A DNA stretch of 64,000 nt, from positions 806,001 to 870,000 of the forward strand of contig NC_017964.1 in assembly GCF_000219915.2 (NCBI RefSeq), in the 5' to 3' direction. Position numbers and translations under genes: made by a program. The notes beneath the pieces are model-generated. The model saw nothing but the letters and a program-made list of their open reading frames with translations, ran no database searches and had not been told where the DNA came from. The stretch comes from Advenella kashmirensis WT001 (GTDB lineage: Bacteria; Pseudomonadota; Gammaproteobacteria; Burkholderiales; Burkholderiaceae_B). Position 1 is the first letter of the stretch. Every line of letters starts with the position of its first letter. Positions 1-64,000 of the stretch are shown piece after piece.

Positions 1-177
1 CCATTCCCTGATCTGGATCCCGACCAGCATTATGAAGCGCAGTTTCGCATGAAACTGGATACCTCTCTTTTACCGCGGCCCTTTCGGATGGACGCTCTGG
101 GCGGACGCGCCTGGGCCTTATCGACACCATGGAAAAATTTCGCATTTCAATTTTCGGCAACCGTGCCCACGCCCTGA
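1..177 (+). CDS. DUF4390 family protein, C-terminal end (partial)
   Basis: Only the last 58 codons are present; the frame is open from base 1 and stops at TGA 175-177. The tail reads RAWALSTPWKNFAFQFS, which resembles the end of the DUF4390 proteins that precede ntrY in Bordetella and relatives (family knowledge). The ATG of ntrY at 129 lies inside this frame, so the two genes overlap by 49 bases and are probably translationally coupled. The molecular function of DUF4390 proteins is not established. Confidence 0.7.
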   Translation, partial: PFPDLDPDQHYEAQFRMKLDTSLLPRPFRMDALGGRAWALSTPWKNFAFQFSATVPTP

Positions 178-2455
178 TCAAGTGGGTGGTGCGACTGGTA
201 TTTATTGCCGCCGTGCTCGCGGCCCTGGTTCTGATGGGCCTGCTGGTGCGCTCTACAGGCAACTCGTCAAGGCTGGCGCAGCAGTACGATCTGCTGCTGC
301 TGCTCAACGGAGTGCTGGCGCTGGCGTTGTTCCTTTGGGTGTCGATGCTGACCATTCGGCTGATCCGGCAATTGCGGTCCAGACAATTCGGCGCCCGACT
401 GACTTTTCGATTTGCGCTGGCGTTTGCCGTGATGGCAATCATTCCAGGCGTCGTCATTTATCTGCTTTCCGTGCAGTTTATGTCGCGATCGGTCGAGTCG
501 TGGTTCAACGTCAGGGTCGACAGCGCCCTGCAATCGGGTCTGACCCTGGGGCAGGCGTCGCTGGACAGCCAGGTGGGCGATTTGCTGTCGCGCGCCAGGC
601 TAATGGCCGACGATCTGTCCACCGTTCCCGATCAGGAACTGTCGGTGGCGCTGACCCGCTTGCGTGAAAACACCACGGTGGGCGATGCCTGGTATTTACC
701 GTTTCCGGCAGCAGGGTGGTCGGATTCTCCAGCTCTTCCTTTGGCAGCCTGCTGCCGCAGATGCCGCCTGTGTCGGTGCTGAACCAGTTGCGCCTGTCGC
801 GCTCCTATGCCCGTACCGAAGCCGTCGAAGGTACTGATTTCGAAAACCCGCAGTTGCGCATTCGCGTCATCGTGCCGGTGTTTTCCAATTCCTTCAAGCT
901 GGACGCGCCCCTGGGCGCTTCGCCCGAACCGTATCTGTTGCAGCTGACCCGGCTGGTGCCGGAAAATATCGGCAGCAATCTGAATGAGGTGCAAAAGGGA
1001 TTCCGCGATTATCAGGAACTGGCCTTGTCGCGCCAGGGCATCCAGAAACTGTATGGCATTACCCTGACGCTGGCGCTGCTGGTTACGCTGTTTACTTCCA
1101 TTGCCGTGGCGCTGGCCATTGCGCGGCGCCTGGTCAAGCCGCTGCTGACGCTGGCTTCCGGAACCCAGGCTGTGGCGGTTGGTGATTACCGGCCGTTGCC
1201 CGAACCTACGGCCATGGACGAAATTGGCCTGCTGACCCGTTCATTCAACGCCATGACGCGCCAGCTTGATGAAGCGCGCCGCCAGGTTGAAAGCAATCGC
1301 ATCCAGCTGGAGCGCTCCAATGCGTACCTGGAAAGCGTGATGGCCGGCTTGTCCTCGGGGGTGATCGTATTTGATGAGCGCTTCAATGTGACTACAGTCA
1401 ATAAAGGCGCCCAATCAATTCTGGACGTGGATTTGCGCTCCGTGCCGGGTCGGCCTCTGGAAGTGATCGATTCGCTGATTGAATTTACCCGGCAGATCCG
1501 CAAGGCATTTGCCGATCATGCCGCCGTGGGGTCCGAACGTCATTACTGGCAGGAGCAGATCACCCTGTCGACCAGTAGCGAAAGCGATGAAACCGACGAT
1601 GTTACCCTGTTGATGCGCGGCACCAGGCTGCGCATTGACGGGCGTCCTACAGGCTATGTCGTGGTGTTCGACGATATTTCAGAAGTGATTTCGGCCAACC
1701 GGGCCCGCGCCTGGGGCGAAGTGGCGCGACGACTGGCGCATGAAATCAAAAATCCGCTGACACCGATTCAGCTGTCGGCCGAACGCCTGGCCATGAAGCT
1801 GGAAGGGCATCTGGACGAACGCAATGCCGGAATCCTGGCGCGCTCGACCAATACCATTATCAATCAGGTATCGTCGCTGAAAAAAATGGTGGATGACTTT
1901 CGCGAGTATGCACGAACGCCGCCGGCGCAAATGCAGCGTGTGGATATCAATGCGTTGATAGCCGATCTGGCCATATTGTATGGCTGGGACCCTGAAGGCA
2001 ACGGGCATCATGACGAGCCCTTGTACCGTCATATTCGCCTGGATCTTGCGCCAGACCTGCCCCTGGCTGAAGCTGACCCGACCCAGTTGCGCCAGGTGCT
2101 GAACAACCTGCTGTCCAATTCGCGGGACGCCATGGCCGATCTGGTACTCGAAGGCGACGAACCCGGGATCACCATTCGTACGACCCTTACGCGCCCCGAG
2201 AAGGACCAGAGCACGGACGGACAGGCAATTCGTATTACACTTGAGGACAGAGGCGGTGGATTTTCTGCCAAGGTATTGCAGACAGCCTTTGAACCCTACG
2301 TCACCACCAAGGCGCATGGCACGGGGCTCGGACTGCCCATCGTGCGTAAAATAATTGAGGAGCATGGTGGCCGAATTGATATTGCCAATCGTAAGGACGG
2401 GGGAGCCCGTGTCTCAATATTACTCACGCGGCTTGCTCCGAAAACAGGCAATTAG
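129..2455 (+). CDS. ntrY: NtrY-type sensor histidine kinase (one frameshift)
   Basis: Membrane sensor kinase that would phosphorylate NtrX, in control of nitrogen or redox-related genes. The N-terminal part has several hydrophobic segments (about residues 18-110) followed by a periplasmic loop. After a further membrane segment come a HAMP region (LVKPLLTLASGTQ), a PAS-like region, the phosphoacceptor box RRLAHEIKNPLTPIQ and the ATPase boxes (N box NNLLSNSRDAM, DRGGGF, GTGLGLPI). The reading frame shifts once at about 687-690. Restoring one C (GCCTGG to GCCCTGG) gives a continuous protein, DALVFTVSGSRVVGF, matching the family. Start ATG 129 overlaps the upstream gene. ntrX follows 78 bp downstream. 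Most likely a sequence error rather than a dead gene. Confidence 0.9.
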
Positions 2456-2533
2456 CGCATTCCCGTGGTTATAATTGAACCCGGAACTTTGATCAGTACC
2501 AAAATGCAGTCAGAAAGTAATAGGTGACAAGAT

Positions 2534-3250
2534 ATGGCCAGAATTCTGGTGGTTGACGATGAAATTGGTATACGCGAACTTCTGTCGGAAATTTTATACG
2601 ACGAAGGTCACACTGTAGAGCTTGCAGAGAATGCTTCGCAGGCACGTGCTGCTCGCCTGCGCTACCGGCCCGATCTGGTGCTTCTTGATATCTGGATGCC
2701 CGATACCGATGGTGTCAGCCTGCTCAAGGAATGGGGCTCGCAGGGTTTGCTGGATATGCCAGTTATCATGATGAGCGGACACGCAACGGTAGACACTGCG
2801 GTGGAAGCCACCCGCATTGGCGCCATGGATTTTCTTGAAAAACCCATCACGCTGCAAAAACTGCTCAAGACCGTGCAGGCCGGCCTGATGCGGCCGCACG
2901 CCAAACAGGTCCTGGCATCGGCAACCAACGGCGCCAATCGCGCGCCGGCCGCAGCGCCTGCTGTCAGGCCAGGCACCGCGGCGGCGCCTGCAGCTGCAAC
3001 AGTCCAGGGTTCGCCGATTGCGGCTGAGCCGGAGACGCCTGTACAAGGATCTCAATTGGGCAGCATTTCGCTTGACCAGCCACTGCGTGATGCCCGGGAC
3101 GAGTTTGAGCGCGTCTATTTTGAATATCACCTGGGTCGCGAAAATCACAGCATGACTCGGGTATCGGAAAAAACCGGCCTGGAACGCACGCACCTGTATC
3201 GCAAGCTGCGTCAACTGGGTATTGATTCCTCACGCAAACGCAATTCATGA
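2534..3250 (+). CDS. ntrX: NtrX-type response regulator without the sigma-54 (AAA+) domain
   Basis: Partner regulator of NtrY, 238 residues. Residues 1-120 form a receiver domain with the acidic pocket (VVDDE), phosphoacceptor Asp in LVLLDIWMPDTDG, Ser/Thr in MMSGHA and Lys in LEKPI. An Ala/Pro-rich linker follows (about 130-180). The C-terminus (about 185-238) is a Fis-type helix-turn-helix with RVSEKTGLERTHLYRKLRQLG. Classical NtrX (about 450 residues) has a central AAA+ ATPase that activates sigma-54; that domain is absent, so this protein cannot open sigma-54 promoters itself. AGGTG lies upstream of the ATG. The stop overlaps the trkA start (ATGA). Confidence 0.9.
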   Translation: MARILVVDDEIGIRELLSEILYDEGHTVELAENASQARAARLRYRPDLVLLDIWMPDTDGVSLLKEWGSQGLLDMPVIMMSGHATVDTAVEATRIGAMDFLEKPITLQKLLKTVQAGLMRPHAKQVLASATNGANRAPAAAPAVRPGTAAAPAAATVQGSPIAAEPETPVQGSQLGSISLDQPLRDARDEFERVYFEYHLGRENHSMTRVSEKTGLERTHLYRKLRQLGIDSSRKRNS

Positions 3251-4623
3251 AGATCCTGATCCTTGGCGCGGGGCGTGTTGGTGCGAGCGTCGCCGAGAAT
3301 CTTGTCTCCGAACAAAACGATATCACGATTGTCGATACCGATGGCGAGCGCCTGCGCTACCTGCAGGACCGCATTGACCTTCGCGGCGTACAGGGCGATG
3401 CTTCCATGCCCGAAGTGCTGCGCGCAGCCGGGGCCGACGATACCGACTTGCTGGTCGCCTGTGCGGCGACCGATCCGGTCAATCTGGTTGCCTGTCGGAT
3501 TGCCAAGGATGTCTTCAATATCCCGCGTCGCATTTCCCGTGTCCGCAGCTACGATTTTTCCAGCAATCCGGAACTGATCAAGGAGAGCTTCGGCGTTGAC
3601 TCCGTGATCAGTCCTGAAAACAGTGTTACCACCTATCTGCACAGCCTGATCGAATTTCCGGAAGCGCTGCAAGTGGTGGAATTCGGCGCAGGCCGCTTAA
3701 GCCTGCTGATCATCCGTATCGGCCGGGTCAGCCCGCTGATCAATGTACGTGTCAATCAGACCGGTCATAATTTACCGAACATCAATGCCCGCGTGCTGGA
3801 AATTTTCCGCAACGGCGCCTCGGTTGCGCTGGATCATCAGTCTGCAATTCAACAAGGTGACGAGCTGGTGGTCGCTGTCGATACCCAGGAAGGCAAGGAC
3901 GCGGTAGCCAAGCTGCAGTACGCTTCGCGCAAGGTGCGTACAGTCATGATCGCCGGCGGCGGGAATATCGGTTACCGGCTGGCCCGCAAGCTGTCCGAAG
4001 GCAGCTATAACGTGCGCCTCCTGGAAAGCAACCGGGAGCGTTGTGAAACCCTGGCAACCCTGCTGCCCAGCAAAGTGCTGGTCCTGCACGGCGATGCGAC
4101 TGATGAGGCCCTGCTCGATAACGAAAATATCGAAGAGATGGACACCTTCCTGGCCGTTACCAATGATGATGAAGACAATATCATGTCGTCCCTGCTGGCC
4201 AAGCGGCTGGGCGCACGCAAGGTGGTGGCCCTGATCAATCGCAAGGCTTATGGCGAATTGATGGAAGGCAGCCTGATCGATATTGCCGTCTCGCCTTCCC
4301 AGGCGACCATTGGCGCCTTGCTGCGCGATGTGCGCCAGGGCGCTGTGGTGGCCGGACATCGGCTGCGCTGGGGCAATGCCGAAGCCATTGAGTTTGAAGT
4401 CAATGGCGATAACAAGAGTTCCCAGGTGGTGGGCAAGTCCATTGCTGAACTAAAACTGCCAAGAACCGCCATCGTGGCGGCTATTTTGCGCGCAGACGAA
4501 GTCATTCTGCCCGAACCGGCAACCGTTATTCAGCCGGGCGATCATGTGGTGGTTTTTGCCGGCAATCGGCACGATATGCGGCGGGTCGAAAAACTCTTCC
4601 AGGTTTCCGTGTTTTTCTTCTAG
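3247..4623 (+). CDS. trkA: Trk potassium uptake system, NAD-binding subunit TrkA
   Basis: Cytoplasmic regulatory subunit of Trk/Ktr K+ uptake; binds nucleotide and gates the TrkH channel subunit. 458 residues, the normal length for the duplicated form. Two RCK-N Rossmann domains are visible: ILGAGRVGASVAENL at the start with VDTDGERL, and MIAGGGNIGYRLARKL near residue 235 with LLESNRERCETLA. Each is followed by an RCK-C region. The frame is intact. It overlaps ntrX by four bases and trkH starts 9 bp downstream, so ntrYX-trkAH is probably one transcription unit, an arrangement usual in betaproteobacteria. Confidence 0.95.
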   Translation: MKILILGAGRVGASVAENLVSEQNDITIVDTDGERLRYLQDRIDLRGVQGDASMPEVLRAAGADDTDLLVACAATDPVNLVACRIAKDVFNIPRRISRVRSYDFSSNPELIKESFGVDSVISPENSVTTYLHSLIEFPEALQVVEFGAGRLSLLIIRIGRVSPLINVRVNQTGHNLPNINARVLEIFRNGASVALDHQSAIQQGDELVVAVDTQEGKDAVAKLQYASRKVRTVMIAGGGNIGYRLARKLSEGSYNVRLLESNRERCETLATLLPSKVLVLHGDATDEALLDNENIEEMDTFLAVTNDDEDNIMSSLLAKRLGARKVVALINRKAYGELMEGSLIDIAVSPSQATIGALLRDVRQGAVVAGHRLRWGNAEAIEFEVNGDNKSSQVVGKSIAELKLPRTAIVAAILRADEVILPEPATVIQPGDHVVVFAGNRHDMRRVEKLFQVSVFFF

Positions 4624-4632
4624 GCAGCCTAC

Positions 4633-6100
4633 ATGCGCAATATTCTGAATGTCCTGCATGCGCTTAGCCTGACCATGATCGGCTTTTCCACCATCCTGCT
4701 GTTTCCGCTGGCCGTCTCTCTGTATTTTGAAGACGGCGCGCACAATGCCTTTCTGATCAGCCTGGGTATTTCCCTGGGAATTTCGGCCGTGCTTTGGAAG
4801 CTCACCAGCAGTTCCAAGGATGAAATCAACGCCCGCAACGGGCTGCTGCTGGTCTCACTGGTCTGGCTGGTGTTTCCCCTGATCGCCTCGCTGCCATTTG
4901 TGATCGATGCCAGTATAGAAGGATTTTCACTCAGCTTTACCCATGCCTATTATGAAGCCATGTCGGGCATTACCACCACCGGTGCGTCGGTGTTGAACAA
5001 TATCTCGGCGCTGCCGCCATCAGTCAATATCTGGCGTGTTACCCTCATTTGGGTCGGTGGGATGGGTATTCTGGTGATGGCCGTGGCGATCATGCCGCTA
5101 CTGGGCGTGGGTGGTTATCAGATCATGCGTGGCGAAATTCCCGGTCCCATGAAGGAAGAGAAGCTCACGCCTCGCATCGCCGGGACCGCCAAGCACTGTA
5201 TGCCATTTATATTTCGTTATCAACGCTGTGCGTCATCAGCTATCGTTTGGCAGGCCTGTCGTGGTTTGATGCCTGGTGTCATGCTGCATCCACCATGGCA
5301 TTGGGCGGTTTCTCGATTTACGATGAGGGCTTCCTGCACTATGACTCGCCCATGGTCGATGCGGTAGCCTGTGTCTTCATGATCCTGGCCGGAATCAGCT
5401 TTGCCACGCATTACAACGTCTTGAGATATCGTAATCTGCGCTATTACATTACCTGCCCGCAAACAAAAGTATTTGTCGGCATTATGTTGCTTGGCGGGTT
5501 GGCCGTCAGTGCCTGGCTGTATTTTGACGGCGTATATCCAAGCATCGTTCAAGCGCTGCGTTTTGGGATGTTCAACACTATATCGCTGGCCACAACCACT
5601 GGTTTTGCCAATACCGACTATCTGCATTGGCCGGTGTTGTTGCCCGTGATGATGCTGATGTTGGGCAGCTTTTCTTCTTCCGCTGGCTCCACCGGCGGCG
5701 GGATTAAGCTGATTCGGGTCATTGTGATTCTCAAGCAAATTAGCGCCGAGCTGCGCAAGGTGTTGCATCCGCATGCCGTTTGTCCTGTGAAGTTGCACCG
5801 ACGGATCGTGCCGCCAGCGATTATTTCATCCATCATGGCGTTCGTGCTGGTGTTTGTTATCATGAATCTGGTGCTCACCGGCGTGATGGTGATGTCCGGC
5901 CTGGACTTCACCACAGCGTCATCGGCGGTGTTTGCCAGCCTGTCCAATATCGGCCCGGGCTGGGTACCGTTGGTCCCATGAGCAATTACTCCGGACTGAG
6001 CGATTTTCAGATCTGGGTGTGCACCTTTGCCATGCTGATCGGCCGGCTGGAGTTTTTTACCGTCCTGGTGCTCTTTACTCCTGGATTCTGGAAGAAATAG
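4633..6100 (+). CDS. trkH: Trk potassium transporter membrane subunit TrkH (two frameshifts)
   Basis: K+-translocating membrane subunit working with TrkA. The product is highly hydrophobic, with selectivity-loop-like segments [41 protein letters not shown] and [15 protein letters not shown], one in each of the four M1-P-M2 repeats. The frame shifts at about 5191-5194, where AAGCACTG should be AAGGCACTG, and at about 5957-5961, where GGGCTGGG should be GGGCCTGGG. Adding those two bases gives one continuous protein of about 489 residues ending FTPGFWKK. Both are single-base losses in short G or C runs, so a sequence error is likely. trmL starts 44 bp downstream. Confidence 0.9.
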
Positions 6101-6144
6101 GGCGCCTGTTTGGCCCACACACTTACCCTCAGCTGACGTTACCC

Positions 6145-6609
6145 ATGCTTCATATTGCCCTGTTCGAACCTAAAATTGCGCCCAATACCGGCAATATTAT
6201 TCGCCTGATTGCCAATAACGGTTGCTGGCTGCATTTGATTGAGCCCATGGGATTTCGCATTGATGATGCAAAAATGCGCCGCGCCGGGCTGGACTATCAC
6301 GATCTGGCCAAGGTAACGATTCACCCCGACTACGCCGCGTTTGTGGCCAGCATATCTGGCCAGCGGATTTTTGCCATTACTACCAAAGGCACGCGCGCCT
6401 ATACCGATGTGGTGTACCAGGATGGGGATGTGCTGCTTTTTGGCGCAGAAACCACGGGGCTGGCTCCCGAGGTCATGGCCACCTTTGCCGACAGTGAGCG
6501 CCTGAGAATCCCGATGTTGCCCAATAATCGGAGCCTGAATCTGTCCAATGCCGTGGCTATTGTCAGTTATGAAGCATGGCGACAACTGGGGTTTGCGTCG
6601 GGCAGCTAG
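6145..6609 (+). CDS. trmL: tRNA (cytidine(34)-2'-O)-methyltransferase TrmL (SPOUT family)
   Basis: Methylates the ribose of the wobble base of tRNA-Leu isoacceptors using S-adenosylmethionine. 154 residues, the usual size of this minimal SPOUT enzyme. Typical motifs: [21 protein letters not shown] at the start, [12 protein letters not shown] forming part of the knot, and [20 protein letters not shown] at the SAM-binding C-terminus. The ATG at 6145 is chosen because the conserved MLHIALFEP begins there; the frame stays open upstream but only over trkH. It is the last gene of the rightward block. Confidence 0.93.
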
Positions 6610-6773
6610 CGCTGCTGCCGTGTGAATGCCAGCCGGAGAATGCAAGATCGCCGGCATTCAAGCGAATCCCGATAGATTATTTTGCAAATTCACCGTGTCG
6701 GGACCGCACCGGCGACGCGGGGCGTTAAGGCGCGGCAGGCCCGTTGCGGCCCACAGCGCTTTAGCACTTGGCC

Positions 6774-7742
6774 TCATGCAGGTTGCAGATAACGCCAGAT
6801 CAGCCGTGCAGCGGTTTTTGCGGTAAGCCCGTCATGGTCATACTCAGGGTTGACCTCTGCGATATCCAGCAGTCGCAGTTTGCCCGATTCCTGGGCCATG
6901 CCCAGAATCGCTTCGATGACCGACAGACTCACGCCGTAAGCGGCTGGCGCCGATACGCCGGGCGCCTGCCAGGCGGGCAGCACGTCCATATCAATGGTCA
7001 GATAAAGATGAGATACCTCTTGCAATTGCGCCGCCACAAATTGCCGTATCTGGGGCAACTGGCTTTCCTGCATCTGGGTGTCTTCCAGATAGGTCACACC
7101 CAGCTCGCGGGCCCGCTCGAACAGAGCCGGCGTATTGGACAGAAGCGAGACGCCCAGGCAGCAATAACGAACAGACCGGCCGTGTTGCGTTGCATGTTCC
7201 AATACCTGATCGAACGGGGTGCCCGAGCTGCCGGGCCGGCTGGTGCGTAAATCAAAATGCGCATCCAGATTAAGCACCAGCACGGTCCCTGGCTGCGCCG
7301 TTGCCTGCAAATGCTGATCCAGCCCCAGGTAACTGCCATAGGCAATTTCATGGCCTCCGCCGATGACGGCCAGGCGTGAGGATGTGTTCAACAGCGTGCC
7401 GATCCTGTTTGCCAGCCGGCTTTGCGCCAGTTCCAGATTATTATCGTCGCAGCCAATATCGCCTGCATCGTAAAGACGTTGCAGTTTATGGGCAGGCAGG
7501 CCCGCAAGCGCCCGACGCACATGATCCGGCGCCTGGCGTGCGCCCATGCGCCCATGGTTGCGATTGACGCCTTCGTCGCAGCAAAACCCCAGAACAACGG
7601 CTTGCCCGTTCAGGGAGTCAGGAAGGGGATCGCCCAATGGCTGGGCAATCTGGTGAAGCCGGCAGGTGTCGCCTCGTTCGGACGAGTCAACTCTGCGACC
7701 CAGGAAAATATTGCTTTTGTCATTATGATAAGTGAAATTCAA
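6774..7742 (-). CDS. hutG: Formimidoylglutamase (arginase family)
   Basis: Hydrolyses N-formimino-L-glutamate to glutamate and formamide, the last step of one route of histidine breakdown. 322 residues, with the binuclear manganese motifs of the ureohydrolase fold: [18 protein letters not shown] and TIDMDVLP. The N-terminal block [28 protein letters not shown] favours HutG over arginase or agmatinase. The start is TTG at 7742-7740, overlapping the TGA of the ABC ATPase gene (TTGA). It is the last gene of a minus-strand operon with an amino acid importer and an IclR regulator; hutH, hutU and hutI are not in the window. Confidence 0.88.
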
Positions 7743-8494
7743 GCGTTCAGGACTGCCTGCAAAAATGAACGAGTGCGTTCATGCGCCGGCTGTGTAAATA
7801 TGACAGAGGGGATATCTTCTTCAAGGATCACGCCGTGATCCATGACCACCACCTTGTCGGCTACATCGCGGGCAAAACCCATCTCGTGGGTAACGACCAG
7901 CATGGTCATGCCCTCGCTGGCCAGCATTTTCATGACCTGCAGCACTTCGCCCACCAGTTCGGGATCCAGCGCCGAAGTGGGTTCGTCAAACAGCATGACC
8001 TCCGGTTCCATGGCCAGCGCCCGGGCGATCGCCACGCGCTGCTTCTGGCCGCCAGACAGGCTGGCCGGCATTGCGTGGGCTTTTTCCTTTAAGCCCACTT
8101 TTTCCAGTAATGACAATGCGAGTTTTTTTGCATCGGCATCGGTGGTGTTTTTCAGTGTCCTGGGCGCAATCGTGACATTGTCCAAAACAGATAGATGGGG
8201 AAACAGATTAAACGACTGGAACACCATGCCAACGTTCATGCGCAATGCATTCAGGTCTTTTTCGGCAATCAGTTTGCCGTCCTTCAGCAACGCTTGTCCG
8301 TTGATTGTGATATTGCCTTTTTGCGCTGTCTCCAGGCCATTGCAGCAGCGCAACAGAGTGCTTTTCCCGGAGCCGCTGGGGCCAATCAGGACCACGACAG
8401 AGGATCGGGCAATGTCCAGGCTGACGCCCTTGAGCACTTGATGATCGCCGTAGAATTTTTCAACGCGATCAAGATGAATCATGGATGGCGTCAT
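7739..8494 (-). CDS. Polar amino acid ABC transporter, ATP-binding protein (GlnQ/HisP type)
   Basis: ATPase of an amino acid importer at the inner face of the membrane. 251 residues with Walker [10 protein letters not shown], signature [14 protein letters not shown], Walker [15 protein letters not shown] and the switch His in VVTHEMGF. The spacing and the [11 protein letters not shown] region are those of the GlnQ/HisP subfamily. The start overlaps the permease stop by four bases and its own stop overlaps the hutG start, so translation of all four proteins is probably coupled. Confidence 0.93.
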
Positions 8495-9159
8495 TGAACC
8501 ATTCCTCCGGCTTTGAGTGAGTTTTCTACTTTGCGCAATATGAACATGGCGGTGGCGGTCAGCACCAGATAAATGAGGGCAATGACCAGATACGTTTCAA
8601 GCGAACGATATGACACGCTGATAATTTTCTGGCCTTCATGCATCACATCGTGAATCGTCAGCAAAGACACCAGGGCGGAGTTTTTGATCAGCGCGATAAA
8701 CTCGTTGCCCAGGGGCGGGATCATGCGTACCAGCGCCTGGGGCAGAATGATTTTGCGCATGGCCTGACGCGCGGACATGCCCAGTGACCGGGCCGCTTCG
8801 CCCTGTCCCTTGTCCACCGATTGAATGGAACCGCGCACTACTTCGGAAACATACGAGGCCGAATACATGCCCAGCCCCAGTACGCCGCACAGGTAGGCCG
8901 GCAACAGAATGCCAAATTGCGGCAGTCCGAAGAACCAGATAAACAGCTGCACCAGCAGGGGTGTGCCGCGGAAAATCGTCAGGTATGTGCTGCACAGCAT
9001 ATAGATAAATTTGCGCTCGGGATTCAGACGCCCGATACCGATGAGCAGACCGACGATGCACGAAAGCAGCAATGCGCCGGCAGTGACCTCGATGGTCACC
9101 AGGGTTCCGCGCAGCAGCGGTTCCCAGCCGGCCAGGACAGGAGAGAAATCCAGATTCAT
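8491..9159 (-). CDS. Polar amino acid ABC transporter, permease (HisM/GlnP type)
   Basis: Membrane subunit of the importer. 222 residues with about five hydrophobic segments and the EAA loop [25 protein letters not shown] near residues 120-145, which contacts the ATPase. [12 protein letters not shown] and [20 protein letters not shown] are characteristic of HisMQ-family permeases. Only one permease gene is present, so the channel is presumably a homodimer. It overlaps both neighbours by four bases. Confidence 0.93.
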
Positions 9160-9890
9160 GATTTGGCCTCAAACCACTTGTCTACGATCTTCTGATAGGT
9201 GCCGTTGTCACGGATTTTCTTTAGCGCTGCGTTCAGCGCATCACGCACTTGCGATTGTGATTTGCTCACGGCAATGCCGTATTCTTCGGTAGTAATCTGT
9301 TCGTCCAGAACGATGAAGTCCGGATTGTGCTGGGCGTAGAGTTTGGCCGCCGGTCTGCCTGTCACTGCCGCATCAGCACGACCGATCTTGACCAGGTTGA
9401 ACATTTCCTCATTCTTTTCCACTTCCACGCGCTTGATGTCGGGGAAATGCTCGGTCAGATAGTTGACCGATTTGGTTCCGACCTGAACCGAGACTTTCTT
9501 GCCATCCAGATCTTTGATGTTTTTGATGTTGTTGTCTTTCTTGGTCAGGACGACGAGGCCACCCGCGTAGTACGAATCGGTAAAGTCCACCACATTTTTA
9601 CGTTCGGGCGTAATGTAGATGCCCGAAATGGCCGCATCGGCGCGACCGGACACAATGGCAGGAATCAGGCCCTTGAAGTCAATGTTGGTCAATTCTATCG
9701 GGCGGTTCATTTCCTTGCCCAGCGCATGAATCAGCTCGATATCAAAACCGGTAGGCTTGCCGTCCTGAAAAAACTCCATGGGTGGAAAGGTGGCGTCTGT
9801 GACCACGCGCAACGGCGCGTCGGCAGCGACAGAGAGGGCGGGGGCTGCCAGGCCAAGAGCCAGCAGACCGGTAAGAAAAAATGTTTTCAT
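9156..9890 (-). CDS. Amino acid ABC transporter substrate-binding protein (SBP_bac_3)
   Basis: Periplasmic receptor that delivers ligand to the permease. 244 residues with a signal peptide (MKTFFLTGLLALGLAAPALSVAA) and the family 3 pattern LRVVTDATFPPMEFFQDGKPTGFDIELI, ISGIYITPERKNVVDFTDSYY and GTKSVNYL. The family binds polar amino acids. The exact ligand cannot be read from sequence, but co-transcription with hutG makes histidine, glutamate-like compounds or formiminoglutamate reasonable candidates (inference). Confidence 0.92.
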   Translation of the reverse strand: MKTFFLTGLLALGLAAPALSVAADAPLRVVTDATFPPMEFFQDGKPTGFDIELIHALGKEMNRPIELTNIDFKGLIPAIVSGRADAAISGIYITPERKNVVDFTDSYYAGGLVVLTKKDNNIKNIKDLDGKKVSVQVGTKSVNYLTEHFPDIKRVEVEKNEEMFNLVKIGRADAAVTGRPAAKLYAQHNPDFIVLDEQITTEEYGIAVSKSQSQVRDALNAALKKIRDNGTYQKIVDKWFEAKS

Positions 9891-9909
9891 GAAAATTCCT
9901 TCACGTGAG

Positions 9910-10665
9910 TTAAACCAGGAGCGCTTTAAGCGTGGTTGAAATATTGGCTGCAGCCTTCACGGTTGCATCAATCAGTTGCTGACTTCTTGGCAGAGCCCGG
10001 GCAGTGGGTGCCATCAGCGTAATGGATCCAAGTGCGATCCGTTTGTGCTGAAAAAGCGGCGCACTGACACCCCAGACTCCATCGTCTACTTCGCCTTCGG
10101 ATACTGCAAAACCTTGCTGCTGAATCTGGCGCAAATCTGCCGCCAATTGCGCCGCCTGCGTGCCAGTCAGCAAATTCTGCTGTACGGCTTCCTGCACAAT
10201 CACCTGCTGTTTGGCTGCAGGCAGAAACGCCAGCAGGGATTTGGCGGACGCTCCGCGGATCAAGGGCAGCGAGCGCCCCTTGACGAACGAACAGCGCAGG
10301 GAATTTGTGCTTTCGACCATATCCAGGCACACCGCCATTGCGTCCAGCGCAACCAGTATGCCGACCGATTCACCGGTCTGGGTAGACAGGGTCAGCATAT
10401 CCCTGCGTGCATGTTGCAAAAGAAAAGACGATTGGCTGAATCCCCATGCCAGAGGCAGACAACCCGGGCCGGGCATATATTGCCCCTGTGATTCGAAAAC
10501 AAACCCCCACTTTTTCAGTAGCGTCAGTTGCCGGTAAAGCGTGCTCTGTGGCAAACCGGTTAACGTGATCAACTCAGCCACGGTGACGGGTCGTTCGATT
10601 TTGGCGAAAACCGACAGAATATAAAGCGCGCGATCGGCGCCGCCTTTGTCCGATTGAGAAAGCAT
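9910..10665 (-). CDS. IclR family transcriptional regulator
   Basis: 251 residues: N-terminal winged helix (about 10-70, with TVAELITLTGLPQSTLYRQLTLL) and a C-terminal effector-binding GAF-like domain containing SLPLIRGASAKSLLAF and VSEGEVDDGVWGVSAPLF, both typical of IclR proteins. It is the first gene of the minus-strand operon, ending 19 bp before the binding-protein start, so it probably controls the importer and hutG as well as itself. The ligand is unknown. Confidence 0.9.
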   Translation of the reverse strand: MLSQSDKGGADRALYILSVFAKIERPVTVAELITLTGLPQSTLYRQLTLLKKWGFVFESQGQYMPGPGCLPLAWGFSQSSFLLQHARRDMLTLSTQTGESVGILVALDAMAVCLDMVESTNSLRCSFVKGRSLPLIRGASAKSLLAFLPAAKQQVIVQEAVQQNLLTGTQAAQLAADLRQIQQQGFAVSEGEVDDGVWGVSAPLFQHKRIALGSITLMAPTARALPRSQQLIDATVKAAANISTTLKALLV

Positions 10666-10824
10666 GTGCCTGCTGAGAAAAAAGAAGAGAAACGCAGAAT
10701 AACGTCAATTTCTCAATAATTAAATAATGTATTCCTGATAATTGAGAAAATAATGGAAAACCCCAATTCAACAGACAAGGTAGCGGCGGCGCTCGGTACG
10801 GTATAAGGGAGCATCCGATAGAAG

Positions 10825-10868
10825 GCCAGCCGCGTTGCCCGACCTTGTCGAGGTATCGGCTGGCTTTT
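10825..10868. terminator. Hairpin between comF and the IclR gene (terminator candidate)
   Basis: GCCAGCCG at 10825-10832 pairs perfectly with CGGCTGGC at 10857-10864. The 24-base loop contains a second small pairing (CGAC with GTCG) and TTTT follows on the plus strand. It lies in the 283-bp gap between the 3' end of comF and the start of the IclR gene, both minus strand, so it could end comF transcription, although the T run is on the opposite side. Otherwise I see no gene in this gap. Confidence 0.4.
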
Positions 10869-10948
10869 CGGCAACTGATCAGGCTCCACCAGGGGGGCGA
10901 CGGATGCGTGCACCGTGCCGCTACGCCGCGCCGGCACTCGTGCTCTGA

Positions 10949-11759
10949 TCAGTCCGGGTTCGACAGGGTATCCGGCAAACCGACACCTTCGGACTCGTCG
11001 CGGGCGACGCAGGGTGTTCTGGCGATGACTACGGCAAAGACCCGTTCTGCGCCAGCTGCGATGAGCGCGCTGGCGGCGGTATTGAGTGTGCTGCCCGTGG
11101 TCAGCACATCGTCCACCAGCACCGCGTACTGCAACTGGATATTGCGAGCGCAATAATATAGATGTGCGGTGTTGGCGCGCCGCTGTCGGCGGTTCAGCGT
11201 GCTTTGCTTCAGATGGTCGGGCTCCCTAAAGAGCAGTGAATGCAGCACCGGCATGTTCAGTAGCCGGCCAAGTCTGCAGGCGAACTCGCCCGCCGGATTA
11301 AAGCCACGTCTTCGCAACGAGCGGTGGCTGCCGGGAATTGGAATCAGCGGCGTTAAGGCCGGCCACGGTGGGCAGCCGCCGCGCGGGTCTGCCCGTTGTA
11401 TGGCCTCAACAGCCAGCGCAGCAAAAGCGGCGGCCAGCTGAAACTGACGGGCGTTTTTATAGCGCAGGATCAGGCTGTCCGCGGGGCAAACATAGTCAAA
11501 GGCGGCGATGGTTTTTTCCAGCAATGGCGTCTGGTCGGCGCAGTCCGGGCACTGGGCCCGGCGCTGGCAGAGCCAGTGCGCAGCGGGGGCAGCGCCACGG
11601 ATGATGCCGCATGGAATGCTGCACGTCGCGAGTGCACCCGGAGCAGAGGCGACCAATTGGGGCTGGGCCATTACACAGTGCGCAAGCGGCCCCAGTGATT
11701 GCAGGCAGGCGTGCGCGCAGGCGGGAAAATCGTAGGGAAAACGGCCTGACTGCAGTCAT
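10949..11759 (-). CDS. comF: ComF family protein, phosphoribosyltransferase-like (one frameshift)
   Basis: ComF proteins take part in natural DNA uptake in some bacteria. The N-terminus has a zinc-binding cysteine set (CALCNG, LCSGC, CPRCAL), and the C-terminal part carries the phosphoribosyltransferase motif VLVDDVLTTGSTL. The frame breaks at about 11554-11559. Dropping one base of a C run joins the halves as CALALPAPGQCPDCADQTPLLEKTIAAFDY with correct cysteine spacing, so here the error would be one extra base. Start ATG 11759 is divergent from bioC. Confidence 0.8.
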
Positions 11760-11881
11760 GGCAGGTCACCTTCATTACAATGGCAGATTGCATAATCTGC
11801 CAGAATGCAGTTCTGGCATCAATCGGGTTTGTGATACCAATGTCCCAGCTAATCCATTCGGCTTCCCGGCTACCCATCAAC

Positions 11882-12756
11882 ATGACACATGTTCGTCAGC
11901 AGTTTGCCCGCCGTGGCACGCTGGAAGACGCGCGCTTTTTCTATGATGAAATCGCTACGCGCATGATAGACCGCCTGGGCTATATCAAAGTGGCGCCCGA
12001 GCGGGTTGTTGATGCCGGTTGCGGGCCCGGCAATTCGCTTTACCTGCTGGCGGCGCGCTATCCGCAGGCATCCATTATCGGTGTGGACCACTGCACGTCC
12101 TTTATTGAGCATTGCCGGAACCAGTACGTGCCCAAAGGCCTCAAATCCATCATGCAAAAACTCAAGGGGCGGCAAGGTTTTTCCTTCGAGCTTGCTGATA
12201 TGGCAGCCATGCCCATGGCTGCTGAGTCGGTCGATATGGTGTGGTCCAATCTGGCGCTGCATTGGCATCAGCAACCGCATGACGTCATTCGTGAGTGGCG
12301 CCGGGTCCTGAGCAATAGCGGTCTGGCCATGTTTTCCTGTCTTGGCCCTGGTACTTTGCGCGAAGTGCGTAATGCAGTCGCGGCGGCGGGTATCCATACT
12401 CAGACCATGCAATTTGTCGATATGCATGATTTCGGCGATATCCTGCTGGAAAATGGTTTTATGGATCCGGTCATGGATCAGGAAGTGATCACACTGACTT
12501 ATCGCACAGTGGATGCCTTGCTCAAGGATGTACGCGGACTGGGTGGTAATCCCAGCGAAGCGCGCGGCGACGGGCTCAAGGGGCGGGCGTGGTACCGGCG
12601 CCTGCGCGAGGCCCTGGAAGCGGGTCGCGGAGAAGATGGTTTATTGCGTTTGTCATTAGAGGTGGCGTATGGGCACGCCTGGTGCAGGCCGGTCAGGCAA
12701 AATGCGGCCGGCGAAACCTGGTGCCGGTCAGCGCCATCAAGCGGGCGGTACGTTAA
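11882..12756 (+). CDS. bioC: BioC-like malonyl-ACP O-methyltransferase (frameshift near 3' end)
   Basis: SAM-dependent methyltransferase; BioC proteins cap malonyl-ACP to start biotin synthesis. Motif I is VVDAGCGPGNSLYLL, with GVDHC and SVDMVWSNLALHWHQQP as later motifs, and the N-terminus VRQQFARRGTLEDARFFYDEIA resembles BioC. At about 12716-12718 ACCTGG should probably be ACCCTGG. With that base the protein ends ETLVPVSAIKRAVR at TAA 12754-12756, a family-like ending, instead of running to 12775. Upstream in-frame ATGs at 11780 and 11840 are possible; 11882 is chosen because homology begins there, and no clear ribosome site decides. No other biotin gene is in the window. Confidence 0.72.
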
Positions 12757-12864
12757 GAGTGTGCGTGCGCGGTAGCGCAGCCCGATGGCAAGTGTAATCA
12801 TAATGTCGTCGACCGGCAGCACTGGAACTACCCGTGCATTGGCGTTGTCGCGCTATTGGTTGCC

Positions 12865-12888
12865 TTATTCGCTGCGTTATTCGCTGCG
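12865..12888 (-). repeat. 12-bp tandem duplication covering the gpsA stop codon
   Basis: TTATTCGCTGCG occurs twice in direct succession (12865-12876 and 12877-12888). On the minus strand this reads CGC AGC GAA TAA twice, so the last three sense codons and the stop of gpsA are duplicated. The second copy lies just downstream in the same frame. Confidence 0.85.
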
Positions 12889-13916
12889 CGATTCGCGCGA
12901 TAACAGCCGGGATACGGCTTGCAGCGGGGATACTTTGTCGAACAGCACAGCGCAAACGGCTTCGGTAATCGGCATATCAATATTCAGCCGCGTGCGCGAG
13001 TCAGGGCGGCCCGGGCGCAGCGAACGCCTTCGGCGGTCATGCCCGAAGATAGGATCGTTTCCAGGTCCTGACCCCGGCCCAGCGCGACGCCCACCTGGCG
13101 GTTGCGCGACAGGTCTCCGGTTGCCGTCAGGACAAGGTCTCCCAGTCCGGTCAGCCCGCTGAAGGTGGCGGCCTCTCCGCCTAGCGCAAGGCCCAGGCGG
13201 CTCATTTCAGCCAGTCCACGGGTAATAAGCGCCGCGCGTGCATTCATGCCCAGTGCCAGGCCATCGGCAATGCCACAGGCAATCGCAATAACGTTTTTCA
13301 TGGCGCCGCCCACTTCTACGCCGACCACGTCCTGGCTTCGATAGATGCGCGTATTGCCCGCATGCAGGGCCTCTGTGGCACGTGCCCTCACGCACTCATG
13401 GCGGCTGGCCACAGTGAGTGCAACCGGCAGACCCTGCGCTACTTCACGCGCAAACGAGGGGCCGGACAGCACACCGGTATAGGGGACGATATCGTCAAGA
13501 ATGGCCTGCACCACTTCGTGAGGCAGGCGCGCCGTTTGCTGTTCGAATCCCTTGCAGGTCCACAGCACAGGCGTTGTGTGCAGGCCGGCAGCAGGCAGGC
13601 GCTCGCGCAAAATAGTACAGGTGTGGGCGATGGCGGCAACAGGGGTGCCCAGGATAATCAGGGAGGTTGACGCCTCTTGCAGAAACGCAAACGCCTGGTC
13701 CAGATTGTCGCTGGCAAGCAGGCTGGGAGGCAGGGGAATATCTTGTAGATATCGCGGATTGCGATGCTGCTGGTTGATGTGTCGTGCCGTTTCCGGGTCC
13801 CGCGCCCAGACCATGGTCTGGGCATTATTGCAGGCGGTATGCGCCAGCGCTGTGCCCCAACTGCCTGCTCCAAGAACGAGCACGCGCAATGACAACGGCG
13901 AGGGCGCAGGCGTCAT
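12877..13916 (-). CDS. gpsA: NAD(P)-dependent glycerol-3-phosphate dehydrogenase GpsA (one frameshift)
   Basis: Reduces dihydroxyacetone phosphate to sn-glycerol-3-phosphate for phospholipid synthesis. N-terminal NAD site [15 protein letters not shown]; conserved [17 protein letters not shown], the catalytic Lys region [21 protein letters not shown] and [12 protein letters not shown]. The uninterrupted frame stops early at 12984. Adding one C at about 12985-12989 (minus strand GGCTGA to GGCCTGA) restores the conserved tail [16 protein letters not shown] and an end at TAA 12877-12879. GpsA is normally essential, so a sequence error is likely. The start overlaps secB by four bases (ATGA). Confidence 0.9.
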
Positions 13917-14458
13917 GAGCGTTTATTGACGTGTTGTACCGGGAGGCACATAGATGCCTGAACACTGTCTGGTGCGCCATTGCCGCCAGCCTGGCTTTGT
14001 GCTTCCTGAACGCGTTGCTCATACAGTGCCTGGAAGTTCACTTCGGCCAGATGCAGTGGTGGCAGTGAGGTGCGGTTGATGGCATCGGCTACGTTGGCGC
14101 GCAGGTAAGGGAACAGCATGGTCGGGCAGACAATACCGATGAGTGGCTCGAACTGTTCTTCAGGTACATTGGCAATTTCAAAAATACCTGCTTGCGTGCC
14201 TTCGACCAGATACAGCGTTTTGTCGCCAATCTTGGTGGTGATCGTCACTGTCACGGTTGCTTCAAAAACGGTATCGGCCAGGCGCTCGCCGCCGACGTTC
14301 AGGGAGACTTCAACGTTCGGTGTTTCCTGCTCCAGGAAGATTTGCGGCGCGTTGGGCATTTCCAGGGAAAGGTCTTTAAGATAGACGCGTTGCATCGCGA
14401 ATACCGGATCTGTTCCTGTCGCGTCGTTGTTCGATGCAGCGTTGTTTTCGTCAGCCAT
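13913..14458 (-). CDS. secB: Protein-export chaperone SecB
   Basis: Cytoplasmic tetrameric chaperone that keeps preproteins unfolded and hands them to SecA. 181 residues with family blocks [47 protein letters not shown] and [19 protein letters not shown]. The C-terminus is somewhat longer than usual. It lies in the common betaproteobacterial order rhodanese-grxC-secB-gpsA, 39 bp after grxC. Confidence 0.95.
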
Positions 14459-14497
14459 ATAACTTCCTAAATGATGTAAATTTCAAAAATAAGCGGG

Positions 14498-14758
14498 TCA
14501 TGCACCCAGCATGGTAACCAGTTTTCCCTCACGGTCAAGGGCTATCAGATCGTCACAGCCGCCGATATGCGCCTGATCGATGAAGATTTGCGGCACGGTT
14601 GTGCGCCCGCCGGATCGTTCAATCATAGCAGCCCGCTGCTCCCGGTTTGTGTCAATACTGATTTTCTCCAGATCGCTCACCCCGCGCTCACGCAATAATT
14701 TTTCTGCGCGTACGCAGTAGGGGCAGGTCTGCTTGTAATACATGGTCACTTTTTTCAT
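14498..14758 (-). CDS. grxC: Glutaredoxin 3
   Basis: Small dithiol glutaredoxin, 86 residues, for glutathione-dependent disulfide reduction in the cytoplasm. Active site TCPYCVRA; the GSH-binding TVPQIFIDQAHIGGCDDL follows. Two adjacent ATGs exist (14761 and 14758). AAGG lies 6 bases before the second, giving MKKVTMYYKQ, the start expected for GrxC. The frame stays open further upstream but overlaps the rhodanese gene and has no homology there. Confidence 0.93.
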   Translation of the reverse strand: MKKVTMYYKQTCPYCVRAEKLLRERGVSDLEKISIDTNREQRAAMIERSGGRTTVPQIFIDQAHIGGCDDLIALDREGKLVTMLGA

Positions 14759-14831
14759 CATGAGCCTTATCTGTTCACTGTGTAGCAATGGAATACGGTG
14801 GGCTGCCGCCGTGGCGGCGCCGGCAATGGCC

Positions 14832-15247
14832 TCAGCTGTGTTGCTTGACAGGCATGCCGTCAGCCTTCCAGGCGCCCATGCCGCCGGCCAGCGTATACAC
14901 GTTTTCGGTGTTTTTGCTGCGCAGCACATCTGCCATTTTGGCTGATTCTCGCCCATTGTCGCATACCAGGATCAGTGGTTTGTTACGCGGCAGGGTACTG
15001 GCTTTCTGTTCAAAGTCGCAGCCGGCAGATTGCGCGCAGAAGGAATGGAGCCGCTGCGATAGCTATCGACGGGGCGCACATCGACAAACACCGCGTTTTC
15101 ACGGTTGACCAGGTTGACCGCATCTTTGACGCTCAGCCCGGTATTACCCTTGCCCTGTTTGCGCAGCAGGGGGAAAGCCAGCAGTGCGCCAGAGACCAGC
15201 AGAAAAATGAGAAAGTAAATCGAGTTCTGATAAAAAAGAAAATCCAC
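14832..15247 (-). CDS. Membrane-anchored rhodanese-like protein (one frameshift)
   Basis: N-terminal membrane segment (YFLIFLLVSGALLAFPLL) followed by a single rhodanese domain: SVKDAVNLVNRENAVFVDVR, then active-site loop VCDNGRES with the catalytic Cys, and LAGGMGAWKADGMPV at the end. The frame shifts at about 15015-15019, where minus-strand GCGACTTT should read GCGGACTTT, giving NLPAADFEQKASTLPRNKPL. GTG 15247 is chosen as start because AGGA precedes it at a suitable distance; a TTG at 15274 is possible. The gene precedes grxC and secB on the same strand. YibN-like proteins of this kind occupy this place in relatives. Confidence 0.8.
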
Positions 15248-15427
15248 AATGAATCCTGAAAATGCGTTTTTCAAACGCTGAATTTACTGATTATAAAATA
15301 GCTCGCCTATTCGCGATAAGACTTCTGTAAAATAGAGGAAAATTAATGGTTGACCCGGGCCGCAGGCACGCGGCGGGCCGATTTTCAACCCGGTACAGTT
15401 TTTCAGTTTGTCTTGCGGGAATCAACA

Positions 15428-16180
15428 ATGTATAAGCTAGTGTTAATGCGCCATGGCGAAAGCCAGTGGAATCTTGAAAACCGGTTTACCGGCTGGAAAG
15501 ACGTCGATCTGACTGAAACCGGCCGTCAGCAGGCCTGGGAAGCCGGCGAGCTGCTCAAAAAAGAAGGCTACACCTTCGATCTGGCATTCACATCTGTGTT
15601 AAAACGCGCCATCCGCACCCTCTGGATTGCGCTGGATGCCATGGATGCCATGTACACGCCTGTGCATCCGAGCTGGCGCCTGAATGAACGGCACTATGGC
15701 GCGTTGCAGGGCCTGAACAAGGCGGAAACGGCGCAGAAATATGGCGATGAGCAGGTGCTGGTATGGCGCCGGGCTTATGCCATTGCGCCCGAGCCGCTGG
15801 ACGGTGATGACGAACGTCATCCGCGCTTTGATGCGCGCTATAGCCGCATTGCCCCAGCCGATCTGCCCGCAACCGAATGCCTGAAAGATACCGTGGAGCG
15901 GGTCCTGCCTTTATGGAATGACTCTATTGCGCCGGCGATCAAGGCCGGTCGCAATGTGCTTATTTCAGCTCACGGCAATAGCCTGCGTGCGTTGATCAAG
16001 CATCTGGATCAGGTCTCCGAAGACGATATCGTCAATCTGAATATCCCTACCGGCCAGCCGCTGGTCTATGAGCTCGATGAGAACCTCAAGCCTATCAAGC
16101 ACTACTATCTGGGCGATCAGGAAGCCATCGCTGCGGCCATGGCTGCTGTTGCGGCCCAGGGAAAGGCTAAAAAGGACTGA
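15428..16180 (+). CDS. gpmA: 2,3-bisphosphoglycerate-dependent phosphoglycerate mutase
   Basis: Interconverts 3- and 2-phosphoglycerate in glycolysis and gluconeogenesis. 250 residues, full length. Catalytic phosphohistidine in [12 protein letters not shown], acid/base Glu in [12 protein letters not shown], second His in [16 protein letters not shown], and [13 protein letters not shown] near the end. GGGAA lies 7 bases before ATG 15428. The 180-bp region between it and the divergent rhodanese gene should hold both promoters; TAAAAT near 15330 is a possible -10 box. The downstream genes envC-like, ctpA and moeB follow with short gaps. Confidence 0.96.
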
Positions 16181-16242
16181 CGTGATCCGGGTCTCGCGCG
16201 CGTTGCGTCTTCTGTCTGCATGCCGGTCATAGGGAAGGCATC

Positions 16243-17868
16243 ATGAGTGGGCCCGGTTCCTTGCCGTCATTACGTTTGCTCGGCAGCGCAACGCTTGCCT
16301 GTCTGGCGCTGCTTGCCGGCGGCCCGGCGGGGGCGCAGTCCATTTCTTCGCTTACCAAGCAGCAGCAGAATGCCGAGCAATTGCGTCGAGACCTTCAGGA
16401 AAAAATCGCCCAGGTGCAGAAGCGGATCGATGAATCCGAAAGTGACCGCAAGGATGTCACCGAATCACTGCGCCAGTCCGAGACCGAAATTTCCCGGCTC
16501 AATGCCAGGCTTGATGACCTGGATAGCCAGCGCGACAAGACCGAGAGGGAACTGGATCAGTTGCGTCAGGAGCAGGCAGGGCAGCAGGCGCTCATGGAGC
16601 AGCGCCGCCAGGAACTGGCAGAGCAGCTTCAAGTCTCAGTATACCCACGGTGTGTCACCCTGGGCCGCGCTGCTCTCGGGTGATGATGCGCAGAAAATCG
16701 GCCGTGACCTGACCTATCTCAGTTATGTGGCCAAGGCAAGAACTCAGGCCGTTCAAGCGCTTAATACCGAAATCGCCCGTCTGGATGCGGTCAAAAAGAA
16801 GGTGGCAGACCACCAGAAGACATTGCAGAAACTGGCCGATGATGCAGAAAAAGGCAAGGCTGATCTGGAGCAGGAAAAACAAAAGCATGCCGCCGTGCTG
16901 GCCAGGATCGAAGAAGATCTGAAAACGCGGCGGTCCCAGGCCGGCAAGCTGGCGCGGGACGACAAACGCCTGAACGCGCTTATCGATGATATTCAGGGCA
17001 GCATTGTTAAACAGCGCGAGGCCATTCGTCGTGCGGCGATTGAGCGCGAGGCACGCGAGGCGGCCAGACGCAAGGCGCTGCAGCAGGCCCGTGAGCAGGC
17101 CGCTCGTCGCGCTGCCCAGCAGGCGGCACTTGCGGCAAAGCGTGCCGAACAGGCGGCGCGTCAGGCTCAGGCGGCACGGGAAGCAGAGCAGCGCGCTTAT
17201 ATGACGGCCGAAGAACAGGCAGAGGCGCTGCGTCGCGCCCGTGAAAATGCGCCCGCTGCCGGCGCTGGCGTTTCGCCGTCGCCCGAGCTGAATACAGCCA
17301 CTCGGTCTGCGGCAGCGGCGCAGGAGCAATTGGCGCTGGCACGGATACAGCGGGAAAACCTGGAAATTGATCGCGAGAAGGCTCGTCTGGCGCGCCTGAG
17401 AGCTGAAGAGCAAGCGCGGCTGGCACAGAAGGCACGTGAAGACGAGCGCAAGGCCGCAGCAGAAGCCTCATCCGGCACTGCCGGCCTGCAGCGCGGCGCA
17501 CCCTGGCCTGTACGAGGTAGTGTGCAGGGTCGCTTCGGCACGCCGCGTCCCGATACAGGCGATGTGTGGCGCGGCATTCTGATTCGGGCGGGCAACGGCA
17601 CGCCGGTCAAGGCCATTGGCAGCGGCAGCGTGGTGTATGCGTCGTGGATTCAGGGATTTGGTAACCTCATTATTGTGGATCACCAGAATGGATATCTGAG
17701 TGTGTATGGTTACAATCAGAGCCTGAGCAAGAGGGTGGGCGACCGTGTACGCATTGGCGAGACCATTGCCCGTGTTGGGGCGACGGGGGGCAGGTTGACC
17801 CTGGCCTTTATTTTGAAATCAGACAAGGGTCTACCCCGGTAGATCCCATGAGCTGGCTGGCCCGGTAA
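16243..17868 (+). CDS. EnvC/NlpD-like murein hydrolase activator, M23 domain (two frameshifts)
   Basis: Periplasmic coiled-coil protein that activates cell-wall amidases at division. Signal peptide (ATLACLALLAGGPAGAQ), long Gln/Arg/Glu-rich coiled coil (about residues 35-380) and a C-terminal LytM/M23 domain (PWPVRGSVQGRFG to the end) that appears to lack the zinc-binding HxxxD and HxH ligands, as expected of EnvC-type activators. The frame changes at about 16627-16633 (one extra base, probably CTTCAAG for CTCAAG) and at 17775-17780 (six G for seven). Repair gives QVDPGLYFEIRQGSTPVDPMSWLAR ending at TAA 17866-17868. It lies between gpmA and ctpA, the usual neighbours. Confidence 0.85.
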
Positions 17869-17899
17869 CGGTGCCGCGCATTTATCCGGAAGACTCTAA

Positions 17900-19583
17900 A
17901 TGAAATTGTTTGCAGTGCGCCAGTTGTCATATGTAATTATCACCGGGCTGATTCAGGCGAGCATCGCCTATTCGCCGGCTGGCGTTGTCTCAGCAGAAGC
18001 CGGCCAATCCGGCGCGGCAGATTCCCGCGCCCGAGACGCATGCGCCGCTGCCTGCTGAAGAGTCGTTGCCATTTGCCGAATTGCAGCGCTTTGCGCGTGT
18101 TTATGCCGCGATCAAAAACAGCTATGTAGAGCCCATAGAGGATCAGAAACTGATCGAGTCCGCGATCAAGGGCATGGTTCAGGACCTGGATCCGCATTCG
18201 GCCTATCTGGATGAGCTCGAGTATGAAGAGATGCGGGTGTCCACCGATGGCGAATTCGGCGGCCTGGGTATTGAAATCGGGCCCGAAAAAGGTTTTGTAA
18301 AAATTATTTCGCCCATTGAAGATACACCTGCAGCCAAGGCCGGCATCATGCCCGGCGACATCATTACCGGCATCAATGGCGAAAGCATGGAAGGAAAGCC
18401 ACTGAACGATGTGGTGAAAAATCTCCGCGGAGATGTGGGTACGTCGATCAAGCTGTCGGTCAGCCGTCCGTCTACCGGCAAACAGCTGGACTTTGATCTG
18501 GTGCGCGCGGTGATCAAGGTACAAAGCGTGCGTAGCAAAATGCTGCCTGATGCCATAGCCTATGTGCGTGTATCGCAGTTCCAGGAGCGTACCGGCCCCG
18601 ATCTGGCGACGCACTTAAAACAACTGGACGCCAAGGGCAAGCCCAAAGGCTGGTCCTGGATTTGCGCAATGATCCGGGCGGCTATTGACCGGCGCCATCG
18701 GGGTGTCGGCAGCATTTCTCAAGCCTGGCATCAACGTTGTGTCCACCAAATCCCGCGACGATCAGGATTCCCATGTGTTCAAGGCAGATGCCCGGGACTA
18801 CGTTCACAATTCGAGTGATTATCTGAAAGACCTGCCTGCCTGGACCAGAACCGTTCCCATGGTGGTATTGATCAATGTTGGTTCGGCATCAGCCGCGGAA
18901 ATTGTCGCTGGCGCGCTGCAGGACCATAAGCGCGCTACGGTCATGGGTAACCGCAGCTTCGGCAAGGGTTCGGTCCAGGTCGTCATGCCGCTGGACGATA
19001 ACACCGCGCTCAAGCTGACCACCGCGCGGTACTTTACTCCCTCCGGCGTTCCATCCAGGCCACCGGCATTGTCCCGGATATCGTGGTGACCGACACCGAA
19101 AAAGGTGATCTGTTCAGCTTCCCGCGCGAGGCTGACCTTGCTGAGCATCTGCGCAATGAACAGGCGGGTGAAAACGGCGAAGTCAAGGGCACCACTGCTA
19201 TCAAACCCAATGAAGCATCGGAGAACGAGCAGGTCTTTGAATTCGGCTCGGCGGGTGATTTTCAGCTGACGCAGGCGGTCAATAAACTGCTGGGCAAACC
19301 CGTCAAAGGCGGTGCGCCGGTTGCCCCGAAGCAACTGAGCGAGAAGGAAAAACAGGCGGAGAAAAAATCCATTGATGCAGCTTCGGGCAGCGCTAAACCG
19401 GGGCAAGACCAGGACGACAAGCCGGCTAAGGATGAACCTGTTAAGCAGGAGCCCGTTAAGCGGGAGCCCGCTGACGCAGATCAGCCTGACAAGGCCGAGC
19501 CGTCTGCGCCGTCACCAGCCGAGCGCAAGGCGCCGGCCGATGCGGTCAAGCCGGCGGCACCCGCGCAACCCTCAGGAAAATAG
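17900..19583 (+). CDS. ctpA: Carboxy-terminal processing protease, S41 family (several frameshifts)
   Basis: Periplasmic serine protease of the CtpA/Prc family. An N-terminal hydrophobic segment is followed by a S41 helical region ([14 protein letters not shown]), a PDZ domain ([29 protein letters not shown]) and the catalytic core with Ser in [18 protein letters not shown] and Lys in [11 protein letters not shown]. The tail is rich in Lys, Pro and Glu. Frame breaks: one in the signal region (about 17960-17990), GGCTGG for GGCCTGG (18648-18652), GGCTATTG for GGCCTATTG (about 18680) and GGCGTT for GGCCGTT (19045-19047). Three of the four are loss of a C from GGCC. The start ATG 17900 is inferred from the signal-like sequence. 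Confidence 0.85.
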
Positions 19584-19586
19584 CCA

Positions 19587-20342
19587 ATGGATGATAACCA
19601 GCTGCTGCGCTATGCGCGACATCTGATGCTTGATGCTATCGGCATCGAGGGGCAGGAAAAACTGCTTGCCAGTTCCGTGCTGATCCTCGGGCTCGGTGGC
19701 CTGGGCTCGCCGGTGGCCGCGTATCTTGCCTCGGCCGGCGTGGGTAGGCTGGTGCTGGTGGATGACGATCAGGTTGAGCTGTCGAATTTGCAGCGTCAGA
19801 TTATCCATACCACCGCGCGTATCGGCCAGAGCAAGGCTGAATCGGCCCTCGCTGCCATTGCGGAGATCAATCCCGATTGCGTAGTGGAAACAGTCGTCGA
19901 GCGGGTAGATACTGATCGTCTGGGGCAGTTGCTTGCCGGGGTGGATATTATTGTGGATTGCACCGATAATTTTCGTACACGCCAGGCCATCAATGAAGTA
20001 TGCGTTGCGCAAGCCAAGCCTTTTGTGTCGGGTGCGGCCATCCGGTTCGCCGGCCAGGTGACGGTATTTGATACGCGCCATCCAGACTCGCCCTGTTACG
20101 CCTGCGCCTTTCCTCCTTCAGATAATTTGCAAACAGACAACTGCGCCACCATGGGCGTTTTTGCGCCGCTGGTTGGCATCATCGGCAGCGTAGAGGCCGC
20201 CGAAGCCATCAAAACGCTGCTGGATGCCGGCGACAACTTGCGCGGCCGGCTGATGATGCTCGATGCGCTATCCATGCAATGGCAAACGCTGCTGCTGGAG
20301 CGCAATCCTACCTGCCCGGTGTGTGCAGCGCGCGATTATTAA
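19587..20342 (+). CDS. moeB: MoeB/ThiF-type ubiquitin-like carrier activating (adenylating) protein
   Basis: Adenylates the C-terminal glycine of a sulfur-carrier protein (MoaD or ThiS) for molybdopterin or thiazole synthesis. 251 residues, intact. Nucleotide site LILGLGGLGSPVAAYL, DDDQVELSNLQRQ, ATP-contact region IGQSKAESA, DCTDNFRTRQAIN, and zinc-binding CxxC pairs CYAC and CPVC. MoeB and ThiF cannot be separated with certainty from sequence alone; the place after ctpA is usual for the gene called moeB or hesA in relatives. It begins 3 bp after the ctpA stop. Confidence 0.85.
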   Translation: MDDNQLLRYARHLMLDAIGIEGQEKLLASSVLILGLGGLGSPVAAYLASAGVGRLVLVDDDQVELSNLQRQIIHTTARIGQSKAESALAAIAEINPDCVVETVVERVDTDRLGQLLAGVDIIVDCTDNFRTRQAINEVCVAQAKPFVSGAAIRFAGQVTVFDTRHPDSPCYACAFPPSDNLQTDNCATMGVFAPLVGIIGSVEAAEAIKTLLDAGDNLRGRLMMLDALSMQWQTLLLERNPTCPVCAARDY

Positions 20343-22122
20343 TTGCTGTCCTGGCTGGCAGATTGCCTGGCCAAATTGCACTTGTCATGAGCTGGCGCCT
20401 GCAGTGTGAGTTGCGTGCTGCGCAGTTCATCACGTCTGAAATAATGAATAAGTACTTGCTGCCCGGCCTGGTAACGATCCAGCTGTTTGTCCCAGTTTGT
20501 CGCGTCAATACGCAGGCCGTCCATAGCCAGCAAAATATCGCCGGCCGACAAACCTGCCGCATGCGCTGCGCCGCCTTCAATTACCTGCGCCAGGCCCGGT
20601 TCGCCGGTCGCTGTGGCTCGCATGGTGGCGCCAATGCCTGGTGCGCGGCGCTCGGTCTCCCAGGACAGGCTGATGCCTTGCTTTTCCAGTAAAGATGCAA
20701 GGGGCAAATCGGCTGTTTGTTCGGTGGCCGCGTTAATAAATGACTGTAAATCCACCCCCGTTGCCTGCCTGAGCAAGCCTGCAAATTCATCCTCCTGCAA
20801 GCCGCGCTGACGTGATTGGTAAAAGCGGCGGCCATAGCGGTCCCACAGCAGGCGCATGACGTTGTCCAGCGACTTGCGGTTGCCGGTGGCATTGCGAATG
20901 CTCAGATCCAGCGCCAGTGCGACCAGGGATCCTTTTGTATAGTAGCTGACGATATTGTTGATTGAACTCTCGTCCTGGCGATAATAGCGATTCCAGGCAT
21001 CAAAAGAGCTGTCGGCCACGCTTTGTCTGAAACGGCCTGGCGCCCGATGCACGCCGGTAATGGTCTTGGCCAGCAGTCTCAGATAGTCGTTCTCATCGAT
21101 AACGCCGGCGCGCAGCAGCATCAGGTCATCGTAGTACGACGTGAACCCTTCGAAAATCCACAGCAGGCTGGTCAGATTGGGCCGGGACAGGTCATAGGGA
21201 ACGAAGGCTTGCGGTTTGATGCGCTTGACATTCCAGGTATGAAAATATTCGTGGCTGACCAGTCCCAGGAAACCGGTATAGCCCTCGCTGCGTTCATCAT
21301 TGCCCATCACGGGCAGATCCTGACGGGAAGCCACCAGCGCCGTAGAGGCGCGATGCTCCAGGCCGCCATAGTCCTTGCCGGTCACGTAGGTCATGAACAC
21401 ATAGCGATCGGCGCTGTCCAGAAACGGCGCGCGATGGGTGCCCGGCTCAAAGAAACGAATCTGTGTTTCACAGATTTTCGCGGTATCGCGTGCAATACGC
21501 TTGAAGTCGACGTTGGGTAACACGCCGGTAAATACCATTTCGTGTTTGGCGCCGCATACGGTGAATGTTTCCACATGAGGCGTGCCCATCTCGACCGGAT
21601 GATCCACCAGGCATCGTAATCGGGCGCCTCATAGACCCCGAACCGGTGGGGCAGGGTCGTTTGTCGGCCCCGGCGTGCCGGCCGCAGGCTGGTGTAAACG
21701 CGCCAGTGACGGGTACCGTTATTGCCTGGGTCGATGGTCACCAGGCATGGTTGCTTTTCGCGACCGTGCACTTTCAGAAAAACGCTGGTGCCATTGAAAA
21801 AACCGTGGGTCTGATCCAGATGGGCGCAGCGCACCGACAAATCCCAGGCGTATACCCGATAATTGAGCGTGAGGCGGCTGGTGCAGGGCGCTACCTGCCA
21901 AGTGTGATTATCCAGTTTTTTGACGGCCAGCACAGATCTGCCTGCCTTTGCCGTCAGGCTGTGAATATGCCGGGAAAAATCCCGTATCAGATAGCTGCCT
22001 GGAATCCATGCCGGCAGCGACACAACCTGGCCGCGACGATCGGGGTTGCTGATGGTGATCTGGACATCAAAATAATGAGCGGCGGGGTCGGCGGGTGTGA
22101 TCTGATAGGAAACGGAAGGCAT
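20339..22122 (-). CDS. M61 family aminopeptidase with PDZ domain (one frameshift)
   Basis: Glycyl-aminopeptidase-like metalloprotease. The N-terminal beta domain (YQITPADPAAHYFDVQITI) leads to the zinc site HEYFHTWNVKR with the downstream Glu ligand in LLWIFEGFTSYYDDLML, and a C-terminal PDZ-like region (GGAAHAAGLSAGDILLAMDG). No clear signal peptide is seen. The frame breaks at about 21608-21611: minus-strand GCCTGG for GCCCTGG, which restores YDALVDHPVEMGTPH. Start ATG 22122 is chosen at the first family-like residue, MPSVSYQITP; the frame is open further upstream without similarity. The 3' end overlaps the moeB 3' end by four bases, tail to tail. Confidence 0.88.
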
Positions 22123-22259
22123 ACTGACTCGGTAAAATTTGGAGGTGAAGTAAGTAACTATAGCAAAAACCGAAGGTTTGTCATTTTTTGACCATTCAGT
22201 GGCTACAATATTCGACACAATTTCAGTGAATATCCGAATACTCACAGGGAGACCAAAGC

Positions 22260-23039
22260 ATGTCAGAAGAATTTGTCTTATCGCGTATCGAAGGCGCTGT
22301 CGGCGTCATTACCATCAATCGCCCCAAGGTCCTGAATGCGCTTAGCAATGAGTTGATGCACGTGCTCAGCCAGGCGTTGCTGGCCATGCAGGCAGACAGC
22401 AATGTCAATGTCATTGTGTTGACCGGTTCCGACAAGGCTTTTGCCGCCGGCGCCGATATCTCGGCCATGAAAGACTGGGACTATATGGATGTCTATAAAA
22501 GCAATTACATCGGCGGCGATTGGGAAACCATGAAAAATGTCATTCGCAAGCCAGTTATTGCGGCAGTCTCGGGTTATGCGCTGGGTGGGGGTTGCGAGCT
22601 GGCCATGATGTGCGACACCATCTATGCGGCCGAAAGCGCTCGCTTCGGTCAACCCGAAATCAAGCTGGGGACCATCCCTGGCCTGGGCGGCACGCAACGG
22701 CTGACCCGCGCAGTAGGCAAGGCCAAGGCCATGGATCTGGTGCTCACCGGTCGCATGATGGACGCCAAGGAAGCGGAAAGCGCCGGGCTGGTTGCCCGGG
22801 TCCTGCCGGTCGACAATTTTCTCGATGAGGTGATCGAGATCGCACAGGGCATGGCCGGCATGTCGCAGACCACGCTTATGATGGCCAAGGAATGCGTCAA
22901 TGTGGCACTGGAAACAACACTTGAGCAGGGCCTGTTGTTTGAACGCCGTGTATTTCACGCAACGTTTGCCACAAAGGACCAGAAAGAGGGAATGGACGCC
23001 TTTGTTGGCAAGCGTGCGCCTGCCTTCAATAATATGTAA
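22260..23039 (+). CDS. Enoyl-CoA hydratase/isomerase family protein
   Basis: Crotonase-fold enzyme, 259 residues, probably hydrating 2-enoyl-CoA in fatty acid or aromatic acid breakdown. The oxyanion-hole segments are KAFAAGADISAM and SGYALGGGCELAMMCD; both catalytic Glu positions appear (GGGCELAM and GQPEIKLGTIPGLGGTQRL), which supports true hydratase activity. GGGAGA lies 9 bases before the ATG. It stands alone before the ATP synthase operon. Confidence 0.92.
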   Translation: MSEEFVLSRIEGAVGVITINRPKVLNALSNELMHVLSQALLAMQADSNVNVIVLTGSDKAFAAGADISAMKDWDYMDVYKSNYIGGDWETMKNVIRKPVIAAVSGYALGGGCELAMMCDTIYAAESARFGQPEIKLGTIPGLGGTQRLTRAVGKAKAMDLVLTGRMMDAKEAESAGLVARVLPVDNFLDEVIEIAQGMAGMSQTTLMMAKECVNVALETTLEQGLLFERRVFHATFATKDQKEGMDAFVGKRAPAFNNM

Positions 23040-23056
23040 GAAAACGTCCCCGCGTC

Positions 23057-23086
23057 TTGCCTATGACTTGAAATATACGATATACT
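23057..23086 (+). promoter_or_regulatory. Candidate sigma-70 promoter of the atp operon
   Basis: TTGCCT (23057-23062) and TATACT (23081-23086) are separated by 18 bases, about 77 bp before atpI. Five of six -10 bases and four of six -35 bases match the consensus. It lies in the short gap after the enoyl-CoA hydratase gene, where the operon must start. Confidence 0.5.
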
Positions 23087-23162
23087 TCTATGGCTTAACT
23101 GAATGCTAAAACCGTTATGAACGGCGCGGGGGCTTTACTTTACTTATGAATCATCCATCGGC

Positions 23163-23747
23163 ATGAGTCATCAAACGGGAGCAACCGAACCAGATCGTAC
23201 GAAGCATTTGCCGGAAAGGTCGGTTTTGCAGTCCGGGGTGTCCACAGATGCGCCCGTTGCCAATAACCAACACACCGCAGTAGGAAAGGCTGCGCCGGTA
23301 ATGTCAGAAAAAGCACAAACAACGCCACAGGAAGCGCGTCCACTGAGTCTGACTCCACAAGAGCGGGCCAGAATGAACGCAAGGGCGGCAAGGGGCCTGG
23401 TTAATTTGGTGCTGGCACAAGCGGCGTTGCTGCTGGTAACAGCACTGGTAAGCTGGCTTGTCGCGGGGGGCTATGCAGCGCTATCGGCGCTGGCCGGGGG
23501 GTTGATTTATCTGATCCCATCCTCGTTCGCTGCTCTTCATATGCTTGTAAAGATTTACAGTCAGGCTAATGCCGGTGCGCTTACGTTCTTCTGGACGCAA
23601 GCGCTGAAGATTGGCGGAACGCTGGCATTGCTGGCTCTGGTGGTCAGGTTCGCGGGAGCCTACCTTGTCTGGCCTGCGCTGCTGATTGGGCTTGTTGTTG
23701 TATTGAAGGGGTATGTCCTGCTGCTTGTGTTGAATAAACTCAGGTAG
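23163..23747 (+). CDS. atpI: ATP synthase subunit I (assembly factor)
   Basis: Small membrane protein encoded first in atp operons; helps assemble the c-ring. 194 residues with four hydrophobic segments from about residue 80 (LVLAQAALLLVTALVSWLVAGG, ALSALAGGLIYLIPSSFAALHM, GGTLALLALVVRF, and the last ending LVVVLKGYVLLL). The first 75 residues are hydrophilic and unusually long for AtpI, so a later start such as the in-frame ATG beginning MSEKAQ is possible. It is 65 bp from atpB. Confidence 0.85.
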   Translation: MSHQTGATEPDRTKHLPERSVLQSGVSTDAPVANNQHTAVGKAAPVMSEKAQTTPQEARPLSLTPQERARMNARAARGLVNLVLAQAALLLVTALVSWLVAGGYAALSALAGGLIYLIPSSFAALHMLVKIYSQANAGALTFFWTQALKIGGTLALLALVVRFAGAYLVWPALLIGLVVVLKGYVLLLVLNKLR

Positions 23748-23812
23748 TCAGACATAAATGGGATAAATCAAAATGCAGCCTGAACCGGCTGCGCATTTGG
23801 AGTACGTACTAA

Positions 23813-24700
<888 letters not shown>

Positions 24701-24813
24701 GGTTTCGTCATAGCAGATTCTGTTATGCCGTAGTCGGCAGATCGGAAATTAACAACCGGTCTGCCAAATTTTAAGCAGTAATTTTCCATCTTTAAATTGT
24801 TTTAGGTTCATAA

Positions 24814-25071
<258 letters not shown>

Positions 25072-25084
25072 TAACAAGACGTAA

Positions 25085-25144
25085 GGCCATCTTCGGATGG
25101 TGGTGAACAAGATGGAATAGCGAACCCTGACATTCAGGGTTCGC
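25085..25144 (+). promoter_or_regulatory. Two hairpins in the atpE-atpF spacer
   Basis: The first is CCATC-TTCG-GATGG (25087-25100), a stem closed by the very stable C(UUCG)G tetraloop. The second is a perfect 11-bp stem, GCGAACCCTGA (25120-25130) with TCAGGGTTCGC (25134-25144). Neither is followed by a T run, so they are more likely to protect the 3' end of a processed atpE message or slow ribosomes than to terminate. Confidence 0.55.
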
Positions 25145-25216
25145 CAATGACAAAAGTTCAAGTAAATTTCAGGATTTCGCCCAGGCGAAACCGCCCATTA
25201 TTGAAGGGAAACGACC

Positions 25217-25686
25217 GTGAATTTAAACGCGACGCTCTTTTTCCAGACGCTCGTTTTTTTGTGCTGGCGTGGTTCACGATGAAATTCGTGTGGCCTCCGC
25301 TGATCAAGGCCATTGAAGAACGTCGTCAGAAGATTGCCGATGGTCTGGCTGCAGCCGACAAAGGCAAAGCGGATCTCGCTCAGTCCCAGGCTCGTATCAG
25401 TCTGATCGAAGCCGATGCCAAGCAGCAAACACATGCTCGCTTGCAGGACGCTGAAAAACATGCTGCATCGATTGTTGATGCTGCCCGCGGAGAAGCCGAA
25501 ACTGAACGTTCACGCATCATCGCTCAGGCCCAACAGGATGCCGAGCGTGAAGTGCAGCGTGTACGGGACAGCCTGCGTGATGAAGTAGCTGCCCTTGCCG
25601 TCAAAGGCGCAGAGCAGATTCTCAAGCGCGAAGTCAATCCTCAGACGCATGCCGAGTTGCTGAACCAACTCAAGGCACAGCTTTAA
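25217..25686 (+). CDS. atpF: F0F1 ATP synthase subunit b (one frameshift at a T run)
   Basis: Peripheral stalk subunit: one N-terminal membrane helix and a long charged coiled coil. The expected start is GTG 25217 preceded by AAGGGAA, giving [20 protein letters not shown], but the frame breaks at a run of seven T (25254-25260). Eight T would join it to [23 protein letters not shown] and the rest, giving 156 residues, the usual length. An alternative ATG at 25147 reads through in the other frame but encodes an unrelated N-terminus without membrane helix. Probable sequence error. Confidence 0.92.
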
Positions 25687-25698
25687 TTCGGAAATACC

Positions 25699-26241
25699 AT
25701 GGCAGAACTATCAACCGTTGCCCGTCCGTACGCCGAGGCGCTTTTTGCCTCAGCGAAAAATGATCCGGCAGGTCTTGCTGCATGGTCGGATGCCGTCAAT
25801 GAGCTCGCGCAGCTTTCAAACATGAAAGATGTGCGTGAAGCGATGTCAGATCCGCAACTGGAAAGAAAAACAAAAGAAGACGTTTTTCTGGGCCTGCTCA
25901 AAACGTCCTTGTCGCAGCCAATGCGCAATTTCGTTGACCTGCTCATTGAAAACGATCGTCTTTTGCTCCTGCCACAAATCGCCGAGCAGTTCGAGGCGCT
26001 CAGAAACCGCAATGATGGAACTGCGCAGGCAGAAATCACCAGTGCTTTTGAGATGTCCGAAGCCCAGGTGCAGGAACTGATTGCCGGGCTGGAGAAAAAA
26101 TTCGGCGTTAAACTGAAGCCGGTTGTTACCGTTGATCCATCGCTTATCGGTGGCGTTCGCGTAACAGTAGGTGATCAGGTATTAGATACTTCCGTGCAGG
26201 CTCAGTTGAGCCGCCTGCGCGACACACTGGCGGCTCACTAA
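25699..26241 (+). CDS. atpH: F0F1 ATP synthase subunit delta
   Basis: Connects F1 to the b stalk. 180 residues, full length. The start [19 protein letters not shown] and the C-terminal [33 protein letters not shown] are typical of the family. It starts 12 bp after atpF, and atpA follows after 34 bp. Confidence 0.96.
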
Positions 26242-26275
26242 GCGCCATACATAACAGGATTTCAGGAGTCTGAAC

Positions 26276-27817
26276 ATGCAACTCAATCCGTCAGAAATCA
26301 GCGAACTGCTCAAAAGCCGTATTGAAGGCCTGGGCGCTTCTGCCGATGTTCGTACGCAAGGTACGGTTGTTTCCGTAACCGACGGTATTACCCGCGTCCA
26401 CGGTCTTTCCGATGTGATGCAAGGCGAAATGCTGGAGTTTCCCAATAACGTCTACGGTCTTGCTCTGAACCTCGAGCGTGACTCCGTGGGTGCCGTTATT
26501 CTGGGTGATTACACCGGCGTATCCGAAGGTGATCAAGTCAAAACTACCGGTCGTATTCTCGAAGTACCCGTTGGCCCCGAATTGCGCGGCCGCGTGGTCA
26601 ACGCACTGGGTCAGCCCATCGACGGTAAAGGTCCGGTCAATGCGAAAGCAACCGACATTATCGAGAAAGTGGCACCCGGCGTTATTGAGCGCCAGTCTGT
26701 TTCCCAGCCTCTGCAAACCGGTATTAAATCAATCGACTCCATGGTGCCTATCGGCCGTGGTCAGCGCGAACTGATTATTGGTGACCGCCAGACAGGTAAA
26801 ACTGCTGTTGCCATCGACGCGATCATCAGCCAGAAAGGCAAGAATGTTACCTGCGTTTACGTTGCTATCGGTCAGAAAGCCTCTACCGTGAACAACGTGG
26901 TGCGCAAGCTCGAAGAACTGGGCGCACTGGAATACACGATTGTTGTTGCAGCAACGGCATCTGACTCTGCTGCCATGCAGTATCTGTCAGCGTATGCTGG
27001 TTGCACCATGGGTGAATATTTCCGTGACCGCGGTGAAGACGCGCTGATCGTTTATGACGATCTGACCAAACAAGCCTGGGCATACCGTCAGGTTTCCCTG
27101 CTGCTGCGTCGTCCGCCAGGCCGTGAAGCCTATCCCGGGGACGTGTTCTATCTGCACTCCCGTCTGCTTGAGCGCGCAGCTCGCGTTAACGAAAATTACG
27201 TAGAAAAATTCACTAACGGCGAAGTGAAAGGTAAAACCGGTTCTCTGACCGCGCTGCCTATCATTGAAACCCAGGCAGGCGACGTTTCTGCGTTCGTTCC
27301 TACCAACGTGATCTCCATTACCGACGGCCAGATCTTCCTTGAGACCGATCTGTTCAACGCCGGTGTGCGTCCAGCGATCAACGCCGGTATCTCCGTTTCA
27401 CGGGTTGGCGGTGCAGCACAGACCAAAGTCATCAAAAAACTGTCCGGTGGTATTCGTACCGACCTGGCCCAGTATCGTGAATTGGCAGCCTTTGCCCAGT
27501 TTGCCTCCGACCTTGACGACGCAACACGCCGTCAGCTCGAGCGTGGTAAACGCGTGGTAGAACTGCTCTAGCAGTCTCAGTACCAGCCTTTGCAGGTTTG
27601 GGAACTGGCCGTCTCACTGTATGCGGTGAACAATGGCTACCTGGACGAAGTTGAAGTTGAAAAGGTCCTGTCATTCGAGAAAGGTCTGAAAGACGAGCTT
27701 AAGAACAAGCACGCTGATCTGATCGGCCGTATCGAAGATACAAAAGAACTGTCCAAAGAAGACGAAGCTGCATTGAAAGATATTGTTGCCAGCTTCAAAT
27801 CTGGTGGTTCATACTAA
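26276..27817 (+). CDS. atpA: F0F1 ATP synthase subunit alpha, interrupted by an in-frame TAG
   Basis: Nucleotide-binding subunit of F1. Walker [14 protein letters not shown], Walker B-like [16 protein letters not shown] and the Arg-bearing region [20 protein letters not shown] are present. The frame meets TAG at 27569-27571 after residue 431, yet the same frame continues with a perfect family C-terminus ([20 protein letters not shown]) to TAA 27815-27817, giving 513 positions in all. A Lys codon (AAG) is usual at this position, so one A-to-T change would explain the stop. The rest is intact and the operon is complete, so a sequencing error or natural readthrough is likelier than loss of function. 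No suppressor tRNA is seen here. Confidence 0.92.
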
Positions 27818-27884
27818 GTAAGTCCGTGAGGTGCAGGGCCTGTTGCCATGCACCTTCCTGAAATTGGTTTAACAGGAAAGCGAA

Positions 27885-28796
27885 ATGCCTGGAATCAAGG
27901 AAATTCGTACGAAGATCAAGAGCGTGCAAAACACGCGCAAGATCACCAAGGCCATGGAAATGGTGGCAGCATCCAAAATGCGCAAGGCGCAGGAAAGAAT
28001 GCGCGCCGGCCGTCCCTATGCCAAGAAAGTACGCGAAATCGCTGCACACATGATGCAAACGCATCCTGACTACCGTCATCCGTACATGGAAGAGCGTACA
28101 GATATCAAGGCGGTGGGTGTAGTGCTGGTCACCACAGACAAAGGTCTGTGCGGCGGCCTGAATACAAATATCTCCCGGCTGGTGCTGGCGCGTCTCAAGG
28201 AATTTGAAGCCAAGGGTATCAAGGTCCAGACGACTGCCCTGGGTAATAAAGGTTTGAGCCTGCTGACACGTATTGGCAGCAATTTGGTGTCCAACGAAGT
28301 GCAGCTTGGCGATCAGCCACACCTTGAACGCCTGATCGGCGCCCTCAAGGTGCAGCTTGATGATTATCTGGACGGCAAGATCGATGCCCTCTATGTGGCG
28401 TCCACGCATTTCGTGAACACCATGCGACAGGAGCCAACGATCATGCGTCTGTTGCCGTTGCCGGATGGCCTGAAGGATCCGTTTGTCGCCGGTGCTGCAA
28501 AAGCCGAAGACGAAGAAGCTGCGATCGAATCGAGCTACCAGTGGGACTACATCTTCGAGCCCGATGCCAAATCGGTCATCGACGATCTGCTGGCCCGTTA
28601 CGTTGAGGGTCTGGTGTATCAGGCAGTTGCGGAAAATATGGCGTCAGAGCAGTCGGCACGGATGGTGGCGATGAAGGCTGCGTCGGACAATGCAAAGAAA
28701 GTGATTGGAGAACTGCAACTGGTTTACAACAAAACCCGTCAGGCATCCATCACTAAAGAAATTTCAGAAATCGTGGGGGGCGCCGCGGCCGTGTAA
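27885..28796 (+). CDS. atpG: F0F1 ATP synthase subunit gamma
   Basis: Central rotor shaft. 303 residues. N-terminal helix [32 protein letters not shown] and C-terminal helix [21 protein letters not shown] are the conserved coiled-coil parts, with [10 protein letters not shown] between. An insertion around residues 200-215 ([15 protein letters not shown]) is usual for betaproteobacteria. Intact. Confidence 0.96.
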
Positions 28797-28842
28797 CCTT
28801 CGGGTCAACACCAACCGGCATCTTTCAATCGTTATTAAGTAA

Positions 28843-30252
<1,410 letters not shown>

Positions 30253-30261
30253 GGAATAGCT

Positions 30262-30690
30262 ATGGCTACTTTACTCAAAGTAGATGTTGTCAGTGCTGAA
30301 GCATCCATCTTCTCGGGCGAAGCCAAGTTTGTGTCTTTGCCGGGTGAAAGCGGTGAGCTGGGCGTTCTGCCCGGCCACACGCCGCTGATCTCCAAGGTCC
30401 GTCCAGGTACGTTGAAAATCGTACGTGAAGACGGAACAGAAGAGCTGGTGTTTGTAGCCGGTGGTATTCTTGAAGTGCAACCATTTGGCGTTACAGTTCT
30501 GTCCGACACGGCAATCCGTGCGGCAGATCTGGACGAAGCCAAGGCCGAGAAGGCTCGCCAGCAGGCGCTGGAAGCACTCGAGAACGCACACGACAAGCAG
30601 GATATTGCCGCTGTCGAAGCCGAACTGGCCATGCTGGCAGCGCAGGTTGCTGCAGCTCGTCGATTGGCCAACATGAAAAATCGTCACTGA
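30262..30690 (+). CDS. atpC: F0F1 ATP synthase subunit epsilon
   Basis: Inhibitory subunit at the foot of the shaft. 142 residues: N-terminal beta sandwich ([34 protein letters not shown]) and C-terminal two-helix domain ([18 protein letters not shown]). It starts 9 bp after atpD and ends the operon. Confidence 0.96.
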
Positions 30691-30720
30691 TTCTTCATTG
30701 TTACTGCGGTACTGTCAGTA

Positions 30721-30755
30721 AAAACAAAAGACGCCCTGGTGGCGTCTTTTGTTTT
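30721..30755. terminator. Strong rho-independent terminator after atpC
   Basis: A perfect 15-bp inverted repeat, AAAACAAAAGACGCC against GGCGTCTTTTGTTTT, with a 5-base loop. The A/T-rich flanks give a T run on both strands, so it can stop the atp operon from the left and the ThDP enzyme gene from the right. Confidence 0.92.
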
Positions 30756-30881
30756 GTCTTCATGTTCATTGTCGATGCTGTCCGGCGCATACTATGTTCA
30801 ATGATTGTGCATGTGCTGATCTAGCGAATGCATGCTGACGGTTTGAAACGCTGGCTCCAAACCGTCAGTGCTTTTGCGCGA

Positions 30882-32570
30882 TTACTTCGCTTGTGATTTT
30901 TCTGCAGCAGCGCGCAGTTGATCCAGCGTCGCCGTGGGGGTAATGGCTTGCGGATCAATCAGGCAGTGCAAAATGGCCGGTTTGCCGCTGGCCACTGCTC
31001 GCTCAAATGCGGGCCCGAAATCTTCGTTTTTTTCCACCCGCTCTCCATGACCGCCAAACGCCACCGCGTAAGCGGCAAAGTCCGGATTCTGCAGATTGGT
31101 GGCGCTGACACGCCCCGGATAGTGCTTTTCCTGGTGCATGCGTATCGTGCCGTACATGCCGTTATCGAACACAAGCACAATAATATTCAAACCGTACTGT
31201 ACGGCGGTGGCAAACTCCTGACCGTGCATCAGGAAGCAGCCGTCACCGGCAAAGCAGACTACCTGCCGCTGTGGCATGACACGTTTGGCGCCTACGGCAG
31301 CTGGCGCCCCGTAGCCCATCGACCCGGAGGTAGGGGCCAATTGGGTATTGAAATGATTGTAGCGGTGAAAACGGTGCAGCCAGGTGGCATAGTTGCCGGC
31401 GCCATTGGTCATAATGGCGTCCGGTTCCAGATGGGTTTCAAGATACGCCATGACTTGACTCATTTGCAGGGCGCCGGGCGTACTCACAGACTGCGGATCG
31501 CTCCATGCCAGGTAGGCTGCATGGGCGGTGTCAACATAGTCCTTGCGCGCGTTCTGTTCGCTGGCAGCGAGTCCGGCGCAGGCATTGACAAACTGGGATG
31601 GGGTGGCATTGACGGCCAGTGCGGCCTGATACACACGGTTCAGTTCCTGGCTGTCCGGGTGGACGTGAATCAGTGTCTGTGTTGGTACAGGGATATCCAG
31701 CAGTGTGTAACTTTGCGAAGCGATTTCCGACATGCGCCCGCCCACCAGCAAAATCACGTCAGCTTCCTGCGCCATCTTGAGCAGTTTCGGATTGATGCCC
31801 AGGCCAATATCACCAACGAAATTGGGATGCGAGGACGGGAACAGATGCTGGCGGCGGAATTGGACCGCTACAGGAAGTTGCTGTTTTTCGGCAAAGCGTA
31901 CGAAATCATTGACGGCTTCTTGCGTCCAGCGTGAGCCGCCAAGAATGGCCAGCGGCTTTTTCGCATCCGCCAGCAGGGTGGCCATTTGTTTGATTTGTTC
32001 AGGAGCAGGCGCTGACTCTACCGGCTCTACGCGTGGCGCGTCCGCTACGGTGGCCAACTGCACCAGCATATCTTCGGGCAGGGCGATGACGACCGGCCCC
32101 GGGCGACCGGACATGGCCACGTGAAACGCGCGGGCGACAAGTTCGGGAATGCGCGCCGCATCATCGATTTCAGTGGTCCATTTGGTCTGCGTGCTAAAAA
32201 CGGCGCGGTAATCCACTTCCTGGAAGGCTTCGCGCTCGCGCATGCCGGTTTCAATTTGCCCGACAAAGACGATAAGCGGCGTGGAATCCTGTTTGGCGAT
32301 GTGGATACCTGCCAGCGCGTTAGAGGCGCCCGGACCACGGGTCACCATGCAGATGCCAGGCCGGCCCGTGAGCTTGCCGTGAGCTTCTGCCATCATGGCT
32401 GCGCCGCCTTCCTGGCGGCACACCGTGACATTGATGCTGGCGTCGTGCAACGCATCCAAAACGGCCAGGTAGCTTTCACCTGGAACACAAAAGACATGAT
32501 CAACGCCCTGACGGACGAGTTGATCTACGATAATTTCTCCACCGGGACGACTCTGGCTATTGTTTTGCAT
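30882..32570 (-). CDS. Thiamine diphosphate-dependent enzyme, acetolactate synthase-like
   Basis: 562 residues with all three ThDP-enzyme domains: PYR domain with the activating Glu in CRQEGGAAMMAEAHGKLTG, central domain, and PP domain with the cofactor motif GDGCFLMHGQEFATA ending VFDNGMYGT. It resembles IlvB/IlvG large subunits and related decarboxylases. No small regulatory subunit gene is adjacent and it stands alone, divergent from a Bug binding protein, which points to a catabolic enzyme rather than branched-chain amino acid synthesis (inference). The substrate is not known. Intact frame. Confidence 0.85.
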   Translation of the reverse strand: MQNNSQSRPGGEIIVDQLVRQGVDHVFCVPGESYLAVLDALHDASINVTVCRQEGGAAMMAEAHGKLTGRPGICMVTRGPGASNALAGIHIAKQDSTPLIVFVGQIETGMREREAFQEVDYRAVFSTQTKWTTEIDDAARIPELVARAFHVAMSGRPGPVVIALPEDMLVQLATVADAPRVEPVESAPAPEQIKQMATLLADAKKPLAILGGSRWTQEAVNDFVRFAEKQQLPVAVQFRRQHLFPSSHPNFVGDIGLGINPKLLKMAQEADVILLVGGRMSEIASQSYTLLDIPVPTQTLIHVHPDSQELNRVYQAALAVNATPSQFVNACAGLAASEQNARKDYVDTAHAAYLAWSDPQSVSTPGALQMSQVMAYLETHLEPDAIMTNGAGNYATWLHRFHRYNHFNTQLAPTSGSMGYGAPAAVGAKRVMPQRQVVCFAGDGCFLMHGQEFATAVQYGLNIIVLVFDNGMYGTIRMHQEKHYPGRVSATNLQNPDFAAYAVAFGGHGERVEKNEDFGPAFERAVASGKPAILHCLIDPQAITPTATLDQLRAAAEKSQAK

Positions 32571-32692
32571 GAGTGTTCTATAATTTCAGTTGTGAAAGGA
32601 ATGCTGTCCATGATTCCAAATCCGCGTGTCGCTTGTGTCGCACGCACAATCACAGACAACATCATCATTGTAAAGTATAGGCGATATAGAAT

Positions 32693-33688
32693 ATGAATTT
32701 GACTCCGAAAGGTTTTTTCCCGCGCGCTTTTTCGATCGCGGCTGGCTTGGGATTGCTGGCTGCAGTAAATACCGCGTTTGCACAGGAAGAAGCATATCCA
32801 TCAAAACCGGTGACGGTACTGGTCGGCTTTGCGGCCGGCGGCACCACTGACGTGCTGGCCCGCATTGTGGCCAAGGGCCTGGGCGAAGAGCTTGGCGAGA
32901 GCTTCGTGGTCGAGAACAAACTGGGCGCCGGCAGCAATATTGCGACGGACCAGCTGCTGCGCAGGAAACCAGACGGCTATAGCCTGATGATGATGGCGGT
33001 AACGACCACAATCAACCAGACGCTGTACAAAAACGCGCGCTTCAATATTGAAAAGGATATCGAACCCATCGTTTTGGTTGCCAAAGTGCCTAATATCCTG
33101 GTCGCCAGCAAAAATACGCCCTATAACAACCTGAAAGAATTCGTTGAATACGCCAAGGCCAACCCTGGCAAGGTAAACTACGGATCGTCCGGCGCCGGTA
33201 CTTCCATTCACCTGGCCGGCGAGTTGTTCAAACAGCAGGCCGGTATCGACATGCTGCACATTCCGTTCAGCGGTAGCGGCCCGTCCATGACAGCACTGGT
33301 CGGTGGCCAGACTGACGTCGTGTTCGAGAATATGCCCGCTGCCGTACCGCAAATCAAGGCAGGCAAGATTAAAGCCTTTGCCGTAACAACAGACAAGCGC
33401 TCAGAAGCATTCCCCGACGTTCCTACCCTGAAGGAGTCTGGCTATCCGCAGTTTAACGTATCTTCATGGTTTGGCCTGGTGGCGCCCAAAGGTACGCCCA
33501 AGCCGATTATCGATAAAATCAACGCAACCGTGGAAAAAATTCTGGCCAAGCCTGAAGTGATCAAGCAGCTCGAAGGGCTGGGCGCGACAGCAGAAAAAAA
33601 TACACCCGCAGAGTTCGCAAAATTCGTCTCTGACGAAACCAAAACTTGGGGTGAGGTTATTCGCAAGGGTAATATTTCAATTGAATAA
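32693..33688 (+). CDS. Bug/TctC-type tripartite tricarboxylate transporter substrate-binding protein
   Basis: Periplasmic binding protein, 331 residues, of a family greatly expanded in Alcaligenaceae. Signal peptide ending AAVNTAFAQ; then YPSKPVTVLVGFAAGGTTDVLARIVAKGL, ENKLGAGSNIATDQL and KVNYGSSGAGTSIHLAGELF, all typical of TctC. No TctA/TctB membrane genes are near. It is divergent from the ThDP enzyme gene across 122 bp, so the two may share a regulator and a substrate (inference). Confidence 0.92.
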   Translation: MNLTPKGFFPRAFSIAAGLGLLAAVNTAFAQEEAYPSKPVTVLVGFAAGGTTDVLARIVAKGLGEELGESFVVENKLGAGSNIATDQLLRRKPDGYSLMMMAVTTTINQTLYKNARFNIEKDIEPIVLVAKVPNILVASKNTPYNNLKEFVEYAKANPGKVNYGSSGAGTSIHLAGELFKQQAGIDMLHIPFSGSGPSMTALVGGQTDVVFENMPAAVPQIKAGKIKAFAVTTDKRSEAFPDVPTLKESGYPQFNVSSWFGLVAPKGTPKPIIDKINATVEKILAKPEVIKQLEGLGATAEKNTPAEFAKFVSDETKTWGEVIRKGNISIE

Positions 33689-33741
33689 CTGAGCAGCAGC
33701 TGGCACGCGAAGCCCAGGCTTTTCGTTCCGGCACTTAACAG

Positions 33742-33778
33742 AAACGGCAGCAGGGCGCAGGCTCCTGTTGCCGTTTTT
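33742..33778 (+). terminator. Rho-independent terminator after the Bug gene
   Basis: AAACGGCAGCAGG (33742-33754) pairs with CCTGTTGCCGTTT with a single G-T pair, followed by TTTTT. It is 53 bp after the stop of the binding-protein gene. Confidence 0.85.
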
Positions 33779-34412
33779 CATTATGTTGCGCGCATTACAG
33801 CGCTCATTATGCTCATCGGGAATCTCTTAACGCCAGATCGCGGCAAGGAAAGAAGCGTTACTGCCTGGAGTGCCAAAGCGAATCGCCAGTAACGCAAGCG
33901 CAATAGACGCAAGCCGATTGGATTGAGCAGGTTATTGTGTTGCGCCTGATTGCAAATGCCCTTTCGGAGGGATAGTGCGCGCGTAAATCGGTATTTTTAT
34001 TTATTGTTATTGGAAGGTTGGTGTTGCCGCCAGTAATGTGACATTTGACACAAAACAGCCATGCGACGTCCGCTTTTTATGCAAGCAGTGACGGTAAAAG
34101 GCGGGGAGCGTTGTAGCGACTGCATCGGCGCTTGCCTGCTGCAGGCATATGCCACGGGAATATATTCAGATGGGTAAATGAATCGAATATGGTGGCGTGT
34201 ATGCCCCTTATCCTCATCTGTACGGGCCTGGTTGCCAAACCGGCATGTCATCCGCCTGCATGACAACAACTGTCTTGTTGCTGCAGGTTCAATTGCAGGC
34301 AGATGCGCCGTCAGTCAATCACCCGTTTGGCGTACGATTATGTCCGCCACATTTATTACTGCACTTCGATTTCTTGTACCCGCGTCTGTTGTCGCAGGAA
34401 CGGTCAAGCTGA
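33779..34412. other. Gene-free stretch of about 630 bp with an isolated inverted repeat
   Basis: No convincing coding frame: the short open frames lack ribosome sites and recognisable domains. The main structure is a perfect 9-bp inverted repeat, GCGTTACTG (33855-33863) and CAGTAACGC (33887-33895), separated by 23 bases. The stretch from 33990 to 34020 is A/T rich. It could hold a small RNA or the remains of a lost gene; nothing further can be supported. Confidence 0.4.
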
Positions 34413-34655
34413 TTACCAGCTGAAACCGCCTTCGGAATCGGTGTCGTCAATCGCTTTTTCTGTTTCCTTGATCATGTCATACATCATGACGCAAGCTGCG
34501 GCCACAGAGGTGGCGATGGCTTTGACCAGCGCGGTCAGGCTCAATGCGCGCTCTTCGTTGATTGCGTTGTGGATCAATTCACGTTCCATGGAATCACTGA
34601 AAGCAAGTTCCGGGGTGTCGCTCATTGCAAGGGCGTTTTTCATAGAAATGTTCAT
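34413..34655 (-). CDS. Small protein of unknown function (80 residues)
   Basis: I do not recognise the family. The 80-residue product has an acidic, helix-prone first half (TPELAFSDSMERELIHNAINEERAL), then a mildly hydrophobic stretch LTALVKAIATSVAAACVMMYDMI (about 43-65) and an acidic tail rich in Asp and Glu. It is probably real because AAGGAA precedes ATG 34655 and a good promoter with a perfect -10 TATAAT lies 44 bp upstream (34699-34727). The hydrophobic part is too weak to call a membrane segment with confidence. Confidence 0.6.
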   Translation of the reverse strand: MNISMKNALAMSDTPELAFSDSMERELIHNAINEERALSLTALVKAIATSVAAACVMMYDMIKETEKAIDDTDSEGGFSW

Positions 34656-34698
34656 GGTATTGGGTTCCTTAATTGACTGTAAAAACTAGGTATAAACC

Positions 34699-34727
34699 AT
34701 TATAGGGTTAACCCTAGGAATAAGCAA
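34699..34727 (-). promoter_or_regulatory. Promoter with an internal 12-bp palindrome, for the small protein gene
   Basis: On the minus strand, -35 TTGCTT (34722-34727) and a perfect -10 TATAAT (34699-34704) are exactly 17 bases apart. A 12-bp palindrome AGGGTTAACCCT (34704-34715) fills the spacer and touches the -10 box, the position expected of a repressor operator. Confidence 0.6.
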
Positions 34728-34885
34728 GGACAGGAGACCTTTATGTCATGCAGTGCAACAATTCCGTTGTTTTTTCAGCAAAAACAGTCACTTAACAGTA
34801 TTTGCCCTAGTGTGGCAAATGCGAATTGTCGCTCACAAAGAGCCCATTTATTCTGTACGTTTTGTTACATGAAAAAGGTCTCAAG

Positions 34886-35869
34886 GTGAAAGAACGACTG
34901 GACTGCGCCCTTATCAGTATTCCTGGCAGTGAACCGCTGGCAAAAACGCTGCTCAAACACGACCGTTTGCAAGCAGGTCGTTTGCATTTCACTCTGATAG
35001 AACCCACTCCCGGGGCGGAGCACGGCACGCTTCCCTCAGTCTCGTTGTTGCAGGACATGACTTACTCACTACGTCATTTTGATGCCATCTGTCTGCCTGT
35101 CTCGTCGGCCTCGCTGGTCTGGACGCGTTTATTGTTGCAGCAAACCCGTATCGAACAGCATCGTCCTATTTTTGTACTGGGGCTGTCGCTGCGCCCCATT
35201 GGATTGATTGATTTGCTCGAACTCGGCGTTGTTGATTTTGCCTTATGGCCATGCGAGCCAGAAGAAATCCGCGTCAGGCTCCTGCGTGCCTTGCATGAAC
35301 TGCGGAATGTCCCGGCTCGGCTTCCTTCGCTGCTGGGCGACAGCGTTAATACGAAGCAATATGCTGTTCACGATGCGGCAATTTCGCACCAGACCGAATA
35401 TGCCTGCTCTCTGGCGTCGGCTAGCGCTTCATCGGGCTCGCTGCAGCTGAGCACTGAAACAACGGATTTACCGTTGTTGCCCGCGTTCCGGCGGTCTACG
35501 GGGCGTACGCCTGCTGTTGCCATGATGGGCATCAGGTCAGGTGCCCATCATGCTATGTCACCTGTGTCGCTTTTTCGGGGAATTGGCACCGCGCCGCAGG
35601 GGAGCAAGCAGGCTGGCGCCCATCCGGTACACCCGAGCGTGCCCAGGGTCTGCTGTCAGGAAATAGCGCAATTTCCAGAAGGCTTCCAGCAACTGAAGTC
35701 GGTCGTGGTGGCGCAATTTGAACGCACCTATCTTACGCACGCACTGGCGCGCAGCAAGGGTAATATCGCTCTGGCCGCCCGCAATTCCCATAAACACCGT
35801 CGGGCGTTCTGGGCGCTCATGCGCAAGCACCAGATCAGTGCAGAACCGTTTCGCGACAATGGTTTTTGA
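34886..35869 (+). CDS. Regulator with degenerate receiver-like N-terminus and Fis-type HTH
   Basis: About 327 residues. The C-terminus (FERTYLTHALARSKGNIALAARNSHKHRRAFWALMRKHQI) is a Fis-type helix-turn-helix like those ending NtrC-family regulators. The N-terminal part (FDAICLPVSSASL, IFVLGLSLRPIGLIDLLELGVVDFALWPCEPEEIRVRLLRAL) has the outline of a receiver domain but lacks a clear phosphoacceptor Asp and the Lys of the active pocket, so it is probably not phosphorylated. A low-complexity linker lies between and there is no AAA+ domain. GTG 34886 is chosen as start because AAGG precedes it; a TTG at 34826 is possible. Targets are unknown. Confidence 0.72.
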   Translation: MKERLDCALISIPGSEPLAKTLLKHDRLQAGRLHFTLIEPTPGAEHGTLPSVSLLQDMTYSLRHFDAICLPVSSASLVWTRLLLQQTRIEQHRPIFVLGLSLRPIGLIDLLELGVVDFALWPCEPEEIRVRLLRALHELRNVPARLPSLLGDSVNTKQYAVHDAAISHQTEYACSLASASASSGSLQLSTETTDLPLLPAFRRSTGRTPAVAMMGIRSGAHHAMSPVSLFRGIGTAPQGSKQAGAHPVHPSVPRVCCQEIAQFPEGFQQLKSVVVAQFERTYLTHALARSKGNIALAARNSHKHRRAFWALMRKHQISAEPFRDNGF

Positions 35870-35995
35870 ACTCCTGTGGCGTCTGGCGGCAACCCGCTTC
35901 ATGGCCGGGTGACGGTCTGCGGCCATTCTTACACCAGGTACGATACAATCTGTCCGGTAAGAAAATCATAGATTTATAGATATTAAAGGTACCCG

Positions 35996-37068
35996 ATGGC
36001 TTTCCCGGTTTTGCAGAACGATGTTTTCCTGCGCGCACTGCAGCGCCAGCATGTCCCCTATACGCCTGTATGGTTGATGCGTCAGGCTGGGCGATATCTG
36101 ACCGAATATAACGAGACCCGCGCCCGGGCGGGGTCCTTTCTGGGGTTGGCCAAAAATCCCGATTTTGCCACAGAAGTTACTTTGCAGCCTTTGGACCGTT
36201 TTCCCCTGGATGCGGCCATACTATTTTCCGATATTCTCATGTTGCCCGACGCCATGGGTCTCGGGCTGAATTTTGTGGCCGGTGAAGGCCCGCAATTTGC
36301 CCGTCCCGTGCGCACGCAGCAGGATGTCGAGCAGCTTGCCGTTCCCGATATGAATCAGTTGCGTTACGTGTTTGATGCCGTCAGCCAGATCCGCCAGTCG
36401 CTCAATGGGCGCGTGCCCTCATCGGCTTTGCCGGCAGCCCATGGACTGTGACCTGTTATATGGTAGAAGGGCGGGGCTCGTCAGATTATCGTCAAATTAA
36501 AACCATGATGTATGCGCAGCCAGCGATGCTGCATCGTATTCTGGAAGTCACCGCACAGGCCACTGCACAGTATTTGAACGAGCAAATCCGCGCGGGTGCC
36601 CAGGCCGTCATGATTTTTGACAGTTGGGGCGGTGTGCTGGCCGACGGCCTGTATCAGCAATTTTCGCTTGCATACATCACCAAGGTAATCAGCCAGCTGG
36701 AGCGCAATCATAATGGCGTTGCGGTGCCGGTCATTTCGTTTACCAAGGGTGGCGGATTGTGGCTGGAAGACATCATCAACAGTGGCTGCGATGCGATAGG
36801 ACTTGACTGGACCGTCAACCTGAAACAGGCCCGCGAGCGGGTAGGGGATCGTGTTGCATTGCAAGGAAATATAGACCCCATGGCATTGTTCGGAACAGAA
36901 GACGCCATTCGACAGGAAGTGCGCCGCGTCATAGATGACTTCGGGCCAGTTACAAATGGGGGCCATGTATTCAATCTTGGTCACGGAATATCACAATTTA
37001 CGCCGCCCCAGAATGTATCAATTCTGGTTGATGAAGTGCACAGCTATAGCGCAAGTAAACATGGTTGA
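35996..37068 (+). CDS. hemE: Uroporphyrinogen decarboxylase (one frameshift)
   Basis: Decarboxylates uroporphyrinogen III to coproporphyrinogen III in haem synthesis. The signature [16 protein letters not shown] near the start and [17 protein letters not shown] in the middle are characteristic; the catalytic Asp lies in [11 protein letters not shown]. The frame breaks at about 36416-36418, where GTGCCCTC should be GTGCCCCTC, restoring [16 protein letters not shown]. Repaired length is about 357 residues, normal for HemE. AAAGGT precedes ATG 35996. The gene is essential for haem, so a sequencing error is likely. Confidence 0.93.
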
Positions 37069-37249
37069 TGTCAAGTTGTACACAGATGTCAAGCAGCTGT
37101 TGTTTTTAGGCAAATGGTGTGTAGCACAATGAACTTGTGTTTTAAGTTATTGAATTTTAAGAAATTAGTTTATGAAGTTTCCGGTATGAAAAATATTTGA
37201 TCCTTCAATTCATTTCAATAGTTTTTTTGTAATATAGTTTTCCCCAAAG

Positions 37250-37258
37250 TTATCCACA
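37250..37258 (+). promoter_or_regulatory. Perfect DnaA box between hemE and priA
   Basis: TTATCCACA at 37250-37258 is the exact consensus DnaA-binding 9-mer. It sits in a 347-bp gene-free, A/T-rich spacer (37069-37415) with T-rich tracts just upstream. A weaker candidate is TTGTACACA at about 37076. No dnaA, dnaN or parAB gene is in the window. Confidence 0.6.
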
Positions 37259-37332
37259 GGCAGAGTCATATATTTAATAAGTGGTTTCGGGCACATGCTT
37301 TAACGCTGAAACTTGCGAAACTACTTTAAGTG

Positions 37333-37390
37333 TTGACATGGATATGTAACTTAAAGGTAATACTCAAACAGATGGCTTTGGTGCCATCTG
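37333..37390 (+). promoter_or_regulatory. Candidate priA promoter and leader hairpin
   Basis: A perfect -35 box TTGACA (37333-37338) is followed after 18-19 bases by GTAATA/TAATAC as a -10 candidate. Just downstream, CAGATGGC (37369-37376) and GCCATCTG (37383-37390) form a perfect 8-bp hairpin followed 8 bases later by a T run, 25 bp before the priA start. The hairpin could instead be the terminator of hemE transcripts. Confidence 0.45.
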
Positions 37391-37415
37391 TCTTCACATT
37401 TTTCAGGAATTAAGC

Positions 37416-39467
37416 GTGCAAGTCAGCTGGGTCCGTGTCGTGTTGGATATTCCCCGACAGGAGGCATTCGACTATCGATGCGAGCATCCGGTGCAAAAAG
37501 GGCAACGCGTCATTGTGCCCTTTGGCTCGCGACAGCTTATCGGCGTGGTCATCGAATTATTGCCAGCACCCGCGTTCGATCCGGAGCAAATCCGCGATGT
37601 GGAGCAGGTGCTGGATGATCTCCCCGCGCTCTCTGCTTCCTGGCTGGCCCTGGCCCAATTTGCGTCGCGTTATTATCAACGCTCCTTGGGTGAGGTCATT
37701 CTGCCGGTATTGCCCAACGGATTGAGAAAACCGACTGCCTATCTGGGTAAACGATCCGCCGGCGGCCCGGTAGCCCGAGCCGATCGTAAAAAACGCGGCA
37801 CGGTCGCTCCGGCGCTGGCCTCTCCAATCGTATTGAATGCCCAGCAGCAACATGCCGTGCAGAAAATATCCCAGTCAGACGGCTATGCTGCCTATTTGCT
37901 GCATGGGGTGACTGGAAGCGGCAAAACAGAAGTGTATCTGCACGCGGCGCTCACTTTCTTGCAGCGAGGGCAGCAGATATTGATGCTGGTCCCGGAAATT
38001 AACCTGACGCCACAGCTGGAGACGGCTGTACGGGCGCGTTTTGCAGATATCGTGGCACCCGATGAAATTGCCGTATTTCACAGCGGGCTGGCCGATGGCG
38101 AGCGCATCAAGGCCTGGGCAGACGCCCAGCGCGGCAAACTCAAGGTGCTGCTGGGCACCCGCATGGCCATTTTTGCGCCGCTGGACAATCCCGGCCTGAT
38201 TATTGTCGATGAGGAACATGATGCTTCATACAAGCAGCAAGAGGGCTTGCGATATTCGGCGCGCGATCTGGCGGTGTGGCGCGCACATCACGCCGGTATT
38301 CCGCTGGTGCTGGGATCGGCTACGCCCTCGCTGGAGACCTGGCATCACGCACTCAGTGGCCGCTATACCCGATTAACCCTGGAGCAGCGCGCCAGAACCC
38401 GTTTTCTGCCCGATATCCGTCTTGTCGATACCCGGAAGGCTAAACTTAATCAGGGGTTCGAGCCCAGCGTGCTGGAGGCCATCCGCAGCAGGCTTGAGCG
38501 CGGTGAACAGTCCATGGTGTTCCTGAACCGTCGGGGCTATGCCCCTGTCATGCATTGCGCCGCTTGCGGCTGGGTCAGCCAGTGCCCGCGCTGTTCGGTG
38601 CATACGGTATTGCATCGCACCCCTGGCAGCGGCTATCAATTGCAATGTCACCACTGCGGTTTCCACAGTCGTGTTCCGTCCATCTGCCCCGATTGCGGCA
38701 ACCAGGATTTGCAGCCTCTGGGGCGCGGGACCCAACGGGTTGAAGAGTTTCTGCAGGAAGCGTTTCCCGCAGCGCGCATCCAGCGCATTGATGCAGACAG
38801 CACACGCCTCAAGGGCAGTGCCCTGCGGCTATTTGATGAGGTGCATACCGGCAATATTGATATTCTGGTCGGCACGCAAATGGTGGCAAAGGGGCATGAC
38901 TTCAAGCGTCTGGGCCTGGTTGCTGTGCTCAATGCCGACTCCATGCTGTTTTCCGCCGATTTTCGTGCCCCCGAGCGCTTGTTTGCCCAGCTCTTGCAGG
39001 TGGCCGGCCGGGCAGGGCGTCATGCGGAAGGAGGTCAGGTGCTGATTCAAACCGGCTATCCCGACCATACGGTCTATCAGACGTTGCTTAACAACGACTT
39101 CCCAGCGTTTGCCGACGATCTGCTGGCTGAACGCCAGGATACCGGCTTGCCGCCCTTTACCTTTCAGGCCCTCATTACCGCCGAGGCCAAAAGCGTGCAA
39201 CTGGCGCTGGCCTTTCTTGATGAGATCCGGGCGCTCGCAGCTTCGTTCTTATCTGGCGAGGGCGAATCCGAGGTTGTTCGTCTTTATGATCCTGTCCCCT
39301 TGCGGATTCTGCGCGTTGCTCACGTGGAGCGGGCACAGTTGCTGGTCGAATCGGCATCAAGGCCAGCGTTGCAGCGTTTTCTGCAGCAGTGGCTGCCACA
39401 GGTCCAAACAATCGGACAAAAGCAGCGCATGCGTTATTTCATCGAAGTAGACCCACTGGAAATCTAG
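37416..39467 (+). CDS. priA: Primosomal replication restart helicase PriA
   Basis: 3'-5' DNA helicase that reloads the replisome at stalled forks. 683 residues, intact. An N-terminal DNA-binding domain (VRVVLDIPRQEAFDYRCE) precedes the helicase motifs GVTGSGKTEVYLHA (Walker A), IIVDEEHDASYKQQ (DEEH box) and LGSATPSLET. Two zinc sites follow: CAACGWVSQCPRC and CHHCG with CPDCG. Start codon GTG 37416, preceded by CAGGAA. rep follows 3 bp after the stop. Confidence 0.96.
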   Translation: MQVSWVRVVLDIPRQEAFDYRCEHPVQKGQRVIVPFGSRQLIGVVIELLPAPAFDPEQIRDVEQVLDDLPALSASWLALAQFASRYYQRSLGEVILPVLPNGLRKPTAYLGKRSAGGPVARADRKKRGTVAPALASPIVLNAQQQHAVQKISQSDGYAAYLLHGVTGSGKTEVYLHAALTFLQRGQQILMLVPEINLTPQLETAVRARFADIVAPDEIAVFHSGLADGERIKAWADAQRGKLKVLLGTRMAIFAPLDNPGLIIVDEEHDASYKQQEGLRYSARDLAVWRAHHAGIPLVLGSATPSLETWHHALSGRYTRLTLEQRARTRFLPDIRLVDTRKAKLNQGFEPSVLEAIRSRLERGEQSMVFLNRRGYAPVMHCAACGWVSQCPRCSVHTVLHRTPGSGYQLQCHHCGFHSRVPSICPDCGNQDLQPLGRGTQRVEEFLQEAFPAARIQRIDADSTRLKGSALRLFDEVHTGNIDILVGTQMVAKGHDFKRLGLVAVLNADSMLFSADFRAPERLFAQLLQVAGRAGRHAEGGQVLIQTGYPDHTVYQTLLNNDFPAFADDLLAERQDTGLPPFTFQALITAEAKSVQLALAFLDEIRALAASFLSGEGESEVVRLYDPVPLRILRVAHVERAQLLVESASRPALQRFLQQWLPQVQTIGQKQRMRYFIEVDPLEI

Positions 39468-39470
39468 ATA

Positions 39471-41533
39471 ATGAGCAATGCACTGCAATCGATGAACCCC
39501 GCGCAGCGTGAGGCGGTGCTGTACCTGAACGGGCCGTGCCTGGTGCTGGCTGGCGCCGGCAGTGGCAAGACCCGCGTTATTACCCAGAAAATTGCCTATC
39601 TGATCAATGAATGCGGCTATGATGCCCGCGGTATCATAGCCCTGACGTTCACCAACAAGGCGGCGCGCGAAATGGCTGAACGCATTCAGCAAAGCGTGGA
39701 AAAAAAACGCCTCAAAGGGCTGACGATCAGCACTTTTCATGCGCTGGGCGTGCGTTTTTTGCGTGAAGAGGCAGTGCTGGCGGGATTGAAACCTGGTTTT
39801 TCCATCCTGGATTCGACCGATGCGCTGGGCGTGATCCAGGAGCTGCTGGCCACGACGGACAAGGGCCGGTTGCGCAGCGTACAGCAGCAGATATCACTAT
39901 GGAAAAACGCGCTAATTACACCTGACGATTCCGAGAAAATCGCCCAGACTCCTGACGAAATGGACGCTGCCCGCGTATACCGGAGCTACGATGCAACCTT
40001 GCGCGCGTATCAATCGGTGGATTTTGACGATCTGATTGTCATGCCGGCCACGCTGATGAGCACCAATGCTGAGGTGCGCGAGCGCTGGCAGCGGCGCTGT
40101 CGCTACATGCTTCTGGATGAATACCAGGACACCAACGTCTGCCAATACCAGTGGGTGCGATCGCTGACCGGACTACGCGACATGTTTACGGCGGTGGGAG
40201 ACGACGACCAGGCCATTTACGCCTGGCGTGGCGCCACCATCGAAAATCTGGCCAAACTGCCCCAGGATTATCCGGCACTGCGCATTATCAAGCTGGAGCA
40301 AAATTATCGTTCGGTCGCGACCGTGCTGGATGCAGCCAATCAGGTAATCAGCCGCAATCCCAATCTGTTCGGTAAAAAACTCTGGTCTACGCTGGGGCAG
40401 GGCGAACCCATTCAGGTGGTGGTCATGGACAATGAAGAGGCCGAGGCCGAATCGGTGGGCATGCGTATCTCGGCGTCCCGTTTCGAACGCAACGCCCGCT
40501 GGAAGGACTACGCCGTACTGTATCGTGGCAACCACCAGGGTCGACTATTTGAGCAGACATTCCGGGAGTTGCGGATTCCCTACGTGATCGCCGGCGGGCA
40601 GAGTTTTTTCGACAAGGCCGAGGTCCGCGATATCATTGCTTACCTGCGCATTGTCGCCAACGAAGAAGATGATCCCGCATTCATTCGCGCGGTGACCACG
40701 CCCAAGCGTGGCGTGGGACAGGCCAGCCTGACAGCACTGGGAGACACGGCCACGCAGCTTAATTGTTCACTATTCGATGCCGTTCATGATGAACTGGCTG
40801 CGACACGGATTGCGCCGCGCCAGCTTGAGCCTCTGAAGGTTTTCGTTGATTTCATTCGAAATATACAGTGGCGTGCCGGACGCGGCAGGACCGACGGTGG
40901 AGCGGCAACACCGGCCGAAGGCGCAACCGAGCTGCTGGACGAATTGATGAAATACATCGATTACGAGCGCTATTTATATGACACGCAGGAAGAGCGTGCT
41001 GCACAATCGCGCTGGCAGAATGTACTTGAATTGACTAACTGGCTCAAGCGCAAGGCACAGGAAGACGGTTTGACACTTGCGCAATTGGTTCAGCATATTG
41101 CCCTGATTACCATGCTGGAGCGTAGCGAAGACGACGAAGACCCGGATGCTGTTCGGCTGACGACCATCCATGCTTCCAAGGGACTGGAGTATCCCTATGT
41201 GCACATGGTCGGCGTGGAGGAAGGCTATTGCCTCATTTTGGCAAGGACGACGAATATGGCGATGCGAACAAGGACGCCGAGGCGCTGGAAGTGCGCATAC
41301 AGGAAGAGCGTCGCCTCATGTATGTGGGTATTACCCGAGCGCAGTTTCATCTGACATTGACCTGGTGCAAAAAGCGCCGCAAGGCCCGCGAGGATCTGAT
41401 TCGTGAGCCCTCGCGGTTTATCAATGAAATGGGCCTGGAGAACGGCGTCAAAACAGTGGTCGATCCGTTCAGTGGCATGACGCCCAAGGAACGGCTGGTG
41501 CGGCTCAAAGAGATGCTGCAGAAAAAAGGGTAG
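39471..41533 (+). CDS. rep: ATP-dependent DNA helicase Rep, UvrD family (one frameshift)
   Basis: Superfamily 1A 3'-5' helicase that displaces proteins ahead of the replication fork. Motifs in order: Q motif (MNPAQREAV), Walker A LAGAGSGKTRVI, Ia TFTNKAAREMAERI, II LLDEYQDTN, III AVGDDDQAIYAWRGA, IV LEQNYRS, V TIHASKGLEYPYV, VI RRLMYVGITRAQ. The frame breaks at 41223-41225, where GAAGGCTATTG should be GAAGGCCTATTG, restoring VEEGLLPHFGKDDEYG. The same GGCCTATTG to GGCTATTG change is seen in ctpA. It follows priA closely and is probably co-transcribed. Confidence 0.92.
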
Positions 41534-41693
41534 AATGTAAGCCCCAGGCAGCCGGGCCGCTGGCCTGTCTGCTGGGTCACCAAATGACCTGCGCCGTGCA
41601 GGGAGGGTGGCCGATTCTGGTAATTAATCACGTTTGACATGTTGGCCGTTGGCGACCACATAATCTGAAATTTGAATACGGAGAAGCAGGAAA

Positions 41694-42917
41694 ATGACAC
41701 AGCGTATGGCGCCATTGGCGAACATCAGGGTACTTGATTTGACGCGCGTTCTGGCGGGTCCTTGGTGTACTCAGAACCTGGCCGATCTGGGCGCTGATGT
41801 TATCAAGGTGGAACGTCCGGGTACCGGTGACGACACGCGTGGTTGGGGGCCTCCATACCTGAAGGATCAGCAAGGGGCAGACACCAGCGAGGCGGCCTAC
41901 TACCTTTCCGCAAACCGTAATAAACGCTCACTGGCGCTCGATTTCACTACGGACGCGGGGCGCGAGGTTGTTCTGGCGCTGGCGGCCAAAGCCGATATTG
42001 TCGTGGAAAACTACAAAGTGGGTGGTCTGAAAAAATACGGCCTGGACTACGCCAGCCTCAAGCAGATCAATCCGCGACTTATTTATTGCTCCATTACCGG
42101 ATTCGGACAAACGGGACCGTACGCCACTCGCCCGGGCTATGACTATATTATTCAGGGTATGGGTGGTCTGATGAGCATTACCGGAGAACACGACGATCTG
42201 CCCGGTGGTGGTCCCCAGAAGGCCGGCGTAGCGGTGTCGGACCTGATGACAGGCATGTATGCAAGCGTTGCCATTCTGGCTGCATTGAACGAGCGCCACA
42301 GCAGTGGCCTGGGACAATATATTGACATGGCGCTGCTCGATTGCCAGGTGGCAATGCTGGCCAACCAGAATCTCAATTACATGACATCGGGGCAGGTGCC
42401 CAAGCGCGCCGGTAATGCACATCAGAATCTGGTGCCCTACCAGGTGTTCGAGGTCGAAGATGGTCACCTTATCCTGGCGGTAGGTAACGACACACAGTTT
42501 GCCTCGTTCTGCCGCCTGATCAATATGCCGGAGCTGGTTGAAGATGAGCGCTACCGGAAAAATGCCGGCAGGGTTGTCAATCGCGATTCACTCATTCCAT
42601 TGCTGGCGTCCGTCATGAAGACCCGCAGGCGTGATACCTGGCTGGCCGATCTGGAAGCGAGCAATATTCCGGCAGGACCGATCAACACGATTGACCAGGT
42701 TTATGCGGATCCCCAGGTGATCGCACGCCAGATGAAGTTGGAGCTGCCTCACCCGGCAGCGGGAACCACGCCGATGACGGCCAGTCCCATGCGGTTTTCC
42801 GACACCCCCATTCAGTATCGGAATGCACCGCCCATGCTGGGCCAGCATTCCGAAGATATCCTCAGAGAGGAGCTGGGCTGGGGCGACGAGCAGATCGCTG
42901 CATTGCTGGGCAAGTAA
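41694..42917 (+). CDS. CaiB/BaiF family (class III) CoA-transferase
   Basis: Moves CoA between carboxylic acids. 407 residues. Family blocks: IRVLDLTRVLAGPWCTQNLADLGADVIKVERPGTGDDTRGWGPP at the start, NRNKRSLALD, YCSITGFGQTGPYATRPGYDYIIQGMGG (the region holding the catalytic Asp) and AGPINTIDQVYADPQV. The protein looks closest to the glutarate/succinate-CoA transferase group often linked with glutaryl-CoA dehydrogenase, but no such gene is adjacent, so the substrate stays open. Intact; GGAGAAG precedes the ATG. Confidence 0.9.
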   Translation: MTQRMAPLANIRVLDLTRVLAGPWCTQNLADLGADVIKVERPGTGDDTRGWGPPYLKDQQGADTSEAAYYLSANRNKRSLALDFTTDAGREVVLALAAKADIVVENYKVGGLKKYGLDYASLKQINPRLIYCSITGFGQTGPYATRPGYDYIIQGMGGLMSITGEHDDLPGGGPQKAGVAVSDLMTGMYASVAILAALNERHSSGLGQYIDMALLDCQVAMLANQNLNYMTSGQVPKRAGNAHQNLVPYQVFEVEDGHLILAVGNDTQFASFCRLINMPELVEDERYRKNAGRVVNRDSLIPLLASVMKTRRRDTWLADLEASNIPAGPINTIDQVYADPQVIARQMKLELPHPAAGTTPMTASPMRFSDTPIQYRNAPPMLGQHSEDILREELGWGDEQIAALLGK

Positions 42918-43146
42918 ACAACAAGGAAGGTGGCGTTGCACGTCCAGCCGGGTGGTCTTGTGTGGTTGCTGTCGAAAAAAGGCAGTCATCCTGCTGCAAC
43001 AGCGTCGTGCCGATAGCCTGCCTCATTTGGGCAGGATAGTAGGATCACAGGCAACCGGAAATATTTTGAGTTGCAATGTGCACTGGTTTATATCAGTTGG
43101 ATTTTTTGTATCCAGCCTGTCCCTGCCAGTTCACTTTATCCAAAAC

Positions 43147-43177
43147 AAAAAGCCCACTTATACAAAGTGGGCTTTTT
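43147..43177. terminator. Bidirectional rho-independent terminator
   Basis: Perfect 13-bp inverted repeat AAAAAGCCCACTT / AAGTGGGCTTTTT with a 5-base loop, between the converging CoA-transferase and cytochrome c genes. T runs occur on both strands. The 230 bp before it (42918-43146) hold no gene I can support. Confidence 0.92.
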
Positions 43178-43201
43178 AACTTCAAGCGAATACGTTGTGG
43201 A

Positions 43202-44197
43202 TTACTTGACAGACTTGACCATGTAATCAACAGCAGCCTTGACAACCTCATCTGATGCAGAAGACCCGCCTTTAGGAGGCATGGCATTCAAGCCGTTGAT
43301 GGCTGCGTCATACAGCTTGTCCATACCGGTTGCAATACGTGCATCCCAGGCAGCTTTATCGCCCAGTTTTGGCGCACCGGCTACGCCGGCGTCATGACAG
43401 GCGAAACAAATCTGTTTGTACAGCGCTTCTCCTTCAGCCAGCTTGTCATTTGCCGGGGCCGCCGCTGCGGCACCGGCTGCAGCGCCCGCCGCAGCAGCTG
43501 CAGGAGCAGCGCCTTCAGCAGGAGCAGCGCCTTCGGCAGGAGCAGCGCCTTCAGCAGGAGCAGCGCCTTCGGCAGGAGCAGCGCCTTCGGCAGGAGCAGC
43601 GCCTTCGGCAGGAGCAGCACCCTCAGCAGGAGCAGCACCCTCAGCAGAAGCAGCGCCTTCAGGCGAAGCAGGTTCCTTGAATGAGCCGCCAGAGTGGTTG
43701 GCCAGGTATACAACAGCACGTTCCACTTCAAGATCGCTCAGGCTTGGATCGCCGCCTTTCGGAGGCATGCCGTTCAGGCCATTGATGGCCAGTTTGACGA
43801 CTTCAGCCTGACCGGCTTGCAGGCGTGGTGCCCAGGCAGCCTTATCGCCGAATTTAGGTGCACCGGCAACGCCGGTGTCATGACAGCCCATACAGAGGCT
43901 TTTGTATACTTCTTCGCCAGTCTTGATTTTTTTCGGACCTGCGTCGGCAGCGGCAACAATCACGGGAGCGGTGTTGTATTTGGCGACGGGCGCGATACGG
44001 GCGGCAATGGACTCTTCAGTCAATGTATCGCTGCCTGCGCCAGAACTACTGGAAGAGCTGACTACATTGACCAGCAGGATAATGATAAGTACGGGGAGTA
44101 TGAACGCGAGTACGACGACGACAATCAGCTGTTTGGGCGTTTTAATCGGGCTAACATGTTCATCGTGTTCTTCGTGGTGTTCTGTTTGATCGCTCAT
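43202..44197 (-). CDS. Membrane-anchored di-haem cytochrome c (cytochrome c5-like domains)
   Basis: 331 residues. An N-terminal cytoplasmic His/Glu-rich stretch and one membrane anchor (QLIVVVVLAFILPVLIIILLVNVV, about 24-47) lead to two similar cytochrome c domains in the periplasm: CMGCHDTGVAGAPK near residue 104 and CFACHDAGVAGAPK near residue 266. Each is followed by a Met-containing NGMPPKGG or NAMPPKGG that can supply the axial ligand. A low-complexity linker of repeated EGAAPA units joins them. Presumably carries electrons to a terminal oxidase. A terminator lies 25 bp after the stop. Confidence 0.9.
   Translation of the reverse strand: MSDQTEHHEEHDEHVSPIKTPKQLIVVVVLAFILPVLIIILLVNVVSSSSSSGAGSDTLTEESIAARIAPVAKYNTAPVIVAAADAGPKKIKTGEEVYKSLCMGCHDTGVAGAPKFGDKAAWAPRLQAGQAEVVKLAINGLNGMPPKGGDPSLSDLEVERAVVYLANHSGGSFKEPASPEGAASAEGAAPAEGAAPAEGAAPAEGAAPAEGAAPAEGAAPAEGAAPAEGAAPAAAAAGAAAGAAAAAPANDKLAEGEALYKQICFACHDAGVAGAPKLGDKAAWDARIATGMDKLYDAAINGLNAMPPKGGSSASDEVVKAAVDYMVKSVK
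43501..43663 (-). repeat. 18-bp coding minisatellite in the cytochrome c linker
   Basis: About nine tandem copies of an 18-bp unit (plus strand CAGGAGCAGCGCCTTCGG and close variants) encode A-E-G-A-A-P repeats between the two haem domains. Copies differ mainly at a third codon position (TTCAG or TTCGG), and the units toward 43663 are more diverged. Unit length is a multiple of three, so copy-number change lengthens the linker without breaking the frame. Confidence 0.93.
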
Positions 44198-44415
44198 AGA
44201 TACATCCTACAGGTCATTGCAATGTTAAATAATGGAAAAAAAGAAGCCAAATGACTGGCATACTGCCGGACCATGCCCTTTCCCCCGAAAGTGAAATAAT
44301 AAGTAATGTTGGATTATAACGATTGTCACCCTGTTTTGTACGTGAATACGCCCTGCAACAGGTGAAAGTGTCTTATTTTAAACAGAAATTAACTGTGCAA
44401 GTATATCGTCTGGGC

Positions 44416-44445
44416 CTTACAGGAATCTGCACAATAGGGTAAAAT
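44416..44445 (+). promoter_or_regulatory. Promoter of tRNA-Arg
   Basis: CTTACA (44416-44421) and TAAAAT (44440-44445) are 18 bases apart, 17 bp before the tRNA. The rest of the 265-bp gap from the cytochrome gene shows no coding frame. Confidence 0.55.
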
Positions 44446-44462
44446 AGCGGACTTGGTTGAAT

Positions 44463-44537
44463 GTCTCCGTAGTTCAATGGATAGAATAAGAGTTTCCGAA
44501 GCTCTTGATACAGGTTCGATTCCTGTCGGAGGCGCCA
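44463..44537 (+). tRNA. tRNA-Arg (anticodon CCG)
   Basis: A full cloverleaf can be folded: acceptor GTCTCCG with CGGAGGC, D arm GTTC/GAAT, anticodon stem AGAGT/GCTCT around loop TTCCGAA (anticodon CCG, reading CGG), T arm ACAGG-TTCGATT-CCTGT, and an encoded CCA end at 44535-44537. A promoter lies just upstream. Confidence 0.93.
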
Positions 44538-44600
44538 GAATTTAGTACTGTTAGTCGTGGCTATTAGTTATGGCTCTGCCCCATAATCGGCGGCAGGTAT

Positions 44601-44770
44601 TCACCAAACTCGATTAATCACGCCATTCAAACCGCATTGGGCCCAGACCTCAGCCGGTAATTCTCAAAATTTCTAAACCCATACGTCGACGCGAGAGCAT
44701 CGCAATAATGCTTTGCCGGTAAAGATCGTCTCCGTTTCGTATCCAGCCCTCAGTATGCAGATCCCAAATA
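44601..44770 (-). pseudogene. Transposase C-terminal remnant
   Basis: On the minus strand, fragments read AIWDLHTEGWIRNGDDLYRQ, then in a second frame TYGFRNFENYRLR and in a third VWAQCGLNGVINRVW with TGA at 44601-44603. The YGFRNFENYRLR ending is one I associate from memory with DDE transposases of the ISL3 group. At least two frame changes and the missing N-terminal part show a dead remnant. It starts 64 bp after the tRNA-Arg gene, a common insertion site. Family assignment is tentative. Confidence 0.5.
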
Positions 44771-44792
44771 GCGCCCTGAAAGGGTCAATTAA

Positions 44793-45722
44793 TTAAATCA
44801 ATGCCCTAAGCCAGGATTCAATATTCTGGGTTTGAATCTTATTTCTCGCATTGTAGGTGTCACTCATCGGCCACCACATCCCATCTCCCCGGGCAAATGC
44901 TGTTCGATAGCGAAGCATTTGGTCATCCGGATTCGAACGCAGTGCATCCTGTAGCGCGGGCAAGGTAAGTATGCCTTTAGTAAAGGTTTGTTTTGTCACG
45001 TGCTCGACCGTTTCTGCCAGTCTCCCATAGGAGGTTGTTTCACCCGCGACAAATACCACTTCATTGGCAATTCGAGGCTCATGCAAATAAATGTCAGTGG
45101 TCAGTCGACCAATATCCGCAGGTGACGTAACGGTGACCTGCGTGTCCCATCCTCCGAGTGCGTTGATGGTTTTCTCGGATAAATTCACCACATCGAATGC
45201 CGGCTCAAAGAGAAAACTGGTAAACATGCCGGTTGAAACAATCACCCATTCTGTCGTGTTTTGTTCCCGCAGTAGCGTCCTAACGTCATACTGCTCGTCC
45301 CAGACCGGTTGACCGCTTCCTTTGCCGACTACATCGTAATTAACGCCAAACTGCCAGGGGAAGTATCGGCTTACGCCAGCCTCCAGTACTGCGCGCGTAA
45401 TTTTTATCTGTGTGCCCGCTCCAGCGACAAAACCCATGCAATTGATAACGGTATCGAAATTTGCAAAGTGGGTTTTTAGCGATTCAATCGTACTGGCCGC
45501 GACGTCGACAGAGATAAATGCCGCCCCGGCATCGGCCAGTTTTTGATGCATATCGGACAGCAGTTTGCCTTGTTTATCCCGGGAAGCGGGCGACACGATG
45601 ACGGAGACAATGCCATTTAGTTGCGTTACTGCCGGGACCAGATGCTCCAGTACAGCGATTCCCAATTGTCCCGCTCCTAGTACTAATACCTTTTTAGTAG
45701 TATTGAAATCATGTTCTTTCAT
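44793..45722 (-). CDS. NmrA-like NAD(P)-binding protein
   Basis: 309 residues, atypical short-chain dehydrogenase fold of the NmrA/isoflavone reductase type. The nucleotide motif is VLVLGAGQLGIAVLEHL. DTVINCMGFVAGAGTQIKITRAVLEAGVSRYFPWQFGVNYD matches the NmrA pattern of following an intermediate or NAD(P) state. The tail has no clear catalytic Tyr-Lys pair. It is divergent from a LysR regulator across 143 bp, a typical regulator-target arrangement. The function is not known. Confidence 0.82.
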   Translation of the reverse strand: MKEHDFNTTKKVLVLGAGQLGIAVLEHLVPAVTQLNGIVSVIVSPASRDKQGKLLSDMHQKLADAGAAFISVDVAASTIESLKTHFANFDTVINCMGFVAGAGTQIKITRAVLEAGVSRYFPWQFGVNYDVVGKGSGQPVWDEQYDVRTLLREQNTTEWVIVSTGMFTSFLFEPAFDVVNLSEKTINALGGWDTQVTVTSPADIGRLTTDIYLHEPRIANEVVFVAGETTSYGRLAETVEHVTKQTFTKGILTLPALQDALRSNPDDQMLRYRTAFARGDGMWWPMSDTYNARNKIQTQNIESWLRALI

Positions 45723-45865
45723 TTTTAGCTCTCATGTTGATAAGCAGCATATTTGCTGAGATTAAGGCAAGTCTATAACAGTGCTCTTCATTCGATAAGA
45801 TGACGAATACAGGTTAAACTGTTCGCAAAAATGGGATAATCAGCGCCTTCAGGCATGGAAAGAGT

Positions 45866-46813
45866 ATGGATAAACTGGAATCAATGCAGGTTTACGTTTG
45901 TGTGGTGGATGCCCATAGCTTTGCCAGGGCAGCTGAAGTGCTTGGGCTGCCGCGTTCAACAGTATCCCGGGTGATAAAGGAGCTGGAGTCGTGGCTGGGG
46001 ATCCAACTTCTCCAGCGTACCACTCGCAAACTCAGTGTGACCGCAGATGGTCGACGATATTACGTGGACTGCAAACGATTACTAGCTGATATCTCGACAA
46101 TGGAGTCTTCATTTCCCGGTAGATCCGCAAAGCCCAAAGGCCGTTTTAAAGTGGGGGTGCCGCAGTCTCTGGCCAGACATTGCGTTATCCCCAGCCTCAC
46201 GGAATTTCTGCATCAGTATCCTGAACTGGAGTTAATACTTTGTTCAAGCGATGACGTGGAAGATATCATCCAGGATGGATATGACTGCGTCATTCGTGCC
46301 GGCAGGATCGAAGATTCAACAACGCTGGTTGCACGACCTCTCGCGAATTTTAAGTGGGCGGTTTTTGCATCTCCGACGTATATTGATATCTATGGCAAGC
46401 CGAAGAGTTTGAATGATCTGGAGAAGCATCGCGCTGTTGGCTATCTGAACCACCGCACAGGGCGAACTACCGACTGGTTTTTTACGCTTGATGAGGAAGA
46501 TTACGCGCTCCGAATGAATGAAACTCTGATAGTCGACGATACGGATGCATATATTCAGGCCGGAATACAGGGTCTTGGATTAATTCGCGTTGCCAGCTAT
46601 CTGGTTAAGCCCTATGTGCAGTGCGGAGCGCTTGTTCCCTGCATGGACGGCCTCTCTTTTGATTTACCTTTGTCACTGGTATATCCGCAAAACAGATATC
46701 TTCCCCCTTCGGTGCGCGTTTTTTATGACTGGTGTAAAAAGGTTTTGAGCCAACCCAATCATCATCCTGAAACACCTGTCTTACAAAAACCAGGGAGCGG
46801 GTTCATTGGTTAG
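45866..46813 (+). CDS. LysR family transcriptional regulator
   Basis: 315 residues: N-terminal winged helix (FARAAEVLGLPRSTVSRVIKELESWLGIQLLQRTTRKLSVTADG) and a periplasmic-binding-like effector domain (GRFKVGVPQSLARHCVIPSLTEFLHQYPELELIL). It most resembles the CrgA/YafC-like branch. It probably controls the divergent NmrA-like gene. Confidence 0.92.
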   Translation: MDKLESMQVYVCVVDAHSFARAAEVLGLPRSTVSRVIKELESWLGIQLLQRTTRKLSVTADGRRYYVDCKRLLADISTMESSFPGRSAKPKGRFKVGVPQSLARHCVIPSLTEFLHQYPELELILCSSDDVEDIIQDGYDCVIRAGRIEDSTTLVARPLANFKWAVFASPTYIDIYGKPKSLNDLEKHRAVGYLNHRTGRTTDWFFTLDEEDYALRMNETLIVDDTDAYIQAGIQGLGLIRVASYLVKPYVQCGALVPCMDGLSFDLPLSLVYPQNRYLPPSVRVFYDWCKKVLSQPNHHPETPVLQKPGSGFIG

Positions 46814-47182
46814 GATCGGATATGGAATTCCCCAAATGCGCTCATCGCTCCTTTGTGGCCTTAAAGGCTACACACATGACGCACCCGTCTCCGGGTTCAA
46901 AACCGTTGATATAAGCGGATTCCATGGATACGCCCAATGTCGGATATGTGGCAAATGCAGCGCTGCACTAAGCTAAGCAGGATACGTGTCATGTAGAAAT
47001 ACTTGGTCTACAACTGTAGAACAAATATGCCGTAGACAATCCCGTTTTTCGGTACTACACCATCTATACACCACAAACACACCGCACATACATCTTGTGT
47101 ATACCACGTTTACACGCCGTATACACTAATCATATATCCCGTATACACTATGTTCATGGTTGCTAAAAAGGTACATAAATAG
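46814..47182. promoter_or_regulatory. Repeat-rich control region before the antitoxin gene
   Basis: No gene, but dense repeats. TATACAC occurs at 47065-47071, inverted at 47097-47103, and again in two identical 12-mers CCGTATACACTA at 47117-47128 and 47139-47150, whose starts are 22 bp apart (two DNA turns). Further left, TGTAGA (46992-46997) and TCTACA (47007-47012) form an inverted repeat with another TGTAGA at 47015. The right-hand set is placed as expected for autoregulatory operators of the antitoxin. Confidence 0.6.
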
Positions 47183-47194
47183 ATGGAGAACACC

Positions 47195-47470
47195 ATGTCG
47201 AAACAGGCTGTTTTCACAATGAAGTTAGAGCCAGAACTGCGCGACAAGTTTATGGCTGAAGCGGCCAGCGAAGATCGGCCGGCGTCCCAGGTCATGCGCG
47301 AGCTGATGCGTGGCTACATCGAGCAACGGCGTCATGCGCGCGAATATGACGAGTTCTTGCGGCACAAGGTCGAGGCTGGACGCGCGTCAATGCGTTCTGG
47401 CCTTGGTCGTTCAAATGATGAGGTTGAAGCCGAGTTTGCAGCGAGGCGAAAAAAAGTTGTGGCGGGCTAA
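47195..47470 (+). CDS. Antitoxin of a ParD/CopG-like type II system
   Basis: 91 residues. The N-terminus MSKQAVFTMKLEPELRDKFMAEAASEDRPASQVMRELMRGYIEQ has the ribbon-helix-helix pattern for DNA binding; the C-terminal charged tail (NDEVEAEFAARRKKV) would wrap the toxin. ATG 47195 is chosen over 47183 because GGAGA lies 6 bases before it. The toxin frame follows after 2 bp, and tandem operator-like repeats lie upstream. Confidence 0.82.
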   Translation: MSKQAVFTMKLEPELRDKFMAEAASEDRPASQVMRELMRGYIEQRRHAREYDEFLRHKVEAGRASMRSGLGRSNDEVEAEFAARRKKVVAG

Positions 47471-47472
47471 GT

Positions 47473-47664
47473 TTGAAAGTTGTCTGGACACCAGATGCAA
47501 AACAATATCGCGCTGATATTTGGGACTACATCGCCGCTGATAACCCGGTAGTAGCAGCGCGCATGGATAAAATTTTCCGCAATACAACTCCTGATCGGAC
47601 CAGCCCTATTCGTTGCGCGCAGACAACGCTAACCCCGGCGGGGTGCTTGTCAGGCAATAATTAG
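47473..47664 (+). pseudogene. ParE/RelE-like toxin, truncated
   Basis: The first 35 or so residues (MKVVWTPDAKQYRADIWDYIAADNPVVAARMDKIF, start TTG 47473) match the beginning of ParE-type toxins, which are about 95 residues long. From about 47580 the sequence no longer resembles the family and stops at residue 63. I find no continuation in other frames, so this looks like a truncation by rearrangement rather than a single-base frameshift. The missing C-terminal half carries the functional residues, so it is probably inactive while the antitoxin remains whole. Confidence 0.7.
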
Positions 47665-47862
47665 TCAGCTAATATTTGCGGACCGATATACACAATCGGC
47701 CAATTCTATTTGTCAAATACCACCTAAAGGGAGTCAGTCGATGGCAGCAGCACATAACTTTTTCCCGCCCCGGGATCAGCAGCATTAAGTTGCCTCTCAT
47801 TTAGGTCGGCGCTCATCTCCAAGACGCAGCCTCATATTTAAAGCGCAGCATTCTGCACTCCG

Positions 47863-49787
47863 ATGCTTTCGGAGCGATTGTCTGTCGTCGTCAATATTCT
47901 CACTTATGGAATGCCGGAGGCCCACAAGGCGTCCGGGGTGTCATCAATGATTCAGAAAAAACTTGATTTTCGTGGTCACGCTTTTCGAAGCGTGTTGTCT
48001 TTTACTCTTTCTCATTGGCGTAAGCAGCCCTTGCGTATCTTGCTGATAGCTGGCCTGGTGCTGCTATCAGCCGTAGCCGACGTGCTTACTCCATTATATG
48101 CGGGGCGGTTGGTCGACGCGGTGGCCTCGAATGCGCAAAGCGCTACTATTGCCTGGGATGCCGCCATTTTGGCATTCTGGGTGCTGACGGCGCTGGGCTT
48201 GAGCGGGACTTTATGTCGGGAACTAACGTTCCTGAATATCATCGCGCTCACATTAAAAATGATGAGTGAAATTGCGTCTGACGCATTTCACCGTGTACAG
48301 CGGTTTTCCACGGATTGGCATGCCAATAGCTTTGCCGGTTCTACCGTCAGAAAAATCACCCGTGGCATGTGGGCGATTGATATGCTGAACGACACCTTGC
48401 TGGTAGCGCTACTGCCTTCAATTGTGATGCTGGTGGGTTCGACCTTTCTGCTGAGCATTCAATGGCCTATTATGGGCCTGGTGGTCGGGCTCGGTTCGGT
48501 CATCTATATCGGCGTGACCGTTTTCCTGTCGCTGGCTTATGTGGCACCGGCCGCCAGCCTGGCCAATACCTGGGACACCAGGATGGGTGGGGCGCTGGCC
48601 GATGCGATCAGTTGCAATTCAGTCGTCAAAGCATTCGGTGCCGAGCACCGGGAGGAGGCGCGGCTTGTTCGTGTCATCGATAAATGGCGCCATCGCACGC
48701 GTCGAACCTGGATACGCGGCACCATCAATGGTGGTGTGCAAGGTTTCTTGCTGGTTGTCCTGCAGACGGCGATTCTCGGGGTGGCATTGATCCTGTGGGG
48801 CAGGAATGAAGCCAGTGTCGGCGATATTGCATTTGCACTTACGATGTTTTTCATGTTGCAGGGGTACTTGCGTGACGTGGGCATGCATATTCGCAATTTG
48901 CAACGCGCTGTCAACGACATGGAAGAGTTGGTTGGGCTTGAGGCGCAGGCCATTGGCGTGGACGACCGTGCACAGTCGGTGCCAATCGTCATCCGGGATG
49001 GCCAGATTCGTTTCGAGAACGTGTCGTTTCGCTATGGCGATCATGTAACACCGCTGTTTGCCAACTTCTCGATGACGATCGCGGCAGGTGAACGGATCGG
49101 CCTGGTAGGCCAATCGGGTTCGGGTAAATCCACCTTTGTAAAATTGATTCAGCGACTGTATGACCTGAACCAAGGGCGTATTTGCATCGACGGGCAGGAC
49201 ATTGCGCATGCGACGCAGGCATCGTTACGCAATCAGATTGCCATCGTGCAGCAGGAGCCCATCCTGTTTCATCGATCATTGGCGGAAAATATTGCCTACG
49301 CGCGGCCCGACGCCAGCCAGGCCGAGATTGAGATGGCAGCAAGGCTGGCCAGTGCCCATGACTTTATCACTGCCTTGCCCAAGGGGTACGCAACGCTGGT
49401 GGGAGAAAGAGGGGTCAAGCTGTCTGGCGGCGAACGTCAGCGTATCGCCATTGCACGCGCCTTCCTTGCCGATTGTCCTATCCTCATCCTTGATGAGCAA
49501 CGGCCAGCCTGGATAGCGAAAGCGAAGTGCTCATTCAGCAGGCCATGGAACGCCTGATGGTTGGCCGTACCACACTTGTGATTGCCCACCGTTTATCCAC
49601 GGTGCGCACGCTGGATCGATTGCTGGTGCTGGAAAAAGGCAAAGTCATTGAAGAAGGCCGGCATGAAGCCCTGATCCGACTTGAAGGCGGGTTGTATCGG
49701 CGGTTGTTCGAGCGACAGGCGCTGGAATTGACCAAAGGGTTCCATGAACAGACCCCGCCTCGTACCCCGGCCGCTGAAGTGAGTTGA
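47863..49787 (+). CDS. ABC exporter, fused membrane and ATPase domains (one frameshift)
   Basis: Half-transporter of the multidrug/lipid exporter type, about 640 residues. About six membrane helices occupy residues 50-340 ([27 protein letters not shown] is the first). The ATPase domain has [32 protein letters not shown] and [15 protein letters not shown]. The frame breaks at about 49494-49498, where GATGAGCAACG should be GATGAGGCAACG; without repair the protein ends right after the Walker B Glu. A second start, ATG 47947 ([10 protein letters not shown]), is plausible. Substrate unknown. Confidence 0.85.
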
Positions 49788-49991
49788 TGATCGTCACCTG
49801 GTTCGCGTCTGTTTAGTGACAGCGTGACCAGGGGGCAGGCCCGTTGCCTTCAACGAGCGCAGGGCAGACGCCGTGCTGCACGCCATCAGGTTTGTTCTGA
49901 CGAATCAACAAGAGGTTGATGCTCGCCGACAAGCCTGTCTGAATGTGTGTGTCTCAGACGCAGCTTGAATGAGTATTGCATCAGGCGCTTA

Positions 49992-50912
49992 TCAGGTGGC
50001 CAGGCCCGAAATACTGAAGCCAGCGGCTTGCAGTTGTTCAATCAGATTACGGTGCTGCTGTGGTTCCAATTGAACCAACGGAGGCCGCACACGGGTCCAG
50101 GACGGATTGTCGCTCCAATGCGCGATGGCCGCTTTGAGCGCCGGTATCATCGGATAGCTTTGGAAGATCTGGCGAATCTTATCAAGATCCCTTTGCTGGC
50201 TGTCGGCGTCGGGGCCTTGCCAGCTGTTGTACAAGGCATGAATGGCTGGCGCATTCACGTTGGCGGTGGCGCTAATGCATCCGGCGCCACCGCCGCGCAG
50301 CGTCTGCAGCAGAAAGGTTTCGCTGCCGGCAAAGACATCGAAACCGTCTGGCGCGAAATGTGTCAGCATGGCCTGGGTATTGTTCCAGTCGCCGGAGGAG
50401 TCTTTGACGCCGGCGACAACGGATGGATACGATTTCAGTAACCGCTCAATCAGCGGCAGGCTGATGCCCACTTGCGCGACTGGCGGGATATGATAGAGGT
50501 AGACCCTTAGCCCATCATTGCCAACGCGCTGGATCACCTCAGAGAAATAACGATACAGGCCCTCATCGGAGACCCCTTTGTAATAAAAGGGCGGTAGCAT
50601 CAGTACGCCGGCGCAGCCATGCTCGACCGCATGTCGGGTCAGGCGCACGGTTGTGGGCAGATTGCAACTGCCGGTGCCCGGCATCATCCCTTTGGGATCC
50701 AGCCCCGCATCAATCACAGCGTCAATCATGGCGATGCGTTCATCGGGTGAAATTGAATTTGCTTCAGAGTTGGTGCCCAGAAAGGCCAGGCCAATCTGAT
50801 TGGCTTGCAGCCATTTGCATTGTTCAGTAAAGCGCGGGAGATCTACAGTCGAGTCTTCCCGGAATGGGGTCACGACGGGGGAGAGTACACCTTTAATTCG
50901 ATCGGACATCAT
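49992..50912 (-). CDS. Dihydrodipicolinate synthase-family aldolase
   Basis: 306 residues, class I aldolase. The Schiff-base Lys lies in VAGVKDSSGDW, the active-site Tyr in VYLYHIPP, and FLGTNSEANSIS corresponds to the substrate carboxylate loop (GTTGE in true DapA, altered here). Given that change and its place in a catabolic cluster with an enolase-superfamily enzyme and a Bug protein, a 2-keto-3-deoxy acid aldolase or dehydratase is more likely than lysine synthesis (inference). Intact frame; 58 bp after the Bug gene. Confidence 0.85.
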   Translation of the reverse strand: MMSDRIKGVLSPVVTPFREDSTVDLPRFTEQCKWLQANQIGLAFLGTNSEANSISPDERIAMIDAVIDAGLDPKGMMPGTGSCNLPTTVRLTRHAVEHGCAGVLMLPPFYYKGVSDEGLYRYFSEVIQRVGNDGLRVYLYHIPPVAQVGISLPLIERLLKSYPSVVAGVKDSSGDWNNTQAMLTHFAPDGFDVFAGSETFLLQTLRGGGAGCISATANVNAPAIHALYNSWQGPDADSQQRDLDKIRQIFQSYPMIPALKAAIAHWSDNPSWTRVRPPLVQLEPQQHRNLIEQLQAAGFSISGLAT

Positions 50913-50970
50913 GTCTCCTGTTGGGGGTGTGGTTGTAAGCCCTGGTCTGGCAGGACACGGGGGCTTGCGA

Positions 50971-51942
50971 TCATTGAATCTTGATATTTGCGCGCTTGAT
51001 AACGGCGCGCCATTTTTCTATTTCCTGCTTTTGAAAATCAGCAAATTCGGTGGGTGGCATGCCCGAAGGCTCAACACCCATGGTGGCAAGTTTCTTGCTG
51101 ATCTGCGGCGTATCCAGAATGGCCTTGATGTGCGAGTACAGTTTTTCTACGATGGGGTCGGGCGTGCCTTTTGGTGCGAAAATGGCCTGCCATGAACGCA
51201 TTTCGTAGTCGGGCAATCCCAGCTCTTTCATGGTCGGCACATCGGGCAGGCCGGCCAGCCGGGTTGTGGACGTGACCGCCAGGGCTCTAACTGTTTTTTG
51301 CTGCACATGAGGGATGACGGTCGGACCTTCGAACATCATGCTGACCTGTCCCCCCATCACGTCCGGTAGCGCTGCTTTGCCGCCATAGGGGACATGCACG
51401 ACTTTGACATTGGCTTGCTGGCCGAAAAGAACGCCGGACAAATGTTGTGTCGTGCCAATGCCCGATGACGCATAGGTAATGGTGTCCGGTTTGTCACGGG
51501 CCGCAGCGATAATCGTCTTGAGGTCAGTGAACTGGCTTGTGTTGGATACCACCAGCGTATTGGCATTGAAACCGATAATCGTAATCGGCTTGAAGTCGCC
51601 GGCCGGATCATATTGCATATTGGGAAACAGACCGGCATTGATCGCGTGCGAGGCGATGCTGCCGCCCATGATTGTATAGCCGTCGGCTTTGACCCTGGCC
51701 ACGTACGTCGAGCCGATCATGCCGGTGGCGCCAGGCCTGTTTTCAATCACCACGGGCACCTTGAGTCGCTTGCCCAGTTCGTCGGCAATAATGCGGCCAA
51801 GAACGTCGGTATTGCTGCCTGCCGGGAACGGTACAACATAGGTAATCGCCTTGCTCGGCCATGTATCCTGGGCGCAGGCAAAACCGGGAATAGAGGCCAT
51901 CACTAACGTCGTTGCTGCAACTGCATATTGAATTTTGTTCAC
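50971..51942 (-). CDS. Bug/TctC-type substrate-binding protein
   Basis: 323 residues with a signal peptide (ASIPGFACAQ) and TctC blocks WPSKAITYVVPFPAGSNTDVLGRIIADEL, IENRPGATGMIGSTYVARVKADGY and TYASSGIGTTQHLSGVLFG. Lies between the enolase-superfamily gene and the aldolase gene on the same strand and probably binds the acid that these enzymes degrade. Confidence 0.92.
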   Translation of the reverse strand: MNKIQYAVAATTLVMASIPGFACAQDTWPSKAITYVVPFPAGSNTDVLGRIIADELGKRLKVPVVIENRPGATGMIGSTYVARVKADGYTIMGGSIASHAINAGLFPNMQYDPAGDFKPITIIGFNANTLVVSNTSQFTDLKTIIAAARDKPDTITYASSGIGTTQHLSGVLFGQQANVKVVHVPYGGKAALPDVMGGQVSMMFEGPTVIPHVQQKTVRALAVTSTTRLAGLPDVPTMKELGLPDYEMRSWQAIFAPKGTPDPIVEKLYSHIKAILDTPQISKKLATMGVEPSGMPPTEFADFQKQEIEKWRAVIKRANIKIQ

Positions 51943-52066
51943 GTTTGTCTCCTTGGAACGTGTACGGCCATTTTGCGAAAATGCTGCTGTCTGCTCTGAC
52001 TCGTTATCTGGTGATCTCCCGGCTCGTTTCTGCCCGATTACGTGTGTGTTGCCTTCCCATGGCTTG

Positions 52067-53192
52067 TTACTTTTTTATTAAATCCCATTTGGCCAGGCTG
52101 GCCAGGTATTTTTCATCGAATCCGAAGCCCAGACCGGGTTCCTGGTGCAGGATCACGTGGCCATCCTTGTGAGATAACTGTCGGTCTACCAGGCGCCGGA
52201 AGTTAAGCACCTGGTCGTCCCAGAAGTACTCCACGTAGCGGGCGTTGGGCGTGCTGGCAACCAGTGGCGCATGCAGGTCATGAAACCAGTGCGGGCACAT
52301 GACCAGGCCGAAGCTGGCTGCAGTCTGGGCAATTCTGCGCCATTCCGTGATGCCACCGCAAACCGCCGCATCGGTCTGCAAGATGGCGGCGCGCCCTGGT
52401 CCATCAGCGCCTTGTGGTACCAACGTCCATAGCCGATCTCGGCAGTGGCTATCGGTATATGCGTCATGCTGGCCAGACGGGCATGATTATCTATGTCGTC
52501 CGGCAAGAAGGGCTCTTCTATAAAGTAGGGGTCGTATTGTTCGAAGCGCCTGACATACTGCATGGCCTGGGTGGTGTCATACCAGGCATTATTCATATCC
52601 ATCATCAGTTCTACGTCCGGTCCTACCGCCTCGCGTGCTGCCTTCAGGCGCTGTTCTTCTTCTCTGGGCGACAGGCGACCGGATTTCATTTTTACTGCCT
52701 TGAATCCCTTGGCAACGTAACTGGCCATTTCTTCCCCCAGGTGCCCGGGTGTTTTGCCGTCCAGGTAATAGCCTCCGCTGGCGTAGGCCGGCACCTGCTC
52801 CAGGGAGACAGCGCCAAGGTATTTATGCAGGGCAGCTGGTGGGTCTTCGCATTCAGATCCCACAGGGCGATATCGAGTGCGCTGAGCGCGCGCATCACAG
52901 TGCCGGACCTGCCTTGTAGCAACGACTCCTGGTACATTGACTGCCACAACCCTTCTACTGCATAGGAGTCCTGTCCGACTAACACTGGTGCCAGCAGCTG
53001 GCTGACCGCCTGGGAAAAAATCGGACCACCCGCGCTACCGACGTAGCAAAATCCAATGCCTGTTACCCCATCTGTCGAGGTTACTTTGACCAGACCATAA
53101 TGGCGCGCGCTCACGGTGCGGTTGGAAAACGAAGTAACTTTATCAAGCGGCACGACCGGCGCGCACACCTGTATCGATTCGATAATTGGCAT
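52067..53192 (-). CDS. Mandelate racemase/muconate lactonizing enzyme family protein (two frameshifts)
   Basis: Enolase-superfamily enzyme of about 375 residues after repair. The N-terminal capping domain (MPIIESIQVCAPVVPLDK) is followed by the barrel with the KxK motif AVKMKSG, metal-ligand regions LMMDMNNAW, FIEEPF and ATAEIGYG, and the C-terminal HWFHDLHAPL. Frame breaks at 52828-52835 (minus-strand CCCTGC for CCCCTGC) and 52385-52393 (GCGCC for GCGGCC) are each explained by one lost base. It is first in the leftward cluster and divergent from a LysR gene. The exact substrate, probably a sugar acid or related hydroxy acid, is not determined. Confidence 0.85.
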
Positions 53193-53368
53193 AGGATCCT
53201 TTTTACTGTTGATGACGAGTGAAATGAAGTGAACACATAATGCTATTATTGGAAGTTCGTAACACGAGAACAATATTGTTTTGCTGGGTTCAGAAATAAC
53301 AAAAACTGGTTTTTCAGGTCCGGCTTCTCTGGATCGGACTTGCTTTTATTACAAGTGAAAGGACAGAT

Positions 53369-54229
53369 GTGGATACCAGATTTCTGGAAAGCTTCGTGCA
53401 GGTCGTCGAGCTGGGATCTGTCGCTGCGGCGGCCAGACAGCTGGATTTGACGCCCACAGCCGTATCGCTCAGGCTTCGGGCGCTGGAAGCGGACGTTGGC
53501 ACTGCACTGATCAAGCGCGTGGGGCGCACGATGATGCCGACCGAGGCGGGCAGCAAGGCGCTGCGGCAGGCCAAGCTGGTGCTGGCTGAAGTCAAAAATT
53601 TCAATTCACTGGCGAGCAATACCGAGTTGCCGGCCGGTCCGCTGACGCTGGGCGCCACGCCATCGGTTGTCAAGGGCATGCTCCCAGGCATGCTGAGAAA
53701 ATGGCTTGGCAAATATGAAGGCACCAAGATCCTCATAGAACCGGCAGCCTCGACCGTGCTTTACCAGCGCTTGTTGCAAGGCGAGCTGGATGCGGCCATC
53801 CTGGTGCACCCCTTATTCGAAGTGCCAAAAACAGTTTTGTGGAAGCAGCTCAGGAAAGAGCCGCTGATCCTGCTTGCGCCGGCCCGGTTGCAGGGCGAGG
53901 ATCCGTTTTCAATTTTGAGAAAATATCCATTTATTCGCTATGACAGACGTGTTGTCGCCGGAAAAATGGCCGATGACTATCTGAAATTGCACGGGGTCTA
54001 TCCTGAACCATGGCTGGAACTGGACGGGCTGGACTATATTTCCGATTTGGTCAAGGCCGATCTGGGGGTATCAGTCGTACCCGACTGGAGCTATGGCAAC
54101 CAATATGATCCCGGCCTGATTCGCCATCGATTGCCGGGCCCGGTACCCACTCGCAATTTGGGCATCATGTGGTTGCGCTCCAACGTGAGGGAAAAGCTGA
54201 TCCATGCTTTTCTGGCGTTGGCCGACTAA
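53369..54229 (+). CDS. LysR family transcriptional regulator
   Basis: 286 residues; GTG start with AAAGGA at a proper distance. HTH: ELGSVAAAARQLDLTPTAVSLRLRALEADVGTALIKRVGRTMMPTEAG. The effector domain starts GPLTLGATPSVVKGMLPGML. Divergent from the enolase-family/Bug/aldolase genes across 176 bp, so it is the probable regulator of that catabolic cluster. A small GGCAGC/GCTGCC hairpin (54247-54261) lies just past its stop. Confidence 0.92.
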   Translation: MDTRFLESFVQVVELGSVAAAARQLDLTPTAVSLRLRALEADVGTALIKRVGRTMMPTEAGSKALRQAKLVLAEVKNFNSLASNTELPAGPLTLGATPSVVKGMLPGMLRKWLGKYEGTKILIEPAASTVLYQRLLQGELDAAILVHPLFEVPKTVLWKQLRKEPLILLAPARLQGEDPFSILRKYPFIRYDRRVVAGKMADDYLKLHGVYPEPWLELDGLDYISDLVKADLGVSVVPDWSYGNQYDPGLIRHRLPGPVPTRNLGIMWLRSNVREKLIHAFLALAD

Positions 54230-54387
54230 TGAAGGGGCATCATTGCGGCAGCCTTGCTGCCGTTGCGAAGTGTGGTCGGCGGCTCAGCAAGCGATTGCGC
54301 TGCCGGTCTGTGACGCGAGACCGGTGTGTGCTTTATATTGATATGGGCTGGCGGGCCAGCAGACTAATGCACTTATCCTTCTGATGC

Positions 54388-54576
54388 TCAATACCGCTGA
54401 AAATAATAAATACCGAAGTTAATAGCCAATAGCGCAACAAGAACACCAAAAAAACTGGCAACGAAAAGACCGAACTTGCGCAACTTTGTCTTATCTTTGT
54501 TTTTCTTTGAGATCAGCGTAAATAATGACGCGCCAATAGCAATGCCGATAATGCTGGCCGGGTTCATAAGTTGCAT
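54388..54576 (-). CDS. Small membrane protein of unknown function (62 residues)
   Basis: Two hydrophobic segments (SIIGIAIGASLFTLI and FGLFVASFFGVLVALLAINFGIYYF) are joined by a strongly basic loop SKKNKDKTKLRK, which should face the cytoplasm. ATG 54576 is chosen because AAGGA precedes it; the frame is open to 54615. I do not recognise the family. The 298-bp gap to the right (54577-54874) shows only a short repeat GACCGCTGC at two places and no gene. Confidence 0.62.
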   Translation of the reverse strand: MQLMNPASIIGIAIGASLFTLISKKNKDKTKLRKFGLFVASFFGVLVALLAINFGIYYFQRY

Positions 54577-54874
54577 GAGAAATAGTCCTTGTTGTAAAAA
54601 AATATGAGACGGCATATTACATCTATTTGGGAGCGCAGTGCGTTATCCGTCCATTGGAACGGATGCTGGCACGGTCGCACAGATGGGACGCGGCATGACA
54701 TTATTATGAGCGCACGAATTTATATATTAGTGATGTCGCATGAATATTTGCGCAGCTATCGATCGGGCAACTGTGCCGAATCACATATCGTCACGATGAG
54801 CGTAATTACCACAGCGTGGGGCTAACGACCGCTGCGAATAAAAATAACTACTGAAGACCGCTGCAGAAAAATAC

Positions 54875-55645
54875 CTAATGACCACCGTTTCCCCATGCAG
54901 CAAAAGCCATCCAGGCCGCCATTGCAATCATCATCAGGTTTTCAGTTAGCGAGATAAATCCCAGCGGTACATTGCTTGACCCGCCAACGCAGGCGCATTT
55001 CAATTGTCGTTGGTCGATGTAAACAGCCTTGATGACTGACGCTGCACCTATTGTTCCAATAAAAAGCGCAACCGGCACAGATAACCATGTCAGTATATTG
55101 CCGATCATTAAAATGCCGGCCAGGCCTTCTGCGAACGGGTAAATATAGGCGTACGGCACCCAGCGCCTGGCCAGTAGATCGTAATTCAAAAACATGGTGG
55201 AAAAGCTTTCCACGTCTTGTAGTTTAAGCAGCGCCAGGATCACCATGCTAAAAGCAATAAACCACTTGATTGCCTGCGCCGTCAAGGGTTGGCCGTATAC
55301 CAGGTAGCTTACGGCAAGCGACATCAAAAACGTCATGGCAAATAGAGCGATCACGGGCCGGTAGCTTGTCTGACCGGGCTCAAAGACTTTCTTGCCTAAA
55401 TAACGCCGCAGATCGTCGTACCCGCCGATTCTTGTGCCGTCAATGAAAATCTGCGGTGTGGTGGGTACGGCGTGTTGTTCCTTGAAGGCTTCTGTGTCTT
55501 CGTGCGAGGTCAGCCAATGATCCTCCACGTCGTAACCGGAGCGCTGCAACAGCGCTCTGGCTTTCAGGCCATACGGGCATGTGTGCTCGGGCATGACCAT
55601 GCGATAAATAACTGCTTTTCTGAGGGACTGTATTTCTCTGGCCAT
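54875..55645 (-). CDS. Glutaredoxin-MauE/DoxX-like membrane fusion protein
   Basis: 256 residues. Residues 1-85 are a glutaredoxin domain with active site CPYG and TTPQIFIDGTRIGGYDDL. The remainder is a four-helix membrane domain (ALFAMTFLMSLAVSYLVYG, IKWFIAFSMVILALLKL, and so on) of the MauE/DoxX kind, with FLNYDLLARRWVPYAYIYPFAEGLAGILM and a cytosolic or periplasmic KCACVGG cysteine pair. MauE-type proteins serve in disulfide handling during protein maturation, so this may pass electrons from glutathione across the membrane (inference). ATG preceded by GGAGA. Confidence 0.8.
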   Translation of the reverse strand: MAREIQSLRKAVIYRMVMPEHTCPYGLKARALLQRSGYDVEDHWLTSHEDTEAFKEQHAVPTTPQIFIDGTRIGGYDDLRRYLGKKVFEPGQTSYRPVIALFAMTFLMSLAVSYLVYGQPLTAQAIKWFIAFSMVILALLKLQDVESFSTMFLNYDLLARRWVPYAYIYPFAEGLAGILMIGNILTWLSVPVALFIGTIGAASVIKAVYIDQRQLKCACVGGSSNVPLGFISLTENLMMIAMAAWMAFAAWGNGGH

Positions 55646-56166
55646 CTCGGTCTCCTGTTAATGCTGGATATGAGGTAATAGCAAGAAGTAAATTGACGCG
55701 GCTACCTGTCTATCAGATGCCTGTATTCAGGCGTACCTTTGGCGCGATTTGTTTTTATCATGTATGTGATTTCATTATATATTTTTCACAAAGCGTTTTT
55801 TTCCAGGCGAAAAAATCGCCCCAATGCCAGGAGCGTGTCGCTGATACAGAGGATGCTTTGTGGGCTTAGTGTCGTCCGGTCGGATGATTTATTGTTAGGG
55901 AGGCAAAGACGCAGCTCAAGTTTGCCAGATGACGTGCTTTTTGCCGACTTTGACGAAAAACACAATAACATATGTAACTAAATAATTCTTTTTTTAAAAA
56001 ATTACAACTAAATAGGGAAAATTAAACATAAGATGAAATTTATGTCTCTTTAGATAAAACAGTCTTCTTTTGGGCAGATATGATCTGCTTTGTAACAGAA
56101 AAAAGTTTTGTTTAGTAACATTCAGTATTTATTAGAATAACTTATAAGCTGTGGTGAGGCAAAAAA
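55646..56166. promoter_or_regulatory. A/T-rich upstream region of the ESPR-regulator gene
   Basis: I see no convincing gene in these 520 bp; an 80-codon frame at 55739-55981 has no ribosome site. The right 190 bp resemble the region before the adhesin gene: TAAATAATTC at 55979 is 188 bp before the regulator start (184 bp in the adhesin case), and GTTTAGTAACATTCAGTA at 56110-56127 is 57 bp before it (58 bp in the adhesin case, 16 of 18 bases identical). Confidence 0.65.
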
Positions 56167-56958
56167 ATGAACCAGACATATAAATCAATATGGTGTGAAA
56201 GAACGGGTAATTATATTAACTCCAACAGCCAGCACATCCTCATCGTCAGTGTTTGTCAGAGCTCGTTATCAGCGTTATGCGACAGTCTGGAAGCCCAGGG
56301 TTTTCATTTAAGCACCGCGCAAAATAATGTCAAGGGATATGAATGCGCCGCGACACAGTGTCCCAATCTGATTGTGCTTGACTTTAACATGACCGAGAGC
56401 CGCAACCGTTTTGAGTTGTTTGACATCCTGCGCAGTTCGTTATTGACCAAATATATTCCAATTATCATCCTGTGCAAATCGTCGGATTTGCAGACCCGTC
56501 TTCATGCCTTGCAACATGGTGCTTCGGATTTTATCTATGGGCAATACACGATAGAGGAGGTCGTGGCCAGGATGAATATTCATTTGTCCTACGCCAGGCA
56601 GAAGGTGCATCAAACCTTGCCCCTGCAGAAGGAAAACAGGGAAGCCACCATAAATCGCATCAAGCTCTATTTATCCGAGCACCTTAACGATCCACCGACT
56701 TTGGATCAGCTGGCAAGCGAGTTGGGGGTGCATAAGAAAAAACTGGCGCGTGTATTCCAGGCGCATATGCATGAAACGATATACGAGTACCTGAGCCGAC
56801 TGCGCCTGGACTATTCTCAGGTGCTGCTTAGGGAAACGCAGCTCAGTATCACAGATATTGCCGAAGAAATCGGCTTTACTTCTCTTTCGGCATTTACTTC
56901 TTCTTTTAGTAAACAGTATGGCATGCCGCCTACTGCTTACAGAAAAACGATGAGCTGA
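56167..56958 (+). CDS. Response regulator with AraC-type HTH and an ESPR-like N-terminus
   Basis: 263 residues. Residues 22-145 form a receiver domain (HILIVSVCQSSLSALCDSL; probable phosphoacceptor Asp in LIVLDFNM), and residues 160-263 an AraC/XylS double HTH (LDQLASELGVHKKKLARVFQ and ITDIAEEIGFTSLSAFTSSFSKQYG). The first 17 residues, MNQTYKSIWCERTGNYI, closely match the extended signal peptide region of the adhesin encoded downstream (MNRIYRSIWCEKTGTFV). No hydrophobic export segment follows, so the protein is presumably cytoplasmic. No kinase gene is adjacent. It very likely regulates the adhesin. The acidic pair expected near strand 1 is missing, so phosphorylation is uncertain. Confidence 0.85.
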   Translation: MNQTYKSIWCERTGNYINSNSQHILIVSVCQSSLSALCDSLEAQGFHLSTAQNNVKGYECAATQCPNLIVLDFNMTESRNRFELFDILRSSLLTKYIPIIILCKSSDLQTRLHALQHGASDFIYGQYTIEEVVARMNIHLSYARQKVHQTLPLQKENREATINRIKLYLSEHLNDPPTLDQLASELGVHKKKLARVFQAHMHETIYEYLSRLRLDYSQVLLRETQLSITDIAEEIGFTSLSAFTSSFSKQYGMPPTAYRKTMS

Positions 56959-57330
56959 CAACTTCGGCAGATCAGACACTCCACTCGCAAGAAATGTCTT
57001 TGCGGGCGAATGCGGCTGGACGTTCGGGCCGTCTGGCCGCAGGTACCTGCGGTTATCGCTACTGCGATTTTTGGTCATTTTTGAAAGATATTTCAAAAAA
57101 CGAAGCATTTAAACAACACAGAAAGTAAATAAATGTTAGTAAATATTAAATAATTCATAAAAATTTTATTCTGCTTTCCAATGTTTGTATTTGATGAAAC
57201 TTCTGTACTTATAGATAAAATGCCGGCTTTCCACTCTTCTATGATGCTTACGAAATAAGTACTAAATTTTTCGTTTAATAACATTTAGTAAAAATATGAA
57301 ATGTTATGGATTTCAATGGGGAGTTGGAAA
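56959..57330 (+). promoter_or_regulatory. Control region before the adhesin gene
   Basis: No gene. A perfect 16-bp palindrome CCGCAGGTACCTGCGG lies at 57037-57052 just after the regulator gene and may end its transcript. Closer to the adhesin are TAAATAATTC (57147-57156), a perfect 8-bp inverted repeat TACTAAAT (57260-57267) / ATTTAGTA (57283-57290) with a 15-base spacer, and GTTTAATAACATTTAGTA (57273-57290), the counterpart of the motif before the regulator. These are candidate binding sites. Confidence 0.6.
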
Positions 57331-60300
57331 ATGAATCGAATATACAGATCTATTTGGTGTGAAAAAACAGGCACTTTTGTTGCTGTGTCCGAAAATACAA
57401 AGAGAGGACGCAAAGCCAGCACCGGAACCGAAAAAACAGAGTTTGGTAGCCTGCCTTTTCATGATGTTGCGATCAAGGCGCTACTTCCGGTCTTATTCAC
57501 GGGCGCCATTGCCCTGTTTCCGCCAATGGCATTGGCCGCAGGGGATCTCACTACGTCAGAATGTACATTTTCCTGGGGGAATGATACTGGCGGCACGATA
57601 ACGATCAAGGGCGAGGGTACCGGGAGCTCCGATACGTTAGTCTGTGCTGAAGCGTTGCAAGGCCTGGTCGACAACCCATTGGAATATTTCAGCGTAAATT
57701 CTACTGGAGGAGGAAACGTTGACAATGATGGCGCAGCCGCTGCGGACGGTATTGCAATTGGCAAAGACGCTGTGGTCTCCATCGGGGCCACCAGCGGCGT
57801 TGCATTGGGGTTGGGTGCGACAACGACTGTCGCTAATGGTATTGCGCTGGGAGCAGGTTCGGTCGCCAATACGGCAGGAGGTATCGCACCGTACGCGCCC
57901 GTAGGAGCCTCCGTGCCTTCAATTGCTGCCGTTAATGCAACAACGAGTTCATTAGGCGCCTTGAGTGTCGGCGATCCAGCCACAGGGAAACTGCGTCAGA
58001 TTACCGGCGTTGCGGGTGGTACGCAGAATACGGATGCGGTCAATGTTAGCCAGTTGAAGGCAGTTGAAAGCCTGGCCACCGGCGCCGGGGCCGGCTGGAA
58101 CCTGACGGCCAATAACGGTGCGACCACACAGAACATCGCTCCGGGAGGCAGTGCGGACTTTATCGGCGGCACTAATACGAATGTGGTACAGACGGGTAAC
58201 CAGATCAAGGTCAACCTAAATGACAGCGTGAACCTGGCAGGCACACTGTCGGTGACCGGCTTGAGCACGTTCAATGGTGGCGCGGTGATCGGCGATAGCC
58301 TGACAGTGAATCCGGCTACAACGGTGAATATGGGCGGTAACCGGATCAATAACGTGGCCGCAGGGGTTGCTGATACCGATGCAGTCAATGTCAGCCAGTT
58401 GACCGACCAGGGCGAGGATCTGACAGCGAAGGGCCTGAACTTTGTGGGCAATGCCGGGTTATCTGTACATAAGGATCTGGGTCAAACCCTGTCTATTGTG
58501 GGTGGCGCGGTGCCGGTAGCAGGTACCTTCACAAGTCAGAATATACAAACGTTCAACGACGCCGGAGCCATTCGCATCCAGATGGCTGACTCGCCGAAGT
58601 TTGGCAATGTGGTCATTAACAGTGCCGGTTCAGGCAAGATTACAGGCGTCACCGATGGTGATGTTACTGCCCTAAGTTCCGACGCAGTGAATGGCAGCCA
58701 GCTGTTTGAGGTAGAGACAACAGCCAACAAAGGCTGGGATCTGACCGCCAATAATGGCGCTACCATACAGAACATCGCTCCCGGGGGCAGTGCAGACTTT
58801 ATCGGTGGTACCAACACGAACGTGGTACAGACCGGTAACCAGATCAAAGTTAATCTGAATGACAATGTGAATTTGGCTGGCACCCTGTCGGTAACGGGTC
58901 TGAGCACATTCAATGGCGGTGCGGTGATCGGTAATAGCCTGACAGTGAATCCAGTTACAACGGTGAATATGGGCGGTAACCGGATCACTAACGTGGCCGC
59001 AGGGGTTGCAGATACCGATGCGGTCAATGTCAGCCAGTTGACCAATCAGGGTGAGGATCTGACCGCCAAGGGCCTGAACTTTGTGGGTAATGATGCATTG
59101 TCAATACACAAGGACCTGGGTCAGACGCTTTCTATTGTCGGGGGCGCAGCGCCGGTAACGGGAACCTACTCAAGCCAGAATGTGCAAACGTTCAACGATG
59201 GCGGAGCATCCGCATTCAGATGGCCGATTCTCCGAAATTCGGAGGAGTTGTGATCAATGATGCTGGCAGCGGCAAGATCACGGGTGTCATGGACGGCGCA
59301 GTGACCGAGTTTAGCAAGGATGCAGTCAATGGCAGTCAACTCTTTGCCGTACAGAACACTGCGGGTGCTGGTTGGAATCTGACCGCCAACAACGGCGCGA
59401 CGACACAAAATATCGCCCCGGGGGGCAGTGCAGACTTTATTGGCGGTACCAATACGAACGTGGTGCAGACGGGTAACCAGATCAAGGTCAATCTGAATGA
59501 TAATGTGAATTTGGCTGGCACCTTATCGGTAACGGGCCTGAGCACGTTCAATGGCGGTGCGGTCATTGGCAACAGTCTGACGGTAAATCCGGGTACGACC
59601 GTGGATATGGGCGGCAACCGGATTAATAATGTAGCCGCAGGGGTTGCAGATACCGATGCAGTTAATGTCAGCCAGTTGACCGATCAGGGTGAGGATCTGA
59701 CAGCCAAGGGTTTGAATTTTGTGGGTAATGATGCATTGCCAATACACAAGGATCTGGGTCAGACGCTTTCTATTGTCGGGGGCACAGCGCCGGTAGCAGG
59801 TACATACTCAAGCCAGAATGTGCAAACATTCAACGATGGGGGAGCCATCCGCATTCAGATGGCTGATTCGCCGAAGTTCGGTAATGTGGTTATCAACGAT
59901 GGCGGCAGCGGCAAAATTACCGGCGTCACCGATGGGGATGTCACCGAACTGAGTACCGATGCGGTTAATGGTAGCCAGCTGTTTGGTGTGCAGACAACCG
60001 CAAACAAAGGCTGGAACCTGACAGCCAATAACGGTGCGACCACACAGAACATCGCTCCGGGGGGCAGTGCAGACTTTATCGGTGGCACCAACACGAACGT
60101 GGTGCAAACAGGCAATCAGATCAAGGTGAATCTGAATGACAATGTGAATCTGGCCGGCGCCCTGTCGGTAACGGGCCTGAGTACGTTCAATGGCGGTGCG
60201 GTGATCGGTAACAGTCTGACGGTTAACCCCGGTACGACCGTGGATATGGGTGGCAATCGGATCAATAACGTAGCCGCGGGGGTTGTGGGCACAGACGCCG

Positions 60301-62192
60301 TCAATGTCAGCCAGCTGACCGATCAGGGCGATGATCTGACGGCCAAGGGCTTGAACTTTGTAGGTAATGATGGGTTGTCGGTACACAAGGATCTGGGCCA
60401 GACACTTTCTATTGTAGGGGGTGCAGCGCCGGTAGCAGGAACCTACTCAAGCCAGAATGTACAAACGTTCAATGATGCGGGCGTAATCCGTATTCAGATG
60501 GCAGATTCTCCCCGATTTGGTGATGTCGTTATTAACGACGGAGGGTCCGGCAAAATCACGGGTGTGATGGACGGCGCAGTCACCGAGTTCAGTACCGATG
60601 CAGTCAACGGCAGTCAGTTGTTTGAAGTACAGACCACAGCAAACAAAGGCTGGAACCTGACAGCCAACAACGGCGCGACGACACAGAACATCGCTCCGGG
60701 GGGCAGTGCAGACTTTATCGGCGGCACTAACACGAACGTAGTGCAGACAGGCAATCAGATCAAGGTCAACCTGAATGACAATGTAGACCTGGCAGGCACG
60801 TTGTCAGTGATGGGACTAAGCACGTTCAATGGCGGTGCGGTGATCGGCAACAGCCTGACCATCAACCCGGGCACGATCGTAAATATGGGCGGAAACCGGA
60901 TCAATAATGTAGCAGCCGGTGTAGATCCCATGGACGCGATCAATGTCAGCCAGTTGAAGGACCAGGACGACGAGTTGACAGCCAAGGGCTTAAATTTTGC
61001 GGGTAATGTGGGCACTGTTCATCGTGATCTTGGTTCTACGATGGTGATCCAGGGCGGACTTGATCCACTGGCCGCAGCCTCCAACAAGAATATTCGTACG
61101 GAAGTTGACCCAGACACCGGCGCCATGAATATCATGTTGTCCGAATCTCCAGTGTTTGGGGCAGTGACTGTGAATGCCGGGGGCACCGGGAAAATTACCG
61201 GTGTTTCAGACGGGTTGGTTGCCAGCGGCAGTAAAGACGCAGTCAATGGCGGGCAATTGTTCGGCGTGCAACAGGAGATTGGCGAACTGAGCAACCTGCC
61301 CATTACGTTTACCGGCAATAGTGGATCGGTTGATCGCAAGCTTGGGCAGCAATTGAAGATCACCGGCGAAGCGACAACGGCAGGTACATATAGCGGGGCC
61401 AATATCCGCACGGTGGTGGAGGGCAATGAAGTCAAAGTCCAGATGGCGCAAGCCCCGGTATTTCAGGAGTTGACGGTTGCCGGCAATACCACCATAGGTG
61501 GATCACTGAATATGTCGGGCAACAAAATTACTAATGTGGGAGCAGGAGACATTAGTGCGACCAGTCAGGACGCAGTCAATGGCAGCCAGTTGTACAACAT
61601 TATCGGCGAAGTCAAAACAGTGGGCTGGAACCTGCAAACCAACGGCGACACACCGTCCAAGGTCCTGAACAACGATACGGTTCAACTCAACGACGGCAGT
61701 AACGTCAATATCACGCGCGACGGCAGGAACGTGACCATCGCCGTTGATGATAATCCGACCTTCAATAGTGTGAACATAGGGGGGGGCGCCTTCGTGGCCA
61801 ATTCACAATCAGTTGAGATCAGGCCGGAGACAAACGTGAGCATGGGCGGCAATCAGATTCATCAGGTCGCAAATGGTTCAGCCCCGATGGATGCGGTGAA
61901 CGTACGTCAATTGAGTAGCGTCGAGAGTAACCTGAATTCGCGGATCAATCGCGCTGAAAAACGGGCCGAGGCCGGCACTGCTGCAGCAATGGCGGTCGCT
62001 GGCTTACCTCAGGCATATCTGCCCGGAAAAAGCATGTTTGCGGTGGCCGGCAGTGTGTTTCAGGGAGAGTCCGGTGTCGCCATGGGCCTGTCCACCGTAT
62101 CGGGTAACGGAAAATGGGTTCTGAAAGGCTCGATCACCAGCTCCAGTCGCGGCCAGGTGGGTGGCACGGTTGGTGTCGGATACCAATGGTAA
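57331..62192 (+). CDS. Trimeric autotransporter adhesin, YadA family (one frameshift)
   Basis: Surface adhesin of about 1,620 residues. The N-terminus is an ESPR (MNRIYRSIWCEKTGTFVAVSE) and signal core (ALLPVLFTGAIALFPPMALAAG). A YadA-like head follows (GIAIGKDAVVSIGATSGVALG, GIALGAGSVAN), then neck/stalk units with DAVNVSQL and DAVNGSQLF in five 213-residue repeats, a coiled stalk, and a C-terminal beta-barrel anchor (RAEAGTAAAMAVAGLPQAYLPGKSMFAVAGSVFQGESGVAMG to GVGYQW). ATG 57331 is chosen at the ESPR with GGGAG before it. The frame breaks at 59206-59208 (GGAGCATCC for GGAGCCATCC). This could be a sequence error or, in a repeat array, real variation. Likely partners are the upstream regulator and the downstream lipoprotein. 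Confidence 0.92.
58093..61286 (+). repeat. Five tandem 639-bp (213-codon) repeats in the adhesin gene
   Basis: The codons for GW(N/D)LTANNGAT recur at 58093, 58732, 59370, 60009 and 60648: spacings 639, 638, 639, 639. The one 638 spacing contains the frameshift. Each unit encodes the same order of blocks, IAPGGSADFIGGTNTNVVQTGNQIKVNLND, then TFNGGAVIG, DAVNVSQL, LGQTLSIVGG and DAVNGSQLF. The second half of the fifth copy is clearly diverged. Confidence 0.93.
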
Positions 62193-62267
62193 TAATGCAA
62201 TAGAACACGCCGGTGCGTGCACGCATGCACCGGAGAAGAATCACCATGGTTTAAAGGGATACTTAAG

Positions 62268-63074
62268 ATGCGATATAAAATTTTCAAATCCAATCGGGCT
62301 GCCTTCGCCGTGACAGCAATCATGACTGTACTCCTGGCCGGCTGCTCGACGCTAAGCGACGTTAAACCCGACGGCACCAGTGACAATGTGGTGTGGCCCG
62401 ACGTAAACCGTATTACATTCGATAACAAGCAGGGCATTTATCCAACACAGCAAAGCATTTCACTGATTCGCCCCGGAATGACCAGGGACCAGCTCTATCA
62501 TCTGCTTGGTCGCCCGCACTTTGATGAGGGTTTTGGCAGCGACGAATGGGATTATCTCATGCACTTTCCCGGCGCCGGTCAGGGTGCAAATGACGTGACC
62601 CGTTGTCAGTTCAAGATTCTGTTCGACGCTGAGCATCTGGCCCGCAATATGTACTGGAAGCCGGTTGGTGACTCGGGCGCAGGCTGTCCTCCTGGCGCTG
62701 CACCGCAAACCTATACCCTGAGCGCCGATGCGTTATTTGAATTTGATCGCTCTACGCTTAGCGATGTGACATCAGGCCGGCAGGCGCTGAGCAAGCTGGC
62801 CGAAAGCCTGCGTGGCACGCAAGGCATCCGTGCCATTTCTGTTACAGGCCATACCGATAGGCTGGGCTCGAATGCGTATAATCAGCGCTTGTCTAAAGCC
62901 CGGGCCGATACGGTACGCGGCTATTTGATCCAGAACGGCGTTGCTGCCGATCTGATCCATAGTCGGGGCATGGGAGAATCTCAGCCGGTGGCGCAATGCA
63001 ATAACGGTGACGAGGCAGCGCTGATCCGTTGTCTGGTGCCCAATCGCCGTGTCGAGGTGACGGTGGAAAAATAA
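62268..63074 (+). CDS. BamE/SmpA-OmpA two-domain lipoprotein
   Basis: 268 residues. Lipobox VLLAGC near residue 24, so an outer-membrane lipoprotein. Residues 55-115 resemble BamE/SmpA (ISLIRPGMTRDQLYHLLGRPHFDEGFGSDEWDYLMHF). The C-terminal OmpA peptidoglycan-binding domain follows (LFEFDRSTLSD, ISVTGHTDRLGSNAYNQRLSKARADTVRGYLIQNGV, NRRVEVTVEK). ATG 62268 is chosen over 62217 because AAGGGA precedes it and a proper signal peptide starts there. It begins 75 bp after the adhesin; lipoproteins beside trimeric autotransporters, such as SadB, can help their assembly, so an accessory role is likely. Confidence 0.88.
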   Translation: MRYKIFKSNRAAFAVTAIMTVLLAGCSTLSDVKPDGTSDNVVWPDVNRITFDNKQGIYPTQQSISLIRPGMTRDQLYHLLGRPHFDEGFGSDEWDYLMHFPGAGQGANDVTRCQFKILFDAEHLARNMYWKPVGDSGAGCPPGAAPQTYTLSADALFEFDRSTLSDVTSGRQALSKLAESLRGTQGIRAISVTGHTDRLGSNAYNQRLSKARADTVRGYLIQNGVAADLIHSRGMGESQPVAQCNNGDEAALIRCLVPNRRVEVTVEK

Positions 63075-63128
63075 GTGATGTGTCAGACCCGAAGCCGCTT
63101 GCGATATACGTCCGGGTGATTTGAATTG

Positions 63129-63164
63129 CGCCCCTGTCTTGCGCAAACCTGCAGCACAGGGGCG
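63129..63164. terminator. Hairpin after the lipoprotein gene
   Basis: Perfect 9-bp inverted repeat CGCCCCTGT / ACAGGGGCG with an 18-base loop, 54 bp after the stop, without a clear T run. A second hairpin, GCCGGG/CCCGGC, lies at about 63185-63202. One or both may separate the lipoprotein and converging mdcH transcripts. Confidence 0.45.
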
Positions 63165-63326
63165 TGATCATGTATCACGCATATGCCGGGATAACGCCCG
63201 GCAGGCACATCCCCTTGTTGCAAATGGTACTGGTTGCGGTACCGGAGATTCAATTGTTCACAACCAATATGATCATTCCGGAATATATGGCTCGGGTACC
63301 TTCACCCTGGTGATGACGCATTGGCA

Positions 63327-64000
63327 TCAACAGCGCGCCCGCACATTGTCAACCCACGTTTGTATCCCACTCGGGCTGCGGAAGTCATCGATTGATCTGG
63401 CAGGTACATCTGGATAGATGGCGTTCCACATACGAGCATAGCGCGACCCGGACCGATCTCAAGTACGGCATCCGGTTGCAATTCACGAACGGCTTGCAGG
63501 CAGGCTACCCAATTCATGGCATGGCTTATCTGCTCAGCCAGGGCGTCCAGCGCCTGCGCTACAAGCATGGCTGCGCGACCGTCCATGGCGCTATGCACTT
63601 TGAATGCCAGGGGCGCCTTATTGCAATAGGGCGCAAGGTGACGAGCGAAAGCCGGTGTCGCAGATTGCAGCAGCGCCGTATGCGATGGCGTCTGAACAGA
63701 CAGCCTGACCACGCGCATGGCGCCTTGATCGTAGGCCTGTTGACCGGCATGTTGCAAGTCTTGTTCGAAACCGCCAATGACATAGTGTTGCTCAGGGTTG
63801 ATGATGGCCAGATGCGTATTGCTGTTGGCGGTAATCGCCTCGATATTTTCCAGAGGCAAGCCCATGATGCTCGTTAAACCGGCCTGTGTTTGTATGCAAT
63901 CGTCCATGCAAGCAGCCCGTTGTGCTGCCAGAACGATTCCCTGCTGCATATCGAAAGCGCCGGCTGCGCTGCAAGCGGCCAACTCCCCCAGAGAATATCC
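63327..64000 (-). CDS. mdcH: Malonate decarboxylase acyltransferase subunit MdcH (partial, one frameshift)
   Basis: Malonyl-CoA:ACP transacylase that charges the malonate decarboxylase acyl carrier protein. The 5' end lies beyond the window. Nucleophile motif GYSLGELAAC is at the very edge; PLENIEAITANSNTHLAIINPEQHYVIGG and VRLSVQTPSHTALL (His of the dyad in TPSH) follow, then AVLEIGPGRA. The frame breaks at about 63434-63439, where minus-strand ATGCTCG should be ATGGCTCG, restoring ARMWNAIYPDVPARSIDDFRSPSG and a stop at 63327-63329. It would be the last gene of an mdc operon that continues to the right. Confidence 0.85.

Follow-up and report, generated by a model that had tools for sequence, protein, structure and literature searches.

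The question raised by this locus is why a transcription regulator should begin in the same way as the adhesin encoded beside it. In the window, by which is meant the whole 64,000-nucleotide stretch of Advenella kashmirensis WT001 DNA that was analyzed, a gene for a receiver/AraC regulator is followed by a trimeric autotransporter adhesin and then by a BamE+OmpA lipoprotein (Table 1), and both the regulator and the adhesin start with an ESPR or ESPR-like segment. As set out in the portion of PMC8151025 drawn on here, about 10% of type V secreted proteins begin with an extended signal peptide that contains an ESPR, whose mode of action is unsettled: an ESPR alone cannot act as a signal, its proposed effects include a slowed inner-membrane export, and SRP, trigger factor, SecB or YidC are discussed for single cases. 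A cytosolic factor has also been proposed (PMC2805444).

The ESPR-like start of the regulator

The first 17 residues of the regulator, MNQTYKSIWCERTGNYI, align with those of the adhesin, MNRIYRSIWCEKTGTFV (57331-57381), at 10 of 17 identities, as a preliminary description of this DNA had reported, and match positions 1-17 of Pfam PF13018 with 18.4 bits and an E value of 0.003, a sub-threshold score (cut-off, 25). The adhesin's ESPR reaches 54 bits with the same model. When the whole genome was searched with PF13018, the regulator (E 0.0047) ranked fourth among six matches up to E 10, and three tagged relatives scored 15.1 to 16.5 bits, all below the cut-off. The conserved ESPR residues number about 25, of which the regulator has the first 17 only; the segment had originally been drawn to 56220, and codons 1-17 of that interval stand while the last codon (56218-56220) lies outside the segment, since the likeness ends at codon 17.

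Under BLOSUM62, the regulator and adhesin 17-mers scored 72 against each other. For comparison, 19,738 distinct N-termini were collected from the window and 35 loci by taking each in-frame start of all frames of at least 100 amino acids; the best of those without an ESPR reached 27 against the adhesin 17-mer, and the seven above that score all belonged to ESPR adhesins, to this regulator, or to its two Advenella orthologues. Unrelated proteins with the same N-terminus, a concern voiced in the preliminary description, were thus not found above 27 in this set, and its second concern, a true start downstream of the segment, was rejected because the frame offers no further start codon before codon 70, which falls within the receiver; in-frame stops lie upstream. 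A chance resemblance, or a misannotated start upstream of the true one, has in its favor the Pfam score under the curated cut-off, but is scarcely credible beside the position of codon 70, the distance between 72 and 27, and the Cys and upstream blocks shared with the adhesin (see below). The ESPR start of the regulator is real.

The segment (the tag) is also specific in its resemblance. At the place of the regulator's Cys10, 45 of 48 ESPRs (the stronger matches with loci, among the matches listed) carry Asn or Ser and three carry Cys, all three being the partner adhesin; this Cys after the ESPR Trp recurs in the regulator and in P0002, a metagenomic relative. Among the same 48, again within the matches listed, the neighboring adhesin's ESPRs most resemble regulator residues 1-17. 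A DNA pattern for I-W-C-E-x-T-G occurred in 10 of 399 genomes of the order, and the 9 besides the own genome were non-ESPR. From the distribution of Cys10 and the result with this pattern, the regulator resembles its own neighbor's ESPR rather than any ESPR. As a separate observation, three Advenella genomes have frames, of 771, 3208, and 3152 amino acids, that open with a divergent type of ESPR, MNKRCYRLRFN... (G000 C1:3695441-3695554, locus L003; L053; L059).

No hydrophobic signal core was seen by eye after the tag, in agreement with what had been described, and the Pfam receiver begins at residue 25. Nor is there a passenger or translocator of an exported type V protein: the receiver (residues 25-135, 38.8 bits) is followed by an AraC-type double helix-turn-helix (residues 182-260, PF12833, 79.2 bits, cut-off 33.6). 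In the AlphaFold model the tag has low confidence (pLDDT about 43-48), perhaps with a hairpin at residues 7-18, and at that confidence the prediction is of no help on a binding partner.

Between regulator and adhesin lies a terminator-like hairpin (57048-57066; 7 such sites in the stretch searched versus 1.9 in shuffles), so that the two genes may be separate transcription units. No promoter is claimed, as the count of sigma-70 promoters (5) equals that of shuffles (mean, 4.5). The adhesin is here in two overlapping frames and is a single frame of 1843 amino acids in two other Advenella genomes (G071 and G150); the split may be a sequencing error or a true break.

Table 1. Features of the regulator-adhesin locus, in window coordinates
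Feature	Position	Strand	Basis or remark
Distal shared block before regulator (GATGAAATTTATGTCTCTTTAGATAAAA)	56032..56059	+	-135 to -108
Proximal shared block before regulator (GTTTAGTAACATTCAGTA)	56110..56127	+	-57 to -40
Receiver/AraC regulator gene, ESPR start	56167..56958	+	263 aa
ESPR-like codons 1-17 of regulator	56167..56217	+	PF13018 match, alignment to adhesin ESPR
Degenerate receiver domain	56239..56571	+	Acidic pair, Thr/Ser, and Lys replaced; Asp72 kept
AraC-type DNA-binding domain (HTH_18)	56710..56946	+	Pfam
Distal shared block before adhesin	57193..57220	+	-138 to -111
Proximal shared block before adhesin	57273..57290	+	-58 to -41
ESPR of trimeric autotransporter adhesin	57331..57435	+	Pfam positions 1-35
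Adhesin, first reading frame (ESPR and YadA stalk)	57331..59253	+	
Adhesin, second overlapping reading frame (YadA stalk and anchor)	59220..62192	+	
BamE+OmpA lipoprotein, TpgA-like adhesin partner	62217..63074	+	NF047726, 154 bits, cut-off 350

A shared 5' module and the constraint on its peptide

The likeness between the two genes extends into the DNA before them, a feature absent from the preliminary description, as were the broken phospho-chemistry of the receiver, the missing kinase, and the untagged regulators beside adhesins that are treated further below. Two blocks, one distal and one proximal, stand in register ahead of regulator and adhesin in each of the three Advenella genomes with the pair, and the downstream end of the proximal block falls between -41 and -39 at every one of the six promoters (-56 to -39 before the regulator of G150). 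When the 220 bases ahead of the regulator were locally aligned with the 220 ahead of the adhesin, the scores were 58, 56, and 43 (P of 0.003, 0.0005, and 0.017 by 2000 dinucleotide shuffles per genome), P values that are not independent because the three genomes are close relatives. The bases directly before the ATG are poorly alike between the two genes. The likeness starts upstream of the ATG and not at it: regulator and adhesin share a 5' module running from the upstream blocks to codon 17, and it is by virtue of this module that the regulator's product begins with the adhesin's ESPR.

The proximal block is rare and tied to these promoters, though its count alone is no proof. At up to one mismatch the pattern matched eight times in 10 Advenella genomes: at the six promoters, which match exactly by construction because the pattern was fitted to them, and at two one-mismatch sites (G000, the own genome, and G134), that of the own genome sitting within a carboxylase gene. 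The reversed control gave 7 matches versus 8, so the count by itself shows nothing. A wider regulon sought through this block was set aside for the same reasons, a fitted pattern and a control of 7 versus 8, with none convincing.

Within the module the peptide has been kept while the codons have drifted. Over codons 2-17, regulator versus adhesin, silent sites are near saturation in the three genomes (pS of 0.74, 0.83, and 0.63) and replacement sites are not (pN of 0.18, 0.24, and 0.23), and when the same base changes were placed at random, a peptide at least as similar arose with P of 0.002, 0.0008, and 0.003. By plain identity the same permutation gave P of 0.13-0.29, which places the signal of the tag in its conservative replacements. 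The permutation shows constraint on the regulator-adhesin pair of tags. For the regulator's own branch, the evidence from Advenella alone is suggestive: 4 silent and 3 replacement changes were counted by eye, and seven random replacements reach the observed similarity of the tags with P of 0.003, a value that becomes 0.16 in the worst case, in which only the four least conservative replacements fell on the regulator's branch. The regulator of G071 has lost the Gly of the ESPR motif, which counts against strict constraint.

P0002, which comes from a contig of 2923 bases and is 65% identical to the regulator overall, keeps 10 of its 17 tag residues, compared with 2 of 5 in the linker that follows and 6 of 15 in the inter-domain linker. 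Its residues 1-17 are matched by the Pfam ESPR model (16.5 bits) and are identical to the adhesin ESPR at 11 of 17 places. For the 9 of 16 tag residues that it retains after the Met, P is 0.0075 if 25% identity is expected, 0.00016 at 15%, and 0.07 at 35%. Nearly saturated silent sites together with a kept peptide indicate that the tag most likely has a job in the regulator, a point that these data show in part.

Two explanations would dispense with such a job. By the first, the regulator lost its original start to a copy of the adhesin's promoter, leader, and first 17 codons, which put both genes under the same control, and the ESPR came along as a functionless passenger. Upstream blocks, leader spacing, and codons 1-17 are indeed shared as one stretch, the likeness stops five residues before the first predicted strand of the receiver, matches to untagged relatives begin at residues 16-23, the tag has low predicted order, and the receiver has degenerated in proteins without the tag as well. 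A passenger would not be expected to keep its peptide through conservative replacements while silent sites approach saturation (P of 0.003 for seven random replacements), nor to persist at 9 of 16 residues in a protein as distant as P0002, and we regard this promoter capture as a substantial possibility of about one in three. The same evidence bears on the earlier suggestion that the segment is a relic of gene duplication: the shared upstream blocks fit a duplicated stretch, and the saturated silent sites and the retention in P0002 argue against a decaying relic.

By the second, a small RNA, an RNA-binding protein, or the ribosome (through a slow start) would recognize a leader and start region common to both messengers, the likeness of the peptides being a by-product. 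Codons 9-11 (TGGTGTGAA) are identical in five of the six genes and one base off in the sixth, and the nearly constant end of the proximal block in all six is likewise consistent with control at this level. No common RNA fold worth the name was found among the six leaders, however (consensus energy, -1.67 kcal/mol), the bases before the ATG of regulator and adhesin are poorly alike, and within the shared codons silent positions have diverged more than replacement ones. The common RNA leader put forward in the preliminary description thus finds little support, and we consider control of this kind unlikely, at roughly one chance in ten.

Receiver decay and untagged relatives beside adhesins

The receiver behind the tag has lost most of its phospho-chemistry. 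In all four tagged proteins the acidic pair DD is replaced by SV or SN and the Lys by Gly, and the Thr/Ser site is occupied by Cys, Cys, Ser (G150), and Gly (P0002). The phospho-acceptor Asp72 is kept in all four, so phosphorylation might still occur. The nearest HATPase_c match in the own genome is about 54 kb from the regulator, and no kinase was found in loci L091 and L092 with one kinase as the query. Of the 35 loci opened, 17 have a kinase related to that of B. pyrrocinia, and the kinase-side regulator keeps DD, Asp, and Lys in all 17. Key receiver residues are also lost in untagged regulators from loci without the kinase (L111, one of two in L113, L116-L120, L121, and L122). A FastTree phylogeny of 43 sequences groups the four tagged proteins together (support, 1.0) inside a ten-member clade (support, 0.94); its remaining six members, those of L116-L120 and L121, are likewise degenerate. 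Loss of the chemistry thus goes beyond the tagged proteins, and receiver decay may have preceded acquisition of the tag. The L116-L120 proteins, near the tagged clade in the tree, are a second, degenerate receiver/AraC protein of the Advenella genomes G178, G095, G150, G071, and G134; in L118 and L119 the gene is flanked by dgt-like and ligase-like genes, with aroK-aroB and uvrA close by (names assigned by eye).

Most relatives with a receiver and an AraC domain are untagged. Such relatives were found in 28 of 200 genomes of the family at E of 1e-25 or below; a profile (A1) matched 19 of 268 family genomes at E of 1e-40 or below and 2 of 399 genomes of the order, the own genome being counted in both, with the best few candidates per genome scored in these searches. 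Of 20 family rows at E of 1e-40 or below, 3 begin at residue 1, these being the Advenella trio, and 17 begin at residues 16-23, as do the 2 rows outside the trio in the order-level search; among the 268 family genomes no match other than the trio's extends to residue 1 at that threshold. A protein and profile search of 5.8 billion proteins returned P0001 and P0002 as the sole full-length close relatives and missed the relatives of about 35% identity, so absence from it means little; a search with residues 1-40 returned P0001 alone and missed even P0002. Variovorax matches starting at residue 2 were tried as tagged candidates and rejected, no ESPR being found in them with our own profile of 45 ESPR sequences.

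Within Advenella, the tagged regulator occurs in 3 of 10 genomes and a YadA-type adhesin adjoins it in all three, which supports the arrangement that had been described, an ESPR-type start on a regulator beside a trimeric autotransporter. Across the 35 loci, a crude anchor query found a YadA-type adhesin in five (L091, L092, L095, L100, and L142). In all four annotated plasmid records that were opened (B. pyrrocinia twice, B. multivorans, and P. aromaticivorans; from 20 matches listed of 391), a YadA-like gene lies divergent from the regulator and within about 6 kb of it, with three genes in between in the B. multivorans record; a kinase follows the regulator, and the regulators have ordinary N-termini. 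Two Variovorax plasmid records that were opened came without a gene table.

In two genomes of genus g21, an untagged regulator lies directly upstream of an ESPR adhesin, and an upstream block is common to both genes, with scores of 53 and 47 that none of 500 shuffles each reached (for L095, the bases compared were counted from the start of the open frame; counted from the likely ATG, the block is in register). Promoter DNA is thus common to regulator and adhesin here without any tag, so that co-control can dispense with it, and in Advenella and P0002 the tag represents a further step. In both g21 loci (L095 7786-14622 and L100 7076-14611) the shared block contains CATAGT, and beyond the adhesin there is a kinase together with a second regulator. 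At the phospho-acceptor position of the L095 regulator (13750-14622) stands Glu (MEASIP), which might resemble an active state; its L100 counterpart has Asp.

A proposed feedback loop and its place among known systems

Judged from its sequence, the regulator is an orphan that probably activates transcription without phosphorylation, having promoter sites and tag in common with the adhesin, its presumed target. It is a kinase-less member of a family that lies with a histidine kinase near YadA-type adhesins in Burkholderia and g21. Most likely it binds both candidate blocks, which stand before its own gene and before the adhesin's at almost equal distances, and so would switch on both together. 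With the phospho-input lost, the likeliest job of the tag would be to stand in for that input. This reading as a whole (orphan regulator, twin blocks, and a kept tag in place of phospho-input) is the one we favor, at slightly less than even odds.

How the tag might do so is more speculative. Regulator and nascent adhesin may meet at one targeting factor or Sec-proximal site, either competing for it or being delayed by it, and adhesin traffic would then feed back on adhesin transcription, with the tag as sensor and the free or occupied state of the shared targeting route setting the activator and its twin promoters. We put forward this secretion-coupled loop as a conjecture with perhaps one chance in five. 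In a special form of the favored reading, without competition for a soluble factor, the tag would park the regulator at the inner membrane or a Sec site, a role already proposed for the ESPR in type V precursors, and adhesin precursors would displace it from there. The lost phospho-input would suit such a tether, as would the slowing of export at the inner membrane that ESPRs, which are no signal alone, are thought to bring about in the account cited above (PMC8151025); a tag of 17 ESPR residues and no hydrophobic core speaks against it, and we think it rather improbable.

Export-coupled regulators are known from flagella and injection systems. We know of none for type V secretion, for which the loop, if true, would be a one-component counterpart based on peptide mimicry. 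An ESPR seemingly kept on a non-exported protein would in any case allow a clean test, free of passenger and barrel, in which whatever the tag binds or is slowed by would be the ESPR's own partner. The naturally twinned promoter pair likewise offers a handle on the operator of an adhesin-linked regulator family that spans several genera of Burkholderiales.

Several known systems resemble parts of this arrangement. The trimeric autotransporter adhesin cluster of B. cenocepacia, BCAM0218-BCAM0228, holds histidine kinases and response regulators (PMC3404963), and Burkholderia adhesin clusters share with the present locus regulator genes beside trimeric autotransporter genes, the likeness to the BCAM cluster being by its description in the part of that source used. 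The receiver/AraC proteins of B. pyrrocinia (two records), B. multivorans, and P. aromaticivorans are 33-35% identical to the tagged regulator but differ in having a kinase gene directly downstream and an ordinary N-terminus with no ESPR; the B. pyrrocinia protein, when aligned, has an intact receiver, unlike the tagged one. With PF13018 proteins the regulator shares the fit of its first 17 residues to the first 17 positions, whereas it lacks their hydrophobic core, passenger, and barrel, has a DNA-binding carrier, and scores below threshold. The TpgA-type system (NF047726) likewise has a BamE+OmpA lipoprotein following the adhesin, but here the lipoprotein reaches only 154 of 350 bits and a tagged regulator is present.

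By situation, the nearest parallel is TIGR04094, the AraC-type regulators beside Gram-positive YSIRK antigens, in which an AraC-type regulator again adjoins a surface protein with a special signal peptide. EbrB beside esp is an example (PMC3669262), and Spy1337 beside R28 is a proposed activator of itself and its neighbor (PMC7098570), as far as the parts of these sources used here describe them. TIGR04094 is also the best NCBIfam match for the AraC part of the regulator, at 60.4 bits over model positions 259-383 of 383; the match differs from family members in falling below the cut-off of 200 and in covering only the DNA-binding part. Among literature titles and the beginnings of abstracts, nothing was found on an ESPR-bearing regulator with twin promoters. 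Regulators beside adhesins are thus a known arrangement, and what appears to be new at this locus is the ESPR on such a regulator, together with its twin promoters.
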